Shown piece by piece: positions 1 through 64,000 of a stretch of 64,000 nucleotides of DNA. The DNA comes from Streptomyces sp. NBC_00659 (GTDB lineage: Bacteria; Actinomycetota; Actinomycetes; Streptomycetales; Streptomycetaceae). The position numbers and the translations under genes were made by a program. The notes beneath the pieces were generated by a model. The model was not told the DNA's origin. It saw only the letters and a list, made by a program, of their open reading frames with translations, and searched no databases. Where the stretch lies: positions 8,432,001 to 8,496,000 of the forward strand of contig NZ_CP109031.1 in the NCBI RefSeq assembly GCF_036226925.1. Direction: 5' to 3'. Position 1 is the first letter of the stretch. Each line of letters opens with the position of its first letter.

Positions 1-303
1 CCGACGTGCGGTCCGGGCCAGGAACACAAGGTCAGGGAGGCCCGGGAGGCCGGGGCAGAGGAGGCCGTACCCCGCTACGCCCTCACCCAACTGCGGGACC
101 GGCACCCCGGAGTCATCGTGGAGACCCGGACGGTCCGCGCCGCTCCCGCGGACGAACTGCTGACAGCGACCCGGAAGGCTGCCGTGGTCGTCATCGGCGC
201 CCACCGCCGTACCGGTGTGCTCGGCCCGCGCCTGGGGCCGGTCGCCCACACGCTCTTGCGCCGGGCGCACTGCCCGGTGGTCGTCGTGCCCCAGGTCGGT
301 TGA
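1..303 (+). CDS. Universal stress protein, C-terminal part (cut by window start)
   Basis: The frame is open from base 1 and ends at a TGA at 301-303, giving about 100 residues with no start in the window. The end matches the last beta-strands of a USP domain: VVVIGAHRRTGVLGPRLG carries the Gly-rich ATP-binding loop (G-x2-G-x9-G pattern), followed by HTLLRRAHCPVVVVP, the usual closing helix and strand. USPs of this type bind ATP or AMP in the cytoplasm and help survival under stress or oxygen limitation. It is probably the second domain of a tandem USP like those at 5743 and 6845. The family call is firm; the ligand is inferred. Confidence 0.85.
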   Translation, partial: PTCGPGQEHKVREAREAGAEEAVPRYALTQLRDRHPGVIVETRTVRAAPADELLTATRKAAVVVIGAHRRTGVLGPRLGPVAHTLLRRAHCPVVVVPQVG

Positions 304-419
304 GCGGGCGGACGGCCGGAAGCGCGTGCCGGGTGAAGACGATCCCCCCAGGACACGCGCCTTCGCACAGGTGCCGACGGTCCCCGGCGTGGACCGAACA
401 GCCCTCGCACCTCGGTGAC

Positions 420-1991
420 CTATCGACGGTGCATGGTCTCCAGAGCCGCCGCCAGTACGTGCGGGTCGTGGTGGCCCTTGTAGACCTGCGGCGGATGCTT
501 GTCCAGCTTCAGGAGCTGCGCCACCGCCGTCCAGGCGGTGCGTACGGAGTACTCGACGGTGAAGACGACATCGTCGGGCACCTCGGCGAACTGCCCGATG
601 AAGGCGAGGTTGACCGCTCCCTTCGGGACCACTCGGGGCCGGTCGTCGCGGCGACGGGCCAGGAACTGGCTGGTGATGTACGGCATCACACAGGGCACGA
701 CGGTGGAGGTCTCCAGGATCCGCGCCGCCGTCCGCTCGTCGAACGGAAGGTGGTGCAGGACCTCTTCGAGGATCTCGCGGCCCGTGCACATGGTCATCGG
801 CTTGGGCGTGTTGTTGCCGGCGCGGCCGGGGAACAGGCCGTAGCCCCACCAGACGCCGACGTCCTCCGGCTGGTCGCGGTAGACGGGCTGGCGGTTGGCG
901 ACGATGGTGAGCAGCCAGTTGGACTCGGTGAAGGTCATCAGACCGCCTCGGCCGGCCGGACGCCCGCTGAACTCCTCGAGCGCCTTCAGGAAGGCGGGGT
1001 CTTTGGTGGTGACCGTGAACGACTCCCAGCGGGACTCCTTCACGTGTTTGTCGAAGGCGTCGGGGTTGCCGAAGTCGTCGCGGCCACGGGCCAGCCGGTG
1101 CCACAGGAGCCAGGCGTCCGAGCGATGCGGAGCCGGCGGAGGTGCGGAGGTGTGCGATCCGAGACTGGAGGCGTCGGTCATGGATCCGTTGGTGACGAGG
1201 ACCAGGTCCTCGGGTGCGACGGTGACCTCTTCGTCGAAGCCGCCTCGGTTCAGGTGGATCGTCTCGACCGTGCCGCTCCCGATGCCCGGGGTGAAGCCGA
1301 GGTCGGTGACGTGGCAGCCGGTGTGCACGGTGACGCCGCGCTCCTGGAGCCAGGCGGTCAGGGGCCGGACGACGGAGTCGTACTGGTTGTAGCGGGTCCG
1401 GTGGATGCCCGACATGGACGCGAACTCGGAGAACAGGTGGACGAAGCGCCTCAGATAGCGGCGGAACTCGATCGCGCTGTGCCAGGGCTGGAAGGCGAAC
1501 GTGGTGCACCACATGAACCAGAAGGTGGTGGTGAAGAAGTGCTCGCCGAAGCAGTCGGTGATCCGCTTGCCGTCCAGGTGCGCTTCGGGGGTGGCCAGGC
1601 AGCGGACCAGCTCCAGCCGGTCACGTTCGGAGAAGCCCATCGAGGTCGTGTCGACGATCTTGCCGTCCCCGTCGACGAGCCGGGCGATGTCGTCCCAGGC
1701 GAAGTCCTCATGTCCGGCCAGGATCTCCTCGGTCACCGAGACGGCGGGGTCGTCGAGGCTGGGAATGCCGGACAGCAGGTCGTAGGTGCAGCGGAACTCG
1801 GCTTCGAACATGCGCCCGCCGCGCATGGTGTAGCCGGCGTCCGGCGTGCCGCCCGCGTCCAGGCTGCCGCCGAGGGTCCGTTGTTCCTCGAAGAGGTGAA
1901 TGTCGGAACCGTCGAAGCCGCCATCTCTGATCAGGAACGTCGCCGCGGCCAGGGCCGCGATCCCGCTGCCCACCAGATATGCCTTCGCCAT
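420..1991 (-). CDS. ohyA: Oleate hydratase (MCRA family, FAD-binding)
   Basis: The 523-residue product matches the myosin-cross-reactive-antigen family, which hydrates the cis-9 double bond of oleate-type fatty acids to 10-hydroxy acids using FAD. The N-terminus MAKAYLVGSGIAAL (residues 1-14) is the dinucleotide-binding GxGxxxL, with an acidic end to the next strand near residue 35. The family motif GGRMFEAEF lies at 58-66. The ATG at 1991 is preceded by GAGGAG about 7 bases upstream; a longer frame to 2039 has no comparable site. The gene stands alone, convergent with the USP fragment at 1-303. It may protect membranes by detoxifying unsaturated fatty acids, an inference from the stress-gene setting. 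Confidence 0.88.
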   Translation of the reverse strand: MAKAYLVGSGIAALAAATFLIRDGGFDGSDIHLFEEQRTLGGSLDAGGTPDAGYTMRGGRMFEAEFRCTYDLLSGIPSLDDPAVSVTEEILAGHEDFAWDDIARLVDGDGKIVDTTSMGFSERDRLELVRCLATPEAHLDGKRITDCFGEHFFTTTFWFMWCTTFAFQPWHSAIEFRRYLRRFVHLFSEFASMSGIHRTRYNQYDSVVRPLTAWLQERGVTVHTGCHVTDLGFTPGIGSGTVETIHLNRGGFDEEVTVAPEDLVLVTNGSMTDASSLGSHTSAPPPAPHRSDAWLLWHRLARGRDDFGNPDAFDKHVKESRWESFTVTTKDPAFLKALEEFSGRPAGRGGLMTFTESNWLLTIVANRQPVYRDQPEDVGVWWGYGLFPGRAGNNTPKPMTMCTGREILEEVLHHLPFDERTAARILETSTVVPCVMPYITSQFLARRRDDRPRVVPKGAVNLAFIGQFAEVPDDVVFTVEYSVRTAWTAVAQLLKLDKHPPQVYKGHHDPHVLAAALETMHRR

Positions 1992-2329
1992 CACACAACT
2001 CCTCGTTCTCGCCGGTCGATCGGGTGCCGCGCCTCCCACGGTTCCCTACCGCCCGGTGGTGTGTCAGGGGCCGTTGGTCACCTCATCGGTCCGGACGGCC
2101 CTGAACCGGTCCGGGCGTTGCCGCTCGCGGGTGCGGACAGCGGCGGCCCGGCCGGTGCGCCGTGACCGGCCGGGCCTGTCGTCACATGGGGGATCACGGC
2201 GTACGGGAGTCTTCCGCCCCGCTGCCGGGTCCCGCGGTGGTATCCGACCCGTCGGCTGTGCCGCGCCAGGGCGGGGCCGTCGTCCGGCGTCCGTTGTTCC
2301 AGGCCGGGGCGGCCTTGTCGGTCTGGGGT
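1992..2329. other. Intergenic region, 338 bp, with one terminator
   Basis: This is spacer between the oleate hydratase start and the flavohemoprotein remnant. It contains the hairpin at 2145-2176. No reading frame here resembles a known protein on either strand. Confidence 0.6.
2145..2176 (-). terminator. Hairpin terminator downstream of hmp remnant/adhE
   Basis: Perfect 12-bp arms (GGCCCGGCCGGT and its complement) flank an 8-nt loop. It has no U-tract, as is common in Streptomyces terminators. It lies about 150 bases past the end of the leftward flavohemoprotein remnant, so it probably ends the adhE-hmp transcript. Confidence 0.6.
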
Positions 2330-2582
2330 TCAGCCCGCGGTGTCGGGCAGCCACTGGTCTGGGCCGAAGACCTCGTACCGGATGCGTCGCGCGGGAACCC
2401 CGGCGCCGAGCAGCTGTCCGCGTACGTCTCGCATGAAGGGCAGCGGACCGCACAGGAACACCGCGGCGTTGTAGGGGAGTTCGGTGTTGCTCAGGTCCAT
2501 CAGGCCGGTACGGGCGTCGGGTTCCTCCGGCCACGGCGGGCAGGGTGGCCCGTACGAGGGCGGCGGATTCCGCGGACAGCAT
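2330..2582 (-). pseudogene. hmp: Flavohemoprotein (nitric oxide dioxygenase) remnant with large internal deletion
   Basis: The ATG at 2582 has AGGAG five bases upstream and starts MLSAESAALVRATLPAVAG, the usual N-terminus of the globin domain of flavohemoproteins. About 20 codons later the sequence jumps, in another frame, to the end of the reductase domain. That part reads PEEPDARTGLMDL, then YNAAVFLCGPLPFMRDVRG (NAD-binding CGP motif), and ends YEVFGPDQWLPDTAG with a TGA at 2330-2332. Intact homologues have about 400 residues; here about 18 plus 67 remain, in different frames, so no heme, FAD or catalytic core can form. It follows adhE by 60 bases on the same strand, so it was probably co-transcribed. 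Confidence 0.85.
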
Positions 2583-2642
2583 GGAAGCTCCTGGGAAGGC
2601 GAGGTGAAGGGCGGGGAAGGGGGCGGGTTCGGTCAGGCCGTC

Positions 2643-5330
2643 TCAGTTCGCCGGAACGGTGCCACCGGTCTCCACGCCGTGGCCGTAATAGGCCGCACGC
2701 ATCAGCTCCGCCATGTCGTCGAGCATCGGCATCCGGGGGTTGGCGGGCGCGCACTGGTCCTCGTAGGCGTTGAGGGCCTGCTGGGGCAGGGCGTCGAGGA
2801 AGGCGTGCTCGTCGACGCCGAGGGACCGGAAGGTCGGTTCGATGCCCACCGCGTCGCGGAGCCGCTCCACCGCCGAGGCGAGCGCTTCGACGCCCTCGGC
2901 CGGGGTGGCGGCGGGCAGACCGAGGGTGCGGGCGATGTCCTGGAAGCGTTCGGGGGCGCGGTAGCTCTCGTACTTGGGCCAGCCGGTGAGCTTGGTGGGA
3001 ATGGTCCCGTTGTAGCGGATGACGTGCGGCAGCAGTACGGCGTTGGTGCGGCCGTGCGCGACGTGGAAGGTGGCGCCGAGCGTGTGGGACATCGCGTGGA
3101 CGATGCCGAGGAAGGCGTTGCCGAACGCCATGCCGGCGATGGTCCCGGCGTTGTGCATCTTCTCCTGGGCCTCCGGCCGGGCCGCGCGGTCGTTCACCGC
3201 CGCCTCGATGTTCTCGAAGATCATCCGGATCGCGTGCAGGGCGAGGCCGTCGGTGAAGTCGTTGGCGTAGACGGAGACATACGACTCGATGGCGTGGGTG
3301 AGGGCGTCGAAACCGCTGTCGGCGGCCAGTGCCCGGGGCAGCGCGGTGGTGAGGAGCGGGTCGATGACGGCCACGCTGGGGGTGAGCGCGTAGTCGGCCA
3401 GCGGGTACTTCTTGCCGGTGACGGGGTCGGAGATGACGGCGAACGGGGTCACTTCGGCGCCGGTGCCGGAGGTGGTGGGGACGCACACCAGGCGGGCGAG
3501 CTTGCCGAGCACGGGGAAGCGGAAGGCGCGCTTGCGGATGTCGGAGAACTTGTGCCGCATGTCGGCGAAGTCGACGTCCTTGCCCTCGGCCTGCTGTTCG
3601 TACAGCAGCCACATCACCTTGGCCGCGTCCATGGGGGAGCCGCCGCCGAGGGCGATGATGGTGTCCGGGCGGAAGTCGCCCATCAGACGGGCGCCGCGCC
3701 GGACGGAGTCGATGCTCGGCTCGGGTTCGACGTTGTCGATGACCTGGATGGTGACCGGCTCGCGGTGTCGCCGCAGTACGCGCTCGACCCGGTCGACGAG
3801 GCCGAGGCGGGTCATGGTCGCGTCGGTGACGACGGTGACGCGGTGCACGTCCGGCATGGAGGCGAGGTAGCGGATGGCCCCCGGCTCGAAGTAGATCTTC
3901 GGCGGGACCTTGAACCACTGCAGGTTGTTGCGACGCATGGAGACGCGCTTGATGTTCAGCAACTGGGCGGCGGAGACGTTGTTGGACACCGACGTGCTGC
4001 CCCAGGAACCGCAGCCGAGCGTCAGCGACGGCAGCAGGCTGTTGTAGATGCCGCCGATGGCGCCTTGCGAGGACGGGGCGTTGACGATGATCCGCACGGT
4101 CTTCATACGCCTTCCGTACGACTCCGCCAGCGCGAGGTCCCGGGTGTGGATGACGGCGCTGTGGCCCTGGCCGTGGAAGGCGACCATGTCGGCGGCCAGG
4201 TCGAAGCCCTGCTGCTCGGAGCCGGCGCGCAGGACGGCGAGGACCGGGCAGAGCTTCTCGCGGGTGAGGGGCTCGTCGGGGCCGACCCGGGCCGCCTCGA
4301 CCAGGATGAGGGAGGTGTCGGCGGGGACGGCGAAGCCCGCCTGCTCGGCGATCCATGCCGGACTCTGCCCGACGGCCGCGGAGTTGACCTTGGGCTCGCA
4401 GCCCGCGCCCGCTGCGCCGACGGGGAACAGGAAGGCTTCCAACTTCGCCTTCTCCTCGGCGGTGGCCAAGTGGGCGTGCAGGACGCGGAATTCGGCGAGG
4501 ACCGCGTCGTAGATCTCCTCGTCCAGGATGACGGCCTGTTCGGAGGCGCAGATCATGCCGTTGTCGAACGACTTGGACAGCACCAGGTCGTTGACGGCCC
4601 GGCGCAGATCCGCGCTCCGGTGGACGTAGGCGGGGACGTTGCCGGCGCCCACGCCGAGGGCGGGCTTGCCGGCCGAATAGGCAGCCTTGACCATGGCGTT
4701 GCCGCCGGTGGCGAGGATCAGCGAGACACCCGGGTGCCGCATCAGCGTGCCGGTCGCCGCGACGGACGGGGTCTCGATCCACTGCACGCAGCCCTCCGGC
4801 GCACCCGCGGCCACCGCCGCGTCGCGCACGATGCGGGCCGCCTCGGCGCTGCAGCGCTGGGCGGAGGGATGGAAGGCGAACACGATCGGGTTGCGGGTCT
4901 TCAGCGCCATCAGCGCCTTGAAGACGGTGGTGGAGGTCGGGTTGGTGACCGGGGTGATCGCACACACCACGCCGACCGGCTCGGCCACCTCGGTCATGTC
5001 GTCGATGTCGTCGCGGGCGATGACGCCGACGGTCTTCATCGGGCCCATGCTGTGCGTGACGTACTCGCAGGCGAACATGTTCTTGGCCGCCTTGTCCTCG
5101 AAGACGCCACGCCCGGTCTCCTCCACCGCGAGCCGCGCGAGCTTCGTGTGCTGGTCCAGCGCGGCGACCGAGGCCTTCTTCACGATGTGGTCGACCTGTT
5201 CCTGATCGAGTGCCTCGTAGTCGGCGAGTGCCTTGAGCCCGGTCGTCACCAGGCCGTCCACCGCTACGGCGATGTCGGACGGCGCGGCTGCGGGGTCGGT
5301 GGTCGCGCTGCGGTCGTCGTGGCGGGTCAT
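2643..5330 (-). CDS. adhE: Bifunctional acetaldehyde-CoA/alcohol dehydrogenase AdhE
   Basis: The 895-residue protein reduces acetyl-CoA to acetaldehyde and then to ethanol, using two NADH, or runs in reverse. Residues about 20-455 are a CoA-acylating aldehyde dehydrogenase with the nucleophile Cys261 in FDNGMICASEQAV. Residues about 465-895 are an iron-dependent alcohol dehydrogenase with GGGSPMDAAK (562-571), PTTSGTGAEVTPF (618-630) and metal-ligand histidines in HAMSHTLGATFHVAHGR (745-761). Length matches the family. The ATG at 5330 follows GGAGG by 9 bases; the frame stays open far upstream but lacks homology there. In a soil aerobe it suggests NADH disposal under oxygen limitation, consistent with the palindrome at 5487-5502 and the stress genes around it. 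Confidence 0.93.
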   Translation of the reverse strand: MTRHDDRSATTDPAAAPSDIAVAVDGLVTTGLKALADYEALDQEQVDHIVKKASVAALDQHTKLARLAVEETGRGVFEDKAAKNMFACEYVTHSMGPMKTVGVIARDDIDDMTEVAEPVGVVCAITPVTNPTSTTVFKALMALKTRNPIVFAFHPSAQRCSAEAARIVRDAAVAAGAPEGCVQWIETPSVAATGTLMRHPGVSLILATGGNAMVKAAYSAGKPALGVGAGNVPAYVHRSADLRRAVNDLVLSKSFDNGMICASEQAVILDEEIYDAVLAEFRVLHAHLATAEEKAKLEAFLFPVGAAGAGCEPKVNSAAVGQSPAWIAEQAGFAVPADTSLILVEAARVGPDEPLTREKLCPVLAVLRAGSEQQGFDLAADMVAFHGQGHSAVIHTRDLALAESYGRRMKTVRIIVNAPSSQGAIGGIYNSLLPSLTLGCGSWGSTSVSNNVSAAQLLNIKRVSMRRNNLQWFKVPPKIYFEPGAIRYLASMPDVHRVTVVTDATMTRLGLVDRVERVLRRHREPVTIQVIDNVEPEPSIDSVRRGARLMGDFRPDTIIALGGGSPMDAAKVMWLLYEQQAEGKDVDFADMRHKFSDIRKRAFRFPVLGKLARLVCVPTTSGTGAEVTPFAVISDPVTGKKYPLADYALTPSVAVIDPLLTTALPRALAADSGFDALTHAIESYVSVYANDFTDGLALHAIRMIFENIEAAVNDRAARPEAQEKMHNAGTIAGMAFGNAFLGIVHAMSHTLGATFHVAHGRTNAVLLPHVIRYNGTIPTKLTGWPKYESYRAPERFQDIARTLGLPAATPAEGVEALASAVERLRDAVGIEPTFRSLGVDEHAFLDALPQQALNAYEDQCAPANPRMPMLDDMAELMRAAYYGHGVETGGTVPAN

Positions 5331-5742
5331 GGGGGCGAGCCTCCGTCGTCGAAAGGGCGGCACCGCGCGATCGGCGGCGCGGGGTGGGAGCAGCACCGCG
5401 AGGGACGGTGGCCGGTAGCGCTCACACCGGCAGCGTCTCTCGTCAGCCGTGTTCCACCCAGACCCCGTTGGTCCCTTCGCGGGGCCGACCGGCCCCGAAG
5501 GAGTGCGGACGGCCGGCCGCGAAGTCGTACACGTGACGGACCATGGCACTGGTCTCCTACGACGCGCTCCGATTCGCGCGACCCCACTCACAAGGGCCGA
5601 TCCCGGCCCGGAGGAGACCCCCGCGACGTGCGGGGACATGGGCCGAACGTCCCCGCCGAGGGCCGGTCCGCCCCTCGTGCGGCGTGCCGATCGGTGCGAC
5701 CGTGAAATGGACCCCTGTGCTGCATGGAAGGCGGTGGGGACG
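5331..5742. other. Divergent promoter region between adhE and USP gene, 412 bp
   Basis: This spacer separates the leftward adhE from the rightward USP at 5743 and must carry promoters for both. The only strong element seen is the palindrome at 5487-5502. No coding sequence is supported. Confidence 0.6.
5487..5502. promoter_or_regulatory. DevR/OsdR-like palindrome
   Basis: GGGGCCGACCGGCCCC has 6-bp perfect arms around GACC. It resembles, from memory, the GGGCCGATCGGCCC-type site of the Streptomyces dormancy regulator OsdR, the counterpart of mycobacterial DevR/DosR. It lies between the divergent adhE and USP genes, the expected targets. Binding is inferred. Confidence 0.5.
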
Positions 5743-6618
5743 ATGACACTTCCCCTGGTCACGGGCGTCGACGGCTCCGAGGAGAGTCTGATGGCGGTCG
5801 ACTGGGCGGTGGACGAGGCCGCCCGGCACGGTCTCCCGCTGAGGCTGGTGCATGCCTCACGCTGGGAGCGGTACGAGCGGGCCGTTCCGTCCCACAGCCT
5901 GAACCGCCCGTCGGAGCGCGTGTTCCTCGAGAATCTCGTGGCCACCGCGGCTGAACGCGCCGGGCGGCGCAATCCGGAGGTGAAGGTCACCACCGAGATC
6001 GTCCCCGACGACGCGGTGGACGCCCTCCTGCGCGACGACGACAACGCGTTCGCGCTCGTGACGGGCGCGCGCGGACGCGGTGAGCTGACGGGCCTGCTCC
6101 TCGGCTCCGTGGGCTTGGCCGTGGCGGCCCGTGCTCGGTGCCCGGTGATCGTTGTCCGGGGCGACAAGGCGGGCTTGGCCGGCTCCCACGAGAGGATCCT
6201 GCTGGGTGCGGGCGAGCCGGCGACCGGTGAGGAGGCCGTGCGCTTCGCCTTCGGCGAGGCCGAGGCACGCGGATGTGCCCTGGACGTCGTACGTGCCTGG
6301 CGCTGCCCCGCGCGCGAGAGCGCCGACGATCCCGCGCTCGCCGACGAACCGTCACGCGGGCACGAGGAGCGGGCCTCCGAACTGCTCGACGCGCTGCTGC
6401 GGGACGCCATGGCCGACCATCCGTGGGTCCGGGTACAACGCGTCGTGGTCGAGGGACCGGCTCACGGTGTCCTGGTGCGCCGCTCGGCAGCCGCCGACCT
6501 GGTGATCGTCGGGGCCCGGCGCAGGCACGGCCGCCTCGGGCTTCAGCTCGGCCGGGTGAGTCACACCCTCCTCCACCACGCGGACTGCCCGGTGGCGGTC
6601 GTGCCGCACACGGTGTGA
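5743..6618 (+). CDS. Tandem-domain universal stress protein
   Basis: The 291-residue protein has two USP domains. Domain 1 begins LVTGVDGSEESLMAVDWAV and ends near VAARARCPVIVVRG, with the loop VTGARGRGELTGLLLGSVG. Domain 2 spans about 148-291, with VIVGARRRHGRLGLQLG and the closing HTLLHHADCPVAVVP. Both keep the Gly-rich ATP-loop pattern. The start is the ATG at 5743, placing GVDGS at the usual distance, with a GGAAGG element about 12 bases upstream. It is divergent from adhE and probably shares its oxygen- or stress-responsive control. The role is nucleotide-binding stress survival; the exact ligand is unknown. Confidence 0.88.
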   Translation: MTLPLVTGVDGSEESLMAVDWAVDEAARHGLPLRLVHASRWERYERAVPSHSLNRPSERVFLENLVATAAERAGRRNPEVKVTTEIVPDDAVDALLRDDDNAFALVTGARGRGELTGLLLGSVGLAVAARARCPVIVVRGDKAGLAGSHERILLGAGEPATGEEAVRFAFGEAEARGCALDVVRAWRCPARESADDPALADEPSRGHEERASELLDALLRDAMADHPWVRVQRVVVEGPAHGVLVRRSAAADLVIVGARRRHGRLGLQLGRVSHTLLHHADCPVAVVPHTV

Positions 6619-6698
6619 GCCTCGTACGTGCCTGTGCGTGGCGTCCGAACAGGCCGACGTGCTGATGCTCCGCCCTCCCTTGGCGCCAACTGAACTCT

Positions 6699-6752
6699 GA
6701 TGCCGCGGTCCACCACGTCGGTTGCCCCGTCGCCGTCGTGCCCCATTTCTAG
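6699..6752 (+). pseudogene. C-terminal remnant of a universal stress protein
   Basis: Eighteen codons ending in TAG read DAAVHHVGCPVAVVPHF, almost the same as the last residues of the neighbouring USPs (HHADCPVAVVPHTV at 6618). Upstream the frame closes at once, so only the tail of a USP gene survives. It implies that this USP array once had another member, lost by deletion. The next intact USP starts 92 bases downstream. Confidence 0.65.
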
Positions 6753-6844
6753 AGGAGCCCCCGAGTTTCCAGAGAGCGCCCGAGAGCGCGGGCCCGTTCT
6801 CGAAGGACTCGCGACAGCGCGAACGGACGAAGGAGGCGACGGTC

Positions 6845-7741
6845 ATGACAAGGCCAGTGGTAGCCGGCCTGGACGGTTCGAAGGAGAGCCTCGCCGCAGC
6901 CGACTGGGCGGCCAGGGAAGCCCTTCGCCGCGGACTGCCGCTCCGTCTGGTGCACGCCTGGGAGGGCCTGCCCGACGACGGCACCGCCGCGGACCTGCCC
7001 GAGATCCGGGCACCCCAGTACCACGCACGGCGGCTGCTGCGCGGGGCCGTCGACGTACTGCACGAGCGCTATCCGGGGCTGTACATCGCCGCCGACCAGG
7101 TACGCAGGCAGCCAGGTCCCGCGCTCCTGGCCGAGGCGGAGAACGCCGAGCTGCTGGTCATCGGAAGCCAGGGGACGAGCGGTGTCGGGGGGTTCCTCTC
7201 GGGGTCGGTCGCCATGACCACCGTGGCTCACGCCGACCGGCCCGTCGTCCTCGTACGGGCGGGCGGGACGGCGACGGACGAACACCTCCCCGACGCTCTC
7301 GGAAAGGCGTCGACCGACACCCCCTACCGTGACGTGGCGGTCGCCGTCGACGCCGGCGCGCCCTGCGACGCCGTCCTCGACCACGCGTTCCGCGCGGCCG
7401 AACTCCGTGCGGCGCCGCTGCGCGCCGCGTACGCCTGGCACGTGCCGCTCACCAGAGGTGTCCCGGGCGTCGAGGAGCGTGCGCGGATCCGGGAGGCGGC
7501 GGATCGGGCGCTCGCGGAGCGACTCGAACCCTGGCGTGCGAAGTACCCCGGCGCGGTCGTCCACGCGAACCTCCACGAGGGCCGCGCCGCCCACGTCCTC
7601 GTACGCGCGGCGGGCGGGGCCGGACTACTGGTGGTGGGCCGTCGTCGTCGGCGTACCGCGGTCGGCACCCACACCGGTCCGGTGGCCCACGCGTTGCTCC
7701 ACCACATGCTCCAGCCGGTCGTGTTGGTCCCGCACGACTGA
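6845..7741 (+). CDS. Tandem-domain universal stress protein
   Basis: The 298-residue protein has two USP domains. Domain 1 starts MTRPVVAGLDGSKESLAAA and carries VIGSQGTSGVGGFLSGSV and ADRPVVLVR. Domain 2 begins near YRDVAVAVDAGAPCDAVL and ends VVGRRRRRTAVGTHTGPVA then HALLHHMLQPVVLVP. The second domain's ATP loop is Arg-rich and less canonical, so one site may be weakened. The ATG at 6845 follows GGAGG by about 8 bases. It is the second of two same-direction USP genes, with remains of a third between them. Confidence 0.88.
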   Translation: MTRPVVAGLDGSKESLAAADWAAREALRRGLPLRLVHAWEGLPDDGTAADLPEIRAPQYHARRLLRGAVDVLHERYPGLYIAADQVRRQPGPALLAEAENAELLVIGSQGTSGVGGFLSGSVAMTTVAHADRPVVLVRAGGTATDEHLPDALGKASTDTPYRDVAVAVDAGAPCDAVLDHAFRAAELRAAPLRAAYAWHVPLTRGVPGVEERARIREAADRALAERLEPWRAKYPGAVVHANLHEGRAAHVLVRAAGGAGLLVVGRRRRRTAVGTHTGPVAHALLHHMLQPVVLVPHD

Positions 7742-8063
7742 CAGCCGCGCCGTTCGGTCGCCGCCCGCCCCCGGTCGCCGCCCCCCGCCCGCCCCGCCCC
7801 CGGCCCCGGGACCGTGTTCCGTCGCCGGGCCCGGCGACGAGTGAGGTGACGCCGGACGGCCCTGGCGGCCGGGTCGTCCGTCCCCCTCTCGACCTGCCCC
7901 ATGCCGATGGCGGCCTGGCTCCCGGGTAATTCGACAACCTGCGCTCTGCCTCTGTGGCCTGAACAACGTCCTGCGTCCGCGCTTCACCCAGGAGGAGGAG
8001 AACTGCTTCTCGCCGGCGACCTCTCCGCCCGCCGGAGGCCGCCACCAGGGCTCATACGAGGGC
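7742..8063. other. Intergenic region, 322 bp
   Basis: This very G+C-rich spacer lies between the convergent USP and the nitroreductase remnant. It contains the 18-nt perfect palindrome at 7821-7838. No convincing reading frame is present. Confidence 0.5.
7821..7838 (+). terminator. Short GC palindrome after USP gene
   Basis: GTCGCCGGGCCCGGCGAC is a perfect palindrome able to form a 7-bp stem with a 4-nt loop, 80 bases past the USP stop. It may be a weak terminator; it could equally be a protein site. Confidence 0.35.
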
Positions 8064-8409
8064 TCACTCGATGTCCAGCACCTCGCCCGCGGGGCGGCGC
8101 GGTGTGCCACGGCCTGCCGGGCCGTATCCGATCCTGAGCACCATCTGGATGATTCCCATCGCCGGCTCCGGGTCGCGCGCGGCCCAGCGGAGTTCGGGCC
8201 ATTCGAGGGCCTGGGAGGTGAGCGAGGTGGCGAGCCCGTCGAGGGTGGCCTGGAGCAGAACGCGTTCCATGGCCTGGCCCCCAGCAGCCAGTCCCCCTGC
8301 CGGTCGCCCGTGGTACCCAGTACGGCGAGCTGGGGCGTGTTCTCGAACGCGGCGGCCGCGCGGCCGGGAGGGCTTTCACCGTCGTCGTGCCGAGTTCGCG
8401 TACGGACAT
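8064..8409 (-). pseudogene. Nitroreductase-family (Acg-like) gene remnant, internally deleted and frameshifted
   Basis: The ATG at 8409 has GGGAGG about 8 bases upstream and starts MSVRELGTTTVKAL. A different frame then gives FENTPQLAVLGTTGDRQGDW, and a third step gives AMERVLLQATLDGLATSLTSQ and LEWPELRWAARDPEPAMG, ending GEVLDIE at 8064. The last two blocks are the usual C-terminal segment of the FMN nitroreductase-like proteins found beside USPs in dormancy regions. Intact members have about 330 residues. Here the central two thirds is gone and at least one frameshift separates the pieces, so no functional FMN enzyme is expected. Confidence 0.8.
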
Positions 8410-8427
8410 CGGTCCTGCCTCCCTTCA

Positions 8428-8439
8428 GGCCGACCGGCC
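8428..8439. promoter_or_regulatory. DevR/OsdR-like palindrome upstream of nitroreductase remnant
   Basis: GGCCGACCGGCC is centred about 25 bases upstream of the remnant's start codon. It shares the core of the site between adhE and the USP gene. The regulatory site has survived although the gene has not. Confidence 0.4.
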
Positions 8440-8843
8440 ATTCACGGAAGGGCGATTCCCGTCTCTCCACTGTTCCACGGAGGCCCCGGGCGTGCGGTGC
8501 CGGGCGCGTGACCGCGGAAGCCGGAGTCTGCGGGCGGGATGCCCCTGATCCGGCACGGTTCGGATCGGCCGATCGGTTCAGGGGCGGCGCCGGTCGGCGC
8601 TCTCTGCCCTGCGACGGCGGGGACATCGAGGCCGTCGCCATCACCCCGTTTCGTGAGCAGCAGTGATGGTGCCGCAGTGCGGGGACGGCAGCACCAGGCG
8701 GACGGTGAAGGACAGCCCCGGCATGGGGCCCCGTCGCAGCGCGGGCACTGCCGCACACATCGCCGGTTCATCCGGATCGGCCGGCGGCGGCGACCCGGCC
8801 GGCTCCCGGTCGGGCGCCCGGCGCCGGGCAGATGCTCGCCGCG

Positions 8844-8877
8844 CCTGCGACGGCGCCCTGAAGGGCGCCGTCGCAGG
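8844..8877 (-). terminator. Strong hairpin terminator
   Basis: A perfect 16-bp inverted repeat (CCTGCGACGGCGCCCT and its complement) is separated by only GA. It lies 133 bases beyond the leftward roadblock-like gene and is probably its terminator. Confidence 0.7.
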
Positions 8878-9009
8878 ATGTGTCCGCCGGTACCGGTGCT
8901 TCTCGCCCGTTCCACGGCCACGCGCATCCCTAGTTGAGATCATTCCGATATGGCGACTTGAAGAAGTCTTCATATCGTGGGCACACGTAAGCCCAGGGCT
9001 CCGAGCGTC

Positions 9010-9384
9010 CTAGATTTCCAGCTGCTCCTCGACGCGCTTGAGGTGGTGGCGGGCCATCGCCAGGTTCGAACGCGCCCTGTCGAGCACGAGGTAGAGGAAC
9101 AGGCCGTTGCCGCTGCGCCCGGCGACCGGTCGAATGAGGTGGTACTGCTTTCCGAGGGTGATCAGGATGTCCTCGATCCGGCTCTTGAGACCCAGCTGCT
9201 CCATGGCGCGCACCTTCGCGCGGACGACGTCCGTATTGCCGGCCGCGGCGATCGTCATGTCCAGATCCTTGCCGCCTCCCAGTGTGCCCAGGGCCATGCC
9301 GCTGGTGTAGTCGACGACGGCCGCCCCCAGCGCTCCCTCGGCCTCGGTCATCATTTCCTTCAGCGACACTTCCACACTCGCCAT
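9010..9384 (-). CDS. Roadblock/LC7-like small protein
   Basis: The 124-residue protein starts MASVEVSLKEMMTEAEGALG and includes AVVDYTSGMALGTLGGGKDL and EDILITLGKQYHLIRP, the alpha/beta pattern of roadblock/LC7 or profilin-like proteins of actinobacteria. Such proteins often act with GTPases or sensor proteins in the cytoplasm. No MglA-type GTPase is adjacent, so the partner is unknown. The ATG at 9384 follows AGGGGA by about 8 bases; the frame extends upstream without homology. Monocistronic, with the hairpin at 8844-8877 downstream. Its place among stress genes suggests an anaerobiosis- or stress-linked role. Confidence 0.75.
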   Translation of the reverse strand: MASVEVSLKEMMTEAEGALGAAVVDYTSGMALGTLGGGKDLDMTIAAAGNTDVVRAKVRAMEQLGLKSRIEDILITLGKQYHLIRPVAGRSGNGLFLYLVLDRARSNLAMARHHLKRVEEQLEI

Positions 9385-9547
9385 AGCGTTTCCCCTTGGT
9401 TGTCGGCTGGGTGACAAGACCGGAAATGACCGTCCTGCCACGTGACCGCACCGTAGGTGCGCGCCCGAGCCGCTCGCGGAGTATCTCCGAGGCTGACATC
9501 CAGTGACCGGGAGTGATCGCAGGAGCACCGCTTAACGACTGCTCCTG

Positions 9548-10150
9548 TTGAAATCGAGTACCAGAGGCGTTGCTGTGGAACCGAACCGTCGGCGTCTACC
9601 GATCGGCCGCGGTGATACGGCGGCCCGTGAGGGTCGCGGGCCGGATCGACACCCACAACTGGCGCTCACCGCCCGCCCGGGGTGTGGTGTGCGCGTCTTG
9701 GGTGAGCCTGCCCGTGGCCTCCGGGTCCGTCACCAGCTCGTGGGTGTCGACGGGTCGCCGTCCTCGTACGAGGCCCTGCGCTGGGCCGTGCGCCACGCGG
9801 GCCTGGTCGGTGCCACCGTGGAAGCGGTCGCGGTGTGGGAGCTGCCGGGCCTGTACGGCTGGTCGGGGCCCGCCGTGGACATGGAGGCCGACGAGCAGGA
9901 GACCGGACAGCGGATCCGCACCGAGATGGCCGAAGTCCTGGGCCCGGACGCGGCCGAGTCGGTCCGGACCCATGTGGTGCACGGCAATACCGCCGACGTG
10001 CTCCTGCGGGCGGCCGAAGGAGCCGAGGTTCTGGTCGTCGGCAGCCGGGGCAGGGGCGGGTTCGCGAGCGCCCTGCCCGGGTCCGTCAGTCAGCACGTGT
10101 CCCAGCATGCGACTTGCCCGGTCGTGATCGTTCGTACCGGGAAGGAGTGA
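9548..10150 (+). CDS. Single-domain universal stress protein (start uncertain)
   Basis: The USP fold runs from RHQLVGVDGSPSSYEALRW (about base 9728 onward) to CPVVIVRTGKE at the stop. It includes VLVVGSRGRGGFASALPGSV, a canonical G-x2-G-x9-G-S ATP loop, so this is a single-domain ATP-binding type. The frame opens with TTG at 9548, but the first 60 residues have no USP homology and no good ribosome site precedes any in-frame start. GTG at 9575 and 9689 are alternatives. A GATCGGCC-containing element at 9599-9608 inside this stretch suggests the true start is nearer 9689. The domain call is firm, the N-terminus is not. Confidence 0.75.
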   Translation: MKSSTRGVAVEPNRRRLPIGRGDTAAREGRGPDRHPQLALTARPGCGVRVLGEPARGLRVRHQLVGVDGSPSSYEALRWAVRHAGLVGATVEAVAVWELPGLYGWSGPAVDMEADEQETGQRIRTEMAEVLGPDAAESVRTHVVHGNTADVLLRAAEGAEVLVVGSRGRGGFASALPGSVSQHVSQHATCPVVIVRTGKE

Positions 10151-10345
10151 CCCGAGGCCCGGATCGCTGTCGGACTCCTGCGGCTGAGCACAGCGGGTGT
10201 CGGTCCACGCCGCCTTCCAAGAGCCGAGGGGGTCCCGCCGTTGCCGAAGGTGAGTTCGCCGGTGGGGCGAAGGCGACGGTCCAGCAATGTCCGGCGGATA
10301 CGGCTGACGGCCCAACGGACCCTGGAGACGGCCGGGATGCCCAGC

Positions 10346-10789
10346 TCATCCGGCTTGTGAAGGTGGCGCCGGAGGCTCTCGCAGGACGCTCCCGGCGAGC
10401 GGGCCGAGCAGGTCGCCGAGTCTGCGGAAGACGTCGAGAAACAGGTCGTCGATCGCCAGTACGCCGACCACCCGGTCCGCCTCGAGGACCGCGAGCCGGC
10501 GGACCCCCGTGCGGCGGAACGTCCCGTAGGCCACCTGGAGGTCGTCGGCGGCTTCGACCGTGATGACGCGTGGCGACATGACCGCGTCCACCCGGGCCCC
10601 GGTGTCCAGGCCTCCACCCAGGCCGCGCAAGGCGAGGTCGCGGTCGGTGACGATGCCGTGCAGCGCGCCGTCCTCGACCACGAGGACCGACCCGACGGCG
10701 TACTCGGACATCTGTCTGATGACCTCGGCCAGGGAGACGTGAGGCGCCACGCACACCGGAGGAGCGGTCATCGCCTCCGAGACTTTCAC
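10346..10789 (-). CDS. CBS-domain pair protein
   Basis: The 147-residue protein consists of two CBS motifs (a Bateman module): KVSEAMTAPPVCVAPHVSLA with GIVTDRDLALRG, and VDAVMSPRVITVEAADDLQ with LAVLEADRVVGVLAIDDL. Such stand-alone modules bind adenine nucleotides and sense energy state. GTG at 10789 is chosen because AGGAAGG lies 9 bases upstream; the nearby ATG at 10798 abuts that site directly. Stand-alone CBS proteins are common in dormancy islands. A palindrome-like element at 10884-10898 lies upstream. The C-terminal 25 residues have no domain assignment. Confidence 0.82.
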   Translation of the reverse strand: MKVSEAMTAPPVCVAPHVSLAEVIRQMSEYAVGSVLVVEDGALHGIVTDRDLALRGLGGGLDTGARVDAVMSPRVITVEAADDLQVAYGTFRRTGVRRLAVLEADRVVGVLAIDDLFLDVFRRLGDLLGPLAGSVLREPPAPPSQAG

Positions 10790-10883
10790 GCAATTCATCC
10801 TTCCTGTCCGATGTGTCCGGGTCAATGGACTTCGAGACCTCATGCTTTCACCTGCATTGTTCCGCTGCCGGGCGTGACGGTCC

Positions 10884-10898
10884 GGGGCCGAATGGTCC
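10884..10898. promoter_or_regulatory. DevR/OsdR-like imperfect palindrome upstream of CBS gene
   Basis: GGGGCCGAATGGTCC is an imperfect palindrome with GGnCC half-sites, about 95 bases upstream of the CBS-protein start. It fits the same theme as 5487-5502 with three mismatches to a perfect palindrome. Confidence 0.3.
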
Positions 10899-10964
10899 AG
10901 GATCAGTGGGCCATTGCGCCCCTGGAGGCAGCCGGGTGCAGGCCGGGATCTCCCGGACCTTCAC

Positions 10965-11016
10965 GCCGGTCGGAAACCCCCGGCGGCCACACGGCCACCG
11001 GGGGTTTCCGACCGGC
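10965..11016 (-). terminator. Very strong hairpin terminator of GH16 gene
   Basis: Perfect 19-bp arms (left arm GCCGGTCGGAAACCCCCGG) enclose a 14-nt loop that can itself form a GGCC/GGCC stem. It lies about 125 bases beyond the stop of the leftward GH16 gene. Confidence 0.75.
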
Positions 11017-11141
11017 ACTACAACGAGCGAATGATCAGGCATGCGTTCGTCTCGCGATGGTGTCCCTTGGGCCGGACGAAGGCCGAGGCGATGGAGAAGG
11101 GGACACCGGAATCGCGAACCCGCAAAGCAGTTCGAGCGGTG

Positions 11142-12398
11142 TCAGCCCACCGTCCACTTCTGGTTGGCGCCACCCGTGCAGGTCCAGATCTGCAGGCGGG
11201 TGCTGTTGGCCGAGTTGTTGCCCGTGACATCCAGGCATTTGTTCGCCTGCGGGTTCACGATGTCGTGGGCCGCGGTGACCGTCCACTTCTGGTTGGGCCC
11301 GCCGGCGCAGTCCCAGAGCTGGACCGTCGAGCCGTCCGCCGTACCGTTGCCGGTGACGTCCAGGCACTTGCCGAGCGCGCGGATCGTGCCGTCCGGGGAC
11401 ACCGTCCACTGCTGGGCGCCCGTCCCGTTGCAGTCGTAGAGCTGTACGGGCGTTCCGTTGGCCGAGTTGGCGGCCGCCACGTCCACGCACTTGCCCGCGA
11501 GGCCCTTGATCGGACCGCTGGTGCCGCCCGGGCTGTCGCTCGTGGTCACCTTCACCTCGTCGACGACGAGTTGCTGCGGGAAGGAGGTGGAGCCGTCGGG
11601 GTCCCCGGGCCAGTAGCCGCCGACCGCGAGGTTCAGGATCAGGAAGAACGGCTTGTTGAACACCCAGGTGTTGCCGCCCAGATCGGCGGGTGTGCGCCGC
11701 TGGTATACGGTCCCGTCCACCGACCAGGTGATCGAGTTCGGCGCCCAGTCGACCGCGAAGGTGTGGAAGGCGTCCGCGAAGGCCTGGCCGTTCGGGAGGG
11801 TGTAGCCGGCACCGATGCCTGCGGATCCGGAGTACCCGGGGCCGTGGATCGTGCCGTGCACGGTTGACGGCTCGAAGCCGACGTTCTCCATGACGTCGAT
11901 CTCACCGGAGTTCGGCCAGCCGACCTGCCCGATGTCGCTGCCGAGCATCCAGAACGCCGGCCACATGCCCTGCCCGCGCGGGATCTTCATCCGGGCCTCG
12001 ACATGACCGTAGGCCGTGGTGAACTTCCCGGAGGTGTTCATCCGGGCCGACGTGTACTGACATGTGCCGTACCAACACTGGTAGTTGGCCGGATTCTCCT
12101 TGCGGGCGGTGATCACCAGATGGCCCTGGCCGTCCAGCGCGGCGTTCTTGTTGCCCGAGGTGTAGTACTGCCGCTCGTGGTTGTTGACGTTGTCGCCGGT
12201 CTCCAGCTGCCACTTGGAGGAGTCGACGGCCGAACCGGCCGCCCCGTCGAACGTGTCCTGGAACGTGACCGCCGCGGTGGCCGCCGCCGGGCCCGCGTGC
12301 GCGGGGGTGACGACGGCCGAGGCGGAGGCGACGAGCGCGGCGGACAGCGCGGCGAAGAGACATCTGCGGAGCAGGCGTGGGGAGTCCATGACTCTCAT
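11142..12398 (-). CDS. Secreted GH16 endo-beta-1,3-glucanase with ricin-type lectin domain
   Basis: The 418-residue protein has a signal peptide (LLRRCLF, a hydrophobic run, then TPAHA cut near residue 35). Residues about 45-285 are a GH16 domain with WPNSGEIDVMEN, where Glu166, Asp168 and Glu171 form the nucleophile/acid-base signature. Residues about 295-418 are three QxW-type ricin-B repeats (CBM13), each with a CLDVTGN-like start and a QKWTV-like end. The enzyme should hydrolyse beta-1,3-glucans such as laminarin or fungal wall glucan outside the cell. The start could be the ATG at 12398 or 12389. A good promoter and a possible operator lie upstream at 12464-12511. Confidence 0.9.
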   Translation of the reverse strand: MRVMDSPRLLRRCLFAALSAALVASASAVVTPAHAGPAAATAAVTFQDTFDGAAGSAVDSSKWQLETGDNVNNHERQYYTSGNKNAALDGQGHLVITARKENPANYQCWYGTCQYTSARMNTSGKFTTAYGHVEARMKIPRGQGMWPAFWMLGSDIGQVGWPNSGEIDVMENVGFEPSTVHGTIHGPGYSGSAGIGAGYTLPNGQAFADAFHTFAVDWAPNSITWSVDGTVYQRRTPADLGGNTWVFNKPFFLILNLAVGGYWPGDPDGSTSFPQQLVVDEVKVTTSDSPGGTSGPIKGLAGKCVDVAAANSANGTPVQLYDCNGTGAQQWTVSPDGTIRALGKCLDVTGNGTADGSTVQLWDCAGGPNQKWTVTAAHDIVNPQANKCLDVTGNNSANSTRLQIWTCTGGANQKWTVG

Positions 12399-12463
12399 TT
12401 CCGTACGGTCACCCGGGGGGAGGGTGCGCCGACTGAGGTGGGGGGTCCATGCTTCGCCTCTTG

Positions 12464-12492
12464 ATTTAAGGAGTGAGGTAACGAGGTGTCAA
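12464..12492 (-). promoter_or_regulatory. Consensus vegetative promoter of GH16 gene
   Basis: Reading leftward, TTGACA (12492-12487) and TTAAAT (12469-12464) are separated by 17 bases, close to the consensus for the main sigma factor. Transcription would start near 12456, leaving a leader of about 57 bases before the GH16 start. Confidence 0.6.
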
Positions 12493-12495
12493 TAC

Positions 12496-12511
12496 TCTGG
12501 TCCGTACCAGT
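12496..12511. promoter_or_regulatory. DasR-like (GntR-type) operator upstream of GH16 promoter
   Basis: On the minus strand ACTGGTACGGACCAGA is an interrupted palindrome (CTGGT-n4-ACCAG). It resembles the ACTGGTCTAGACCAGT-type site of the N-acetylglucosamine regulator DasR, and sits four bases upstream of the -35 box. Binding is inferred. Confidence 0.4.
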
Positions 12512-12526
12512 GGTTGAGGGGATGCC

Positions 12527-13195
12527 TCAGACGCGAAGTCGTTTCCTGGGGTGCACCGCCCGGCCGAGCCGTCGGCCCAGAAGGAGGTAACCCACCAGCG
12601 CCCCGGTCGTGTTGAGGATGACGTCGTCGATGTCGAAGGAGCGTCCGGTGATGAGGGCTCCCTGAACGAGCTCGACCAGGAGCATGACCGCCGCGGTGAG
12701 CGCGAGGACGCGCAGGATTCCACGGGTCTTCGGGAACACCACCGGCAGCAGCACTCCGAAGGGCACCCCGAGCAAGAGGTTCCCGCCGATCTGCTTGACG
12801 GCGTCGCGCAGCTCCGGCTGGTCGAGATAGGCCCGCAGAGAGCGCCCGGGGTGGAGATTGTCGTGGATCAGTGCCGTGGACGCAGGTGAGGGCTCCAGGG
12901 TCAGCCTGGCCAGCGCGACGGCGAACGCCACCATGGCCGCGAAAGCGATCAGCATGGCCAGTAGCCGGAAGGGCAGCGCCAGAGCCCGGGTCTCCGGCGC
13001 GGGTGCGGGCGTCGGCCTCTTTCGGCCGAGCAGCCACCGCGACCTCTCCGGCTTCCCCCGCTCGGCCTTCGAGGCCTTTCCGCCCCGCTCCGCCTTGGAC
13101 GCCGGCTTCCCCCGGTCCGATCCCGACTTCGGCGCCGGTTTCCGCCGGCCGGCCACGGCCTTGGCGGCACGAGCGCGCAACGCGGTGCGGACCAT
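12527..13195 (-). CDS. VanZ-like membrane protein
   Basis: The 222-residue protein has a Lys/Arg-rich cytoplasmic N-terminus (about 70 residues with repeated KAERG/KPER motifs), then about four membrane segments. VanZ-family marks are NLLLGVPFGVLLPVVFP, VELVQGALITGRSFDIDDV and ILNTTGALVGYLL. VanZ in enterococci gives low-level teicoplanin resistance; the role in Streptomyces is unknown. The ATG at 13195 follows GGGGAGG by 5 bases. It ends 129 bases upstream of the GH16 start but is probably separate, because the GH16 gene has its own promoter. Confidence 0.8.
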   Translation of the reverse strand: MVRTALRARAAKAVAGRRKPAPKSGSDRGKPASKAERGGKASKAERGKPERSRWLLGRKRPTPAPAPETRALALPFRLLAMLIAFAAMVAFAVALARLTLEPSPASTALIHDNLHPGRSLRAYLDQPELRDAVKQIGGNLLLGVPFGVLLPVVFPKTRGILRVLALTAAVMLLVELVQGALITGRSFDIDDVILNTTGALVGYLLLGRRLGRAVHPRKRLRV

Positions 13196-13424
13196 GAGAC
13201 CCTCCCCTTTTCAACTGCCCTCTGGTGCAGCCCGCTTACCCCCGGCGGGGCCGACAATGCCCGGGATCTCGCCCAGGATCTCGATGCAGGGGGACTTTGC
13301 GACAAGTGGGCAGGAGGGTGTCCGGTCGTCGCTACGGGACAGCCCGGGGACCTCATGCGTGACGGACGCCGGGGCGCCGGGTGCGGCTGTGTGCTCGCCC
13401 CGGCGCCGACGGCACCGTCCGGAC

Positions 13425-14075
13425 TCAGGCCCCGTAGGTGACCGTCACGTCCGTGAAGCCGAGAGACCGCAGCAGTCCCTCGAGCATGCTGGTGGTGTTC
13501 TCCTCGGCCCGCGCGGTGAGGCGGCTGTCCTTCGCGGCCTTGCCGATGTGCTGGGCCGCGAGCCGCTGGACGGCCCGCTCGTCGTTCGGGTTGTCCGAGA
13601 AGACGTCACCGAGCCGGTCGAGGAGACCGCGCTGTTTCGAGACGGCGTAGGAGTGGTCGGGGTCGAGGGCGGGTTTGCCCAGTGCCGCGTGCGGCAGACG
13701 GAGCGTGGCCGACGTGCGGTCGTCGTTGACCGTCACGTCCTTCTGGTCGATACGCCCGAGATCGACATAGGCGTCGACGGTGCCGGCTCCCACGTACAGC
13801 GTGCGGGTGCCTCGGATCGCGTCGGGCAGGTACTTCGCGTCCTTCTCCAGGTCCACGACCACCTGGAAGTTGCCCGACGCCGCGTCGTAACGGCTCATGT
13901 CCTGGATGGATTTGAGCAGCGTGGGGCCCGAATTGTCGTGGGTCTCCGTGCCGAACACATCGCGCAGTCCCGGCAGAACGGCCAGCCGCAGCCCGGCGAA
14001 GAGCACCACGAGCACCAGCACGAAGGCGGAGACCACCTTCGCCCAGCCGGGCATGCGTTTGATGGACGTCGTCAT
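13425..14075 (-). CDS. DUF4230-type membrane-anchored protein
   Basis: The 216-residue protein has one N-terminal membrane segment (WAKVVSAFVLVLVVLFAGLRL, about residues 11-31) and an extracellular domain. It contains the DUF4230-like sequence SGNFQVVVDLEKDAKYLP, then LYVGAGTVDAYVDLG and a basic/acidic helix near NPNDERAVQRLAAQHI. Function is not known. The ATG at 14075 has AAAGGAGG with 9 bases of spacing; the long open frame upstream is not homologous. Its leader begins GTTGAAAGGAGG, much like the GTTGAAAAGGGGAGG in front of the VanZ-like gene. Confidence 0.75.
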   Translation of the reverse strand: MTTSIKRMPGWAKVVSAFVLVLVVLFAGLRLAVLPGLRDVFGTETHDNSGPTLLKSIQDMSRYDAASGNFQVVVDLEKDAKYLPDAIRGTRTLYVGAGTVDAYVDLGRIDQKDVTVNDDRTSATLRLPHAALGKPALDPDHSYAVSKQRGLLDRLGDVFSDNPNDERAVQRLAAQHIGKAAKDSRLTARAEENTTSMLEGLLRSLGFTDVTVTYGA

Positions 14076-14390
14076 GTCGACGGTCCTCCTTTCAACTGTC
14101 CGGGTACCCCCCAAGCCCCCTGGCAGGCCGCCGGGTTGGCTTGCGGATTCCGCTGCCGTGAGCCCGCGGTGCCGTCCGGCGGAAGGCGGAAGGCGGAACG
14201 CGCCCTGCGGTCCTGCTCGCAACCGGCCCGGTGCGGTCCCGCCTGCAACCGGCCCGGCACCCCGCGGTCCCGCCCGCAACCGGAAATCCCCGGTCGTAGG
14301 CCCGAAAGACGCCCAGTAGCATGAGGTACGCACTCCGGGCCGATCTTGCGCCCGGCGACGCAACCCGGTTCGATCATGCGAGGAGCGGTC
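14076..14390. other. Divergent intergenic region with imperfect tandem repeats
   Basis: This 315-bp region separates the leftward DUF4230 gene from the rightward PRPP-synthetase homologue. It contains the repeat at 14207-14283. GGGCCGAT near 14338 is a half-site of the DevR-like motif. Confidence 0.5.
14207..14283. repeat. Three imperfect 26-31 bp tandem repeats
   Basis: Units beginning at 14207, 14233 and 14264 each read close to GCGGTCCCGCCTGCAACCGG, with short variable ends. The function is unknown. Confidence 0.6.
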
Positions 14391-15344
14391 GTGCGTGACA
14401 TCGCCGTGTTCAGCGGTAGTGCCCATCCAGAGCTCGCTGACGAGCTCTGCGCACACCTCGGTGTGCCCCTCAGCCCGACCCGCGTCAGCCGGTTCGCCAA
14501 TGACTGCCTGGAGGTCCAGCTCCAGGCCAACTGCCGCGAGCGTGATGTCTTCCTGGTGCAGCCCCTCGTCACGCCGGTGCAGGAACACCTGGTCGAACTG
14601 CTGATGATGTGCGACGCCGCGCGCGGTGCCTCCGCCGGGCGCATCACCGTCGTCATGCCGCACTATTCGTACGCGCGTTCGGACAAGAAGGATATGCCCC
14701 GGATCTCCCTGGGTGGCCGGCTCGTGGCGGATCTGCTGGTGGCGGCCGGCGCGAGCCGTGTCCTCGCCATGACCCTGCACTCTCCGCAGGTGCACGGTTT
14801 CTTCTCGGTGCCGGTCGACCATCTGCACGCCCTGCGTGAGCTGGCGGCGCACTTCCGGACCAACGACCTGTCGCGGACCACGGTGGTCTCGCCCGATCTC
14901 GGCAACGCGAAGGAGGCCGCCGCGTTCGCGCGGCTGATCGGCGCCCAGGTGGCCGCCGGCGCCAAGCAGCGGTTCGCCGACGACCGGGTGAGCATCAGTT
15001 CCGTCATCGGTGAGATCGCCGAGCGCGATGTCATCGTGCTGGACGACGAGATAGCCAAGGGCAGTACTGTCCTCGAACTCCTGGACAGGCTGCGCGAGTT
15101 GGGTCCACGGTCGATCCGCGTCGCCTGTACCCACGGGCTGTTCGCGGCGGGGGCGCTCAAGCGGCTCAGCGAGCAGCCCGACGTGCTGGAGATCGTCTGC
15201 ACGAACACGGTGCCGATACCGGGCGAGGAGTACACGGAGAAGCTGACCGTCCTGTCCATCGCCCCGGCGCTCGCCGAGGCGGTGCGGCGGATTCACAACG
15301 GTGAGTCCGTCAGCGCTCTGTTCGACGCGCCGCAGGACCGTTAG
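14391..15344 (+). CDS. Ribose-phosphate pyrophosphokinase homologue with atypical PRPP loop
   Basis: The 317-residue protein aligns over its length with PRPP synthetases, which make PRPP from ribose 5-phosphate and ATP. Family marks are MPHYSYARSDKKDMP (89-103), TLHSPQVHGFF (128-138), the flexible-loop region AKQR (191-194) and the PRPP-binding loop VLDDEIAKGST (216-226). The last differs from the usual DDxxDTGGT: the two acidic residues remain, but the TGGT part reads KGST. The KRR of the catalytic loop is KQR. It is thus a divergent paralogue and possibly altered in activity. GTG at 14391 follows AGGAG by 5 bases. Confidence 0.82.
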   Translation: MRDIAVFSGSAHPELADELCAHLGVPLSPTRVSRFANDCLEVQLQANCRERDVFLVQPLVTPVQEHLVELLMMCDAARGASAGRITVVMPHYSYARSDKKDMPRISLGGRLVADLLVAAGASRVLAMTLHSPQVHGFFSVPVDHLHALRELAAHFRTNDLSRTTVVSPDLGNAKEAAAFARLIGAQVAAGAKQRFADDRVSISSVIGEIAERDVIVLDDEIAKGSTVLELLDRLRELGPRSIRVACTHGLFAAGALKRLSEQPDVLEIVCTNTVPIPGEEYTEKLTVLSIAPALAEAVRRIHNGESVSALFDAPQDR

Positions 15345-15529
15345 ACGCGAGGCTCTCTCGGCGAAATTGTTCGCCGGTCCGCAGAAAAACCGCGGAGTCG
15401 TACAAGCGTCATCTGAATTCGATGACGATTCCTCGGAACGTCGGGTGCCCTGAATCCCGGATGCCATACATTCCTGGCGAAGAAATGCGTCATCCGTATG
15501 CACCACTGTGCACCCGGGCGGCGAACTGC

Positions 15530-15565
15530 GGGTGGGCCCCGACGCCTTGGCGTCGGGGCCCACCC
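15530..15565. terminator. Bidirectional hairpin terminator
   Basis: Perfect 16-bp arms (GGGTGGGCCCCGACGC and its complement) flank a 4-nt loop. It lies between the ends of the convergent PRPP-synthetase homologue and the 56-residue membrane protein. Confidence 0.75.
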
Positions 15566-15591
15566 GGATCCGTGTGTTGTGCCGCGCATGC

Positions 15592-15762
15592 CTACCAGCG
15601 GTACCAGCGGCCTCGCTTGCCGCCGCTTGCCGCGGGCCGGATCACGAAGCCGAGGACCCATACGATCAGCACGATGACGGCGATCCACCACAGGGCCTTG
15701 AGTGCGAAACCGGCACCGAAGAGGATCAGGGCGAGCAGGAGAACGAGAAGTACAGGAACCAT
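15592..15762 (-). CDS. Small hydrophobic membrane protein (56 aa)
   Basis: The protein MVPVLLVLLLALILFGAG... has two membrane helices (about residues 2-20 and 25-42) and a basic C-terminus ending GKRGRWYRW. Very similar tiny hydrophobic proteins are common in Streptomyces, often with stress genes. No function is known. The ATG at 15762 follows GGAGG by 9 bases, while the in-frame ATG at 15783 has no such site. Confidence 0.75.
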   Translation of the reverse strand: MVPVLLVLLLALILFGAGFALKALWWIAVIVLIVWVLGFVIRPAASGGKRGRWYRW

Positions 15763-16024
15763 GGTTATCAACCTCCGAGCCACCTTGTGCCCTGCCTGAT
15801 GATCTGCATTCCTGCGGAACTGGGAGGGATTTTTTTACGGAACTCGGAGTGGCGACAATTCTGTGGCTGAGTTCCGAGTTTGAGGGTGTTATCAGGGGGA
15901 AGACGGCGACGAATTGCTTCGGCGACAGCCTGACGCCCTCCCCTGGTGATCGCGGGGCCGGGCACGGACGCTCGACTGGCCCACTCAAGGTGCGTCGAAC
16001 CGGATACGGCCCAGACTTGAACTC

Positions 16025-16345
16025 ATGGCAGAAGAGCGTCGGCCGCGCCCCGGAAAGTCCTCGACGACCACCGCTCGACGCACACCCCCCGTGCGTGGAG
16101 CGGAACATGCCGCGCGTGCTGCCTGCCGGGCCCTTGAGGGTCTGATCGGTCATCCCACGGAGGGCGTATCAGCGGTGGGGCGTGAGGACGACGGCTGGTG
16201 TGTCGTCGTGGACGTCCTGGAACTGCCGCGGATTCCGGACACGACGAGCCTTCTCGCTTCGTACGAGGTGCGGATCGACCAGGACGGCGAACTCATGGGG
16301 TACCGCAGGGTCCGCCGCTATCGGCGGGGGTCCGCCGATGAGTGA
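16025..16345 (+). CDS. gvpO: Gas vesicle protein GvpO
   Basis: The 106-residue protein has a basic, disordered N-terminus (about 25 residues), then the GvpO domain with ALEGLIGHPTEGVSAVGRED, WCVVVDVLELPRIPDTTSLL and YEVRIDQDGELMGYRRVRRY. GvpO is needed for gas vesicle formation in haloarchaea and is the first gene of the Streptomyces gvp cluster. The ATG at 16025 lacks a strong ribosome site, but no better start exists. An inverted repeat CGGAACTC...GAGTTCCG (about 15838-15877) lies in its upstream region. Confidence 0.88.
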   Translation: MAEERRPRPGKSSTTTARRTPPVRGAEHAARAACRALEGLIGHPTEGVSAVGREDDGWCVVVDVLELPRIPDTTSLLASYEVRIDQDGELMGYRRVRRYRRGSADE

Positions 16346-16385
16346 CCAGTGACTCAGGTTTGCCCGACGACCGGAAGGATCCCCC

Positions 16386-16856
16386 ATGCCCGCGACCACC
16401 TACTCCGATGAGGTAGTGGCGTGCCCGCCGCGCGCCGGCACGTTGTACGACGTGCTCGAACTCATCCTGGACCGGGGCATGGTGATCGACGTGTTCGTCC
16501 GGGTGTCCCTGGTCGGCATCGAGATCCTCAAGATAGATGCGCGCATCGTGGTGGCGAGTGTCGACACGTACCTGCGCTTCGCGGAGGCGTGCAACCGGCT
16601 GGACCTGGAGCGTGACTCCGGCAGTACCACCGTTCCTGAGCTGATCGGCGGTGGCGCCGCCAAGTCCATCGGCAAACGCAAGGTTCGCAAGGCCGCGGAA
16701 ACCGTGGGGGACACCGTTCGCAAGGCGGTCGGGGGCGGCCGTGACGACGACTCCGACGAGCGCGACGAGGACGAGGAAGAGCGGCAGGAACGACCGAGGA
16801 AGCGGCGTGCTCCGGCCCGGAGCGGCAGCAGTCGACGACGACCCGTGGAGGCGTGA
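16386..16856 (+). CDS. gvpA: Gas vesicle structural protein GvpA with charged tail
   Basis: Residues about 18-75 are the GvpA wall-forming core: LYDVLELILDRGMVIDVFVR, VSLVGIEILKIDARIVVAS and VDTYLRFAEACNRL. Classical GvpA ends near residue 70-75. This protein continues to 156 residues with a highly charged tail (RDDDSDERDEDEEERQE, then an Arg-rich end). The core should build the hydrophobic ribbed shell; the tail could change packing or solubility. It is 40 bases after gvpO and 3 bases before gvpF. Confidence 0.9.
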   Translation: MPATTYSDEVVACPPRAGTLYDVLELILDRGMVIDVFVRVSLVGIEILKIDARIVVASVDTYLRFAEACNRLDLERDSGSTTVPELIGGGAAKSIGKRKVRKAAETVGDTVRKAVGGGRDDDSDERDEDEEERQERPRKRRAPARSGSSRRRPVEA

Positions 16857-16859
16857 GCC

Positions 16860-17609
16860 GTGACAGGCGATGGTGTGTACGTCTACGCGATCATCCGGGC
16901 GGGAGGGCCGCTGCCGGTGGACGCGACGGGTGTGGGCGCCCCGGCTGCCGAACTGCGGGTGATCCGGCAGGGGCGGGTCGCCGCTGTCGTCAGTGAGGCT
17001 CCTCCCAAGCTCCGCGCCCGACGGCGCGATCTGCTCGCTCACCAGGATCTGCTGTTGCGCCTGTCGGAGCAGGGGTCGGTGCTGCCGATGCGGTTCGGTG
17101 TGGTCGCATCCGACGAGGAAGCGGTGCGTGGCCAGTTGAAGGCCCGCGAGTCGGAGCACATGGCTGCCCTGGAACACCTCTCCGACGGGGTCGAGGTCAA
17201 CGTCAAGGCGCTCCCGGCCAAGGACGCGCTGGCCGGCCTTCTGACGCAGGACATGAACGTTCGCCGGCTGCGGGACGAAGTGCGCCGACGGCCCGGATAC
17301 GAAGCGAGCCTGCGACTGGGGGAGGCCGTCTCGGCCGCTCTGGAGGACAGGGCCGCCGAAGCCGGCCGGCGCATTCTGCGCGAACTGACGCCCAGGGCCC
17401 GTGCGGTGGCCTCGGGTCCCGAAGTCCAGGGATGCGTGCTCAACGCGTCGTTCCTCGTCGATCGCGGCGACAGTGACGCCTTCCGAAGCGCGGCAGAGCG
17501 TTTCGCCCACACACATCGCGACCGGGTGGAGCTGCGGCTCACGGGTCCGCTGCCCTGCTACAGCTTCGTCTCCGCCGAAGGCACTCCCGTCCGAACCGCT
17601 GGAGTCTGA
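16860..17609 (+). CDS. gvpF: Gas vesicle protein GvpF
   Basis: The 249-residue GvpL/GvpF-family protein has VYVYAIIRAG at the start, the family segment SVLPMRFGVVASDEEAVR (about 74-91), and a C-terminal VLNASFLVDRGDSDAF and RLTGPLPCYSFV. GvpF/L are minor proteins that probably act as nucleation or chaperone factors with GvpA. GTG at 16860 has GGAGG 8 bases upstream. It begins right after gvpA and ends one base before gvpG. Confidence 0.9.
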   Translation: MTGDGVYVYAIIRAGGPLPVDATGVGAPAAELRVIRQGRVAAVVSEAPPKLRARRRDLLAHQDLLLRLSEQGSVLPMRFGVVASDEEAVRGQLKARESEHMAALEHLSDGVEVNVKALPAKDALAGLLTQDMNVRRLRDEVRRRPGYEASLRLGEAVSAALEDRAAEAGRRILRELTPRARAVASGPEVQGCVLNASFLVDRGDSDAFRSAAERFAHTHRDRVELRLTGPLPCYSFVSAEGTPVRTAGV

Positions 17610-17610
17610 G

Positions 17611-17865
17611 ATGGGACTGATCACCGGACTGCTCACCCTCCCCATCGCGCCGGTCCGCGGCGTCGTCTGGGTGGCGGAGAAGCTCAACGACGCCGCCGAG
17701 CGGGAGTTGCACGACCCAGGGGTGCTCCGTGCCCAACTGGCCCTGCTGAACCGGGAGCTTGAGGACGGAGACATCGGCCTGGAGGAGTTCGAACGAGAAG
17801 AGGAACGGCTGCTCGACCGGCTGCACGCCGCACAGACCTGTTCCACGCCGAGCGATCGAAGGTGA
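17611..17865 (+). CDS. gvpG: Gas vesicle protein GvpG
   Basis: The 84-residue protein MGLITGLLTLPIAPVRGVVW... continues with a helical part rich in Glu and Leu (LALLNRELEDGDIGLEEF), the GvpG signature. GvpG is a small accessory factor, proposed to form coiled coils and to associate with GvpF. The ATG at 17611 follows GGAG by 6 bases, and the gvpF stop is one base away, so translation is probably coupled. Confidence 0.9.
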   Translation: MGLITGLLTLPIAPVRGVVWVAEKLNDAAERELHDPGVLRAQLALLNRELEDGDIGLEEFEREEERLLDRLHAAQTCSTPSDRR

Positions 17866-17872
17866 CGAGATC

Positions 17873-18841
17873 ATGGATGACAAGGACAAGGTGGCTCTCG
17901 CGGCTGCGGTAGTGGGCGGCTATGTGCTGGGCCGCACCAAGAAGGGCCGGATGGCCTTGTCCATTGCGACCTATATCGCGGGCCGGCGCTTCGGCCTTGA
18001 GCCTCGCCAGCTTGCCGCCGAAGGGATGCGGCGACTGGGGGAGATCCCGCAGGTCGCCGAGTTGCAGGAGCAGTTGCGGGGGGAAGTGCTGGAGGCGGGC
18101 CGCAAGGCGATGACGGCCGCCGCCGACCGGGGCATGAGCACGCTTGCGGGCAGCCTCAGCGAGCGTACGGCCCGGCTCCTGGAGAAGCCGGACGAAGAGG
18201 AGGAGTACGAGGAGGAGTACCCGCCGGAGGAGGACGCGGAGTACGAGGAGGACGCATACGAGGAAGAGGAGGAGCCCGAGGGCGAGTACGAAGAGGACCA
18301 GCCTGAGGAAGAGGAGGAAGAGGAGGAAGAGGGAGAGCCGGAGGACGAATACGAGGAAGAGGAAGAAGAGGAGGAGGAAGAGGAAGAACCGGAGGAGGAA
18401 CCGGAAGAAGAGCCGGAGGCGAAGCCGCGGAGGCGCCGCGCTTCACGACCGGATCGGTCCCGCGAGACATCCGAGCCCGCCGCACGCGAGAAGGCCGCAC
18501 CCGCCGGAGGACAGAAGCCCCGGGCGGCGAAGAAGGCCGCGCCGGCAAAGAAGGCCACTTCCGGCAGGGCGGCGGCGAAGAAGACCACTCCGGCGAAGAA
18601 GACCGCAGCGAAGAAGACAGCGGCCAAGAAGACAGCGGCCAAGAAGACCGCTCCGGCGAAGAAGACGGCGGCGAAGAAGACCGCAGCCAAGAAGGCCACA
18701 GCGAAGAAGACAGCTCCGGCCAAGAAGTCCGCAGCGAAGAAGACCACAGCCAAGAAGACGGCTCCGGCCAAGAAGTCCGCTGCCTCGAAGACGACGTCAT
18801 CGAAGCGGGCAGCGTCCAAGCGCGCCGGTCGTGGGAGGTAG
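17873..18841 (+). CDS. gvpY: Gas vesicle cluster protein GvpY, polyampholyte
   Basis: The 322-residue protein has three parts. Residues 1-103 are a folded, partly helical N-terminus (DDKDKVALAAAVVGGYVLGR, ARLLEKP). Residues about 104-183 are almost all Glu, Tyr and Pro. Residues about 184-322 are Lys/Ala/Thr repeats such as AAKKTAPAKKTAAKKTA, like the tail of bacterial histone H1-like proteins. By position and composition it corresponds to the Streptomyces-specific gvpY. The adjoining acidic and basic blocks could self-associate. The ATG at 17873 is chosen because homology begins there. The biochemical role is unknown. Confidence 0.8.
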   Translation: MDDKDKVALAAAVVGGYVLGRTKKGRMALSIATYIAGRRFGLEPRQLAAEGMRRLGEIPQVAELQEQLRGEVLEAGRKAMTAAADRGMSTLAGSLSERTARLLEKPDEEEEYEEEYPPEEDAEYEEDAYEEEEEPEGEYEEDQPEEEEEEEEEGEPEDEYEEEEEEEEEEEEPEEEPEEEPEAKPRRRRASRPDRSRETSEPAAREKAAPAGGQKPRAAKKAAPAKKATSGRAAAKKTTPAKKTAAKKTAAKKTAAKKTAPAKKTAAKKTAAKKATAKKTAPAKKSAAKKTTAKKTAPAKKSAASKTTSSKRAASKRAGRGR

Positions 18842-18847
18842 GCGGCC

Positions 18848-19966
18848 ATGGCCGAGAAGGAAACGGACGAGTCGGCAGAGGGTACGTCGGGCATGGACAA
18901 GCTCCGTGAGGAGTTGTCCAAGTTCGTGTCCGCGCAGGTGGAGAACCTTGCCGAGAAGGCCGGCGACAAACTGACGGACGTCGCCGGGCAGCTCAGTGAT
19001 TCGGCCGAGAGTGGCTCGCTTCCTGCGATCGGGTCCCGCATCCTCCAGGGCGACTCACCGCTGAAGGCCTTCGTTTCGGAGAAGGCCAAGGGTGTCAAGG
19101 ACAACGTCGTGGAGAAGGCCAAGAGCGCTTTCGGGGGCGGTAAAGGGAAGCGGAAGGCCAGCGGCGGCAAGGTCATGAACATCATCGAGGTTCTCGATGT
19201 CGGAGTGCCGCTCCGGGACACCTACGACTACTGGACGCAGTACGACAAGTTCAGCAGCTTCGCCAAGGGTGTTCGCGACGTCTCCAAGGACGATGAGGGC
19301 GGGAGCGACTGGAAGGTCAAAGTCGGCCCTTCATCGCGCAGCTTCAAGGCGACCGTCCAGGAACAGATTCCTGACGACCGCATCGTGTGGACCTCGGAGG
19401 GAGCCAAGGGGAGCACCCGCGGCGCGGTCAGCTTCCACGAGCTGGCGCCCACTCTGACCCGCATCGTCCTTGTAGTGGAGTACTACCCCTCGGGCTTCTT
19501 CGAGAAGACGGGCAACCTCTGGCGGGCGCAAGGGCGCCGCATGCGACTGGACTTCAAGAACTTCCAGCGATACGTGACCCTCACCAACGAAGAACCCGAA
19601 GGCTGGCGCGGCGAAATCCGTGACGGAGAGGTCGTCGTGTCCCACGATGACGCCGTCGAAGAGGAAGAGGCCGAGCAGGAGGAGCGGGAGGGCGAGGAGC
19701 CCGAGGACGGTGCCGAGGAAGGCGCCGACTCCGCAGGCGACGGCGAGGGAGAAGAGGGGGCGGAAGGCGCGTACGCGGACGAAGACGAAGAGGGCGCGTA
19801 CGAGGACGAGGACGGGGCCGACGACGAGGCCGAGGACACATACGAGGACGAGGGCGCGGAAGGCGAAGACGAGGCAGAGGCAGAGCCAGAGGAAGAGCCA
19901 GAGGAAGAGGAAGAAGCTCCCAAGAAGAAGGGGAAGAAGCGAGGACAGAGGCGACGCCGTGAGTGA
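18848..19966 (+). CDS. gvpZ: Gas vesicle cluster protein GvpZ, SRPBCC domain
   Basis: The 372-residue protein has an amphipathic N-terminus (about 100 residues with repeated KAGDKL and EKAKGVKDNVVEKAKS helices). A START/SRPBCC domain follows (about 110-255) with MNIIEVLDVGVPLRDTYDYW, FSSFAKGVRDVSK, DRIVWTSEGAKGSTRGAVSF and FEKTGNLWRAQGRRM. The last 100 residues are Asp/Glu-rich with a final KKKGKKRGQRRRRE. SRPBCC folds bind hydrophobic ligands, so a role in handling the hydrophobic shell protein is possible but unproved. It starts 7 bases after gvpY and overlaps gvpJ by 8 bases. Confidence 0.83.
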   Translation: MAEKETDESAEGTSGMDKLREELSKFVSAQVENLAEKAGDKLTDVAGQLSDSAESGSLPAIGSRILQGDSPLKAFVSEKAKGVKDNVVEKAKSAFGGGKGKRKASGGKVMNIIEVLDVGVPLRDTYDYWTQYDKFSSFAKGVRDVSKDDEGGSDWKVKVGPSSRSFKATVQEQIPDDRIVWTSEGAKGSTRGAVSFHELAPTLTRIVLVVEYYPSGFFEKTGNLWRAQGRRMRLDFKNFQRYVTLTNEEPEGWRGEIRDGEVVVSHDDAVEEEEAEQEEREGEEPEDGAEEGADSAGDGEGEEGAEGAYADEDEEGAYEDEDGADDEAEDTYEDEGAEGEDEAEAEPEEEPEEEEEAPKKKGKKRGQRRRRE

Positions 19967-20309
19967 CGTGGACGTCCGGCAGGGCTCGTACCCCGTCTCC
20001 GGCCCTCAGACCACCAACCTCGCCGACATCCTCGAACGCGTTCTGGACAAGGGCATCGTGATCGCCGGGGACATCAAGATCGATCTTCTCGACATCGAAC
20101 TGCTCACCATTCGGCTCCGCTTGTTCGTGGCGTCCGTGGACACCGCGAAGAAGGCGGGAATCGACTGGTGGGAAAACGATCCCGCGCTCAGTTCGCGAGC
20201 TTCACGCGATGCCTTGCGGGACGAGAACCGCACATTGCGCGAACGGCTGAAGGCGCTCGAATCCGATACGCCGGAGAAGCCGCTCGAATCCGAGAGCGCG
20301 GAAAATTAG
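19959..20309 (+). CDS. gvpJ: Gas vesicle protein GvpJ (GvpA family)
   Basis: The 116-residue protein contains the GvpA-like core TNLADILERVLDKGIVIAGD, IKIDLLDIELLTIRLRLFV and ASVDTAKKAGIDWW, with a charged C-terminal helix. GvpJ proteins are minor shell or tip components. GTG at 19959 overlaps the gvpZ end by 8 bases and is preceded by an AGAGG element. Confidence 0.88.
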   Translation: MSDVDVRQGSYPVSGPQTTNLADILERVLDKGIVIAGDIKIDLLDIELLTIRLRLFVASVDTAKKAGIDWWENDPALSSRASRDALRDENRTLRERLKALESDTPEKPLESESAEN

Positions 20310-20341
20310 CCTGAGAGAAGGCCCACGGCAACGCCCCGAGT

Positions 20342-20372
20342 CGGCGAGGAACGGCGAGGAACGGCGAGGAAC
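20342..20372 (+). repeat. Three tandem 10-bp repeats in gvpJ-gvpL spacer
   Basis: CGGCGAGGAA occurs three times head to tail, followed by CAAGGAGAACCGAGG before gvpL. The repeats are purine-rich and Shine-Dalgarno-like. They lie within the transcript and may influence gvpL translation. Confidence 0.55.
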
Positions 20373-20389
20373 AAGGAGAACCGAGGCAC

Positions 20390-21199
20390 ATGACGGAGCG
20401 CGGGCCCGAGCTTTCGGGCGACACCATCTACGTGTTCGCTGTCTGCCGGAAACCGGACCCCTCGGTCCTGGTCGGGCTGCCGGGTGTCACCGACGAGGCG
20501 CCCGTGAGTTCACTGCCTCTGGGGGCGCTGACGGCCATCGTCCAGTCCGTCCGGGCAAGCGACTTCACGGACGAAGTCTGGCAGGCGCGCCTGTCCGACC
20601 ACCGGGAGCTGGAACGATACGCACGCGCCCACCACGACGTCGTCGCCGCCGTCGCGGCCTGCTGCCCGACGGTCCCCCTGCCGATGGGCACCCTGTACCA
20701 CGGTGAGGACAGGGTGCGAGAGGCACTCGCCAAAGAGGCGGACCGGTTCGATGCAGCGCTCAAGCGCATTGCACGTCATGCCGAATGGGGTGTGAAGGTC
20801 TACGCGCCGCCCTGTCCGCGGGACGACACGGTGCAGACGGCTCCCCGGCGTGTGACGCCGACGGAGCGGTCACGCCCGGCGCCCGGGGCCGGCCTCGCCT
20901 ACCTGAATCGAAAACGAGGCGCACAGGAGCGCCGCGAGCGGATCCAGGACGAGGCACTGAGGACCGCGGAAGAGGTGGACACCGAAGTCCGGGGCCTCGC
21001 CACCGCCTCCCGCACGTTGCGACCGCACGTCCAGCCCGCCGGGGAACGCCGGGTCCAGGTCCTCAACGCGACCTACCTGGTGGCCGAACACCGCGCCGAC
21101 GAACTGGCCCTGCTGACACAGACGCTGCGGGAACGCACCGGGGCGGAAATCGAGCTGTCCGGGCCATGGGTGCCCTATTCCTTCGTCGGCGAGGTGTAG
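20390..21199 (+). CDS. gvpL: Gas vesicle protein GvpL
   Basis: The 269-residue GvpL/GvpF-family protein has TIYVFAVCRKPDPSVLVGLP at the start, a central VVAAVAACCPTVPLPMGTLY, and a C-terminal VQVLNATYLVAEHRADELA and LSGPWVPYSFVGEV. It is a paralogue of GvpF in the same cluster, differing by a longer, basic middle loop (RSRPAPGAGLAYLNRKRGAQ). The ATG at 20390 is preceded by AAGGAGAACCGAGG. It ends 3 bases before gvpS. Confidence 0.9.
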   Translation: MTERGPELSGDTIYVFAVCRKPDPSVLVGLPGVTDEAPVSSLPLGALTAIVQSVRASDFTDEVWQARLSDHRELERYARAHHDVVAAVAACCPTVPLPMGTLYHGEDRVREALAKEADRFDAALKRIARHAEWGVKVYAPPCPRDDTVQTAPRRVTPTERSRPAPGAGLAYLNRKRGAQERRERIQDEALRTAEEVDTEVRGLATASRTLRPHVQPAGERRVQVLNATYLVAEHRADELALLTQTLRERTGAEIELSGPWVPYSFVGEV

Positions 21200-21202
21200 A
21201 CC

Positions 21203-21430
21203 GTGACGCACGACGTGGTGCCCTGGGACGCCCCCGGGCCACTGACCGGCCCTATCGGCGTTCCGCTCGTGGATCTGCTGGACCGCGTCCTGGCGACCGG
21301 CGTGGTGATCAGCGGGGATCTGGTCATCGCCATCGCCGACGTCCCCTTGGTGCGGCTGTCCCTCCATGCCCTGCTGTCGTCCGTCAACGAGCGCGTCCCG
21401 GCTCCCTGGGCGGACGGCGGCCCCCTGTGA
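21203..21430 (+). CDS. gvpS: Gas vesicle protein GvpS (GvpA family)
   Basis: The 75-residue protein is a short GvpA-like unit: VPLVDLLDRVLATGVVISGD, LVIAIADVPLVRLSLHALLS and SVNERV. It is one of three GvpA paralogues here, with GvpA and GvpJ. GTG at 21203 is used. Its stop overlaps the GTG of gvpK as GTGA. Confidence 0.87.
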   Translation: MTHDVVPWDAPGPLTGPIGVPLVDLLDRVLATGVVISGDLVIAIADVPLVRLSLHALLSSVNERVPAPWADGGPL

Positions 21431-21705
21431 GCGGCTCCCGGCTCGACCTGGACTCCGAGCAGATGGGGCGCGACCTGGTCGCCCTGGTACTCACCGTGGT
21501 CGAGCTCCTCAGACAGTTGATGGAGCGCCAGGCGATCCGCCGTGTCGAACAGGGTGACCTCAGTGACGAGCAGGTCGATGAGATCGGGACCACGCTCATG
21601 CTCCTCGACCAGCGGATGGCGGAACTCTGCGAGCAGCACGGAGTGCGCCCGGAGGATCTCAATCTCGACCTCGGCCCGCTCGGGAGCCTTCTGCCCAGGA
21701 GCTGA
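21427..21705 (+). CDS. gvpK: Gas vesicle protein GvpK
   Basis: The 92-residue protein matches GvpK: MGRDLVALVLTVVELLRQLM, ERQAIRRVEQGDLSDEQVDE, IGTTLMLLDQRMAELCEQ and the end LNLDLGPLGSLL. GvpK is a minor protein required for vesicle formation. GTG at 21427 overlaps gvpS by 4 bases. It is the last gene of the cluster; the next gene is convergent. Confidence 0.9.
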   Translation: MSGSRLDLDSEQMGRDLVALVLTVVELLRQLMERQAIRRVEQGDLSDEQVDEIGTTLMLLDQRMAELCEQHGVRPEDLNLDLGPLGSLLPRS

Positions 21706-21780
21706 AGCGGTTGATCCGACCGGTGGCGGAGGCGTGCTCGGTCTTTTCCGGCACCAGCCCGAATGCCTTGGGGCCCAGGC

Positions 21781-22239
21781 TCATCCTGGCCCAGGTTCCG
21801 AGTCGTCCCCCAGGGCGATGTGCGCCGTGACGCGTTTGCCGGACGGTTCTGCCTGGACCTGGAACTTCCGGGTGACGGCTCTGACGATCTCCAGGCCGTG
21901 CTGACCGATTCGGAGGGGGTCGACGTCGAAGACGATCGGCTGGGCGCGGCCGCAGTCGCGCACGGTCACCTCGACCGTGGTCTCCTCGATGCGCAATTCC
22001 ATGAGGATGGGGCCTGGCGCGTATTTACGGGCATTGGTGACCAGCTCGCTGACCACCAGCTGGGTCAGGTCCATCACACGGGCGGAGACGACGACGTTCT
22101 GATCTGCCTGGGCATGGGTGAGGAAGTCCGCCGCGCGATGGCGCGCTGCGGCGATGCAGGAGTTGCCTCCGTTCAAAGGGACAGCGGTGGCTATGGGGGG
22201 AGTGCTCGGCGGCCCCGAGTCCTTGCCGGACGAGTCCAT
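21781..22239 (-). CDS. RsbW-like serine/threonine kinase / HATPase
   Basis: The 152-residue GHKL ATPase has an N box (LVVSELVTNARKYA), a G1-like box (VEVTVRDCGR) and a G2-like box (GQHGLEIVRAV). Proteins of this size in Streptomyces act as anti-sigma factors that also phosphorylate STAS anti-anti-sigma factors. The RsbP-like phosphatase and STAS protein just upstream on the same strand supply the partners. The ATG at 22239 is used. GGGTAC (22279-22274 on the minus strand) about 35 bases upstream resembles the -10 of SigB-type stress promoters, suggesting feedback control; its -35 is not clear. Confidence 0.8.
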   Translation of the reverse strand: MDSSGKDSGPPSTPPIATAVPLNGGNSCIAAARHRAADFLTHAQADQNVVVSARVMDLTQLVVSELVTNARKYAPGPILMELRIEETTVEVTVRDCGRAQPIVFDVDPLRIGQHGLEIVRAVTRKFQVQAEPSGKRVTAHIALGDDSEPGPG

Positions 22240-22466
22240 GTCTCTTCACCTTCATTCCCTATTGTCCCGACATGTACCCCGGGTGGCATGGAAGATGTTG
22301 CTCTCACGCACCTTCTTCACTGTTCGGGCGCCGCCCCGCGTTCCTTCAGGACGAAGCCAGGGAGCGGTCTGCGGATGTCAGGTGTGCTGCGACGGTCCAG
22401 GGCGCCGGCCGGCTCCAACCACCGGGCCCGCCGGTGTGGTGCGGGTGCGGACGGTCGGTTCGTGGG

Positions 22467-23735
22467 TCACGTCTGCGCTTCACCGCTGTGTCGGGGCACG
22501 TTGAAGGCCAGGACCGCGGTGTCGTCGTCCACGCCGGTGCCGAAGGTGTCGAGCAGGTCCCGGATCGCGGCCACGGCGTCGCGGGCGGTGGTGGGTGCCA
22601 GCTCCTGGGCGAACTCCAGCAGCGCTTCGTCGCCGTAGCGGCCGTCGGCGGCGCCGGCGGAGTGGGCTTCGGTGAGGCCGTCGGTGTACAGGAACAGCGT
22701 GTCGCCGGGGTCGAGGCGGATGGAGGTGGTGGCGATGTGGGCGTCGGGCAGGACGCCGACGAGTTGGCCGCCGGGGGTCGGCAGACAGTAGGCGTGGCCG
22801 TCGGAGCGCATCAGCAGGGCCGGCGGGTGGCCGCCGCTGGCCAGGGTGACCTGGAAGCCGCCCTCGTCCCCGTCCGGGGTGAGCAGGCCGAAGATGACGG
22901 TGCAAAAGCGTGGGTCGTCGCCGTTGTACTCGTGATTCAAGACAGTATTGAGATTGGCGAGCACCGCCGCGGGGTCCGGGTCGTACACGGCGGCGGCCCG
23001 CAGTGTGTAGCGCGCCAGAGAGGTGACGGCCGCGGCGGCCGCGCCCTTGCCGCAGACGTCGCCCAGGAAGAATCCCCAGGTGCCGGAGTCCAGGGGGAAC
23101 AAGTCGTAGAAGTCGCCGCCCACCTCGTCGGCGGAGGCGACATGGTAGTACGCGGCGACGTCCAGTCCGGGCACGTCCACCAGGGTGGGAGGCAGCAGCG
23201 TCTTCTGCAGGGTGGCGTTCAGTCGCTTCAGGCGTTCACGTTCCCGGTCCGATTCCTGACGGGCGCGCAAGAGTTCGGACTCGTACGTGCGCCGGTCCCG
23301 GGCGTCGAAGACTGTCGTGCGGATCAGCAGCGGCTGTCCGTCACTGCCGCTGCGAATGACAGAGGTCACCAGAACCGGGAGCCGGCCGCCGCCGGCGGTT
23401 TCGAGTTCCAGGGCGATGCCGCTGATCTCACCCTGCATACGCAGCAGTGGGCCGACATGGGTTTCGTGGTAGAGCCGGCCTCCGACGGTGAGCAGATCGG
23501 CGAAGTCCTTCCGGCCCACCAGATCGCTGTTTTCGTATCCGAGCCAGTTCAGCAGAGTCTGGTTGATTTTCGCGATGCGGCCGTCGAGGGTCGTGGACAG
23601 ATACCCGCAAGGCGCGTGCTCGTACAAGTCCTCCGCGCTGTCCTCCAGCAACGCGGAGAACGTGGCCTGGTCGGCACCGGGCCGACCGTCCGTTGCAGGA
23701 CCCTCGCTCTTCCCGCTGGGGTCGGTTCTGCACAT
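22467..23735 (-). CDS. rsbP: RsbP-like PAS-PP2C (SpoIIE) phosphatase
   Basis: The 422-residue protein has an N-terminal PAS domain (about 25-150: HAPCGYLSTTLDGRIAKINQ, LNWLGYENSDLVGRKDFADL), a helical linker (SELLRARQESDRERERLKRL) and a PP2C/SpoIIE domain. The latter shows ADEVGGDFYDLFPL, GDVCGKGAAAAAV, ASGGHPPALL, LYTDGLTEAHS and VDDDTAVLAF, including the metal-binding Asp residues. RsbP of Bacillus dephosphorylates the anti-anti-sigma factor under energy stress and works with the hydrolase RsbQ. Here the ATG at 23735 overlaps the stop of an rsbQ remnant as TGATG, so the RsbQ-RsbP pairing is visible. Symbol by homology. Confidence 0.85.
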   Translation of the reverse strand: MCRTDPSGKSEGPATDGRPGADQATFSALLEDSAEDLYEHAPCGYLSTTLDGRIAKINQTLLNWLGYENSDLVGRKDFADLLTVGGRLYHETHVGPLLRMQGEISGIALELETAGGGRLPVLVTSVIRSGSDGQPLLIRTTVFDARDRRTYESELLRARQESDRERERLKRLNATLQKTLLPPTLVDVPGLDVAAYYHVASADEVGGDFYDLFPLDSGTWGFFLGDVCGKGAAAAAVTSLARYTLRAAAVYDPDPAAVLANLNTVLNHEYNGDDPRFCTVIFGLLTPDGDEGGFQVTLASGGHPPALLMRSDGHAYCLPTPGGQLVGVLPDAHIATTSIRLDPGDTLFLYTDGLTEAHSAGAADGRYGDEALLEFAQELAPTTARDAVAAIRDLLDTFGTGVDDDTAVLAFNVPRHSGEAQT

Positions 23736-23908
23736 CAGCGGTCGGCTCCGGAGAAGGCGGCGATCGCGGCAACTGTCTCCTCCGGGGCGGCGAGCTGCGG
23801 ACAGTGCCCGGTGGCATTCCGGTCGCACCCGAATCCGTGCGCGAGGACCACGACGGGGCCGCCCGTCCGGCCGGTCACCCTTACACGGTTCCTGCTCCGC
23901 ACGTCCAT
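23735..23908 (-). pseudogene. rsbQ: RsbQ-like alpha/beta hydrolase reduced to a 57-codon in-frame remnant
   Basis: The frame begins MDVRSRNRVRVTGRTGGPVV, continues VLAHGFGCDRN and joins directly to ATGHCPQLAAPEETVAAIAA, ending FSGADR. The first part is the N-terminus of RsbQ-type hydrolases with the oxyanion-hole HGFG. The second is the C-terminus with the catalytic His in TGHCPQ. About 210 residues holding the nucleophile Ser and catalytic Asp are missing, yet the frame is kept. The ATG at 23908 has GAGGA 7 bases upstream, and the stop overlaps the rsbP ATG. It cannot be a working hydrolase but may still be translated to drive coupling. Confidence 0.8.
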
Positions 23909-24052
23909 GGAGCCATCCTCGCAGACAGTTCCTGGGCCCCGGCCCGGAAGTCCCGGCGGGCCCGTGGACCACCCGCGATCGTGTCAGCGACGTGTGGATC
24001 ACCACCTGGGGGCACTCCCCGCCGCTGCCCGGCTGACCGGTCCGCCGGGCCC

Positions 24053-24433
24053 TCAGGACAGGTCCGAGACGGCCTCCGGCCGGTTCAGTGCCTCCTCCAG
24101 CGAGGCCGCGGGCGGCAGGATCTTCGAGAGCCCCGTCAGCCAGAACATGCGGAGCGTCAGCGGATGGGCGCAGACCAGGTGCAGCCGGCCGCCCCGGTCG
24201 AGGACGCGGCGCCTGGCGCGGTACAGCAGCCGCAGTCCCGAGCAGTCGAAGAACTCGACGCACCGCAGGTCGATCACGACCTGCGGTGCGGGGTCCGAGG
24301 TTGCCGCGTCCAGGAGCGGGGTGATCTCCGTCGAGGCGAGCAGGTCGATCTCCCCGTGCAGTTCCAGCACCACATGACCGTGGGCATGGTGGATCCGCAG
24401 ATGACTGGTGCACGGTGCGAAGTCGCTCGCCAC
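24053..24433 (-). CDS. STAS-domain anti-anti-sigma factor (RsbV-like)
   Basis: The 126-residue STAS protein has HGHVVLELHGEIDLLASTEI, VVIDLRCVEFFDCSGLRLLY (DCSG holds the phosphorylatable Ser) and LHLVCAHPLTLRMFWLTG. In partner switching, the unphosphorylated form binds the RsbW-like kinase and frees the sigma factor. GTG at 24433 follows GGAGG by 10 bases. It heads the group 24,433-21,781 with the phosphatase and kinase. No sigma factor gene is in the window. Confidence 0.85.
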   Translation of the reverse strand: MASDFAPCTSHLRIHHAHGHVVLELHGEIDLLASTEITPLLDAATSDPAPQVVIDLRCVEFFDCSGLRLLYRARRRVLDRGGRLHLVCAHPLTLRMFWLTGLSKILPPAASLEEALNRPEAVSDLS

Positions 24434-24734
24434 GCGGACATCACCTCCAGCCGGCTGTGGGCCTGCCCCCGATCGCTCGAGAGCGGGCTCACCGGAGGCC
24501 GGGGCGACGACTCGTCAAGCGATCACTGGACACGACCAGGGCGCCGGTTCGATGTAAAACCGTTTCCTGCTCTGCAAGTTACCCTCGTTGAGGTGAATTC
24601 CAGCATGTTCGATTGACATATGTCTTCGCTGTGCGCGGCGAGTTGGCCGCTGCGCACAGCCACCGCTGTCCCCGGTGGCCGCTGTGCCCGCCCACCGCTG
24701 CAGCCGGCCGCCCGGCGGCGCGGTCGCGCTGCCG
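24434..24734. other. Intergenic region, 301 bp
   Basis: This lies between the STAS gene start and the stop of the oxidoreductase gene, both leftward. It is AT-richer near 24,550-24,620, where promoter elements for the STAS gene are likely. GAGGGTAA on the minus strand near 24,590 could be a stress-sigma -10. No gene is seen. Confidence 0.4.
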
Positions 24735-25685
24735 TCAGTCGACCACCAGGACCAGCTTCCCCGTGGTCCGGCCCGTGTCGCCCAGGGCGTGTGCCTTGGC
24801 GGCGTCGGCGAGCGGGAAGGTCTCGGCGACGGTGGCGCGCAGCGAGCCCTTCTCGACGAGATCCGCGACCGCCCTCATGCCCGTCTGGTCGGCGTCGACG
24901 AGCATCCGCACCGCCCGGACCCCGAGCCGCTCGGCCTCCTCGTAGAACGTGTCGGATCCGACCGGCAGGATGGAGACGACCACGCCTCCGGGGCGCAGGA
25001 CACGCAGCGAGCGCAGTCCCGTATCGCCGCCGATGGTGTCCAGGACGACATCGACGTCGCGCACGGCCTCGGAGAAGTCGACGCCGGTGTAGTCGACCGG
25101 CTCGTCCACGCCGATGGACCGCAGGAAGTCGTGCTTGCCCGCGCTCGCGGTGCCGATCACGTACGCGCCGAGGGACTTCGCGATCTGGACGGCCACATGG
25201 CCGACCCCTCCGGCCGCGGCGTGGATCAGCACCCGCTGGCCGGGCCGCACGACGGCCCGCTCGGTCAGTGCCTGCCAGGCGGTCAGGGAGACCAGCGGGA
25301 GGGCCGCGGCCTGCGTGTGGTCGATCACCGACGGCTTACGGGTGAAGGCGCGGGCCGGGCCGGTCACGTACTCGGCGTGCGAGCCGTGGCCGAAGGGGTA
25401 GGGCAGCATGCCGAAGACCTCGTCCCCGGGCTGGAAGAGGGCGACGCCGATCCCGGTCGCCTCGACCACGCCGGAGACGTCCCAGCCGAGGACGAAGGGC
25501 GGTTCGCCGAGGAACCCGCCGTTCTCGCGGTGCTTCCAGTCGGTCGGGTTGACGCCCGCGGCCCGTACCCGGACCAGGATCTCGTTCGGTCGCGGCGAGG
25601 GCCGCTCCAGGGTCACTTCCTCAAGAACCTCGGGACCGCCGAGGACGGTCTGGCTGATGGCTCGCATGGTGTTCACAGTGCTCAT
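24735..25685 (-). CDS. NADP-dependent zinc-less oxidoreductase (quinone reductase-like MDR)
   Basis: The 316-residue medium-chain dehydrogenase/reductase has the GroES-like catalytic domain VRVRAAGVNPTDWKHRENGG and LGWDVSGVVEATGIGV, then the Rossmann fold with ALTERAVVRPGQRVLIHAAA, GGVGHVAVQIAKSLGAYVIG. The Cys/His zinc ligands of classical alcohol dehydrogenases are absent, so it belongs to the zinc-independent quinone/enone reductases that use NADPH. The ATG at 25685 is chosen, with an alternative at 25667; neither has a clear ribosome site. It is divergent from a GlxA-type regulator with 71 bases between, a layout typical of regulator and target. Confidence 0.85.
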   Translation of the reverse strand: MSTVNTMRAISQTVLGGPEVLEEVTLERPSPRPNEILVRVRAAGVNPTDWKHRENGGFLGEPPFVLGWDVSGVVEATGIGVALFQPGDEVFGMLPYPFGHGSHAEYVTGPARAFTRKPSVIDHTQAAALPLVSLTAWQALTERAVVRPGQRVLIHAAAGGVGHVAVQIAKSLGAYVIGTASAGKHDFLRSIGVDEPVDYTGVDFSEAVRDVDVVLDTIGGDTGLRSLRVLRPGGVVVSILPVGSDTFYEEAERLGVRAVRMLVDADQTGMRAVADLVEKGSLRATVAETFPLADAAKAHALGDTGRTTGKLVLVVD

Positions 25686-25722
25686 GGTGAACCAGCCTGC
25701 CCGGGGGCGACGCGGCAGAAAA

Positions 25723-25736
25723 TGGCATGATTGCCA
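25723..25736. promoter_or_regulatory. Candidate operator between oxidoreductase and GlxA-type regulator
   Basis: TGGCATGATTGCCA is an inverted repeat with 5-bp arms and a 4-bp centre. It lies in the 71-bp divergent spacer, 21 bases before the regulator start. It is a likely site for the adjacent AraC-type regulator. Confidence 0.4.
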
Positions 25737-25756
25737 ACCTTCGATAAGATCGTGCC

Positions 25757-26767
25757 ATGCAGAAGACGGAGCGAGCGGAACAAGCGGACCGGGCGTGGTG
25801 CCGGGAGCGAGGGGAGCCGGGGCGGCGCGTGGAGCGCGTCGTGGTCCTGGCGCTCGACGGGGTCTATCCCTTCGAGCTGGGGATGCCCAGCCGTATCCTC
25901 GGCGCGGCGGACGGCCGCTACGAGGTGATGACCTGCACCGTCGACGGAGGTCCGGTCCGTACCGACGCCGACTTCTCCATCACCGTCGAGCACGGTCCTG
26001 AGGTCCTGCGGACGGCGGACACGGTGGTGATCGCCGCCGTCACCCCGGCCGCCCTCCCCGTCGGCCGTTCCGACGAGGTCGCCGCCGCCCTCGCGTGCAT
26101 CCGTCCGGGCACGCGCATCGTCTCCATCTGTACGGGCGCGTTCGTGCTGGCCGCCGCCGGTCTGCTGGACGGTCGCCCGGCGACCACGCACTGGCATGTG
26201 GCCGACGAGTTCCGGCGCCTGTTCCCGCGGGTCGACCTGGACCCGGACGTCCTCTTCGTGGACGACGGCGACATCCTCACCTCGGCCGGAGCAGCGTCCG
26301 GCATCGACATCTGCCTGCACATCGTCCGCCGCGACCACGGCAGCGAACTGGCCAACAGGGTGGCCCGGCGCTGTGTGGTCCCGCCGCTGCGCGAGGGCGG
26401 CCAGGCCCAGTTCATCGAACAGCCCGTCCCGGAACCCTCGACGGCGAGCACCGCCGCCACCCGTGACTGGGCACTGGCCCGCCTCGGCGACCCGCTGACC
26501 CTGACCGATCTCGCCGCCCACGCCGGAATGAGCCTGCGCACCTTCGCCCGCCGCTTCAACGACGAGGTGGGTCTCAGCCCCGGCCGCTGGCTCATCCAGC
26601 AGCGCCTCTCCCGGGCCCGCCATCTGCTGGAGGCCAGCGATCTGCCGGTGGACCGGATCGCGGGCGAGGTCGGCTTCGCGACGGGCGCCTCGCTGCGCCA
26701 GCACCTCCAGGCGACGATCGGCGTCTCGCCCCAGACCTACCGGCGGACCTTCCAGACCGCGCGCTGA
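25757..26767 (+). CDS. GlxA-family transcriptional regulator (DJ-1/PfpI plus AraC HTH)
   Basis: The 336-residue protein has an N-terminal class I glutamine amidotransferase-like domain (about 28-195: VVVLALDGVYPFELGMPSRI, GTRIVSICTGAFVLAAAGLL with the nucleophile-elbow Cys, TTHWHVADEFRR). A C-terminal AraC HTH pair follows (about 235-330: LTLTDLAAHAGMSLRTFARR, IAGEVGFATGASLRQHLQ). GlxA-type regulators respond to small molecules and often control the divergent enzyme gene, here the oxidoreductase. The ATG at 25757 gives an Arg/Glu-rich leader of about 25 residues, so a later start is possible. Confidence 0.88.
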   Translation: MQKTERAEQADRAWCRERGEPGRRVERVVVLALDGVYPFELGMPSRILGAADGRYEVMTCTVDGGPVRTDADFSITVEHGPEVLRTADTVVIAAVTPAALPVGRSDEVAAALACIRPGTRIVSICTGAFVLAAAGLLDGRPATTHWHVADEFRRLFPRVDLDPDVLFVDDGDILTSAGAASGIDICLHIVRRDHGSELANRVARRCVVPPLREGGQAQFIEQPVPEPSTASTAATRDWALARLGDPLTLTDLAAHAGMSLRTFARRFNDEVGLSPGRWLIQQRLSRARHLLEASDLPVDRIAGEVGFATGASLRQHLQATIGVSPQTYRRTFQTAR

Positions 26768-26897
26768 CCCCGGCGAGACCGTCCGCGCGCGGCCGTGCGC
26801 CGTCCCCCGGGCGATCACCCGCAGCGGTCCGCGCCGGCCGACGAACGAACGTCCGCACCCGTGCGTCGTAGGAGCACCGACGACAGGCGGAGGAACA

Positions 26898-27746
26898 GTG
26901 GTGAGGACGCGCAGCGGGATCGTGGCCGCGGTGGTGCTGGTGGGGCTCGCGGCGGCGGGGTGCGGCGGGGGCGGGCACGACGCGCTGGTGGTGACCGGCA
27001 CGGTCCCCGCCACCCCGTACACCGGGCCGCTGGACCTTCCGTACACGGCGGAGGACGACGGGGACGCGCAGGAGAGTTCGGGCGCGGCGGGCCGGGCGCT
27101 GGAGTGCGAGGGCGCGATCCGGGCGGGCGACGCGGGTGACGCGTGGAGCAAGGACGACGGCGGTTCGACCCCCGAGGAGGGGCTGGAGGCGTACTTCGAC
27201 ATCTACCAGCCCGAACTGCCCGATGGGGGCTACCGGGTGGAGCGTACCGAAGGGGATCGCGTCCTGTTCTCCTACGACGTCGCGGGCCGCACCAAGGTCG
27301 CCGTCGTCGTCGCCAAGGACCGGCCGCGGCGCCCGGGTTGGGGCCCGGAGACGAGCGCGTCCTGCGACCCTTCCGAGTTCCCGGCGAGCTGGACGAAGGC
27401 GCACGGGTACGAGATCTGGACGGACCGGGACGGCTACCGCGTGCCGACCACCGAGGTGTCCAGCACGGCCGGTGCCGAGCACTGCGACTGGCAGAGCGCG
27501 CACTTCCTCGACCTGGGCCGGTACGGCCGTCAGTACGCGCGCGATCCGCGCGGGGTCCTCCCGCCCGAGGCCCTCACCGCCGCCTACGACCCGGACGTCC
27601 GCATGCCCGCCGACGCGCGTGACACCGGTTACCGCTACGGCGACCGGAGGCTCTGGCTGACGCCGGACCGGTCCACGGCGTACGTCAGGACCTCGCACGG
27701 GGTGGAGGCGTGGCCGGCGACGACCTCGCGCTTCGGCTGCCGGTGA
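26898..27746 (+). CDS. Hypothetical lipoprotein
   Basis: The 282-residue protein has a lipoprotein signal (VVLVGLAAAGC, Cys at about residue 22), a Gly-rich linker, and a domain with PEEGLEAYFDIYQPELPDGG, DRVLFSYDVAGRTKVAVVVA, FPASWTKAHGYEIWTD and VSSTAGAEHCDWQSAHFLDL. It should sit on the outer face of the membrane. I do not recognise a named family; the Cys pair may form a disulphide. GTG at 26898 is preceded by GGAGGAACA. It is convergent with the TetR gene, with a hairpin between. Confidence 0.75.
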   Translation: MVRTRSGIVAAVVLVGLAAAGCGGGGHDALVVTGTVPATPYTGPLDLPYTAEDDGDAQESSGAAGRALECEGAIRAGDAGDAWSKDDGGSTPEEGLEAYFDIYQPELPDGGYRVERTEGDRVLFSYDVAGRTKVAVVVAKDRPRRPGWGPETSASCDPSEFPASWTKAHGYEIWTDRDGYRVPTTEVSSTAGAEHCDWQSAHFLDLGRYGRQYARDPRGVLPPEALTAAYDPDVRMPADARDTGYRYGDRRLWLTPDRSTAYVRTSHGVEAWPATTSRFGCR

Positions 27747-27749
27747 GCC

Positions 27750-27771
27750 GCCGGGCGGTCCGCCGCCCGGC
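27750..27771. terminator. Hairpin terminator between convergent genes
   Basis: GCCGGGCGG and its exact complement flank TCCG. It starts 4 bases after the lipoprotein stop and lies before the end of the leftward TetR gene. Confidence 0.6.
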
Positions 27772-27779
27772 CCGGCGCG

Positions 27780-28334
27780 TCATCTGCTCGTGTGCAGGGC
27801 GACCAGGAGTTGCCAGACCTCGTCCGCGACGGTGTCCGGGGTGCCCTCCAGCAGGCCGTGCAGCCAGTCCCCGAGGACGCCCGCGAAGGTGGCGGCCACC
27901 GCGGAGGCGACGAGGGGGGCGTCCGGCGCGCCGGCGAGGGTGCGCTCGGCCAGGCTGCGGGCCCGCAGGTCGCGGTGGAGCACGAGGCCCAGCGGGCCGC
28001 CGCCGCCCGGACTGAGCAGCGCGCGGTAGAGGCCGGCGTGCGGGGCGAGTCCGGTGAAGAAGGCCCGCAGCGCGGGGGGCGCGGACACCGGGTCGGGCCG
28101 GCCGCGCCAGGCGTGCAGAGCCTCCACGGCCTCCCGTACGACATCGGCGCACGCGTCGACCGCCAGGGCTTCCAGATCGGCGTAGTGCAGATAGAAGGTC
28201 GCCCGGCCGACCCCGGCCCGCCGCACCAGCGCGGCGACACCGGTCTCCTCCAGCGGGTGTTCGGCGCACTCCTCCAGCAGCGCCTGCCGCAGCTTCGCGC
28301 GGGTCCGGGCGGCGCGCGGGTCGTCGGGCGTCAT
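27780..28334 (-). CDS. TetR-family regulator
   Basis: The 184-residue protein has an N-terminal HTH (ARTRAKLRQALLEECAEHPL, VAALVRRAGVGRATFYLHYA) and a divergent C-terminal ligand domain. The ATG at 28334 overlaps the stop of the upstream DUF1304 gene as TGATG, so the two are translated together. The double-palindrome operator at 28719-28769, before the DUF1304 gene, is the natural target and implies autoregulation. Confidence 0.86.
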   Translation of the reverse strand: MTPDDPRAARTRAKLRQALLEECAEHPLEETGVAALVRRAGVGRATFYLHYADLEALAVDACADVVREAVEALHAWRGRPDPVSAPPALRAFFTGLAPHAGLYRALLSPGGGGPLGLVLHRDLRARSLAERTLAGAPDAPLVASAVAATFAGVLGDWLHGLLEGTPDTVADEVWQLLVALHTSR

Positions 28335-28693
28335 CCGGCGAGCAGGACGGCGGCCAGGGCGAACGCCCCCGGCAGCGCCTGGGCGAAGAGGATGCGGCGG
28401 TTCGCGGTGACCGATCCGTACACACCCGCGACCACGACACAGCACAGGAAGAAGACCTGCGCGTCATGCCCGGTCGGGTCCGCCGCGATCAGCCCCCACA
28501 CCAGACCCGCGGCCAGGAATCCGTTGTACAGGCCCTGATTCGCGGCGAGCGGTGCGGTCGCCCGTGCCATCGGCGCGTCGAAGCCGTGGAGCCCCCGCCC
28601 CGGCTTCTTCTCCCACAGGAACATCTCCAGCACCAGGATGTACGCGTGCAGCGCGGCCACCAGGCCCACCAGCACGCTCGCGGCCGTTTCCAT
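28331..28693 (-). CDS. DUF1304 membrane protein
   Basis: The 120-residue protein has about four membrane helices. It matches DUF1304: LVGLVAALHAYILVLEMFLW, MARATAPLAANQGLYNGFLA, FFLCCVVVAGVYGSVTANRR and ALPGAFALAAVLLAG. Function is unknown; such genes often pair with TetR or MarR regulators, suggesting a stress- or drug-induced envelope protein. The ATG at 28693 has GGAG 10 bases upstream and is 25 bases from the operator. Confidence 0.85.
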   Translation of the reverse strand: METAASVLVGLVAALHAYILVLEMFLWEKKPGRGLHGFDAPMARATAPLAANQGLYNGFLAAGLVWGLIAADPTGHDAQVFFLCCVVVAGVYGSVTANRRILFAQALPGAFALAAVLLAG

Positions 28694-28718
28694 CGTCAGC
28701 GGGCTCCGATCCGTCTCG

Positions 28719-28769
28719 TCACTTCTTGGACAGGTGTCCACTATAGCTGGACGACTGTCCAAGAAGTGA
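28719..28769. promoter_or_regulatory. Double palindromic TetR operator and promoter
   Basis: Perfect 15-bp outer arms (TCACTTCTTGGACAG and its complement) enclose 21 bases that themselves contain two more half-sites. The region reads as two adjacent operators, TGGACAGGTGTCCA and TGGACGACTGTCCA, on either side of CTATAG. It lies directly upstream of the DUF1304-TetR pair and just past the amidohydrolase end. Confidence 0.7.
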
Positions 28770-28784
28770 CGGCCGTCTGGCGGC

Positions 28785-30416
28785 TCAGGCGTCCGGCGCC
28801 GCGTACACGCGCTCCCCTCCGACGTAGGTGAGCGCGACTCCCGTCTCCTTGAGCGCTTCCGGTGGTCCCGCGAACGGGTCGCGGTCCAGGACGACGAGAT
28901 CCGCGAGGGCACCCGCCCGTACGCTCCCGGTGTCGTCGAGGTGGTTCACGTACGCCGTTCCCGCGGTGTACGCCGTCAACGCGGCAGTCAGATCGATGCG
29001 TTCGGCCGGCAGGAACACCGGCCCCGGCTCGTCCGGGCTCACCCGGTTGACCGCGACATGGATGCCCTGGAGCGGGTCGGGGCTGCTGACCGGCCAGTCG
29101 CTGCCCGCCGCCAGCCGCGCGCCGGAGCGCAGCAGCGAACCGAACGGGTACTGCCAGGAAGCCCGTTCGGGCCCGAGGAAGGGAATGGTCAGCTCGTCCA
29201 TCTGCGGTTCGTGGGCTGCCCACAACGGCTGGATGTTCGCGGTGGCGCCGAGCGCGGCGAAGCGCGGAACGTCATCGGGGTGCACGACCTGGAGATGCGC
29301 CAGGTGCGGACGGGTGTCGCTCGGCCCGTTCGCCTTGCGCGCCGCCTCCACGGCGTCCAGGGCATGGCGTACGGCGCCGTCGCCGAGCGCGTGGAAGTGG
29401 CACTGGAACCCGAGCGCGTCCAACTCGGACACGTAGTAGGGCAGACGGGCCGGGTCGATGAAGCTCTTGCCCCGATTGGCCGTGGCACAGCCGCACTTGT
29501 CGAGGTAGGGGTCGAGCAGCGAGGCGGTGCCGTTCTCGGCGACACCGTCCAGCATCAGTTTGACGCTGGTCGCCCGGAACCTGCCGTGCTTCAAAGCGGC
29601 CCGCCGCTCCACGAGTTCGGGGATCTGCTCGGCGCCGCGCGCCCGGTCCCACCACAGGGCGCCGACCACCCGCGCGGTCAGCGAACCGTCACGGGCCGCC
29701 GTCAGGTACGCCTCGGACGGATCCTCCATGCCCAGGAAGGTGCCGACGATCGCGTCCTGCCAGGCGGTGATGCCGAGCGCGTGCAGATGCCGCTGGGCGT
29801 GCAGCAGCGCGGCGAGCCGGTCGGCAGGGGTGGCCGCGGGGGCGAGCCGGCCCACGGACTGCATGGCCCCTTCCTGAAGCATGCCGGTGGGCTCACCCGA
29901 CGCGTCCCGCTCGAAGCGTCCGTCGGCGGGGTCGGGCGTGTCCCGGGTGACGCCGGCGAGTTCGAGGGCGCGGCTGTTGACCCAGGCGCCGTGATGGTCC
30001 CGGTTCGGCAGATACACCGGCCGGTCGGGTACGACCGCGTCCAGGAGCTCCTTGGTGGGCGTACCGCCCGCGAAGGCCTCCATGGACCAGCCGCCGCCCG
30101 TGATCCACTCCCGTTCGGGGTGCGCGTCCGCGTACGCGCGGACGGCGGCGACGGTGTCCTCGGCCGTCTTCGCGCCGGTGAGATCGCACTGGGCGAGTTC
30201 CAGGCCCGCCGGGACCGGGTGGACGTGCGCGTCCTGGAACCCGGGCAGCAGCAGCCGCCCGGCCAGGTCGACGACCTCGGTGTCCGGGCCGGCCAGGTCA
30301 TGGACCTCGGCGTTCCCGACGGCGGTGATGCGTTCGCCGGTGACGGCCACCGCCGTCGCGGTGCGGCCTTCGGGAGTGAACACCGGGCCGCCGGTGAAGA
30401 GAAGGTCAGCGTGCAT
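28785..30416 (-). CDS. Amidohydrolase (YtcJ-like)
   Basis: The 543-residue metal-dependent hydrolase has the first metal motif HVHP in LLLPGFQDAHVHPVPAGLEL, a central carbamyl-Lys or Glu region (SVKLMLDGVAENGTASL), HFHALGDGAVRHAL and HLQVVHPDD for further His ligands, and the last Asp in LAAGSDWPVSSPDPLQGIHV. YtcJ-type enzymes hydrolyse amide or ring bonds of unknown natural substrates. The ATG at 30416 has AAGGAAA upstream. It lies 45 bases after the APC permease gene on the same strand, suggesting uptake then hydrolysis of one nitrogen compound. Confidence 0.87.
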   Translation of the reverse strand: MHADLLFTGGPVFTPEGRTATAVAVTGERITAVGNAEVHDLAGPDTEVVDLAGRLLLPGFQDAHVHPVPAGLELAQCDLTGAKTAEDTVAAVRAYADAHPEREWITGGGWSMEAFAGGTPTKELLDAVVPDRPVYLPNRDHHGAWVNSRALELAGVTRDTPDPADGRFERDASGEPTGMLQEGAMQSVGRLAPAATPADRLAALLHAQRHLHALGITAWQDAIVGTFLGMEDPSEAYLTAARDGSLTARVVGALWWDRARGAEQIPELVERRAALKHGRFRATSVKLMLDGVAENGTASLLDPYLDKCGCATANRGKSFIDPARLPYYVSELDALGFQCHFHALGDGAVRHALDAVEAARKANGPSDTRPHLAHLQVVHPDDVPRFAALGATANIQPLWAAHEPQMDELTIPFLGPERASWQYPFGSLLRSGARLAAGSDWPVSSPDPLQGIHVAVNRVSPDEPGPVFLPAERIDLTAALTAYTAGTAYVNHLDDTGSVRAGALADLVVLDRDPFAGPPEALKETGVALTYVGGERVYAAPDA

Positions 30417-30461
30417 GGTTCCGTTTCCTTGTTCCGTTTCCGTCTTCGGGTCGGCGGAAGC

Positions 30462-31955
30462 TCAGTCGGTGGTGGCCAGGAGCCGGGGCGCGTCGGCGTC
30501 GGTTCCCCGCCCGGTGGTGAAGTACGCGGACTTGCGGCCCCACTTGGCCCACGCGCCGGCCACGAAGCCCGAGACGATCATCAGGGTCGGGGTGAGCAGC
30601 AGGAACCAGCCGTTGTCCGCGCTGACCTCGAAATGATCGGCCGAGTCGTAGAAGGACCAGGCGAGATAGCCGCCGAGGCCGAGCAGCGCCACAGCGCTCA
30701 GAGCGGGCAGGACGACCGCGCGTGTCCCGTCCCACAGGTTTTCGCGCAGCAGCCCGCGGAACCGGGCGGCCGCCGCGAGGGCGATGAGCGCGTACGACAG
30801 CGCCACGACGATCCCGACGGCGTTGACCGTCGCCATGATCATGTCGGCGAGGCGGGGAATCACCAGCGAGAGCGTCGCCACCGCCACGGCCATCGCGCCG
30901 ATGAGCAGCGTGCCGGTCGCCGGAGTCCCGTACCGGGCACTGACCCTGGACCACACGGGCCCGAGCGTACGGTCCCGGCTCATCGCGAACATCCCGCGCG
31001 CCGTCGGGATCACCCCGGCCTGCAACGAGGCGACCGCGGAGAACATCAGCGCCACCAGGGGCAGCGCGGCCAGCGGCTGGTCGGCGAGCCGGTTCCCGAG
31101 GAAGGCCAGCCCCTCGGCACCGTGCCCGGCCAGCTCGTCCTCGGACAGCACCCGCTGGAAGGCCACCGAGCCGAGCAGGAACAGCCCCAGCATCGTCACC
31201 AGCGTGATGGTCCCGGCCCGCGAGGCGTCGCGCGGATCGCGCACCTCCTCGTTCACGGTGAACGCCGCCTCGAAGCCCCAGTAGCAGAACACCGACAGCA
31301 GCAGCCCCTGCGCCAGCGCCGTCGTCGACGGGATCTGGAACGGGTCGAACCAGCTCAGGCTGAAGGGGTGCGGACCGTTCACGATGCCGTACCCGCAAAA
31401 GCCCAGCAGGACGACGTACTCGAAGACCAGCAGCCCGCTCTGGAGCCGCGCGGCGGTCTTGACACCGGTCACCGCGGTGAGGGTGACGGCGACCAGGACC
31501 AGCACGCCCACGGCCGTGGTCTGGGCGGTCGAGCCCGGATCGAGCGCCAGCCCCGCCACCGTGTGCAGGCCCGCCTGGCCGGCGAGCTGGATCATCGCCG
31601 AACCGGTCACCGCCGTGGTGTACGCGAGGAACGCCACCGTGGCCACGATGCTCACCCAGCCGACCAGGAAACCCAGCCAGGGACTGAGCGAACGGCCCAC
31701 CCACACATAGCCGTTGCCCGCGTTCGGCTCGACCTTGTTCAGCCGGGAGAAGGCGCCCGCGATCCCGAGGATCGGCACGAAGGCCAGCAGCATGATCGCG
31801 GGCAGATGCAGCCCGACCACCCCCGCCGTCACTCCGAGGCCGATCCCGATGCTGGTGGTCGCCGCCGTGCTGGAGGCGGCGATGGCGACACCGTCCAGCA
31901 GGCCGAGGGTCTTGCGCAAGGACGGGGGATCCACACCGTACGGCTTCTGCGTCAT
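30462..31955 (-). CDS. APC-family amino acid/amine permease
   Basis: The 497-residue membrane protein, with about 12-14 helices, has the APC signature at its start (LDGVAIAASSTAATTSIGIG) and FGFEAAF-like CYWGFEAAFTVNEEVRDPRD in the middle. The ATG at 31955 follows GGAG by 6 bases, and a GTG at 31973 is less likely. It should import an amino acid, amine or amide by cation symport. It is in an operon with the amidohydrolase and divergent from a TetR regulator with an operator between. Confidence 0.87.
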   Translation of the reverse strand: MTQKPYGVDPPSLRKTLGLLDGVAIAASSTAATTSIGIGLGVTAGVVGLHLPAIMLLAFVPILGIAGAFSRLNKVEPNAGNGYVWVGRSLSPWLGFLVGWVSIVATVAFLAYTTAVTGSAMIQLAGQAGLHTVAGLALDPGSTAQTTAVGVLVLVAVTLTAVTGVKTAARLQSGLLVFEYVVLLGFCGYGIVNGPHPFSLSWFDPFQIPSTTALAQGLLLSVFCYWGFEAAFTVNEEVRDPRDASRAGTITLVTMLGLFLLGSVAFQRVLSEDELAGHGAEGLAFLGNRLADQPLAALPLVALMFSAVASLQAGVIPTARGMFAMSRDRTLGPVWSRVSARYGTPATGTLLIGAMAVAVATLSLVIPRLADMIMATVNAVGIVVALSYALIALAAAARFRGLLRENLWDGTRAVVLPALSAVALLGLGGYLAWSFYDSADHFEVSADNGWFLLLTPTLMIVSGFVAGAWAKWGRKSAYFTTGRGTDADAPRLLATTD

Positions 31956-32029
31956 GGCCTGCTCCGATCGCACCCGGGGCCTGATTCCGGCCCGATGACC
32001 GGAAATGAAACTGCCCGGGGCCTTAACAG

Positions 32030-32044
32030 GTCAACGGTGTTGAC
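32030..32044. promoter_or_regulatory. Palindromic operator between APC permease and TetR genes
   Basis: GTCAACGGTGTTGAC is a perfect 6-bp inverted repeat around 3 bases, in the 117-bp divergent spacer. It overlaps TTGACA and TTGACC -35-like hexamers in both directions. It is a likely site for the regulator at 32073. Confidence 0.6.
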
Positions 32045-32072
32045 ATAAAGTGCCCGCACCGGAGGGAGACCC

Positions 32073-32837
32073 ATGACGTCCACGAACGACCGCGTCGTCC
32101 CGCCCGCCGCCCGGCGGCGCAGACGCCCCACCAAGACCGGCGTCGTCCTGTCCGAGGAGCTGATCGTCGAAACCGCCCTGCGGCTGCTCAAGGAACACGG
32201 CGCCGACGCGCTCACCGTCCGCCGCCTCGGCCTCGCCCTCGGCGCCGACCCCAGCGCCCTGTACCGGTACTTCCGCGACACCGACGACCTGCTGCTCGCC
32301 ATCGCCGACGAACTCATCGGCCGCACCCTGCGCACCTGGCATCCCACGGGGGACTGGCGCGCCGACCTCCGGGACCTCGGCCTGCGCATGCACTCAGGCT
32401 CCCTCGCCCATCCGCAGGCCGCCGTGCTCAGCTCCTACCGGGTGACCGGCCGCGCCCACGAGATCCAGGCGGTGGAGACGATCCTCGGGGTGCTCCGCGG
32501 CGCCGGATTCCCCGACCCCGAAGCCGTACGGATCTACCACGCCTTCGTCGACCAGGCCCTCGCGTTCGCGGCCCTGGACGCCGCGAGCCTCGCCCTTCCC
32601 CCGGCCACCCGCGAGGCCGAGGCCGTCGTGTGGCGGGCGACGTACGCCCGGCTGCCCGCCGACAGCCACCCGAACATCGCGGCGACCGCCCGCCACCTCG
32701 TGCACGACATGCGGCGCAGCGCCTATCCGACGGCGCTCGACCTGCTGCTCGGCGCCGCCGCGGCCCGGCTCGCGGAGATCACCGCGGGCGGGTCCGCGGC
32801 AGGACCCGCGCCGAACGGGCCCGGCCCGTCACACTGA
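32073..32837 (+). CDS. TetR-family regulator (TetR_C-type ligand domain)
   Basis: The 254-residue protein has an Arg-rich leader, then an HTH (SEELIVETALRLLKEHGADA, LTVRRLGLALGADPSALYRY) and a long C-terminal domain (ALLSSYRVTGR-like, VRIYHAFVDQALAFAALDAA). The ATG at 32073 has GGAGGGAG about 7 bases upstream. It probably represses the divergent permease-amidohydrolase operon and itself through the palindrome at 32030. Confidence 0.87.
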   Translation: MTSTNDRVVPPAARRRRRPTKTGVVLSEELIVETALRLLKEHGADALTVRRLGLALGADPSALYRYFRDTDDLLLAIADELIGRTLRTWHPTGDWRADLRDLGLRMHSGSLAHPQAAVLSSYRVTGRAHEIQAVETILGVLRGAGFPDPEAVRIYHAFVDQALAFAALDAASLALPPATREAEAVVWRATYARLPADSHPNIAATARHLVHDMRRSAYPTALDLLLGAAAARLAEITAGGSAAGPAPNGPGPSH

Positions 32838-32930
32838 GGTCCGCTCCACCGTCATCCGTGCGGAGCGACCTGCCCGCCCCGGGCGGGTGCGCCGCCCGTC
32901 GTACGCCGTCGACCAGGAGGCTGTCCGCAG

Positions 32931-33392
32931 ATGAACCCGTCCGCCTGCACCCGCAAGCAGCGCACGCAGGACACGCTCGACCGGCTGGAGACCGACGTCG
33001 ACGTCTGGGTGTCCACCGCCGACAGCGCCGGGGGAGCGCCGTATCTGGTGCCGCTGTCCTACCTCTGGGACGGGACGACCGTACTGCTGGCCACCCCCGC
33101 CGCCAGTCCTACGGGCCGCAACCTGCGCGCGACCGGTACGGTACGGCTCGGCCTCGGGCCGACACGCGACGTGGTGATGATCGAAGGCACCGTCCGGACA
33201 CTGGAGGCCGGCGAGCTGCCGGAGGGGACCGGCGACGCGTTCGCGGCCCGCACCGGCTTCGACCCGCGCGGACTCAGCACCCACTACCAGTACTTCAGCG
33301 TCACCCCGGTGCGTGTGCAGGCCTGGCGCGAGGCCGACGAACTCTCCGGCCGCGACCTCATGCGCGACGGCCGATGGCTGTCGGCCGACTGA
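32931..33392 (+). CDS. Pyridoxamine 5'-phosphate oxidase-like F420/FMN-binding protein
   Basis: The 153-residue split-barrel protein has VDVWVSTADSAGGAPYLVPL, SYLWDGTTVLLATPAASPTG and RNLRATGTVRLGLGPTRDVV, the fold of the PPOX class that binds flavin or coenzyme F420. The C-terminus includes YQYFSVTPVRVQAWREADE. It may reduce or oxidise a small substrate; which cofactor it uses cannot be told here. The ATG at 32931 has AGGAGG about 9 bases upstream. Confidence 0.8.
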   Translation: MNPSACTRKQRTQDTLDRLETDVDVWVSTADSAGGAPYLVPLSYLWDGTTVLLATPAASPTGRNLRATGTVRLGLGPTRDVVMIEGTVRTLEAGELPEGTGDAFAARTGFDPRGLSTHYQYFSVTPVRVQAWREADELSGRDLMRDGRWLSAD

Positions 33393-33425
33393 CCTCGCCG
33401 GACGCTCGTGCCCCGTGCGTGCCGT

Positions 33426-33731
33426 TCAGTCGCGGCCGGACTTGGTGGGGGAGGGCCATACGCCCGTGGACCGTTCGATGGCCTTGGCGCCCGAGCGGTC
33501 CACCGCGCTGCGGACGACGGCGAAGATCGCGCCCTGGAGGGCGGCGGCGAGCAGGACCTCGCCCCAGCCGCGGTCCTTGTCCAGGGCGTCGGGAGCGTCC
33601 TCCTCATGGCGTATCGCCATCCAGGCCTTCTGGAAGGCGAGTCCGGCGACAGCGCCTCCGGCCCAGCTCAGGACGAATCCGATCGGCTTGTACGCCAGGG
33701 GCAGTTTGAGCTTCTTGGGCTTCTTGGACAC
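33426..33731 (-). CDS. DUF4235 small membrane protein
   Basis: The 101-residue protein starts MSKKPKKLKLPLAYKPIGF, has a membrane helix (SWAGGAVAGLAFQKAWMAI), a polar loop and a second helix (EVLLAAALQGAIFAVVRSAV), and ends with a Lys/Arg-rich tail. This is the DUF4235 layout. No role is known. GTG at 33731 follows AAGGAG by 5 bases. Confidence 0.83.
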   Translation of the reverse strand: MSKKPKKLKLPLAYKPIGFVLSWAGGAVAGLAFQKAWMAIRHEEDAPDALDKDRGWGEVLLAAALQGAIFAVVRSAVDRSGAKAIERSTGVWPSPTKSGRD

Positions 33732-33880
33732 CGGGACTCCTTCTCCGCTTCCGAGGCCCGCCGACCTGCGCGGACCTACTCCCACAGGGTGCGAGTGCCC
33801 TATGCGCCGCCTCGTACCCCTCGGTCCGATTGTCCCCGCCGTCCCCGTGTGAGGTGGAGCCCCGAGGGAAACCGGCCGGT

Positions 33881-34990
33881 GTGAGTGGTGAAGAGACGAC
33901 AGAACCGGAGGGGGCGGATCGCGCCCCGGCGACACGGCAGCGGCGGAAGGAGGACGGTTCGGACGGCAGGACCAGGGTCACCGTCATCGTGGCGCTGGGC
34001 GCCAACCTGGTGATCGCCGTGGCCAAGGCGGTGGGCGGCCTGGTCTCGGGATCGCCCGCGCTCCTCTCGGAGGCCGCGCACTCCGTGGCGGACAGCCTGA
34101 ACGAGGTGTTCCTGCTGGCGGCGCTGCGCCGCAGCAGGCGGCCCGCCGACCGGAAGCATCCGTTCGGTTACGGCAAGGAGCGGTTCTTCTGGTCACTGCT
34201 CGCGGCCGTCGGCATCTTCGTCATGGGCGGCTGCTTCTCCTTCTTCCAGGGCTTCGAGGCGCTCCGCAACGGCGCCGAGGAGTCCTTCAGGGGCTATATG
34301 ACGGGGATCGCGGTGCTCGTCGTGGCCCTGCTCGCGGAAGGCGCCTCGCTTCTGCGCGCCCTCTTCCAGATCCGCGGCAAGGGCGGCGACGGCATGCGCG
34401 ACCCGGCCCTGCGGACGGTCGTCGCCGAGGACGGCACCGCGGTACTGGGGGTGAGCCTCGCGATCGTCGGCATGGTGCTCCACATGATCACGGGCCAGGT
34501 CGTGTGGGAGGCCTGCGCCTCCTTCGCCATCGGACTGCTGCTCGTGTGCATCGCCTTCTGGCTCGGCAGCGACGCCCGCGAGCAGCTCATCGGACGGGCT
34601 GTCGACGAGGAGCAGAGCGGCCGGATCCGTGAACTGCTGAAGGCACAGCCCGAGATCGACAGCGTCGAGGCGCTGCTGACCATGGAGCTCGGCCTCGACT
34701 CGACCCTGGTGGCCGCCAGGATCGACCTGGTCCCCGGGCTCGACAGCGAGGAGGTCGAGGAGGTCGCCGTCCGTATCAAGCGCTCGGTCGCCCACACCTT
34801 TCCCGAGGCCGACCAGATCTTCCTCGACGTGACCGACGCCGGAGCGTCGCGAGCGGCCGCGCGCCGCGGCGAGGGCGGGACGAGCGAGGGGGTCCCGACG
34901 CGAGACGCGCCGACGGGAGACCCCGCCCCCGCACGCGACCCCGCCACGACGAGAAGCCCCGCCGCGACGGGGGAGCGCGGCGGGGCCTGA
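33881..34990 (+). CDS. Cation diffusion facilitator (zinc/cobalt exporter-like)
   Basis: The 369-residue CDF transporter has VALGANLVIAVAKAVGGLVS, the metal-site HxxxD pair in SEAAHSVADSLNEVF, and the loop KHPFGYGKERFFWSLLAAVG. Six membrane helices are followed by a cytoplasmic domain with RIRELLKAQPEIDSVEALLT. The last 50 residues are a low-complexity Ala/Gly/Pro/Arg/Thr tail. It exports divalent metals by proton antiport. GTG at 33881 is chosen, with GAGGGA upstream; a longer frame lacks homology. Confidence 0.85.
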   Translation: MSGEETTEPEGADRAPATRQRRKEDGSDGRTRVTVIVALGANLVIAVAKAVGGLVSGSPALLSEAAHSVADSLNEVFLLAALRRSRRPADRKHPFGYGKERFFWSLLAAVGIFVMGGCFSFFQGFEALRNGAEESFRGYMTGIAVLVVALLAEGASLLRALFQIRGKGGDGMRDPALRTVVAEDGTAVLGVSLAIVGMVLHMITGQVVWEACASFAIGLLLVCIAFWLGSDAREQLIGRAVDEEQSGRIRELLKAQPEIDSVEALLTMELGLDSTLVAARIDLVPGLDSEEVEEVAVRIKRSVAHTFPEADQIFLDVTDAGASRAAARRGEGGTSEGVPTRDAPTGDPAPARDPATTRSPAATGERGGA

Positions 34991-35073
34991 TGTTCGGGTG
35001 CCCGACGTCCTTCGGTTCATGCGCACCGGCACGCCGGAAAATCCGGGTGGTCCGTCGGGGGTTCCCGCGGTGC

Positions 35074-35099
35074 GCCGGCCGGTGGGTCAGCCGGCCGGC
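35074..35099. terminator. Hairpin terminator between convergent genes
   Basis: GCCGGCCGG and its exact complement flank 8 bases. It lies between the CDF transporter stop (34990) and the end of the leftward gene at 35125. Confidence 0.55.
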
Positions 35100-35124
35100 A
35101 CGTGGTCCCGGCGGTGTGCCGGAG

Positions 35125-35568
35125 TCAGGCGGCCGGCTCCAGCACGAAGACGGGGATCACCCGGTCGGTCTTCTTCTGGTAGTCGGCGTACGGGGGATAC
35201 GCGGCGACCGCGCGCTCCCACCACCGGTCCTTCTCCTCGCCCGTGATCTCCCGGGCCGTGAACGCCTTGCGCTCGGCTCCGTCCTGGAGCTCGACGTGAG
35301 GGTCGGAGGTGACGTTGTGGTACCAGACCGGGTGCTTGGGAGCGCCGCCGAGCGAGGCGACCACGGCGTACCGTCCGTCGTGCTCGACGCGCATCAGCGG
35401 GGTCTTGCGGATCTTGCCGCTCTTGGCACCGCGTGTCGTGAGGATGATGACGGGCAGGCCGGTGTCCATCAGGGTCGTTCCCTTGGTGCCACCGGAACTC
35501 TCGTACAACTCCACCTGGTCCCGGACCCACTGCGTGGGGCTGGGCTCGTACTCGCCCTCAAGTGGCAT
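35125..35568 (-). CDS. Deazaflavin (F420)-dependent nitroreductase-family protein
   Basis: The 147-residue protein matches the Ddn-type split-barrel family of actinobacteria: [20 protein letters not shown] (F420-phosphate-binding loop), [40 protein letters not shown] and [20 protein letters not shown]. Ddn uses reduced F420 to reduce nitro compounds or quinones. The natural substrate is unknown. The ATG at 35568 is the natural start. Confidence 0.88.
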
Positions 35569-35758
35569 GACTTCCGTCCCATCGTCGCGTCGGACTGGTC
35601 GTGTCTCGGCACGATTCAACACCAGCACGGACGCGAATCTTCCGCACCGCGGCCCGCGTGGCTCCCCGTGCCGGGCCGATCCCCCGGTGGGGTGTACCGG
35701 GCGCACACTGGCCGGTTCGCACAGCGGCCGGACCGCACACCGGCCGGAGCCCGGGCCC

Positions 35759-36391
35759 TCATGACGGGGCCACCAGCACACGTACGGCCAGCAGCATGAT
35801 CACGCAGCTCGACGCGAGCCCCGTCACCAGCCGTCCCCGGTGGCCCGTCAGCGTCCGGCCGAGCAGGGCGCCGCCCCCGGCGATCAGGAGCTGCCAGCTC
35901 GCGGACGCGGCGAACGCGGCGAGTACGAACACTCCCTGCTCCAGCGGACTCACCGCCTCGGCCGTGCGGTTGGCGAGCACCAGCGCGGCGAAGTAGACGA
36001 CCGTGGTGGGGTTCAGCAGGGTGATCCCCAGCAGGGACAGGTAGGCGCGGACGGGGTGCGGGGGGTCCTGCCCGGTCCGCTCGGCGAGCCGGCGCTCGCG
36101 GTAGCGGCGGACTGCGCCGACCGCGCCGTGGACCGCCAGCGCGGCGAGCACCAGCGCGGAGGCCCGGCCGAGCGGGAGCATCACCGGCTGGAGTCCGGCG
36201 GCGAGCGCCGTACCCCCGAGCGCGGCGACGAGGGCGTAGAGCCCGTCGGCCGTCGCGACGCCCAGCGCGGCCGAGGCGCCGATCCGCAGGGAGGTGCGAG
36301 CGGTGAGGGAGACGAGGTAGGTCGCGACCGCTCCGACGGGCATGGCGATGCCGTAGCCCGCGAGAAGCCCCGCGACGAGAGCGGCGGTCAC
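35759..36391 (-). CDS. LysE/RhtB-family amino acid exporter
   Basis: The 210-residue protein, with six membrane helices, has [20 protein letters not shown] at its N-terminus (the LysE proline-rich signature), [20 protein letters not shown], and [20 protein letters not shown] with the conserved NP. It exports amino acids or similar solutes. GTG at 36391 is the best start by homology, and its first bases overlap the stop of a 35-codon frame as GTGA. Confidence 0.85.
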
Positions 36392-36495
36392 GACCGGGGA
36401 AGCTCGGGCCCCCGCGGTCGGCCGGGCTGCTGCTGGACCCGCACCGGACGGACGGTGGCGGAGGTCGGCGGCAGGAAGGCTTCGTTCATGGACAT
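36388..36495 (-). CDS. Possible 35-codon leader ORF before LysE exporter
   Basis: A short frame MSMNEAFLPPTSATVRPVRV...GPELPRS ends in TGA that overlaps the exporter's GTG. The 4-base overlap suggests translational coupling. No clear ribosome site is present, and the second ATG (36489) could also serve. It could be a regulatory leader peptide or the vestige of a gene. Not recognised. Confidence 0.35.
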   Translation of the reverse strand: MSMNEAFLPPTSATVRPVRVQQQPGRPRGPELPRS

Positions 36496-36685
36496 GGGCA
36501 GATGTTCGGGCCGCCGGACGCGACCGCGCAAGCGGTTTTCGGAAGGGTTCCGGAGGGGTGTCCTGAGCCGAGGTCTCCGCCGACGACGCGCCCCGGCGGA
36601 GCGGAAGGCCCCTCTCCGGCGGGGGAAAGTCCCCGCGACGCTCCCCTCTCCACCGGCGGGCCGGGATCTTCACTAGGGTGCGAAC

Positions 36686-37219
36686 GTGAGCGAACCCAGC
36701 GAGAAACCCTTCCTCTACGTGGTCGTCTGCGCGGCGGGCGTCGCCGAGGGCGTCGGTACGCTGATCACGGCGGCGCGGGAGCGGGGCTGGGAGGTCGGTG
36801 TCATCGCCACGCCCCAGGGCCTCGGCTTCATCGACGCGGCGGCCGTCGAGGAACGGACCGGCCGTCCGATCCGCTCCGCCTGGCGGGCCCCGGGCGACCC
36901 GCGCCCCTTCCCCGCCCCGGATGCGGTGGCCCTCGCCCCGGCCACCTTCAACACCGTCAACAAGTGGGCGGCCGGCATTTCCGACACCCTCGCCCTCGGA
37001 ACCCTGTGCGAGGCCTACGGACTCGGCGTCCCGATCGCCGTACTGCCCTGCGTGAACGAGGCGTTGGCGGCACACCCCGCCTACCGGGCCAGCGTCGAGC
37101 GACTGCGCGGAATGGGTGTCCGCTTCGGCGACCCGTACGCCGGCGACGGCCAACAGGACGGCGGGCAAGGGGATTTCCCCTGGGAACGAGTGCTGGACCT
37201 GCTGACGCCCGGGGCATGA
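36686..37219 (+). CDS. Flavoprotein (PPC decarboxylase-like)
   Basis: The 177-residue protein has the homo-oligomeric flavin-containing Cys decarboxylase fold: FLYVVVCAAGVAEGVGTLIT, WEVGVIATPQGLGFID, DAVALAPATFNTVNKWAAGI (the PAxxNxxxK-type motif) and VPIAVLPCVNEALAAHPAYR. It probably binds FMN; the substrate is unknown. It is not the CoA-biosynthesis CoaBC, lacking the second domain. GTG at 36686 is used. Confidence 0.83.
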   Translation: MSEPSEKPFLYVVVCAAGVAEGVGTLITAARERGWEVGVIATPQGLGFIDAAAVEERTGRPIRSAWRAPGDPRPFPAPDAVALAPATFNTVNKWAAGISDTLALGTLCEAYGLGVPIAVLPCVNEALAAHPAYRASVERLRGMGVRFGDPYAGDGQQDGGQGDFPWERVLDLLTPGA

Positions 37220-37289
37220 GCCCGCTCCGGGCCCGCTCCGGTTCCGAGTCGTGGCCGACGGAAACCGGCGCGTCCGCCGGGCCGCCCCG

Positions 37290-37775
37290 TCAGGCGTTGC
37301 CCTCGCAGTCGGCGGTGATCCGAAGTTCGTGCATGGGCTCGCCCTCGATGACGAGACCCGGTCCGCCGGTGCGGGTGACGAAGACCGCCCAGGTGCCACG
37401 GGTGAGCCGGCTTTCGTCGGTGCCCCCTGCCTGGACCTGCTTCCAGCCACGCGCCCGCAAAGCCGTGGTCACGTTCTCACGGGAACGGGGAGCGCTCTTC
37501 GTCGGCACGAAGTCGTCGAGAGAGATCATGCAGAGGTTGCCGGTCGGATTCTCCATTCCCTGACCTGCCATGGAGCCGGGCACTTTCGCCTCCGCCACGG
37601 CCTGGAGCAGTTCCGTGCGCATGGCCGCGTACTCGGTGCGACGCTGCCCCGCCGAAGGGTCGGCGCTCGCCGGCGGACGATTCGGGACGGGCTGTGTTGT
37701 CTGGGGGGTCCCGCAGCCCGCGAGCACTCCGAGCAGCGGCAGAACACAGGCGAGGCGGGGCAGGGTATGACGCAT
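37290..37775 (-). CDS. Small hypothetical lipoprotein
   Basis: The 161-residue protein starts MRHTLPRLACVLPLLGVLAG followed by the lipobox Cys (about residue 21), a Pro/Thr-rich linker, and a domain with EYAAMRTELLQAVAEAKVPG, NLCMISLDDFVPTKSAPRSR, WAVFVTRTGGPGLVIEGEPM and a final DCEGNA. Two more cysteines could pair. Family not recognised. The ATG at 37775 gives a standard signal; an earlier ATG at 37787 is possible. Confidence 0.72.
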   Translation of the reverse strand: MRHTLPRLACVLPLLGVLAGCGTPQTTQPVPNRPPASADPSAGQRRTEYAAMRTELLQAVAEAKVPGSMAGQGMENPTGNLCMISLDDFVPTKSAPRSRENVTTALRARGWKQVQAGGTDESRLTRGTWAVFVTRTGGPGLVIEGEPMHELRITADCEGNA

Positions 37776-37819
37776 GCCCGAGATCATAAGCACTGGTCAG
37801 CGGGCTGGTGCTCAGGGCC

Positions 37820-37867
37820 CCGCGGCCCGCTCGGTTCGCGGAGCACCGCGAACCGAGCGGGCCGCGG
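37820..37867. terminator. Very strong 22-bp hairpin between divergent genes
   Basis: Perfect 22-bp arms (left arm begins CCGCGGCCCGCTCGGTTCGC) enclose only AGCA. It lies 45 bases from the start of the leftward lipoprotein and before the rightward 41-codon frame. In this position it could be an attenuator in the rightward leader or a relic of a lost gene. Confidence 0.6.
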
Positions 37868-37874
37868 AGGACTG

Positions 37875-38000
37875 GTGAAGTACGCGGCCGGAGAAGGAGT
37901 TGAACATGTTCAATTATGCTGGCAGGATGGCGGGCGCGTGATCGACACCACGGTCGAACCGCAGTCGTTTGTGGCGCCGCCTCGGAGGACCGGATGGTGA
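37875..38000 (+). CDS. Possible 41-codon ORF coupled to the next lipoprotein gene
   Basis: GTG at 37875 has GGAGG four bases upstream and opens a frame MKYAAGEGVEHVQLCWQDGG...PPRRTGW. It stops at 37998-38000, overlapping the ATG (37994) of the next gene. Inside it lies the perfect palindrome at 37900-37913. Sequence not recognised; it may be the C-terminal piece of a deleted gene or a leader peptide. Confidence 0.4.
   Translation: MKYAAGEGVEHVQLCWQDGGRVIDTTVEPQSFVAPPRRTGW
37900..37913. promoter_or_regulatory. Perfect 14-bp palindrome TTGAACATGTTCAA
   Basis: TTGAACATGTTCAA is AT-rich in a GC-rich background and fully self-complementary, typical of MarR- or XRE-type operators. It lies about 90 bases upstream of the lipoprotein start at 37994. 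Confidence 0.45.
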
Positions 38001-38515
38001 GGACCGACCCGCTCGGCCCGGTGGTACGGCGCGTCGCGGTCCTCGTGGCCGGCCTGTTCGTCCTGGTGGGATGCAATCCGCACATGTACGACGACGTGCC
38101 CGCGGTGCATGACGCGAAGCGGGCGGAGATCGTGGATTCGTGGCGCTGCGTCGACAGCACGGAAGTCACCCTCCGTGCTGACGGAACAGCCGTCATCCGC
38201 TTCCTGGACGGGCAGGAATTCGACTTCGGCGACAGGTGGCGGGTGTCGGGGACGGGGGTGTGGGAGCTGACGGACGAGCGCGGCGGGTGGAACGACGGTC
38301 AGCATGTCCGGCTGACGCTCACCTCGCGCACGGCATCGGCCACGCGCACTCCCGCTCCCGATGAGAGCCTCGGCTCGTCGGCCGGGCCCGAGCCCGCACC
38401 CGAGACCTATACCTGGACCTTCGAGCTGCAGCGGAACGACAAGAAGCGGTTGCTGCTGTACTTCTTCTTCGGCGACCCCGACTCCCGCAGCGCCTACGTC
38501 CTGGAGCGGGCGTAG
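37994..38515 (+). CDS. Hypothetical lipoprotein
   Basis: The 173-residue protein has a signal (VVRRVAVLVAGLFVLVGC, lipobox LVGC), then WRCVDSTEVTLRADGTAVIR, FDFGDRWRVSGTGVWELTDE, and a C-terminal TYTWTFELQRNDKKRLLLYF, FFGDPDSRSAYVLERA. This is the lipocalin-like pattern of many small Streptomyces lipoproteins, which compare a formula for secreted signal with beta strands. Function unknown. The ATG at 37994 follows GGAGG by 5 bases. Confidence 0.78.
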   Translation: MVRTDPLGPVVRRVAVLVAGLFVLVGCNPHMYDDVPAVHDAKRAEIVDSWRCVDSTEVTLRADGTAVIRFLDGQEFDFGDRWRVSGTGVWELTDERGGWNDGQHVRLTLTSRTASATRTPAPDESLGSSAGPEPAPETYTWTFELQRNDKKRLLLYFFFGDPDSRSAYVLERA

Positions 38516-38591
38516 GCAGGCTCGACGGCCGTCGGCCGTTCGGCGGAGGCGCCGCGCCGGTCGCCGGCCTGCCGCCCGCGAACGGCACCGG

Positions 38592-40385
38592 TCACGGTCT
38601 CCGGAACACGGTGATCGAGTGGCCGATCTCCTCGACCCGTCCGCTCGGGGCCAGCAGCGCCTTCAGGCGGGCGTCGGCCTTGTCGATCGCGGTGTCGGAG
38701 ACGACGAGCAGTCCGTGCACCCGGGCCGCGGGCACCGTACGGGGGTCGGTCGCGTCGATGCCGTAGGCGGACGGCACCCCGGCGCCCTTGTAGACGAGCC
38801 ACACCTTCTCGTGGGGATAGTGCCCCTTCAGCCGGTCGGCGAGGCGGCCGAGGTCCTGGCCCCAGTCGACGTTGGAGTCGTGCAGACGCAGATAGGTCTT
38901 CCCCGGGCCGCCGAACGCCTCGTTCGAGTACGGCAGGTAGTACGGGTACGTCAGCAGCGAACTGACGCCGACGAACAGGACCAGCGCCGCCGTCACCGGC
39001 CCCGGCCACCCCGGCCCGGGCCGCCGCGTGATCCCCGCCCACCCCGGCAGGCGCAGCCGATCGGCCCCGGCCCGTTCCGGCCGGCGCCCGCGCGGGACCA
39101 CGGCGCAGCCCGCCGCGACCGCGAGGAACACCGGCATGAACAGGGCGTAGCGCACGCCGAGATCGCGGGAGCCGGTCATCGCCGAGGCCAGCAGCAGTGC
39201 CGGCGGGACCAGGAGGTACGGGGCCGCGGGGCGCAGCCGGCGTACGGCCAGAAGGGTGAGCGAACCGGCCGTCCAGAGCGCCATCATGCCGAGCGGGGTC
39301 TTCACCAGCAGCGCCGCCGGCAGGTAGTACCAGAGAGACCCCTGGTAGAGCCGGCCGAAGAGGAAGCCCTGCCAGGTCGCGTTCTCGAAACCGAACTGGA
39401 CCCGCATACCGTCCCGGTACGGCCGCGGCACGGGCAGGTGGTCGACGAGCAGCGCGCGCAGTCCGTGCACGGCCGGGAGATCCGCGGGCGCCGTCCAGCG
39501 CAGCCGGGGATCGACGGCCAGATACGTCACCCACACCACGGCGACGGCGACCACGGCCATCCCGGCGGCGGCCGCGGCGGCGCGTCCGAGCAGCCGGGCC
39601 TTCGCCCGTGGGTCGCTACCCGGCGCCGTGTCCCCGCCGGTGGTGCCCGCGTGCCACACGGACACGACCGCGAGGAGCAGCACCAGCGGAACGGCCGGCA
39701 GCATGCTCATCTTGGTCGCCACCGTCGCGCCGAGCGCCACGGCCGAGAGCGGCAGGTACAGGAACGGCCGTCGCCTGGCCCGCCACACCAGCCACACCGA
39801 GGTCAGCAGGAACCCCGACGCCGGAACGTCGAGCGTGGCCAGCGAGCCGTGCGCGATCACGTCGGGCGAGAACGTGTAGAGCGCGAGGGCCACCAACGCG
39901 CCCCTCCTGCCCGAGAGTTCACGGGCGAACGCGAGGGCGACCAGACCGAACAGCAGCGTCAGGACGATCACCGGCAACCGCGCCCACAGCATCACCCGCC
40001 AGGGATCGTTGCCGGACTCGTACAGCACATGCCGCCCGAGCTCGGTCTGGTCACCCTTGAACGCGGGGTCGAGGTGCGGGTGCGCGAACAGCAGACCGAT
40101 TCCGATGACCAGCTTGCCCAGCGGCGGATGCTCGGGGTTGTACCGCAGGTCGTGCCGCTGGACGTAGACCGTCGCGGTGCCCACGTACACGGGCTCGTCG
40201 ATCGTCGGGGTCTGCTCGACGGCCGTACTGACCATGGCGACGGCCATCTGGAGCAGCAGCAGGGCCACGGCGACGACGAACGCGGCCCGTCTGTGCCGCC
40301 GCAGCCGTCCGAGGAGCGCGCGCGGTGCCACCGCGCCGTTCACCGGCATGCGCTCGTCGTGCCTGCTGGCCAGAGATGTCGGCAT
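38592..40385 (-). CDS. GT39-like membrane glycosyltransferase (PMT family)
   Basis: The 597-residue protein has about 11-13 membrane helices. It carries the early loop TPTIDEPVYVGTATVYVQRH, with the acidic residue expected of GT-C enzymes, then YNPEHPPLGKLVIGIGLLFA (a PPLxK motif). A C-terminal soluble part has YSNEAFGGPGKTYLRLHDSN and VDWGQDLGRLADRL. GT-C enzymes transfer a sugar from a lipid-phosphate donor to a protein or glycan on the outer face of the membrane. The acceptor is unknown. The ATG at 40385 is used. Confidence 0.82.
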   Translation of the reverse strand: MPTSLASRHDERMPVNGAVAPRALLGRLRRHRRAAFVVAVALLLLQMAVAMVSTAVEQTPTIDEPVYVGTATVYVQRHDLRYNPEHPPLGKLVIGIGLLFAHPHLDPAFKGDQTELGRHVLYESGNDPWRVMLWARLPVIVLTLLFGLVALAFARELSGRRGALVALALYTFSPDVIAHGSLATLDVPASGFLLTSVWLVWRARRRPFLYLPLSAVALGATVATKMSMLPAVPLVLLLAVVSVWHAGTTGGDTAPGSDPRAKARLLGRAAAAAAGMAVVAVAVVWVTYLAVDPRLRWTAPADLPAVHGLRALLVDHLPVPRPYRDGMRVQFGFENATWQGFLFGRLYQGSLWYYLPAALLVKTPLGMMALWTAGSLTLLAVRRLRPAAPYLLVPPALLLASAMTGSRDLGVRYALFMPVFLAVAAGCAVVPRGRRPERAGADRLRLPGWAGITRRPGPGWPGPVTAALVLFVGVSSLLTYPYYLPYSNEAFGGPGKTYLRLHDSNVDWGQDLGRLADRLKGHYPHEKVWLVYKGAGVPSAYGIDATDPRTVPAARVHGLLVVSDTAIDKADARLKALLAPSGRVEEIGHSITVFRRP

Positions 40386-40589
40386 GCCCTTTGTTACGTC
40401 CGCTCCGTACGAGCCTGCTCATCGGGCGGCCCACGGATCCGGGTACGCGTCGAGGCGCCGGCCGGGTGATCCGGCCGGCGCCCTGGCAGGGGAGCCACGA
40501 GTATGCCCGGCCTTCCGCACAACTCAAGGGATCGCGGGCGGTGGTGTGCGTACGGCCGGGCGTGCTCGGTCCTCCGTCCCGGCCTCTCC

Positions 40590-41252
40590 TCAGTACGGGG
40601 AGGCCGGGTCGCGCGGCCCGGCGGAGACCGCCCGGCGCAGCGCGGCCCGCAAGGCGAAGGCCACGGCCAGTTCGACCAGACCGATCAGCACCATCCACAG
40701 ACCGAGCAGCCGGGTCAGGGCGCGGGCCGACTCGGTCGGCAGGGCCAGTACGACGATGCCCGCGATGATGCCGATCGCCGCCGCGCACAGGACGAAGCCG
40801 CGGTGCGGCAGGTCCCTGGCCGCGAGGGCGGTGTACGCGGTCAGCACGCCGGACACGAGCCAGACGATGCCGAGGATCAGGGAGAGCGCGGCGATGGTCT
40901 GCAGCGGGTTTCGCAGACACAGGACGCCGGCCAGGACGTAGAGCACCGAGATCAGCAGCGTGGCGAACCGGTTGCCCTGCTCCCGGTGGCCGAAGACGGA
41001 CACGAACCGGAACAGGCCGATCACCAGCAGGTAGAGGCCCAGGAGAACCGCGAGGACGTGCAGGGTCTCGTCCGGCCAGACCAGGATCAGGATGCCGGGG
41101 ATCAGCGTCGCGACGGCCGAGCCGAGGAGCCAGGTCCAGGAGGCGCCGACGCGGTCCAGCACGACCGCGGGGTCCCCCGGGGGCGCGTAGGCCTGGCCCC
41201 CGGGCCCGGGTTCGGGTCTGGTGTGCGGTGCCGGACCATGCGATTCCGTCAT
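40590..41252 (-). CDS. HdeD-family (DUF308) membrane protein
   Basis: The 220-residue protein has a Pro/Gly-rich N-terminus (about 38 residues) then six membrane helices in three pairs: WLLGSAVATLIPGILILVWP, LAVLLGLYLLVIGLFRFVSV, LLISVLYVLAGVLCLRNPLQ and ALTRLLGLWMVLIGLVELAV. HdeD in Escherichia coli is an acid-stress membrane protein; here the role is unproven. The ATG at 41252 follows AGGAGGAACC. Confidence 0.85.
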   Translation of the reverse strand: MTESHGPAPHTRPEPGPGGQAYAPPGDPAVVLDRVGASWTWLLGSAVATLIPGILILVWPDETLHVLAVLLGLYLLVIGLFRFVSVFGHREQGNRFATLLISVLYVLAGVLCLRNPLQTIAALSLILGIVWLVSGVLTAYTALAARDLPHRGFVLCAAAIGIIAGIVVLALPTESARALTRLLGLWMVLIGLVELAVAFALRAALRRAVSAGPRDPASPY

Positions 41253-41378
41253 GGTTCCTCCTCACGCGGTCGAGCGGACCGGTTCCGGGCCGCCGACGGG
41301 ACGGTGGGTGGATTCCCGGCATCCACGCTCCCGTGCGCCGGGTTCCGGCGGCTCACCCCCGGCGGGTGATCCTCGTGG

Positions 41379-41576
41379 TCACCCGGGCAGTTGGCGCATC
41401 TCCACGACCCGCAGGCCGAGCGACCGGCAGCGGGCCAGCAGTCCGTACAGGTGTGCCTCGTCGACGACCGGGCCGAACAGGATGGTCTGGCCCGAGATCA
41501 GCACGTGGTCCATCTCCGGGAACGCCTCGGAAAGCGTCTCCGACAGATGTCCCTCGACGCGGATCTCGTACTGCAT
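41379..41576 (-). CDS. Small hypothetical protein (65 aa)
   Basis: The protein MQYEIRVEGHLSETLSEAFP...DHVLISGQTILFGPVVDEAH, LYGLLARCRSLGLRVVEMRQ forms a beta-alpha-beta pattern. Similar small proteins are frequent in Streptomyces, but no function is known to me. The ATG at 41576 follows GGGGAG by 6 bases. Confidence 0.78.
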   Translation of the reverse strand: MQYEIRVEGHLSETLSEAFPEMDHVLISGQTILFGPVVDEAHLYGLLARCRSLGLRVVEMRQLPG

Positions 41577-41774
41577 ACGGGGCTCCCCCCGGCGGGCGGC
41601 CTGGGGTGGACGGACGGCACCCTTCCCCACGATCATCCGGCACCGCGCCCCGCCCGCCCTCACCCGCAGAAGGTGAATCGGGGCCGGGGAGCCGCGCGCG
41701 CTCACGCCGGTTCACGCGCCCCGGGTTCACGCCGGTGCGAGCGTCTCGGTTTCGCCGGTTCGAGTCCCGCGCGT

Positions 41775-43400
41775 TCACGCCGGTTCGACGGGAACGGTCG
41801 GGCTGCTCGTCCCGGGTTCCTTGCCCCGGCCGGCTCGTCCGGTCGGCAGGTGCGTCGTGACCAGGAAACTCGCGAGCGTGATGCCTCCGGCCGCGAGGAT
41901 CGCCGCCTTCAGGCCGTTGAGCTGCGCCGTCGCGTAGGAGTCCGTGACGGCGTCGACCTCGGCCGGCGGCAGCCCGGCCTGTTCGGCCGCCGAACGCACC
42001 TGGTCGGTGGGGACGAAGCTGATTCCGGCTTCGAGCGCGACGCTGGTCTGGGTGCGTGCCTCCTGCGACACCGCCGGGTTCTTCGCCACCTGGTTGGTGA
42101 AGGCCTGCGCCAGGGCGCCGACGAGGATCGATCCGATCAGCGCGGTACCGAGGGCGGAGCCCAGATTCTGGGCGGTGAACTGGAGTCCGCCGACCTCGCT
42201 GCGCTCCTCCTCGCCGACGCTGGACTGCACCACGTTGCCGAGCTGCGAGGCGAGCAGGCCCATGCCGACGCCCAGCAGGGCCATGGCCCCGGCGAACTGG
42301 GCGTCGTCGATGTCCGGTTCGATGGTGGCCAGCAGCCACGTGATGGCTCCGAGCAGCGTCAGCAGGGCCAGTCTCACCACCCGGCGCGGTCCCATCACCC
42401 GCCCCAGCCTGGAGGCCAGTACGGACGCCAGCAGCATCGTGACGGACACCGGGAGCAGCCGCAGTCCCGTCTGGAACGCGTCGAATCCCTGCACCACCTG
42501 GAGATACAGCGGGATGGCGAAGAACAGCCCCAGCAGGATGAGGTTCTGGCTGACCAGCGTCAGCAGGCCGGAGCGCAGGGGCAGCCGGTGCAGCAGCGAC
42601 AGATGGATCAGCGGGTCGGTGCCGTGCGCCTCCCTGCGGCGCTCCCACTTGGCGAAGACGGCCAGGACGAGTACCCCGGCGGCGACGACGAACAGGGTCG
42701 GAGCGAAGCCGAGGACGGTGAAGGGCGGGTTGCGGGGCTGCACCCACCCCCAGGTGCCGCTCTGGAGGACACCCAGCACGCCCAGTCCCAGTCCGGCCGC
42801 CGACAGGAAGGCGCCCACGCCGTCCAGCCGGGGGCGGGGCTCGGGCCGGGGTCTGTCGGGGATCGCCCGGCGGAAGCAGAGCATCGCGACGACGACCACG
42901 ACCTCGCCCGCGAAGACCAGACGCCAGGTGAGGTACGTCGTCACCCAGCCGCCCAGCAGCGGTCCGACCGCGATGCCCGCACCGGCGAGCCCGCCGATGA
43001 CACCGTAGGCGACCGCCCGGTCCTTTCCGCTGTAGGACTCCGCCACGAGGGCCGCCATGGCCGGCAGCACCAGGGCGGCTCCGAGGCCCTCGATGACCGA
43101 CCAGCCGAGCGCCAGCACCCACAGGGTGGGAGCCACCGCGGTCAGGGCCGAGCCCACGCCGTAGACGACGAGCCCGACGAGGAAGAGCCGACGGCGTCCG
43201 AGGATGTCGCCGAGCCGCCCGCCGGTGGCCATGAACGCGGCCATGACCAGCGCGTAGAGCGTGATGACGGCCTGGATGGCGGTGACGTCGGTGTCGAAGT
43301 CCTCCACGAGCTGGCTGATGGACACGTTCATGACGGAGGTGTCCAGGACCATCAGGAACTGGGCCGTCCCGAGCACGGCAAGAGCGCGCCAGTGTTTCAC
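41775..43400 (-). CDS. MFS drug exporter, DHA2 (EmrB/QacA) family
   Basis: The 541-residue protein has 14 expected helices. Family motifs are LMVLDTSVMNVSISQLVEDF (motif D), ATGGRLGDILGRRRLFLVGL (motif A) and AVAYGVIGGLAGAGIAVGPL, LLGGWVTTYLTWR (motif C). It expels drugs or metabolites with protons. GTG at 43400 is chosen because GAGGTGG lies 9 bases upstream; an ATG at 43415 is the alternative. It is divergent from the large LuxR regulator, with the inverted repeat at 43435-43464 between. Confidence 0.88.
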   Translation of the reverse strand: MKHWRALAVLGTAQFLMVLDTSVMNVSISQLVEDFDTDVTAIQAVITLYALVMAAFMATGGRLGDILGRRRLFLVGLVVYGVGSALTAVAPTLWVLALGWSVIEGLGAALVLPAMAALVAESYSGKDRAVAYGVIGGLAGAGIAVGPLLGGWVTTYLTWRLVFAGEVVVVVAMLCFRRAIPDRPRPEPRPRLDGVGAFLSAAGLGLGVLGVLQSGTWGWVQPRNPPFTVLGFAPTLFVVAAGVLVLAVFAKWERRREAHGTDPLIHLSLLHRLPLRSGLLTLVSQNLILLGLFFAIPLYLQVVQGFDAFQTGLRLLPVSVTMLLASVLASRLGRVMGPRRVVRLALLTLLGAITWLLATIEPDIDDAQFAGAMALLGVGMGLLASQLGNVVQSSVGEEERSEVGGLQFTAQNLGSALGTALIGSILVGALAQAFTNQVAKNPAVSQEARTQTSVALEAGISFVPTDQVRSAAEQAGLPPAEVDAVTDSYATAQLNGLKAAILAAGGITLASFLVTTHLPTGRAGRGKEPGTSSPTVPVEPA

Positions 43401-43713
43401 CGGTGACCACCTCATCGATTCCGCCCGCGACGCCGCCGTGCCGGACAGGGGCGTCCGGCACGGCCGCACATCCACGGCACCTCCATGGCACCCGGACCTC
43501 GGCCTTCGCGCATCCGGGGAATCCGCTCCCATGGCACCCGGGACGGGCGCCCGGCACCTCACCCGCGGCGGGGGACCGGAGCCTGCCTTGCGACATTCGG
43601 GACAGCGGGTGACGATCAGTGTGCGGGGGTTACACCGGGGAGGGAGCCGTGGACCCGGACCACATCGGATCGGACGCGTCGCCGCTGCCGAGACATCGCG
43701 GAGGCGGGACCTC
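43401..43713. other. Divergent intergenic region with a 12-bp inverted repeat
   Basis: The 313 bp between the MFS exporter and the LuxR regulator hold the element at 43435-43464. No further gene is seen. Confidence 0.5.
43435..43464. promoter_or_regulatory. Perfect 12-bp inverted repeat between MFS and LuxR genes
   Basis: GCCGTGCCGGAC and its complement flank 6 bases, about 35 bases upstream of the exporter start. It could be an operator for the adjacent regulator or a hairpin in the leader. Confidence 0.45.
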
Positions 43714-46377
43714 ATGGCCGGGCTGCTGACCCCGGGCGGTGACCCACTGCTCGCCGTCCGGTTCACCGTCCCCGACCTGACGGAGACCTTCGTCCGCAGG
43801 CCGCGGCTGGTCGGACGCCTCGCCGAGGGTGTGCGAGGCCCCCTCACCCTGGTCAACGGGCCCGCGGGAGCGGGCAAGACGCTCCTGGTCGCCCACTGGA
43901 TCTCCACGATGGACCGTCCGGACGACGTGGCCTGGCTGACCGTGGAGCCCGAGGACACCGGCCCCGGCATCTTCTGGACGTACGTCCTGGAATCCCTGCG
44001 GCGGCACGGAGCGGACGTGCCGGACGACATCGGCAGCCCGTCGAGCCCCGGCGACGTCGACCACTCCCTGCTGACCCGGCTGGCGGCCTGGCTGAGCGAA
44101 CGCGCGGATCCCGTGATCCTGGTGCTCGACGAGTTCGACCGGGTGGGTGCCTCGGCCGAGGTCGCCGACGAACTCCAGTTCGTCCTGCGCCACGCGGGTG
44201 GTGGCCTGCGCCTGGTCGTCGTCAGTCGTACGGAGCCACAGCTTCCGCTGCACCGCTACCGCGCCGCCGGAGAGGTCGCCGAGGTCCGGGGCGCCGACCT
44301 GGCCTTCGTCCCGGGAGAGACGGCCGCGCTGCTGAACCGTCACGACATCCGGCTGTCGGAGGACGGCGCCCGATCGCTGACGGAGTGGACCGGGGGCTGG
44401 GCGGCCGGACTGCGCCTGTGCATCCTCGCGGCACAGCACGTCGACGACCCGGACACGTTCATCAAGAACTTCGAGGCGGGCCAGAGCACGCTCGCGGACT
44501 TCCTGCTGGCCGAGGTCCTCGAAGCGCAGACGGACGAGACACAGGACCTGCTCCTGCGTTCGAGCATCCTCGATCAGATCCACCCGGATCTCGCCAACGC
44601 CCTGACGGGCCGGGACGACGCGGATCCCATTCTGGCCGGGCTCCAGCACGCCAACGCCTTCGTCGAGGCCATCGGCCACTCGTGGTACCGGCTGCACCCC
44701 TTGTTCGCGGAGATCCTGCGGGTCCATCTGCGGGTCAGACTCCCGGGCCTGGAGCCGGAGCTGCACCGGCGGGCCGCCCGCTGGCTGAGCGAGTCGGGCC
44801 TGCTGGCGGAGGCACTGCCGCACGCGGCGGGGGCGGGCGAATGGGAGCTCGCGGCCGACCGCTTCGTCGACGAGCTGGCCATCGGCGAACTGCTGACGGG
44901 ACTCGACGCCGAGCGCCTCGACGGACTGTTCGCCGCCATGCCCCCGGACGCGGCCGGCCCGGCCGCGTGTCTGGTGCGCGCCGCCCGTGAACTCGTCCGC
45001 CACGACGTCGACCGGGGCCTCGACTACCTGCGCCGGGCAGGGGAGAGCCTGGCCGGCGACGAGGCCGGCACGGCGGCCCTGAGGCTGAGCCACGCGCTGC
45101 TGCGGGTGTTCGCCGCCCGGCTGACGGGCTCGGCCGAGGCGGCGCAGGCGGCGGCCGAGGACATGACGGCGGCGGAGCTGTCCCTTCCGGCCGAGCGGCT
45201 GGAACGGCACCCGGAACTGCCCGCCCTGATGCTCACCGACCTGGGCTCGGCACAGCTCTGGGCGGGACGGCTCGACGCGGCCCGGCTCTCGCTGTCCGCC
45301 GCCGTGCAGGTCGATGACGGGCCGTCCACCGCGTACCCCCGGCACGAGTCCCTCAGCCGGCTCGCCCTGATCGACCTCCTGTGCGGCCGGCCGAGCCGGG
45401 CGGAGTCGCACGCGCGGGCGGCGGTCGCCGAGGCGGAGCGCTCCGGCCTGCCGCCCGCCGCCCGGACGGGCGTCGCCCAGCTCGTCCTGGCGGCGGTCGC
45501 CGAGGAGCGCGACGATCTGGTGGCGGCGCAGACCCATCTGGACCAGGCGACCGCCTCCGGCACGGCCTCGCACGATCCCGTCGCGACGGCGGGCCTGGCA
45601 CTGCTGCGCTCCCGGATACTGCTGGCCAAGGGGCATCCGAAGGAGGCCTTGCGCGTCCTGGAGGAGCTGAAGCATCCGCCGCACGGGGTCGAGCCCTCAC
45701 CGTGGGTCAGCGACCGGGCCGCGCTGGCCATGTCGACCGCGTACCTGGCGCTGGGCGAACCGCTCGCCGCGGCGGAGGTGCTGGTGGAGGAGCGGGCGAC
45801 CGGGCCGGAGGCCACGGCGGCCGCCGCCCGTGCCCGGCTCGCCACCGGTGACCGGGAGGCGGCGCACGCCCTGCTCGACGCGCTCTCCGCCGAGGTGGAC
45901 GAGGGGCCCGGCATCGCCGTCCGGGTGCTGCTCGCGCGGGCGCAGACCGCGGACGCGCTGGGCGACGACTCCACCGCCCAGCGACTGGTGGCACGGGCCC
46001 TGCGGACAGCCAGACCGGAGCGTCTGAGACGGCCGTTCCTGGAGGCCGGCCCCTGGATACGGGCCTTCGTACGGCACCGGCCCGCGCTGGCCCAGGGCCA
46101 TGAGTGGCTCCCGGAGGCGGCCGCGGTCCGGGGTACCGGGCCGGGCCTGCGGACGGGGCAGGAATCCGTGATCGGCCCGGTGATCGAGCCGCTCAGCGAG
46201 CGCGAACAGGAGGTGCTGGAACGGCTGGCGCAGATGATGTCGAGGGACGAGATCGCGGCCGATCTGCACCTGTCGGTCAACACGGTCAAGACCCATCTCA
46301 AGAGCGTCTACCGCAAGCTCGCCGCGACCCGCCGGGGCGAGGCCGTACGACGGGCCCGCGACCTGCACATCCTGTGA
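43714..46377 (+). CDS. Large LuxR-family regulator (LAL/MalT-like)
   Basis: The 887-residue protein has an AAA-type ATPase at the N-terminus: Walker A GPAGAGKT (about residues 48-55) and Walker B VILVLDEFD. A long helical TPR-like middle follows, and a C-terminal LuxR HTH with LSEREQEVLERLAQMMSRDE and LSVNTVKTHLKSVYRKLAAT. MalT-like regulators bind ATP and an inducer before activating transcription. The ATG at 43714 has GGAGG 9 bases upstream. It is divergent from the exporter and may control it. Confidence 0.9.
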   Translation: MAGLLTPGGDPLLAVRFTVPDLTETFVRRPRLVGRLAEGVRGPLTLVNGPAGAGKTLLVAHWISTMDRPDDVAWLTVEPEDTGPGIFWTYVLESLRRHGADVPDDIGSPSSPGDVDHSLLTRLAAWLSERADPVILVLDEFDRVGASAEVADELQFVLRHAGGGLRLVVVSRTEPQLPLHRYRAAGEVAEVRGADLAFVPGETAALLNRHDIRLSEDGARSLTEWTGGWAAGLRLCILAAQHVDDPDTFIKNFEAGQSTLADFLLAEVLEAQTDETQDLLLRSSILDQIHPDLANALTGRDDADPILAGLQHANAFVEAIGHSWYRLHPLFAEILRVHLRVRLPGLEPELHRRAARWLSESGLLAEALPHAAGAGEWELAADRFVDELAIGELLTGLDAERLDGLFAAMPPDAAGPAACLVRAARELVRHDVDRGLDYLRRAGESLAGDEAGTAALRLSHALLRVFAARLTGSAEAAQAAAEDMTAAELSLPAERLERHPELPALMLTDLGSAQLWAGRLDAARLSLSAAVQVDDGPSTAYPRHESLSRLALIDLLCGRPSRAESHARAAVAEAERSGLPPAARTGVAQLVLAAVAEERDDLVAAQTHLDQATASGTASHDPVATAGLALLRSRILLAKGHPKEALRVLEELKHPPHGVEPSPWVSDRAALAMSTAYLALGEPLAAAEVLVEERATGPEATAAAARARLATGDREAAHALLDALSAEVDEGPGIAVRVLLARAQTADALGDDSTAQRLVARALRTARPERLRRPFLEAGPWIRAFVRHRPALAQGHEWLPEAAAVRGTGPGLRTGQESVIGPVIEPLSEREQEVLERLAQMMSRDEIAADLHLSVNTVKTHLKSVYRKLAATRRGEAVRRARDLHIL

Positions 46378-46452
46378 GCCGCGGCCCCGTCGCGTCGGAT
46401 GCCGGCCGGCCCGGTCGAACCCGGCCCGGTCCGGCTCCGGCGTCGGCGTCGG

Positions 46453-46872
46453 CTACGGCGTGTCCGTGTCCGGCCGGGCCACGCAGAGCGCCCAGATGAC
46501 GAATCCGTACAGGGCGATCAGCGTCAGCGACCAGACGGGGTAGTACGGGATGTCGAGGAAGTTGGCGATGATCAGCAGTGCGGCGATGCCCACGCCGATC
46601 ACCCGTGCCCAGGTGGCCGCCGTGAACAGGCCGATGCTCACGACCACGGCGAGCGCGCCGAGCGTCAGGTGGATCCAGCCCCAGCTCGTCAGGTCGAACT
46701 TGAAGACGTAGTTCTGGCTGGTGACGAAGACGTCGTCCTCGGCGACGGCCATGACGCCCCGCAGGATGTCCAGGACGCCGGAGACGAACAGCATCACCGA
46801 GGCGAAGATCATCAGGCCGCTCGCGGCCGTCATGGTGGCCTTGGAGCGGGTGTGATGCTGGGTGGTTGCCAT
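46453..46872 (-). CDS. DUF7144-like four-helix membrane protein
   Basis: The 139-residue protein has four membrane helices: SGLMIFASVMLFVSGVLDIL, WGWIHLTLGALAVVVSIGLF, VIGVGIAALLIIANFLDIPY and SLTLIALYGFVIWALCVA. This pattern is common in Streptomyces membrane proteins of unknown function. The ATG at 46872 follows GGAGG by 7 bases. Confidence 0.8.
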   Translation of the reverse strand: MATTQHHTRSKATMTAASGLMIFASVMLFVSGVLDILRGVMAVAEDDVFVTSQNYVFKFDLTSWGWIHLTLGALAVVVSIGLFTAATWARVIGVGIAALLIIANFLDIPYYPVWSLTLIALYGFVIWALCVARPDTDTP

Positions 46873-46988
46873 GGCGAGACCTCCGTTGCACGGGCTGCGA
46901 CCGCAGCCACTCACCACCGAGCCTGCGGCACCCGGGCCCGACCGGCCTCACCCCCTAAGGGTGACGGTGAACGGACGTCGTCCCCCGC

Positions 46989-48308
46989 TCAGTGGCCCAG
47001 CAGCGCCCTCAGCCCGGGTTGCAGGAGATCACCGTGAGCCCGTACGAGGTCGTCGCACAGGTCCCAGATGCGCTCGACGGGGAGAGCGGCGGCCGTCGCG
47101 GGGTCGGCCATCGCGGCGTGCCGGATGTGCCGCGGCTCGTTGTCGGTGGCGGCGCGGACCACCAGGTCGGTGACGGATACGTACGCGCTGTTCAGCGCGG
47201 CGCACTGCGGGGGCAGCGCGCCGACACGGGTCGGCTGCACCCCCAACGCGTCCGTCAGGCACGGGACTTCGACGACGCAGTCCGCCGGGAGGTTGTCGAT
47301 CAGGCCGCGGTTGGGCACATTGCCGTAGATCGTGCGGGGGGTGCCGGTGAGCGTGCTGTGGATGATCTGCGGGGCGTACTCCAAGGTGCCCTCGACGGGG
47401 AGGGGCACCCCGCAGGCCAGGGCCTCGCGGGTGCGCCGGTAGCTCGCGGCGTTCTCCTCGATGATGTCCAGATAGGCGCCCACCGGCAGCCTGAGCCGCT
47501 CGATCTCGCTGTCGTGGTGGAGGTACCACGGCACGTACTCCGAGGAGTGCTCGCTCGTCTCGGTGGGGTAGTGGCCGAGGCGGCGGTACATGTCCACGCG
47601 GACCCGGCGCAGCAGCCCGGGGTCCTTGGCGATGGCCTCGTCGAGGAGCGGGTACAGATCCTGGCCCGCGCGCTCGAAGCGCAGCACCCACGCCTGGTGG
47701 TTGACCCCGGCGGCCAGGTGGGTGACCTCCTCGAAGGGGACCCCGACGAGCTGGGCGAGGTCGTGCATCGTCCAGTGCACCGAGTGGCACAGGCCGGTGA
47801 CGCGCAGCTTCGGCGCGATGCGGCTCAGGTAGAGGACGTTCATCGCCATGGGGTTGGTGTAGTTCAACAGCAGGGCGTCCGGGCAGAGTTCGGCCATGTC
47901 GGAGGCGAGCGAGCGGAGCACCGGGAAGGTGCGCAGGGCCCGGAAGATGCCTCCGATGCCGAGGGTGTCACCGATGGTCTGGCGCAGTCCGTAGCGGGCG
48001 GGAACGGTGAAGTCGGTGCGCGTCGCGCGGTCCATGCCGACCTGGATGATGTTGATGACGAAGTCGGCGTCCTCCAGGGCCGCCCGTCGGTCGGGGTGCG
48101 CGGTGATGGCGGGCTCGGCGCCGCGTACGCCGGCGATGTGGCGGGCGGCGCCCTCGGCGGTGTCGAGCCGCTCCGGGTCGATGTCGTGCAACGCGATGCG
48201 CGCGTGCGCGAGTTCGGGGAACCTGAACAGGTCGGCCAGCAGTCCCTGGGTGAACACCACGCTCCCGGCTCCGATGAAGGCGATCTTCGGGGCGGTGACG
48301 TCGTTCAT
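46989..48308 (-). CDS. GH4-family glycosidase (alpha-galactosidase/6-phospho-glucosidase-like)
   Basis: The 439-residue protein has the NAD-binding start KIAFIGAGSVVFTQGLLADL, DADFVINIIQVGMDRATRTD, and the sugar/metal-site segments LLLNYTNPMAMNVLYLSRIA, GLCHSVHWTMHDL (Cys and His ligands) and AGVNHQAWVLRF. GH4 enzymes cleave by an unusual redox cycle using NAD+ and Mn2+. Specificity cannot be read from sequence; alpha-galactosides, alpha-glucosides and 6-phospho sugars are known. The ATG at 48308 overlaps the kinase stop as ATGA, and AGGAG precedes. Last gene of the operon 53335-46989. Confidence 0.88.
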   Translation of the reverse strand: MNDVTAPKIAFIGAGSVVFTQGLLADLFRFPELAHARIALHDIDPERLDTAEGAARHIAGVRGAEPAITAHPDRRAALEDADFVINIIQVGMDRATRTDFTVPARYGLRQTIGDTLGIGGIFRALRTFPVLRSLASDMAELCPDALLLNYTNPMAMNVLYLSRIAPKLRVTGLCHSVHWTMHDLAQLVGVPFEEVTHLAAGVNHQAWVLRFERAGQDLYPLLDEAIAKDPGLLRRVRVDMYRRLGHYPTETSEHSSEYVPWYLHHDSEIERLRLPVGAYLDIIEENAASYRRTREALACGVPLPVEGTLEYAPQIIHSTLTGTPRTIYGNVPNRGLIDNLPADCVVEVPCLTDALGVQPTRVGALPPQCAALNSAYVSVTDLVVRAATDNEPRHIRHAAMADPATAAALPVERIWDLCDDLVRAHGDLLQPGLRALLGH

Positions 48309-49291
48309 GAACGGCTCCTGGTCTCGTGGGTGCGGGGGGCTGGTGGAACTGCAGGGAGGTGCGCGCGGGCCGCGGCGAGGGCCTCGTCCCAAGTGGGCTG
48401 TGCCGCTGTACCGCCGTGTGCTCGGGTCGAGAGCGAACCGCAGGCCGCGGCCACCGTGAGCGCGGAGCGCAGGTCGAGGCCGCGCAGGGTCGCGGCGACG
48501 AACCCGGCGTCGAAGCTGTCGCCCGCGCCGACGGTGTCCACGGGGGCGACGGCCGTGGCCGGTGCGTGCGCGAGCCGCGTCCCGGTGTCGGCGAGGGCGC
48601 CGTTCGCGCCGTCCTTGACCACGACCGTCGGCCCCCGGCCGGCCAGGACGGCGGCAGCGGCGACCGGATCGGCTTCCCCGGACAGCGCCGACGCCTCGGC
48701 CGCGTTGGGCAACAGGAAATCGGTGAACTCCAGTACGGGGTCGATGAGTCGGTGGTCCCAGTGCCCGGCCGGGTCGTCATTCGTGTCGAGCGACGTCGTC
48801 GCGCCGGTCGCCCGGGCCAGGCCGAACACCGGGGCGAGGGACCGGGCCAGACGGGGCATCAGGAAGAACGAGGCCGCGTGCACATGCCGGGAGGCCGCTA
48901 TCAGGTCCCGCGGCACGTCCTCGGGACCGGTCTCGGTGAGACAGCCCTGCGCCGTCAGGATGGCCCGGTCCCCGTCCCCGGCCATGACGACGGCGGTGAG
49001 GGGTGTGGGCCGGACCGGGTCGGTGACCAGGAAGCCCACGTCGACACCGCGCCCGGCGAGCGCCTCGCGCACGAAGGCACCCGCGGGATCGTCACCCACC
49101 CGGCCCGCGAACGCGACCCGCAGCCCGAGCCGCGCGGCCCCGCACGCCATGATCGCGGCGGAGCCGCCGAGCACCAACCCGGCGTGCTCGACGAGCTGTT
49201 CGCGCTGCCCGAACTCCAGGGGGCCGCGCAACGGGCCGAGGACGACATCCGGATTGGCGTCGCCGACGACGAGGAGATCGAACGATTTCAT
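48305..49291 (-). CDS. PfkB-family sugar kinase
   Basis: The 328-residue protein has the ribokinase fold: LLVVGDANPDVVLGPLRGPL, VLGGSAAIMACGAARLGLRV (PfkB signature 1), LPNAAEASALSGEADPVAAA, and TVGAGDSFDAGFVAATLRGL with the anion hole and catalytic Asp. It should phosphorylate a monosaccharide released inside the cell. It overlaps the GH4 gene by 4 bases and follows the second permease by 6 bases, so it acts in the same pathway. Confidence 0.87.
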   Translation of the reverse strand: MKSFDLLVVGDANPDVVLGPLRGPLEFGQREQLVEHAGLVLGGSAAIMACGAARLGLRVAFAGRVGDDPAGAFVREALAGRGVDVGFLVTDPVRPTPLTAVVMAGDGDRAILTAQGCLTETGPEDVPRDLIAASRHVHAASFFLMPRLARSLAPVFGLARATGATTSLDTNDDPAGHWDHRLIDPVLEFTDFLLPNAAEASALSGEADPVAAAAVLAGRGPTVVVKDGANGALADTGTRLAHAPATAVAPVDTVGAGDSFDAGFVAATLRGLDLRSALTVAAACGSLSTRAHGGTAAQPTWDEALAAARAHLPAVPPAPRTHETRSRS

Positions 49292-49297
49292 GGTGGC

Positions 49298-50128
49298 CTA
49301 GCCCTTCAGACCGCTCGAAGTGAGCGACTGGACAAAGGTCTTCTGCGCGAGCAGGAACGCGACCAGGACGGGCAGCACGGTGATCACGTTGCCCGCCATC
49401 ACCGCCGACCACCGCGTGTGGTGCTGTCCCTGGAACGTCGTCAGACCGAGCTGCAAGGTGTACCGCGTGTCGTGGTTGATCGCGATGAGCGGCCAGGACA
49501 AGTCGTTCCAGGTGCTCAGGAAGGTCAGCACCGCGACGGTGGCCAGCGCGGGCCGGGCCAGCGGCAGCACGATCGAGAACAGCACCCGCAGCCGCGAACA
49601 CCCGTCGATCCAGGCCGCCTCCTCCATCTCCCTGGGCAGCGCGAGGAAGAACTGCCGGAACAGGAAGACCGCGAACGGGGTGACGAGCGAGGGCACGATC
49701 AGCGCGCCGAGCGTGTCGATGAGACCCAGCTCCTTCATCACCAGGAAGGTCGGGATCATCGTGAGCTGGAAGGGGATCACCATCGTCGCGAGCATCAGGG
49801 CGAGCAGGGTCCGTGACCCGGCGAACCGCATCCGCGCGAAGGCGTAGCCGCCGAGCGCTCCCAGCAGCAGGTTCGACAGGACGGCCGCGACCGCGACGAT
49901 CAGCGAATTGGCGAACCAGCGCGGGAACATCGCGTTCCCGAGCACATACCGGTAGCCGCCCAGGTCGATCCCCTTCGGCCACAGCGCGGGCGGGAACCGG
50001 TTGATCTCCGCGTCGGACATCACCGAGCTGAGCACCAGCCACACCAGCGGCAGCGCGAAGCACAGGGTCAGCGGCGCCAGCAGCAGGTGCCACGTGCTCG
50101 GCCTGCGGGAGGCCGCGGGTGAACTCAT
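49298..50128 (-). CDS. Carbohydrate ABC transporter permease (MalG-like)
   Basis: The 276-residue protein has six membrane helices and the EAA loop EEAAWIDGCSRLRVLFSIVL. FRQFFLALPREMEEAAW and LIAINHDTRYTLQLGLTTFQ are typical of MalG-type permeases. It forms the channel with the permease upstream. The ATG at 50128 overlaps that gene's stop as ATGA, with AAGGAG 7 bases upstream. No ATPase gene is present, so a shared MsiK-type ATPase is expected. Confidence 0.88.
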   Translation of the reverse strand: MSSPAASRRPSTWHLLLAPLTLCFALPLVWLVLSSVMSDAEINRFPPALWPKGIDLGGYRYVLGNAMFPRWFANSLIVAVAAVLSNLLLGALGGYAFARMRFAGSRTLLALMLATMVIPFQLTMIPTFLVMKELGLIDTLGALIVPSLVTPFAVFLFRQFFLALPREMEEAAWIDGCSRLRVLFSIVLPLARPALATVAVLTFLSTWNDLSWPLIAINHDTRYTLQLGLTTFQGQHHTRWSAVMAGNVITVLPVLVAFLLAQKTFVQSLTSSGLKG

Positions 50129-51087
50129 CGGACCACTCCTTCGGTACGTTCCTGCCATCGCCGCAGAAGCCGCAGCGCCCCGCCCGCCACCAGCAGGGCG
50201 ACCGCGAGGACGTACGCCGCGGCGGCCCCGTAGCCCGCCGTGAACGTCTGGAACGCCTGCTGCCAGACGAAGTAGACGACCACGCCGGTCGAGCCGAGGG
50301 GGCCGCCCTTCGTCGTCACATAGATCAGGTCGAAGACCTGGAGTGCCGTGATCAGCTGCCACAGCAGCAGGAACACGGTGACCGGGGTGAGGGTCGGCAG
50401 GACGATGTGGCGCAGCACCCGCACGCGGCCCGCCCCGTCGATCCGCGCGGCTTCCACCAGTTCGGGCGGCACGTCCTGCAGCGCGGCCAGATAGACGACG
50501 ACGCAGAATCCGACACCGCTCCACAGCGAGATGAGTACCAGCAGATAGATCGCCTGGTCGGGGTCGGTGAGAAAGCCCTGCGGGGACAGCCCGAGCTTGT
50601 GCAGCAGGGAGTTCGCGACACCGAACTCGGGATCGAGGATGAATGAGAACAGCACGCCCTGCGCGGTCGCCGAGACCACGAACGGAACGAAGACGAGCGT
50701 GCGGTAGAGGCCGATGAACTGGATACGGCGGTTCAGCGCCAGGGCCAGCATCAGCCCGCCGAACAGGCTGAGCGGCACGTAGAGGGCGGCGTACAGCAGG
50801 GTGTTGCCCACGGCCGTACGGAAGTTGGGGTCCTGGGCCAGGGCCCGGTAGTTGTCGAGGCCGACCCAGCGGCCCGGGGTGACCAGGTCGTCGGCCCGGA
50901 ACGAGAGCAGCAGCGACCAGACGACGGGCACGATGCTCAGACCGAGGATCACGACGACCGCCGGACCGATGAAGGCCCAGGCGGTGGCGGTCTCCCGACG
51001 GCCGCGGCGGCGGGCGGCGCGCCGTGCGGCGGCCGGGGTCACCGCGGGGCCCGGAACGACGGTGATGGCACGGGGAAGGGTGGACAT
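50125..51087 (-). CDS. Carbohydrate ABC transporter permease (MalF-like)
   Basis: The 320-residue protein has an Arg-rich N-terminus then six helices, starting ATAWAFIGPAVVVILGLSIV. The EAA loop reads VEAARIDGAGRVRVLRHIVL. It pairs with the MalG-like permease. The ATG at 51087 follows AAGGAGG by about 7 bases. The gap to the upstream substrate-binding gene (90 bases) contains a 21-bp tandem repeat. Confidence 0.88.
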   Translation of the reverse strand: MSTLPRAITVVPGPAVTPAAARRAARRRGRRETATAWAFIGPAVVVILGLSIVPVVWSLLLSFRADDLVTPGRWVGLDNYRALAQDPNFRTAVGNTLLYAALYVPLSLFGGLMLALALNRRIQFIGLYRTLVFVPFVVSATAQGVLFSFILDPEFGVANSLLHKLGLSPQGFLTDPDQAIYLLVLISLWSGVGFCVVVYLAALQDVPPELVEAARIDGAGRVRVLRHIVLPTLTPVTVFLLLWQLITALQVFDLIYVTTKGGPLGSTGVVVYFVWQQAFQTFTAGYGAAAAYVLAVALLVAGGALRLLRRWQERTEGVVR

Positions 51088-51131
51088 GACGGCCTCCTTC
51101 AGCCGGAAGTCGGCTGGGAACGTCTGAAGTC

Positions 51132-51194
51132 GAGGTGACCGGGGGACGAGCCGAGGTACACCGGGGACGAGCCGAGGTCACCGGGGGATGAGCA
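51132..51194. repeat. Three 21-bp tandem repeats at the end of the binding-protein gene
   Basis: GAGGTGACCGGGGGACGAGC-like units begin at 51132, 51153 and 51174. The third copy contains the stop codon of the binding-protein gene. The repeats fill most of the gap to the first permease gene. Confidence 0.65.
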
Positions 51195-52470
51195 GGGCCG
51201 CGTCGGCCGTGTCGGCGCACCGGCGGACGGCGTGGGCGGGGGAGTCCTTGCCGAGCAGGACCGAGACGATCGCCTCGCCGAGGGCCTGGGAGATCTGCGG
51301 ATAGGCGGCGTGCACGGGCCGGACCCGGGCGGAGTCCAGCGTGTCGGTGAACACGCCGAGTCCGGTGGTCGTCCGCGCGTGCTCGCGCCACTCCGGACGC
51401 CGGGCGGTGGCCGAGCCGAGCGGGAGACTGCCCGCCGCGAGGTCCCAGCGCGCGTCCTGGGCCGGCCGGATCATCCAGCGCACGAACTCGACGGCCGCCC
51501 GGGAACGGGCGGAACCGTTGTCGAAGACGGTCCAGGTGTCCGGCCCGGAGATGGTGACGGGCCTGCCGCTGTACGTCGGGAGCGGGACGACGCCGTAGTC
51601 GACCTTGGCGGTGATGACGTCCGGAAGCTGCCAGGGTCCCGTCGCCACCATCGCCATCCGGCCGCTCAGGAACACCTGGTACATCTGCTCGCTGCCGGGC
51701 TTCGGATCGACGTAGACGCTTCTGTCGTGGGCCAGTCGGGCGAGGGTCGACAGAGCCTGGGCGCCCTGCTCGGCGAAGCCGACCCTCCCGCCGTCGGCGG
51801 CGATCACCTCGCCGCCGAGGTCCCAGATCATCGGCCACAGCCGCCAGACCGTGTCCTCGTCGCCCGTGCCCGGCCAGCCCGTGCCGAACGTCCCGCGCCC
51901 GGAGTCGGTGAGTCGGCGCGCGGTGTCGGTGAACTCGTCCCAGCTCCACCCCGCCTTCGGGAAGGGGACCCCGGCCTGGCGGAACAGCTTCTTGTTGTAG
52001 ACGACGGCCAGCGAGTCGAGCACCGCCGGCGCGGCGCGCACCCTGCCGTTGACGGTGACCGCGTCCCGTACCGGCGCCCAGAAGGACTCCCACGGCGGGG
52101 TGCCCTCGTGCAGCGCGGACGTGAGGTCGACGACCCGGGGGCTGCGGGCGACGCTCGCCAGGTCCGAGCCGAAGATGTAGGCGATGTCGGGGTACGAGCC
52201 GGCGGCGAGCGCGGCCGTCACCTTCTGGAGCATGGCGTCGGCCACCACCCCGCCGCCCGAACTGTCCACGCGGATGCGTGGATGGGTGCGGTTGAACTCG
52301 GCCACCAGCGACTCCACGGCCTTCCTGGCCGTGTCGTTCTGACCGTGCCACAGTTCGACGGTCACCCTGCCGTCGGTGCCGACACCGTCCGAGGGGCCGC
52401 CGCAGCCTGCCAGTGCCCCGGCGGCGGCCGCGCCCAGGAACAGCCGGCGCCGCGCGATCACGCGTGTCAT
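51178..52470 (-). CDS. Sugar-binding lipoprotein of ABC transporter
   Basis: The 430-residue family-1 solute-binding protein has a Tat/lipoprotein-type leader (VIARRRLFLGAAAAGALAGC; twin Arg, lipobox LAGC), then VTVELWHGQNDTARKAVESL, AGSYPDIAYIFGSDLASVAR, LAVVYNKKLFRQAGVPFPKA and MVATGPWQLPDVITAKVDYG. It captures an oligosaccharide outside the membrane. The ATG at 52470 follows GAGGAGG by 5 bases. It begins 10 bases downstream of the GH114 stop, so the two are co-transcribed. Confidence 0.88.
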   Translation of the reverse strand: MTRVIARRRLFLGAAAAGALAGCGGPSDGVGTDGRVTVELWHGQNDTARKAVESLVAEFNRTHPRIRVDSSGGGVVADAMLQKVTAALAAGSYPDIAYIFGSDLASVARSPRVVDLTSALHEGTPPWESFWAPVRDAVTVNGRVRAAPAVLDSLAVVYNKKLFRQAGVPFPKAGWSWDEFTDTARRLTDSGRGTFGTGWPGTGDEDTVWRLWPMIWDLGGEVIAADGGRVGFAEQGAQALSTLARLAHDRSVYVDPKPGSEQMYQVFLSGRMAMVATGPWQLPDVITAKVDYGVVPLPTYSGRPVTISGPDTWTVFDNGSARSRAAVEFVRWMIRPAQDARWDLAAGSLPLGSATARRPEWREHARTTTGLGVFTDTLDSARVRPVHAAYPQISQALGEAIVSVLLGKDSPAHAVRRCADTADAALLIPR

Positions 52471-52480
52471 CCCGGCCTCC

Positions 52481-53335
52481 TCAGCGCGTTTCGCGGACAT
52501 AGTCCGCGCTGCCGGGTGTCGAGACCTTCACGTCCCGGCGCACGATGCTCAGCCGGTCGCCGAAGGCCGAACGGGCCTTGCGCAGACCGCTGTCGGTGTA
52601 CTCGACGACCACCACCCGGTCGTGGAAGGCCTTCGCGTACTCGCCGCACTCGTCGTACTCGCCGCACTCCTCCGCCACCGCGAAGTCGAGCCCGGTCCGC
52701 GATCCGACTCCCGCCAGTTCGGCGGTGTTCTTCTGCCCGATCGCCAGATGCCGGGCGTGCGCGTGCCGCGAGAGCAGGGTGATGAACGCGGTGGCGTCCT
52801 CCGAGCTCAGCAGTTTCCGCGAGCGGGTGTAGCTGTCGTAGTTGTCGGGCTCGACGGCGTCGAATCCCTTGTCGGCGCAGTCGTCGATCCACTTCTCGAC
52901 CCGCGCGGCCACCCGTCGGCGCTTGTCCGGCGTCCGGATGTCCAGCAGAGCCTCGTTCCAGTCCCGGTCGACGACGACCTTGCCGTCCGCGTCCCGCAGC
53001 AGCAGGTCGGCGGGCCACTGTCCGCGTTCCTCGGGCTGGGCCTGGAAGGCGTTGACGTAGCAGATGTTGTACAGGCCGCGGGCGGGGGAGGACGAGCGGT
53101 CGCGGCTGACGATGCGGACGTCGGCGGCCGGGGGGTAGGCGCCGCCGATCTGGTAGTCGAACCCCGTGTGGAGCGGGGGGAGTTCGACGGAGGTCGCTGT
53201 CCGGCCGGGGCGGGGCGCCGGTTTCGCCGAGGCGCTCGTGTCCGTGCCCGCGTCGCAGCCCGCGAGCGTCAGAAGAAGACCGGCGAGGGCCGTGACCGGA
53301 ACTCCGGCGCGGAGAACACGTTTGACGGGGGGCAT
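52481..53335 (-). CDS. GH114-like endo-alpha-1,4-polygalactosaminidase lipoprotein
   Basis: The 284-residue lipoprotein (lipobox LTLAGC) has the GH114/TM1410-type barrel: TGFDYQIGGAYPPAADVRIV, RGLYNICYVNAFQAQPEERG, WPADLLLRDADGKVVVDRDW, NEALLDIRTPDKRRRVAARV, and DKGFDAVEPDNYDSYTRSRK with the likely catalytic acidic pair. EECGEYDECGEYAKAF follows near the C-terminus. Members cleave alpha-1,4-linked galactosamine polymers such as fungal galactosaminogalactan or bacterial Pel. The ATG at 53335 follows GGTGGAG by 5 bases. First gene of the sugar operon. Confidence 0.8.
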   Translation of the reverse strand: MPPVKRVLRAGVPVTALAGLLLTLAGCDAGTDTSASAKPAPRPGRTATSVELPPLHTGFDYQIGGAYPPAADVRIVSRDRSSSPARGLYNICYVNAFQAQPEERGQWPADLLLRDADGKVVVDRDWNEALLDIRTPDKRRRVAARVEKWIDDCADKGFDAVEPDNYDSYTRSRKLLSSEDATAFITLLSRHAHARHLAIGQKNTAELAGVGSRTGLDFAVAEECGEYDECGEYAKAFHDRVVVVEYTDSGLRKARSAFGDRLSIVRRDVKVSTPGSADYVRETR

Positions 53336-53503
53336 GTCCGCTCCACCAATCGCGAGTGCGTCCCCGCCTCGGACGCTTCGAGCGATCCTGGCGACTTTGG
53401 CCGGACTTGAACCTGGTCCGTTACCGGCTGGGCGCACCTCTGCGTGCCGGGTCGCACCACGGCACTCAGAGGATGAAATCGCGCAGGCCCGACTTCGTCA
53501 AGT

Positions 53504-53525
53504 GGCCCCCTCGGCCGAGGGGGCC
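53504..53525 (-). terminator. Perfect 22-nt palindrome after dioxygenase gene
   Basis: GGCCCCCTCGG and its complement meet without a spacer, 21 bases beyond the dioxygenase stop. It is probably a terminator, isolating that gene from the sugar operon. Confidence 0.5.
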
Positions 53526-53546
53526 GCCGGTAGGCTGCTCCGGCGT

Positions 53547-54380
53547 TCAGTGCGGACCGGCCGCCGTCCACTCCGTCCCGCACGGGCCCGCGCCCTCGTT
53601 CTCGGGCAGGGCCACGGCTTCACCGTCCATCGTCAGCGTGCGGTAGAAGCCGCCGATGCGCCGGGTGGAGCGGCCGACGTAGTGGCCGATGAAGGACCGG
53701 CGGAAACGGTCACGGCTGCGGTTGGGGCCGGAGCCGTGGACCAGGCTGCCGTTGAAGAACAGGACGTCCCCCGGTTCCATGTCGACGGGCACGGCGGTCA
53801 GACCGGCAGGCGGCGGTATGTACTCGCGGGCGAAGGACAGCGCCGGGTCCGCCTCGTGCGGGCAGAACAGGTCCATCCGATGGGTGCCCGGCACGACCTC
53901 CAGGCCGCCGTTCTCACGGTCGATGACATCGCAGGCGGTCCACGCGGCCACACAGGTGCCGGGCTCGACGCGCAGATAGAAGTTGTCCTGGTGCAACGCC
54001 TGGCCGCGGGCTCCGGGCGGTTTGAAGTAGAACATGCTCTGGGCGGCCAGCACCTCTTCCCCCAACAGGATCTCCAGGACGTCCCGCACCCGCGGGTCGA
54101 GCAGCAGACGCAGCGACAGGGCGTTGACGCGGTGCGGGTGCATGAAGCGGGGGAAGACGTGCAGCGGGTCGGCCGGGGCGCCGGTTCCGACGCCGCCGGA
54201 CTCCGTGCCGCCGGTCCTGGGGGCCCGGGGTTCGAAGTGCCCGGGGACCGGGCCGGCCTCGTGCAGCGCCGCGAACTCCGCGCACAGCGTGTCGATCTCG
54301 TCCGGGGCGAACAGCCCGCGCCGCACCACGAAGCCGTCCTGCTCGAACCGGCCGAGCCCGCTCCTGTCCGTGACTGCCAT
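53547..54380 (-). CDS. Phytanoyl-CoA dioxygenase-family protein
   Basis: The 277-residue protein starts GRFEQDGFVVRRGLFAPDEI and carries the Fe(II)/2-oxoglutarate motifs: HxD in ALHQDNFYLRVEPG and the distal His in FFNGSLVHGSGPNRSRDRFR, with RRSFIGHYV after it. PhyH-family enzymes hydroxylate aliphatic substrates, including ectoine or secondary metabolites. Substrate unknown. The ATG at 54380 follows GAGGGGA by 7 bases; a longer frame lacks homology. Confidence 0.86.
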   Translation of the reverse strand: MAVTDRSGLGRFEQDGFVVRRGLFAPDEIDTLCAEFAALHEAGPVPGHFEPRAPRTGGTESGGVGTGAPADPLHVFPRFMHPHRVNALSLRLLLDPRVRDVLEILLGEEVLAAQSMFYFKPPGARGQALHQDNFYLRVEPGTCVAAWTACDVIDRENGGLEVVPGTHRMDLFCPHEADPALSFAREYIPPPAGLTAVPVDMEPGDVLFFNGSLVHGSGPNRSRDRFRRSFIGHYVGRSTRRIGGFYRTLTMDGEAVALPENEGAGPCGTEWTAAGPH

Positions 54381-54531
54381 ATGACCGTCCCCTCTCGGCG
54401 TACCCCTCGTGCCCCACACCGGGCGGTTACCCCGTCCGGGGGCTCGCCCACCACCGCACGGGGGCCGTTCGTCCCGCGGCGGCACGCGACACGGCCGGGC
54501 ATCCGCCGGACGGGTGTGCTCAGTGCCTGTG

Positions 54532-56145
54532 TCACATCGTCTTTCCGCAGGTCACGAGGCCCAGGAGCGGGTCTCCCGCGGGCATGCGGAGGACGAAGCA
54601 CGCCCCCGAACCCTTCGGCTGCACCGCCAGCACGAGCAGGCCGCCGTGCCGGGCCGCCAGGTCGCGGGCTATGGCGAGGCCGAGGCCGGTGCCGCCGTCC
54701 GTACGGGTGCGGGACTCGTCCAGGCGGGTGAACCGCTCGAATATCCGTTCGCTGTCGGCTTCCGCGACGCCGGGCCCGTCGTCGCGGACGGTGCACAGCA
54801 CCGACCCGGGTGCGGCCGAGTCCCGGGTCACGGTCAGCAGCACGCGGTCGACGGCGTGGCGCAGGGCGTTGTCGAGCAGGTTCCGGAGGATCCGTTCGAG
54901 GTCACCGGGTGCCGCGCACACCGTCGTCGCCGTACCCGGCGCGGCGACGAGGAGATCCACCTTCGGGGAACCCCCGGCGCGTTCCGCGTACTCCTCCACG
55001 AGCCGGCCCGCCAGCGCCGCCAGGTCGACCCGTTCGGTGGGGGCCGGGGGAGCGCCTGCGTCCAGCCGGGCCAGCAGGAGCAGTTCCTCCGTCAGACCGC
55101 TCAGCCGCCGCGTCTGCCGGCCGGCCGCGGACACCACGGCGGGCCAGTCGGCCCGGTCGGGGTAGGCGGTGGCCACCTCCAGCCCCGCGAGCAGGGTGGC
55201 GAGCGGGCTGCGCAGTTCGTGCGCGGCGTCCGCCACGAACCGGCGCTGTGCCGTGGCCGACTCCTCCAACCGCTGCAGGGTGGCGTTGATGGTCAGTGCC
55301 AGTTCCGCCACCTCGTCGGCGGTGTCGGGTACCTCCACCCGTTCGCGGGGGTCCGTCGCGGTCACCGAGGCGGTACGCGCCCTGATCGCCTCGACCGGCC
55401 GCAGCGCCCGGCGCGTGGCCAGCCAGGCCACCCCGGCCACCAGCGCGGTCGCGAGGGGAACGGCCACGACGAGTTCCCGGTCGAGTTCGCCGACCGCTTG
55501 CTCGGCATCGTCCGGGACGATCAGGACGTACACCCGGACCCGGGCGCCGGCGGCCACCCCTCGCCCCTGCGTCTCGCCGGGCAGGTAGGAGGCGGGCACC
55601 GTCCCGTCGACGGTGGTCAGGGTCTGTCCGGACAGCGAGCGGGCCGCCGGCTCGGCCACGGCGGGGAACGTGAACCGGCGTCTGGTGTACAGGGGCAGGC
55701 TCCCGCCCCGGCCCGGGCCCGGGAGGAACGCGTGGCCGTCCTTCTCGTACGGCTCCAGCTCGGGACTGGACGCCAGGAGCATGCCGCTGTCGGCGACGAT
55801 TTCGTACGGCGCTCCCCAGGGGCCGCTGATGGACGAGTGGGCGGTTGCGCTGAGAAGGGTGTCGACCTGCTCCTGGGCCACCGACGAAGTGGCACGCAGC
55901 CGCTCGTCGTACAGCTGATGCCGCATCAGCAGGGCCCCGGAGGTGAAGAGCACGGCCGCGGCGAAGGCGGCGGCGAACGCGGAACGCGCCCGCACCGAGC
56001 GTGGGAGAACCCGCAGAGACCGGAGAACCCGTACCGAGCGTGGGAGCAGGCGGGCGCGCTGAGGCCGACGGAGTATGCCGGGCGGGAACGCGGGTACCAG
56101 GGTGCGGCGCCCGCTCGGATCCCGCCCGTTCGGGACGTCAGCCAC
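54532..56145 (-). CDS. Sensor histidine kinase
   Basis: The 537-residue kinase has an Arg-rich N-terminus, a membrane helix (SAFAAAFAAAVLFTSGALL), an extracellular sensor region of about 150 residues, a second helix (LVVAVPLATALVAGVAWLAT), a HAMP linker and a catalytic core. The H box is RFVADAAHELRSPLATLLAG, the N box RILRNLLDNALRHAVD, and G boxes VRDDGPGVAEAD and GGTGLGLAIARDLAARH. GTG at 56145 overlaps the response-regulator stop by 8 bases. It phosphorylates the adjacent regulator. The stimulus is unknown. Confidence 0.9.
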   Translation of the reverse strand: MADVPNGRDPSGRRTLVPAFPPGILRRPQRARLLPRSVRVLRSLRVLPRSVRARSAFAAAFAAAVLFTSGALLMRHQLYDERLRATSSVAQEQVDTLLSATAHSSISGPWGAPYEIVADSGMLLASSPELEPYEKDGHAFLPGPGRGGSLPLYTRRRFTFPAVAEPAARSLSGQTLTTVDGTVPASYLPGETQGRGVAAGARVRVYVLIVPDDAEQAVGELDRELVVAVPLATALVAGVAWLATRRALRPVEAIRARTASVTATDPRERVEVPDTADEVAELALTINATLQRLEESATAQRRFVADAAHELRSPLATLLAGLEVATAYPDRADWPAVVSAAGRQTRRLSGLTEELLLLARLDAGAPPAPTERVDLAALAGRLVEEYAERAGGSPKVDLLVAAPGTATTVCAAPGDLERILRNLLDNALRHAVDRVLLTVTRDSAAPGSVLCTVRDDGPGVAEADSERIFERFTRLDESRTRTDGGTGLGLAIARDLAARHGGLLVLAVQPKGSGACFVLRMPAGDPLLGLVTCGKTM

Positions 56146-56866
56146 CGGAGTTCCGCCCGGCCCGGGGCTCCTGGACGGCGCCTTCCCTCGTCTCTCCGCG
56201 GTCGTCGACCAGCCGGTAGCCCACCCCGCGCACCGTCAGGAGGGACTGCCGTCCGAAGGCCGTGTCGATCTTCCGGCGCAGGGCGCTGACCCGGACCTCG
56301 ACCAGGTTGAGGTCCTCGGCCTCGTCCGGCCAGGCGTGGTGCAGGATCTCCGACTTCGTGACCGCTTCGCCCGGCCGCCGCGCGAGCACCTCGGCCACTC
56401 CGAACTCCCGGGGCGTGAGCGGGACGGCGACGCCCGACCTGAGGCAGGTTCTGGCCGCCACGTCCAGCACCAGGTCGCCCACCACCAGCAGCGGGGAGGC
56501 CGCTCCCCGCGCCCGGCGCATGAGCGCGCGCAGCCGTGCGACCAGGACCAGGTAGGTGAACGGCTTGGTGACGTAGTCGTCGGCGCCGGTGTCGAGGGCC
56601 TCGGCCTGGTCCCAGTCGCCGTCCTTCGCGGTGAGCACCAGCACGGGGGTGGTGATGCCCTCGCGGCGCAGCTCCGCGCAGACCCGGTAGCCGTTGAGCA
56701 GCGGCAGCATCAGGTCGAGCACGATGGCCGCGTAGTCACCCGTGCGGGCCTTCCACAGGCCCTCGCGGCCGTCATGGGCCACGTCCACGCGATAGCCCTC
56801 GGCCGTCAGCCCCAGGCGCAGCGTCTCCGCCAGTTCGCGCTCGTCCTCCACCACCAGAATCCTCAC
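56138..56866 (-). CDS. OmpR-family response regulator
   Basis: The 242-residue protein has a receiver domain (MRILVVEDERELAETLRLGL, AIVLDLMLPLLNGYRV with the phospho-acceptor Asp, LTAKDGDWDQAEALDTGADD, YVTKPF). A winged-helix domain follows (LTPREFGVAEVLARRPGEAV, VEVRVSALRRKIDTAFG, VRGVGYRLVDD). First gene of the two-component operon. Direct repeats upstream at 56911-56936 are candidate self-binding sites. Confidence 0.92.
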   Translation of the reverse strand: MRILVVEDERELAETLRLGLTAEGYRVDVAHDGREGLWKARTGDYAAIVLDLMLPLLNGYRVCAELRREGITTPVLVLTAKDGDWDQAEALDTGADDYVTKPFTYLVLVARLRALMRRARGAASPLLVVGDLVLDVAARTCLRSGVAVPLTPREFGVAEVLARRPGEAVTKSEILHHAWPDEAEDLNLVEVRVSALRRKIDTAFGRQSLLTVRGVGYRLVDDRGETREGAVQEPRAGRNSGG

Positions 56867-56910
56867 CCCACCAGCCTGGCACAGGCTTCCGGCGGCTCCC
56901 TGATCGCTTC

Positions 56911-56936
56911 GTCAGGTTCGGTCAGGCCCCGGTCAG
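56911..56936. promoter_or_regulatory. Three GTCAG direct repeats upstream of response regulator
   Basis: GTCAG occurs at 56911, 56921 and 56932, a spacing of 10-11 bases, i.e. one helix turn. On the minus strand it reads CTGACC, CTGACC, CTGACG. OmpR-family regulators bind such repeats, so autoregulation is likely. Confidence 0.5.
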
Positions 56937-57040
56937 CGGCTCTCCGGCACGGTGTCCGAGCCCCCAGAAAGGCGCTCGCCGTGCGGCCCCACCCGCGCGG
57001 CGAGCGCCGTATCGGTGATCCGCCGGACGAAAGGCCCGAC

Positions 57041-58498
57041 ATGCCGACCCGCCTGCCCGCGCTCCTCTCCCCGTCCCGCGACGACGCGGCCGGGCCCGCC
57101 GCCGGAACGGCCCGGCCGTCGGGGGGTGCCCCCGGCTGGGCGACCGCGCTGACTCTCGCCCTGGTGTGCTTCGTGACGTACACGGCGCTGTCCGTGCGGC
57201 TGCACCAGCGGATGCTGACCACCGGTTACGACCTGGGGATCTTCGAGCAGGCGGTGCGGTCCTACGCGCACGGGCACCTGCCGGTGGCCGAGCTCAAGGG
57301 ACCGGGGTTCCCGCTGCTCGGCGACCACTTCTCGCCCGTGATGGCCCTGCTGGCACCGCTGTACCGGGTCTGGCCGACGCCGGTGACCCTGCTGGTGGCG
57401 CAGGCTGCGTTGTTCGCGGTGGCGGTGATACCCCTGGCCAGGTGGGCCGAGGAGGCACGCGGCCGGCGGGCGGCGCTGGTGGTCGGTCTCGGCCACGGCG
57501 CCTCCTGGGGTGTCGCACAGGCGGTCGGATTCGACTTCCACGAGGTGTGCTTCGCCGTGCCGCTGCTGGCGTTCTCCCTGACGGCGGTGGGCCGTGGCCG
57601 GGCGCGTGCCGCGGCCCTGTGGGCGCTTCCGCTGCTGCTGGTGAAGGAGGATCTCGGGCTGACCGTCGCGGTCGTGGGTCTGCTGATCGCGCGCACCGGC
57701 GATCACGACCACCGCCGGACGGGGAGTGCCCTGTTCCTGGCCGGAGTGCTCGGGTCCTTCCTGGAGATGCTGGTCGTGATACCGGCGTTCAACCCCGGTG
57801 GCACGTTCGCCTACACCTCCAGCGTGCCCGGCGCGGGGTCCGCCACGCCGGGCGTCGGCGAGTTGCTCCTCCACTACACGGTGGGACTGGTCACCCCGGA
57901 CACCAAGGCGCTGACGGTGCTGGCCCTGCTGTCCGTGACCGGGTTCCTGGCCGTGCGCTCCCCGCTCCTGTGGGCGGCCGTGCCGACGCTCCTGTGGCGC
58001 TTCGCGTCGGACAACCAGGCCTACTGGGGAACCGGCTACCACTACAGCGCGGTCCTGATGCCGGTGCTGTTCGCCGCCTTCGTCGACGCGCTGACCCGGC
58101 CCGGCCCGGTGCGGTACGCGCTGGCGGCGAGCGCGGCCGTCACCGTGCTCCTGCTGCCCCAGTTCCCGCTGTGGCAGCTGACGCGGCCCGCCACCTGGCA
58201 CACCGGCCCCCGGCTCGCGACCGCCCGGCGGCTGATGGACCGCATCCCGGACGGCGCGACCGTCGCCGCCTCCAACCGGCTGGTCCCGCAGCTCACCAAC
58301 CGCACCCTGGTCAGGGTGTTCGGCCTGGGGGACAGCCGTCTCGACCCGGAGTGGATCATCGACGACAGCGCGCAGCCGCAGGGCTGGCCGATCTCACCCG
58401 ACGACGACCGCAGGCTGCTGTCCGAGGTCCGGAACAACGGCCGCTACCGGACCGTCGCGGACCAGGACGGCTACGTTCTCCTGCAGCGGCGGCCCTGA
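57041..58498 (+). CDS. DUF2079 membrane protein
   Basis: The 485-residue protein has about 9-10 membrane helices. DUF2079 marks are TTGYDLGIFEQAVRSYAHGH, LLGDHFSPVMALLAPLYRVW, GWGVAQAVGFDFHEVCFAVP-like (SWGVAQAVGFDFHEV) and ASNRLVPQLTNRTLVRVFG near the end. The fold is related to GT-C glycosyltransferases, but activity is unproven. The ATG at 57041 is used, with GAAAGG upstream. It is divergent from the two-component operon. Confidence 0.83.
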   Translation: MPTRLPALLSPSRDDAAGPAAGTARPSGGAPGWATALTLALVCFVTYTALSVRLHQRMLTTGYDLGIFEQAVRSYAHGHLPVAELKGPGFPLLGDHFSPVMALLAPLYRVWPTPVTLLVAQAALFAVAVIPLARWAEEARGRRAALVVGLGHGASWGVAQAVGFDFHEVCFAVPLLAFSLTAVGRGRARAAALWALPLLLVKEDLGLTVAVVGLLIARTGDHDHRRTGSALFLAGVLGSFLEMLVVIPAFNPGGTFAYTSSVPGAGSATPGVGELLLHYTVGLVTPDTKALTVLALLSVTGFLAVRSPLLWAAVPTLLWRFASDNQAYWGTGYHYSAVLMPVLFAAFVDALTRPGPVRYALAASAAVTVLLLPQFPLWQLTRPATWHTGPRLATARRLMDRIPDGATVAASNRLVPQLTNRTLVRVFGLGDSRLDPEWIIDDSAQPQGWPISPDDDRRLLSEVRNNGRYRTVADQDGYVLLQRRP

Positions 58499-58635
58499 CA
58501 GAGCCGCAGACCGGCGACGCCTGTCCGGTGGTGTCCGCCGGGAAGGTGCCGAGGGCGCCGGCGGTGAGGACGATCGCGGAGCAGCTCGGCAGCTCGCCGG
58601 GCCCATAACCCGGAGGTAGCACCGGGCGCAGCTTC

Positions 58636-59178
58636 TCAGGGATGAGGGCGGTGCGGGTGATCGGGATGGTGCGGATGATCCGGGTGGTGCGGCGGATGCG
58701 GGGGCGGAGGCGGCAACGTCGTGACGTCCGGTGCCGGTTCGGGCCACACGAGCAGCACCGGGCAGGGGGCGTGGTCGACGACGAAGCGTCCGGCCGGTCC
58801 GAGGCTGTGCGGGCCGAGCCGGCTGCGGTCGCCGTCGCGGGCCAGGACGAGCAGACCGGCGTCCCCGGCCGCCGCCACGACCTCCCGCTCCACCCGGCCG
58901 GTGCGCTCCAGACGTGTCGCCGGGCTCCCGAGCCGCCGGGCCGCCGCGTCGAGGAGCTCGGCCCCGGAGACCGTGCCGAGGGTCTCCAGGAGGTCGCCAG
59001 GATCGGGCTCGGCGCGTCCGCGTCCGAGAAGCCCCGCGAAGGCGCCGTGCGCGAGACCGGGCACGGCGGGGTCGGCGACATGCAGCAGCACCACGTCGGT
59101 GGCCCCGGGGGCGTGCGTGCGCACGGCGTCCACGCACGCGGGCCATGTTCCCTCGACCAGCCAGACGACCACCCGCAT
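58636..59178 (-). CDS. USP-like protein with His/Pro-rich tail
   Basis: The 180-residue protein has a USP-type fold (MRVVVWLVEGTWPACVDAVR, DVVLLHVADPAVPGLAHGAF, AAGDAGLLVLARDGDRSRLG, PHSLGPAGRFVVDHAPCPVL, LVWPEP) followed by a tail of Pro, His and Asp. Nine of the last 20 residues are His. The tail could bind metals such as zinc, nickel or an arsenical partner's cofactor. The ATG at 59178 follows GGAGG by 9 bases. It lies directly downstream of the ArsB-like permease and may serve it as an accessory. Confidence 0.8.
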   Translation of the reverse strand: MRVVVWLVEGTWPACVDAVRTHAPGATDVVLLHVADPAVPGLAHGAFAGLLGRGRAEPDPGDLLETLGTVSGAELLDAAARRLGSPATRLERTGRVEREVVAAAGDAGLLVLARDGDRSRLGPHSLGPAGRFVVDHAPCPVLLVWPEPAPDVTTLPPPPPHPPHHPDHPHHPDHPHRPHP

Positions 59179-59183
59179 GCCCA

Positions 59184-60386
59184 TCAGCCTCCGATGACGT
59201 GGAGCGAGCCCCACAGCGCCAGTACGGCGGGCACCAGCGCCGCGGGTACGGCGATCACGCCCAGCCGGGTGAACTCCTTGAGGTCGACGCCGTGTTCGTG
59301 CTGATGCACGATACGTCGCCACAGCAGCGTCGCGAGGGAACCCGCGTACGTCAGATTGGGCCCGATGTTGACGCCGAGCAGGACGGCCAGCACCGCGCCC
59401 GCGCCCGAGTCGGCGGCCAGTGGCAGCAGGACGAGGACCGCGGGCAGGTTGTTGATCAGGTTGGCCAGGACGGCGGCGATCGCGGCGACGCCGAGCAGCG
59501 CCGCCAGTGATCCGCCCTCCGGGAGGAGGCCGTCGAGGGCGTCGGCCAGCCCGTTGTCGACGACCGCGCGGACGACGATGCCGAGTGCGAGGACGAAGGC
59601 GAGGAAGGACGGCGCGGCGGCGCGCACCACGGTGAGCGGGGTGGTGCGGCGGCGGAGGAGAGCCCGCCCGGCCAGGACGAGCGCCCCCGCGGCGGCGGAC
59701 CAGGCCGGGTCGACGCCGACGGCCGAGGCGAGGACGAAACCGGCCAGGGTGCAGCCGACGGTGATCAGGGCGAACAGCGGCAGGTCCGGTGGCTCCTCCG
59801 CCTGCTGGGGGAGTGCGCCCGCCGCAAGGTCACGGGCGAAGAAACGCCGGAAGACCACGTACTCGGCGCCGATCGCGACCAGCCAGGGCAGCACCATCAG
59901 CGCGGCGAACCGGGTGAAGCTCAGACCGCTCGCGGTGAACGCGAGGAGGTTGGTGAGGTTGGAGACGGGAAGGAGCAGCGAGGCGGTGTTCGACAGGTGG
60001 GTGCACGCGTACACATGCGGTTTCGGGCGGGCCCCCATCCGCGCCGCCGTCGCGAACACGACGGGCGTCAGCAGCACGATGGTGGCGTCCAGGCTGAGCA
60101 CCGCCGTGATCGCCGAGGCGAGCGCGAACACCGCGGTCAGCAGCCGGCCCGGCTGCCCCGCGGCCCAGCGGGCCATCCAGGCGCCGCACGCCTGGAACAG
60201 CCCCTCGTCGTCGCAGAACTTGGCCAGGACGAGGACCGCCGCGAGGAAGCCGATCACCGGACCCAGATGGGCGGCCTCGGCGCGGACGTGGTCCCAGGAG
60301 ATCGCCCCGGTGGCCAGGACCAGCCCCGCGGCGGGCACGGCCACGACCGCCTCCGGCCAGTTGAAAGGCCGTACGACCGCGCACAC
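59184..60386 (-). CDS. ArsB/SLC13-type anion permease (start uncertain)
   Basis: The protein of at least 400 residues has about 11 membrane helices with the ArsB/NhaD-type motifs GPVIGFLAAVLVLAKFCDDE, SLDATIVLLTPVVFATAARM, HLSNTASLLLPVSNLTNLLA, LANLINNLPAVLVLLPLAAD and GVNIGPNLTYAGSLATLLWR. It may export arsenite or move another anion. GTG at 60386 is the only conventional start in frame, but homology begins earlier. The frame stays open to 60656 and includes LAEALSAVLLTAVL, the expected first helix. CTG at 60620, with GGAGG 8 bases upstream, may be the true start. Confidence 0.8.
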   Translation of the reverse strand: MCAVVRPFNWPEAVVAVPAAGLVLATGAISWDHVRAEAAHLGPVIGFLAAVLVLAKFCDDEGLFQACGAWMARWAAGQPGRLLTAVFALASAITAVLSLDATIVLLTPVVFATAARMGARPKPHVYACTHLSNTASLLLPVSNLTNLLAFTASGLSFTRFAALMVLPWLVAIGAEYVVFRRFFARDLAAGALPQQAEEPPDLPLFALITVGCTLAGFVLASAVGVDPAWSAAAGALVLAGRALLRRRTTPLTVVRAAAPSFLAFVLALGIVVRAVVDNGLADALDGLLPEGGSLAALLGVAAIAAVLANLINNLPAVLVLLPLAADSGAGAVLAVLLGVNIGPNLTYAGSLATLLWRRIVHQHEHGVDLKEFTRLGVIAVPAALVPAVLALWGSLHVIGG

Positions 60387-60738
60387 GAGGACGGCCGTGA
60401 GCAGGACGGCGGACAGTGCCTCGGCGAGCGGGCTGCCGAGTGCGGCGGCCAGCGTCGCGGTGCCGGAGGTGGCGGCACCGCCGAGGTGCGGCGCGGGAAG
60501 GTGGGTACCGGGTCCGGCGGAGAAGGCCTCGGCGAGCCGGGTACCGGGCCCGGCGGAGAACGCTCCGGTGAACCTGGTGCCGGCCGCGCCGGGGAGACCT
60601 TGGACGAGCGGGCTGTACAGGATGGTGTCCTCCGGGCGGTGATGGCGGCACCCTCATCACATCAGACACCGCACGCCCGGCCCCTGAACGCCCTCCCTCG
60701 TGCCGCGGCCCCGCTCCGGCTCCGTCCCGGTGGGGTCC
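60387..60738. other. Region upstream of ArsB-like gene, probably coding in part
   Basis: The minus strand stays in frame with the permease gene to 60656. It contains a direct repeat encoding AFSAGPGTR then AFSAGPGTH. It has no ATG, GTG or TTG in frame above 60386. The part from 60621 to 60738 is spacer. Confidence 0.45.
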
Positions 60739-63114
60739 TCACTCCTCGCCGAGGAGGGACAGCTCCGCCCAGATGGTCTTGCCCTCCGGGGTGTGCCGGC
60801 TGCCCCAGCGCTGGGTGAGCTGGGCGACCAGGAGCAGCCCGCGACCACCCTCGTCGAAGGTCTTCGCCCGGCGCAGATGCGGCGCGGTGTGGCTGCTGTC
60901 CGAGACCTCGCAGATCAGGGTCTCGGCGTCGTGGATGAGCCGCAGCCGAATGGGCGGTTCGCCGTAGCGGATGGCGTTGGTGACCAGTTCGCTGACCACC
61001 AGCTCGGCCGTGAAGGTGGCCACGGTCAGGCCCCAGATCTCCAGCTGACCGGCGACCTGTTTGCGGATCGGTGCGACGAGGGCGGGGTCGGCGGGGATGT
61101 CCCAGGTCGCCACGTCGGACGCGGCGAGCCCCTGGGTACGGGCGAGCAGCAGCGCCACGTCGTCCGGCGCGCCGCCCGCGGGAAGGAGCGCCTTGAGGAT
61201 CGCGTGGGCCGCCCCCTCCAGATGCCGCGACGACTCCTCCAGGGCCCGGCAGAACAGCCGCAGGCCGGCGTCGACGTCCCGGTCGCGGCTCTCCAGCAGG
61301 CCGTCCGTGTACAGCGCGAGCACCGTGCCCTCGGGCAGTTCGAGCTCGACCGACTCGAAGGGCAGCCCGCCCAGGCCGAGCGCCGGACCGGGCGGCACGT
61401 CGATCTGCCGGGGCGGTCCGTCCGGCGGCAGGACGAGGGGCGGCGGATGGCCCGCGCTGGCGAGCGTGCAGCGCCGGGAGACCGGGTCGTACACCGCGTA
61501 GACGCAGGTGGCGCCCACTTCTCCGGTGGTCTCCTCGGCCCCGGCCTCGGCGGACAGCCGTACGACGAGGTCGTCGAGGTGGGTGAGCAGCTCGTCCGGG
61601 GCCAGATCGATGTCGGCGAGGGTGCGGACGGCGGTGCGCAGCCGGCCCATGGTCGCCGAGGCCTGGATGCCGTTGCCGATGACATCGCCGACGACCATGG
61701 CGACCCGCATCCCGGACAGCGGGATCACGTCGAACCAGTCGCCGCCGACCCCGGCACGCGCCGCGGGCAGATAGCGCGACGCCATCTCCAGGGCCGCTGT
61801 CCGGGGGAGGGACTGGGGCAGGAGGCTGCGCTGGAGGGCCAGCGCGGTCTGCCGCTCGCGGGAGAAGCGGCGGGCGTTGTCGATGCAGACGGCGGCCCTG
61901 GCCGTGACCTCCTCGGCGAGCAGCACGTCGTCGGCGGTGAAGGGGTCGCGCCGCCGGAACCGGCTGAGGACGACGACCCCGAGGGTCCGGCCCCGGGCCC
62001 GGACGGGCACCGACATGGTGGCGTGGACGCCGTACTCCCGGACGTGTCTGCCGCGCGGCCCGTCCGAGCTCAGCCATTCCTCCAGCGTGCCGCTCGCGTT
62101 CGGCGCGACGAGGGGCCGGCCTGCGATCAGCGAGTCGGCCTGCGGGGAGGACGCGGGATAGACGTCGATGTCGCCGGGTTCGAGGACGGCCTCCGGGCTG
62201 CCCTCGTTCACCGACCGGTGGGCGGCGTGGCGGAGCGTGACCGGGGCGGCCGGCGGTTCGACGTCGTACTCGCCTCCGTTCTCCGGGGGGTCCAGCAGAT
62301 CGACGCTGACGAAGTCGGCCAGGGCGGGTACGCAGACGTCGGCCAGCTCCTGGGCCGTCCGGGGGACGTCGAGGGTGGTGCCGATGCGCATGCTCGCCTC
62401 GTTGACCAGCTGGAGCCGCTCGCGGGCCCGGTACTGCTCGGTGAAGTCGTGCGCGGCCACGGACACGCCGATCACGCGTCCATGGGTGTCGGTGAGCGGG
62501 GCGATCCGCGCGAGCCAGTGCCGCGGCCGGTCCTCGCCGTCGGCGCGCGCGTACGTCGCGACGGCGCGCGGGAGTGCGGAGGCCAGGACCTCGGCCATCT
62601 CGCGCTCCAGCTCCTCGCCGGCCCGCCGGGAGCCGAGCTCGGAGACCCGCAGACCCCGGATGCGCTCCTCCGGCAGGCCGACGACCTCGCACATCGCGTC
62701 GTTGAGGCCGTACAAACGCAGCCGTTCGTCGTAGACGGCTATGGCGCAGGGAGCCTGCGCGAGGACGGCGCGGACGAGCGGGTCCTCCAGGGTGCGGGGC
62801 TCCCGGCCCTCCAGAGGGGTGAGCACCAGCCAGTCCTCGCCCCGCTCCAGGCGGTGGGCGAGCAGCCACACGGGCAGGACCCGGCCGTCGCGGTGGCGCA
62901 GGGCGAGTACTCCGTACCGGCGGTCGACGCCGGCCTCCGGGAGCGGGCCCGTGCTCCCGGGGGCCAGGAGATCGGCCGCCGGGCGGCCCTCGACCTCCTC
63001 GGGGGAGTAGCCGAGGAGCCGACGGGCGCCCTCGCTCCAGTGGATCAGGGTGCCGTTCCCGTCGATGACCGCCCGTGCGGTGGCGGCCTCGTCGAGAGGG
63101 TGGACCGGGCTCAT
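60739..63114 (-). CDS. PAS-PAS-GAF-PP2C-HATPase signalling protein
   Basis: The 791-residue protein has PAS domains (about 10-110 and 120-240: VIDGNGTLIHWSEGARRLLG; AVYDERLRLYGLNDAMCEVV), a GAF domain (about 245-430), a PP2C/SpoIIE phosphatase (VGGDWFDVIPLSGMRVAMVV, GDVIGNGIQASATMG, ASAGHPPPLVLP, LYTDGLLESRD) and a C-terminal GHKL ATPase (VVSELVTNAIRYG, FDEGGRGLLLVAQL). Both switch activities of a sigma-factor partner-switch, phosphatase and kinase, are in one chain. The ATG at 63114 is used, with AAGGGA 11 bases upstream; a GTG at 63141 also opens the frame. Confidence 0.88.
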   Translation of the reverse strand: MSPVHPLDEAATARAVIDGNGTLIHWSEGARRLLGYSPEEVEGRPAADLLAPGSTGPLPEAGVDRRYGVLALRHRDGRVLPVWLLAHRLERGEDWLVLTPLEGREPRTLEDPLVRAVLAQAPCAIAVYDERLRLYGLNDAMCEVVGLPEERIRGLRVSELGSRRAGEELEREMAEVLASALPRAVATYARADGEDRPRHWLARIAPLTDTHGRVIGVSVAAHDFTEQYRARERLQLVNEASMRIGTTLDVPRTAQELADVCVPALADFVSVDLLDPPENGGEYDVEPPAAPVTLRHAAHRSVNEGSPEAVLEPGDIDVYPASSPQADSLIAGRPLVAPNASGTLEEWLSSDGPRGRHVREYGVHATMSVPVRARGRTLGVVVLSRFRRRDPFTADDVLLAEEVTARAAVCIDNARRFSRERQTALALQRSLLPQSLPRTAALEMASRYLPAARAGVGGDWFDVIPLSGMRVAMVVGDVIGNGIQASATMGRLRTAVRTLADIDLAPDELLTHLDDLVVRLSAEAGAEETTGEVGATCVYAVYDPVSRRCTLASAGHPPPLVLPPDGPPRQIDVPPGPALGLGGLPFESVELELPEGTVLALYTDGLLESRDRDVDAGLRLFCRALEESSRHLEGAAHAILKALLPAGGAPDDVALLLARTQGLAASDVATWDIPADPALVAPIRKQVAGQLEIWGLTVATFTAELVVSELVTNAIRYGEPPIRLRLIHDAETLICEVSDSSHTAPHLRRAKTFDEGGRGLLLVAQLTQRWGSRHTPEGKTIWAELSLLGEE

Positions 63115-63910
63115 CGTCGCCACTTTCCCTTGTGCGCACACTCACAGTGAACAAGCGCGTCGTCCGGGTTCCAGACTAGTGGCTGGGCCGACTCGAGCAC
63201 CCTCGAACGCGGAGGGTCCGGACAGCCATTCGTAGCGGACGGCCCGCGCGCCGCGCCTTCGCGGCCGATGCGGCTCGCGGGACGGAAGTGAGCGCCGGGC
63301 CGGCGTCAGCCGGATCCGTGGGCCCGAATTCCTCCGTCAGAATCCGCTTGTTCGTGGGTGTTTGCCGTAATGCGGCGCGAATGCAAGGCCCCCTGAAATG
63401 GCCCCGGGGCCGCCGACCGAGGACGGGAGGAGCGGGGTCGGCGGCCGGTTTCGCGTGGGAGCGCCCGCCGTCCCGCGCGGGGCCTTCGAGAAGGGCCGGT
63501 CCCAGTGGACCGCGGAGCCGGGTGAGCGGGGAGCGTGCGTGAGAAGCCGGTGTGTGCGCACGGTTCACACGGGGCGCATGAAATGCCGAAAGCCGGACGG
63601 TCCTCCGAGTCGTCGTTCGCTTTTGACATGTTTTCAATAAGGCTGATCTGGCTCGTGCGCCTTGTTGGTGACGAGTGTGTTGTGCGAGGGTGAGCCTCCC
63701 GCGCTTGGTCAAGGGCCGGGTCTGAATCGCTGTTCGCCATTCCCGGCTGTCGACGAGCTCAAGAAGCTCCCTGAGCGACGGTCGCCGCACGGCCTTCGTC
63801 CCCGGCCGTTCTCCCGGCGCTCCGTCAAAAGGTCCACACCAATCGGGACTCCTTTTCGACGGGCAAGCACGTCCTGTGTGCCCCATGCACCTCGGAAGGA
63901 ACCCGCTCCC
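63115..63910. other. Long intergenic region, about 800 bp
   Basis: No gene is seen on either strand. It is AT-richer near 63,600-63,680, where TTGACA (plus strand, about 63,623) could be a -35 for the gene at 63911; the -10 is poor. It may hold a long 5' leader. Confidence 0.5.
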
Positions 63911-64000
63911 GTGCGCACCCCCCACCCGCCGCTGCCCGACCGTCCGCCCGGCGGATATTTCGGCGAGTCCGACGAGGACCTCGCCGCCGTGCTGAGAGAC
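63911..64000 (+). CDS. Start of an unidentified gene (cut by window end)
   Basis: GTG at 63911, with AAGGA about 10 bases upstream, opens a frame of 30 codons to the window end: MRTPHPPLPDRPPGGYFGES, then DEDLAAVLRD. Too short to identify. Confidence 0.45.
   Translation, partial: MRTPHPPLPDRPPGGYFGESDEDLAAVLRD

Follow-up and report, generated by a model that had tools for sequence, protein, structure and literature searches.

The six genes at positions 46,989 to 53,335 of the window, i.e. the whole 64,000-nucleotide stretch of Streptomyces sp. NBC_00659 DNA that was analysed, quite probably form an operon for the utilisation of a galactosamine polymer, and they are preceded by a conserved structured leader RNA that may be a riboswitch for a metabolite of the galactosamine pathway. 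In the proposed route, the transcript would start with the leader RNA, and the GH114 lipoprotein would cleave an alpha-1,4-linked galactosamine polymer extracellularly. The binding protein and two permeases would take up the oligosaccharides with an ATPase from another locus, the usual arrangement for importers of this kind. In the cytoplasm, the GH4 enzyme would split off galactosamine units and the PfkB kinase would form galactosamine-6-phosphate, which a SIS deaminase/isomerase and a class II aldolase (1.531–1.534 Mb) together with a tagatose-6-phosphate/1-phosphofructokinase-type kinase would convert into triose phosphates; the leader RNA would most likely tune expression to a pathway metabolite. 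The gene families, their recurrent linkage, the catalytic residues and the covarying RNA with its placement can be read from the sequence. The natural polymer, which may be fungal galactosaminogalactan, bacterial Pel or another, is assigned by inference, as are the sugar and every substrate.

The initial annotation had placed six linked genes here, and their location, minus-strand orientation and order stand. The 4-base overlaps it described at three joints were found at only two, permease 1/permease 2 and PfkB/GH4, the remaining joints being gaps of 6, 10 and 90 bases. All six gene products score above their own Pfam cut-offs. The GH114 lipoprotein gene (52,481–53,335, minus strand, as are all features that follow; PF03537, 177.3 bits, cut-off 27) is followed by that of an ABC sugar-binding lipoprotein of the SBP_bac_1 family (51,178–52,470), which its Pfam match and equivalent position in related loci mark as a predicted galactosamine-oligosaccharide receptor; its start at 52,470 was our choice, an alternative in-frame ATG lying at 52,500. 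Permease 1 (50,125–51,087) and permease 2 (49,298–50,128) have UgpA and UgpE, respectively, as best NCBIfam matches, both below cut-off. Then come a PfkB-family sugar kinase (48,305–49,291; PF00294, 165 bits), a predicted galactosamine kinase, and the GH4 NAD/metal glycosidase (46,989–48,308; PF02056/PF11975), a predicted cytoplasmic exo-alpha-galactosaminidase. A predicted promoter (53,473–53,501) comprises a −35 element TTGACG at 53,501–53,496, a 17-base spacer and a −10 element TTTCAT at 53,478–53,473. A TTGAC and TTTACT/TTTCAT pair with equal spacing occurs in most of the Streptomyces-type upstream regions compared and is absent from L158 and unrelated rows. The PhyH gene at 53,547–54,380 was considered as an operon member and set aside: a homologue lies near the operon in G128 and L079, and none was called adjacent in G024 and G095.

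A galactosamine-polymer substrate had already been proposed for these genes, and the proposal is now supported by the GH114 catalytic residues, the fold match to Ega3 and the GH4 neighbours in many genera. In sequence comparison the GH114 protein matches Ega3 at 4.7e-14. Its D164 and E222 align with D189 and E247, named as the catalytic residues of Ega3 in excerpts of PMC12054363, with the same spacing of 58, and the catalytic Asp and Glu are kept in all 63 GH114 sequences compared (59 distinct). The top fold match of the structure model (pLDDT 86.5) is Ega3 (6oj1, E 1.5e-15), followed by GH191 and then the GH166 domain of PelA. From these comparisons the lipoprotein is a predicted endo-alpha-1,4-galactosaminidase. 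According to the same excerpts of PMC12054363, the bacterial GH114 proteins tried there were not obtained soluble and folded, so that assays may be hard, and for one bacterial GH114 a native Pseudomonas preparation allowed partial characterisation.

The initial annotation had asked whether the gene order recurs; across the 199 genus genomes the linkage does, whereas the order varies. A GH4 match at E≤1e-130 is present in 25 of them, 18 of which also carry a GH114 gene at a distance of about 7 kb or less, in surroundings that differ; the six-gene linkage is therefore not due to chance. Four genomes (G036, G048, G096, G109) carry the binding protein, permeases, PfkB and GH4 genes without GH114 on site. 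The GH4 locus is cut by a contig end in G168 and broken next to a transposase-like ORF (named by eye) in G073, and the GH4 of G045 is a 53% paralogue. PfkB does not adjoin GH4 in G032 and G118, and GH114 has a convergent orientation in G032 and a divergent one in G100. The caveat raised earlier, that GH114 proteins are widespread in Streptomyces, holds with 182 of 199 genomes. GH114 alone would thus prove little, and it is the linkage that counts. Such abundance would also suit an operon recycling the galactosamine-bearing wall polymers of its own cell rather than a foreign matrix, and galactosamine-substituted wall polymers do occur in actinomycetes. The GH4 part, however, is patchy (25/199) and the operon surroundings vary, a pattern to be expected if the catabolic module was acquired, and we regard own-wall recycling as improbable.

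The GH4 protein exceeds the cut-off of NF011657, a MelA-type alpha-galactosidase model (572.8 versus 486 bits); the NCBI model name is alpha-galactosidase, and identity to E. coli MelA is 43%. Both GH4 domains are present, 49 of the 50 fold matches listed are GH4-type entries, and GAGS (13–16), C174 and H204, which we take to be the NAD and metal motifs of GH4, are invariant in 11 of 11 GH4 sequences. The MelA motif strips CHSVQGT and NHMAF were sought in the window GH4 and are absent; CHSVHWT (174–180) and NHQAW (203–207) stand instead. The CHSxxWT signature, found in 116 of the 151 GH4 sequences compared (111 of 146 distinct), defines one clade (support 0.89), with MelA falling outside.

Across Actinomycetes, genes for GH114, a SIS/AgaS isomerase, tagatose-6-phosphate-kinase-like and tagatose-bisphosphate-aldolase-like proteins and an AgaR-like repressor neighbour this GH4 clade. 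In 18 loci outside the genus (GH4 at E≤1e-120; L098, which lacks the clade signature, included), SIS or AgaS was present in 16, aldolase in 16, DeoR in 17 and GH114 in only four. Among the best 80 of 592 relatives (named loci, five of them duplicating loci in other sets), we counted GH114 in 35, SIS or AgaS in 41, aldolase in 36, KbaZ in 10, a TagK-like gene in 19 and an AgaR-like gene in 51; PfkB never co-occurred there with a NagK/BadF-type kinase, nor SIS with AgaS. PfkB homologues elsewhere adjoin SIS and a separate tagatose-6-phosphate-kinase-like gene, and in L085 GH4 has as neighbours an AgaZ/GatZ equivalog scoring above its cut-off and a protein of the AgaS family scoring below. Galactosamine-6-phosphate/tagatose pathway neighbours were rare at 26 control loci, which are all the listed GH4 matches outside the clade, mostly other GH4 types by motif and two of them on contigs below 5 kb: GH114, AgaS and aldolase were found in none, SIS in one (29%) and KbaZ in two. 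DeoR (eight controls) and PfkB (11 controls) are not clade-specific neighbours. Since two controls among the nearest relatives of the clade (L104, L110) adjoin KbaZ, the amino-sugar link may extend past it.

With GH114 and galactosamine-catabolism homologues as neighbours, and no galK/galT seen at the 124 loci searched for them (119 distinct), an alpha-galactosaminidase is favoured, and the comparison points to this activity rather than alpha-galactosidase for the window GH4. An ordinary alpha-galactosidase that trims galactose from plant galactosides or from imported pieces of galactosaminogalactan, with the link to GH114 then reflecting the mixed polymer, would account for the MelA-type model score and the CHS motif shared with MelA. 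Galactosaminogalactan does have galactose among its sugars, as stated in part of PMC3213105. We nevertheless consider such an enzyme quite unlikely, because the clade departs from MelA at the conserved motif positions W179 and Q205 and its neighbours are amino-sugar homologues.

The acetylation state, too, is something that we infer. With an N-acetylated substrate, GH4 would free GalNAc and housekeeping NagA would deacetylate it after phosphorylation; NAD-type chemistry on alpha-GalNAc has a precedent in GH109. In GH4, on the other hand, the sugar is held on the metal through its O2 and O3, a contact that an acetamido group would disturb. A NagA-like gene occurred in one of the best 80 of 592 relatives, in none of the 26 controls and in none of the 18 loci outside the genus. 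A kinetic table among the portions of PMC12680351 indicates that S. coelicolor NagA accepts GalNAc-6-P, whereas fungal GH114 and GH166 act on more deacetylated chains according to excerpts of PMC12054363. All in all, an N-acetylated substrate seems unlikely.

Linkage to the later steps is looser within the genus, where only three of 27 loci have a linked SIS gene and only two a linked aldolase gene. In the window genome the SIS and aldolase genes at 1.531–1.534 Mb lie beside an AgaR-like DeoR gene, unlinked to the operon, and a FruK/TagK-type kinase is encoded at another site; the specificities of all three enzymes are predicted. These mostly unlinked genes, the four GH114-less loci and the GH4 model name with its MelA identity speak against the operon reading, as do the presence of GH114 at only four of the 18 loci outside the genus, the DeoR and PfkB neighbours of the controls and the want of any GH4 alpha-galactosaminidase in the literature searched. 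A DeoR operator common to the operon and the SIS-aldolase locus was rejected, as none of the 15 commonest motif-scan words was found in the four core intergenic regions. The same motif scan brought the leader RNA to light.

The leader (53,340–53,449, minus strand; models R1/R2), supported by alignment, covariation and folding, lies outside the region of the initial annotation. It consists of P1, a CCC/GGG pairing, P2/P3 and a P4/P4b three-way junction (core 53,362–53,432), and scores 95.6 bits against the RNA model. A GGAG ribosome site follows 17 bases past the core; such a site stands 16–20 bases downstream of it in 66 of 67 leader tails, one further site-less tail having been dropped. Alignment A3 (67 leader sequences) shows 41 two-sided covariation cells versus 10.3±3.6 after shuffling and at most 18 in slid alignments, and A6, the alignment fitted to the model, shows 51 versus 10.9±3.4. 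Junction nucleotides are near-invariant, and the hairpin loops differ in both length and sequence. Unconstrained folding supports the junction, into which L175 did not fold unaided; for the 148-base window leader the best predicted fold differs from the junction fold. Rfam 15 covariance models, run without a positive control, gave no match at E≤5 in the window stretch, none at gathering in the window and, for ten additional loci, none at E≤1.

The 199 genus genomes contain 50 copies, 43 before GH114, five before the ABC operon, one at a contig end and one before a GH4 remnant, and in three Micromonosporaceae-type loci the RNA precedes a tagatose-6-phosphate-kinase-like gene. The core thus fronts three non-homologous genes of one pathway: GH114, ABC operon and TagK-like. 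The best 30 GH114 matches comprise 14 with a strong RNA copy, one with only a short remnant (26.7 bits, in L009) and 15 with none above 20 bits. The RNA counts leave out four of 39 matches (≤20.9 bits) and six of 34 (≤19.6 bits) as chance; L090 (19.4 bits) was retained because it lies directly upstream of a GH114 gene and has a similar fold. A wider spread suggested by weak matches in L248–L254 (21.6–30.4 bits) was discarded: neither GH114 nor a galactosamine gene was seen at these loci, and the matches were taken to be chance.

Whether the leader acts as a switch was approached through its ribosome site. Pairing of this site with the P1 3′ strand did not prove conserved: it was seen in 39 of 67 leaders, versus a shuffled mean of 35.3 and maximum of 45 (200 shuffles). 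The mean unpaired value was 0.26 free and 0.28 aptamer-constrained; the constraint left eight of 60 parsed leaders more open and four more closed, with constraints of L055, L057 and L150 probably misplaced by the parser, and in 39 of the 60 no more than 3 kcal separated the aptamer fold from the best one. The missing conserved mask and the lack of systematic accessibility change would fit a protein-binding or stability element, e.g. an antiterminator target, to which we give a substantial but clearly minority probability. One core before three non-homologous genes argues against it, as does the near-invariant junction with variable loops; in ANTAR targets the loops are the conserved part, and an ANTAR target was set aside because those of the leader vary. 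We retain the leader as a candidate riboswitch with presumed ligand and direction of regulation. The fuller claim, namely a new class sensing galactosamine, galactosamine-6-phosphate or another pathway metabolite that also coordinates a GH114/ABC/GH4 regulon in which GH4 is the first alpha-galactosaminidase of its family, falls somewhat short of an even chance. Among the titles and abstract starts listed by searches of an open-licence library there was no GH4 alpha-galactosaminidase, no such operon and no such RNA.

In Aspergillus and in bacteria that make Pel, galactosamine polymers hold the biofilm together, and enzymes cutting them are under study as biofilm dispersers. If our reading is true, the gene set would show a polymer recycling route in soil, provide sequence candidates for the Streptomyces galactosaminidase activity of 1975 and add an amino-sugar activity to GH4. 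The leader would represent a new regulatory RNA class with a short, testable ligand list and a practical marker for further galactosamine genes.

Several known systems resemble parts of the locus. The glmS ribozyme, like other sugar-phosphate sensing RNAs, is a 5′ leader RNA tied to amino-sugar phosphate metabolism; the window leader differs in having no Rfam family match. E. coli MelA shares 43% identity, the NCBIfam subfamily and the conserved GH4 motifs with the window GH4, but differs in its CHS and NH strips and in its neighbours. Ega3 of Aspergillus fumigatus (PDB 6oj1/6ojb) has the GH114 fold and both catalytic acids in common with the window protein; the latter is a bacterial lipoprotein in an uptake operon, and the structural match shows the two to be about 24% identical. 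Streptomyces griseus, of the same genus, has a galactosaminidase activity (Reissig 1975, as cited in excerpts of PMC12054363 and PMC12911393) that equals the one predicted here, but no known sequence goes with it. Finally, the E. coli aga/gam system (AgaR, AgaS, KbaY, KbaZ), in which AgaS is required for galactosamine use according to part of PMC3668189, has PTS uptake by annotation and an AgaS where the window genome has a short SIS protein, whereas polymer hydrolysis, ABC uptake, a separate kinase and GH4 would serve here; homologues of its repressor, isomerase and aldolase genes adjoin the GH4 clade.

The operon at 46989-53335 on the minus strand, whose coordinates the initial annotation had given exactly, runs in the order GH114 lipoprotein, ABC binding protein, two ABC permeases, PfkB kinase and GH4 glycosidase; four-base overlaps, claimed for three joints, are present at only two. 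The source genome is a single contig of 9.66 Mb. The earlier idea that the operon serves galactosamine polymers gained support, and the predicted GH4 enzyme is assignable by sequence to a galactosamine-linked clade. Directly upstream lies a PhyH-family dioxygenase gene (53547-54380, minus strand). A homologue (73-77%) is also close to the operon in two relatives (L050 and L079), and none was called next to it in L048 and L049.

The GH114 Pfam model matches the window protein with 177 bits, and its PDB match is Ega3 of Aspergillus fumigatus. According to PMC12054363, nucleophile and acid/base are D189/E247 in Ega3 and D157/E225 in the F. solani enzyme. By alignment and spacing, D164 and E222 are their counterparts in the window protein, and both are retained in all 63 GH114 proteins of related loci (59 distinct). 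The fold of the AlphaFold model (pLDDT 86.5) matches Ega3 first, followed by GH191 and PelA. The window protein has a lipobox; since a crude pattern detects one in 14 of the 63 proteins, surface anchoring is not general.

GH114 proteins occur in 182 of 199 genus genomes (E<=1e-10), and operon-type GH4 enzymes in only 25 (E<=1e-130). A comparison of the two search tables placed GH114 within about 7 kb in 18 of these 25, and the flanking genes of such loci vary between genomes. The stretches fetched for 27 genus loci (the 25 GH4 genomes plus two from the class draw) contain an AgaR-like DeoR repressor gene in eight cases, a SIS-domain protein in three and a class II aldolase in two. In the source genome, SIS, aldolase and DeoR genes are clustered at 1.531-1.534 Mb, and a TagK/FruK-type kinase gene lies at 4.539 Mb; this SIS type is present in 186/199 genus genomes (E<=1e-30). 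According to PMC3668189, galactosamine use is blocked in agaS mutants of E. coli.

A class scan of 394 genomes identified 22, spread over 11 genera, with GH4 matches (E<=1e-120). The 18 extra-genus loci carry SIS or AgaS (16), class II aldolase (16), DeoR (17), PfkB homologues (10), GH114 (4) and NagK/BadF-type kinases (4). In L085, the AgaZ/GatZ equivalog scores above its cut-off (638.6 vs 568.8) and an AgaS-family protein below its own (424 bits, cut-off 529). A single stretch of L081 contains GH114, GH4, SIS, aldolase and a gene resembling those for 1-PFK/tagatose-6-phosphate kinase. We further surveyed 80 named loci, the best 80 of 592 relatives, from Streptomyces, Embleya, Nonomuraea, Kribbella, Amycolatopsis, Lentzea, Actinoplanes relatives, Mycolicibacterium and others. 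Among these best 80, GH114 is found in 35, SIS or AgaS in 41 (either GH114 or SIS/AgaS in 65), aldolase in 36, TagK-like genes in 19, KbaZ in 10, DeoR and PfkB in 51 each, NagK/BadF-type kinases in nine and a NagA-like deacetylase in one. None of the 80 combines PfkB with a NagK/BadF-type kinase, or SIS with AgaS, as expected for alternative enzymes of one step. A search with E. coli GalK and GalT detected no relatives in the 124 loci. The 26 control loci, whose GH4 falls outside the clade, yielded no GH114, AgaS or aldolase; SIS occurs once among them, KbaZ twice, DeoR eight times and PfkB 11 times. Because DeoR and PfkB also occur in control loci, they are weak evidence as neighbours. Some GH4-clade loci lacking GH114 encode right-handed beta-helix proteins with signal-like N-termini (L089:10375-11721, L093:3408-4838), which could be alternative polymer-cutting enzymes. 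In L098 (9984-14344), DUF4832/DUF4874 proteins, which may hydrolyse a related polymer, adjoin a GH4-DeoR pair.

The most surprising part of the locus is a leader RNA. Motif scanning of 28 upstream regions showed that up to 27 share identical long words, and alignment delimited a ~110-base element lying between the promoter and the start codon (53340-53449; conserved core, 53362-53432). Rfam 15 has no match to it for the window and ten further loci searched. The architecture comprises P1, a CCC/GGG extension, P2 with a variable hairpin P3, and P4 with hairpin P4b. In a MAFFT alignment of 67 copies, 97.3% of cells are paired; seven pairs show two-sided change, equalled in 3/500 shuffles, and two-sided cells number 41 vs 10.3+-3.6 in shuffled alignments and <=18 when slid. 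P2 and the P4 base lack two-sided change in this alignment and are uninformative either way. Realignment to the model, a procedure biased in the model's favour, gives two-sided changes in each of the five outer P1 pairs. P4b is more stable than the mean of its shuffled versions in 61/67 copies; the same holds for P3 in 51/67, where the pattern cut a few hairpins wrongly. Unconstrained folding (z-scores -0.5 to -2.9) yields the same three-way junction in the window, L053, L158 (Kribbella) and L090 (another family); the L175 leader did not form it.

The leader model R1 finds 50 copies in 35/199 genus genomes. Of these, 43 stand 5-194 bases ahead of a GH114 match, five precede a binding-protein operon, one is at a contig end and one precedes a GH4 remnant (L246:3728-4168, minus strand, genome G133) with residues 350-437 only (68% identity), which is a trace of operon loss. 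The source genome has two copies, one ahead of each GH114 gene; the second gene (L074:8388-9203; G000:C1:1396393-1397154) carries its own leader (G000:C1:1397214-1397327) without an ABC operon. A strong copy accompanies 14 of the 30 best GH114 matches, hence the leader is not universal. Class-wide draws gave clear scores in the genus only; the named loci widen the range to Kribbella, Nonomuraea, Amycolatopsis, Embleya, Actinacidiphila and Actinoplanes relatives. Of their 35 copies, 27 lie ahead of GH114, five ahead of the binding protein and three ahead of a TagK-like gene (L168, L175 and L177, the last outside the training set at E 1e-4); of the 28 copies in the other fetched set, 23 lie ahead of GH114 and five ahead of the binding protein. 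A diverged copy in L090 (19.4 bits, by score alone not significant) precedes a GH114 only 23% identical to that of the window. At some loci where the leader stands well ahead of the binding protein, short ORFs start behind it, and in L062 a signal peptide resembling that of GH114 was recognised by eye; GH114 may have been lost there. Since three unrelated genes from a single pathway are preceded by the same core, the natural candidate for a ligand is a galactosamine-pathway metabolite.

If the first GGAG, GAGG or GGGG at 14 or more bases past the core is counted as the ribosome site, its distance from the core is 16-20 bases in 66/67 tails; the remaining one (L080) is a repeat that the pattern parsed wrongly, and a 68th tail has no such site. 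This spacing suggests that translation start may be controlled. Direct tests gave no confirmation: they found no conserved anti-site pairing with the ribosome site, and folding showed no systematic change in its accessibility.

The signature CHSxxWT (CHSVHWT, 174-180 in the window protein) is present in 116/151 GH4 sequences (111/146 distinct), all 116 with NHQ[AS]W (NHQAW, 203-207), and these group in a single clade (support 0.89), outside which E. coli MelA falls. A second GH4 type (CHAVCDT or CHSVCDT, NHQSF) occurs in L081 (11784-13097), L082 (6909-8258), L159, L161, L166, L170 and L171, mostly from Nonomuraea and related genera, and these loci also carry a DeoR gene. More distant enzymes (L104:9488-10795, L110:8568-9875; 36-37% identity, CHSVHYT), with KbaZ and PfkB homologues in their loci, are possibly another galactosamine-linked group. 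In GH4 enzymes, a metal binds the O2 and O3 atoms of the sugar; we therefore infer that a free amine at C2 of the substrate is chemically conceivable. Compared with E. coli MelA, which is 43% identical to the window GH4, the clade has W179 in place of glycine and Q205 in place of methionine.
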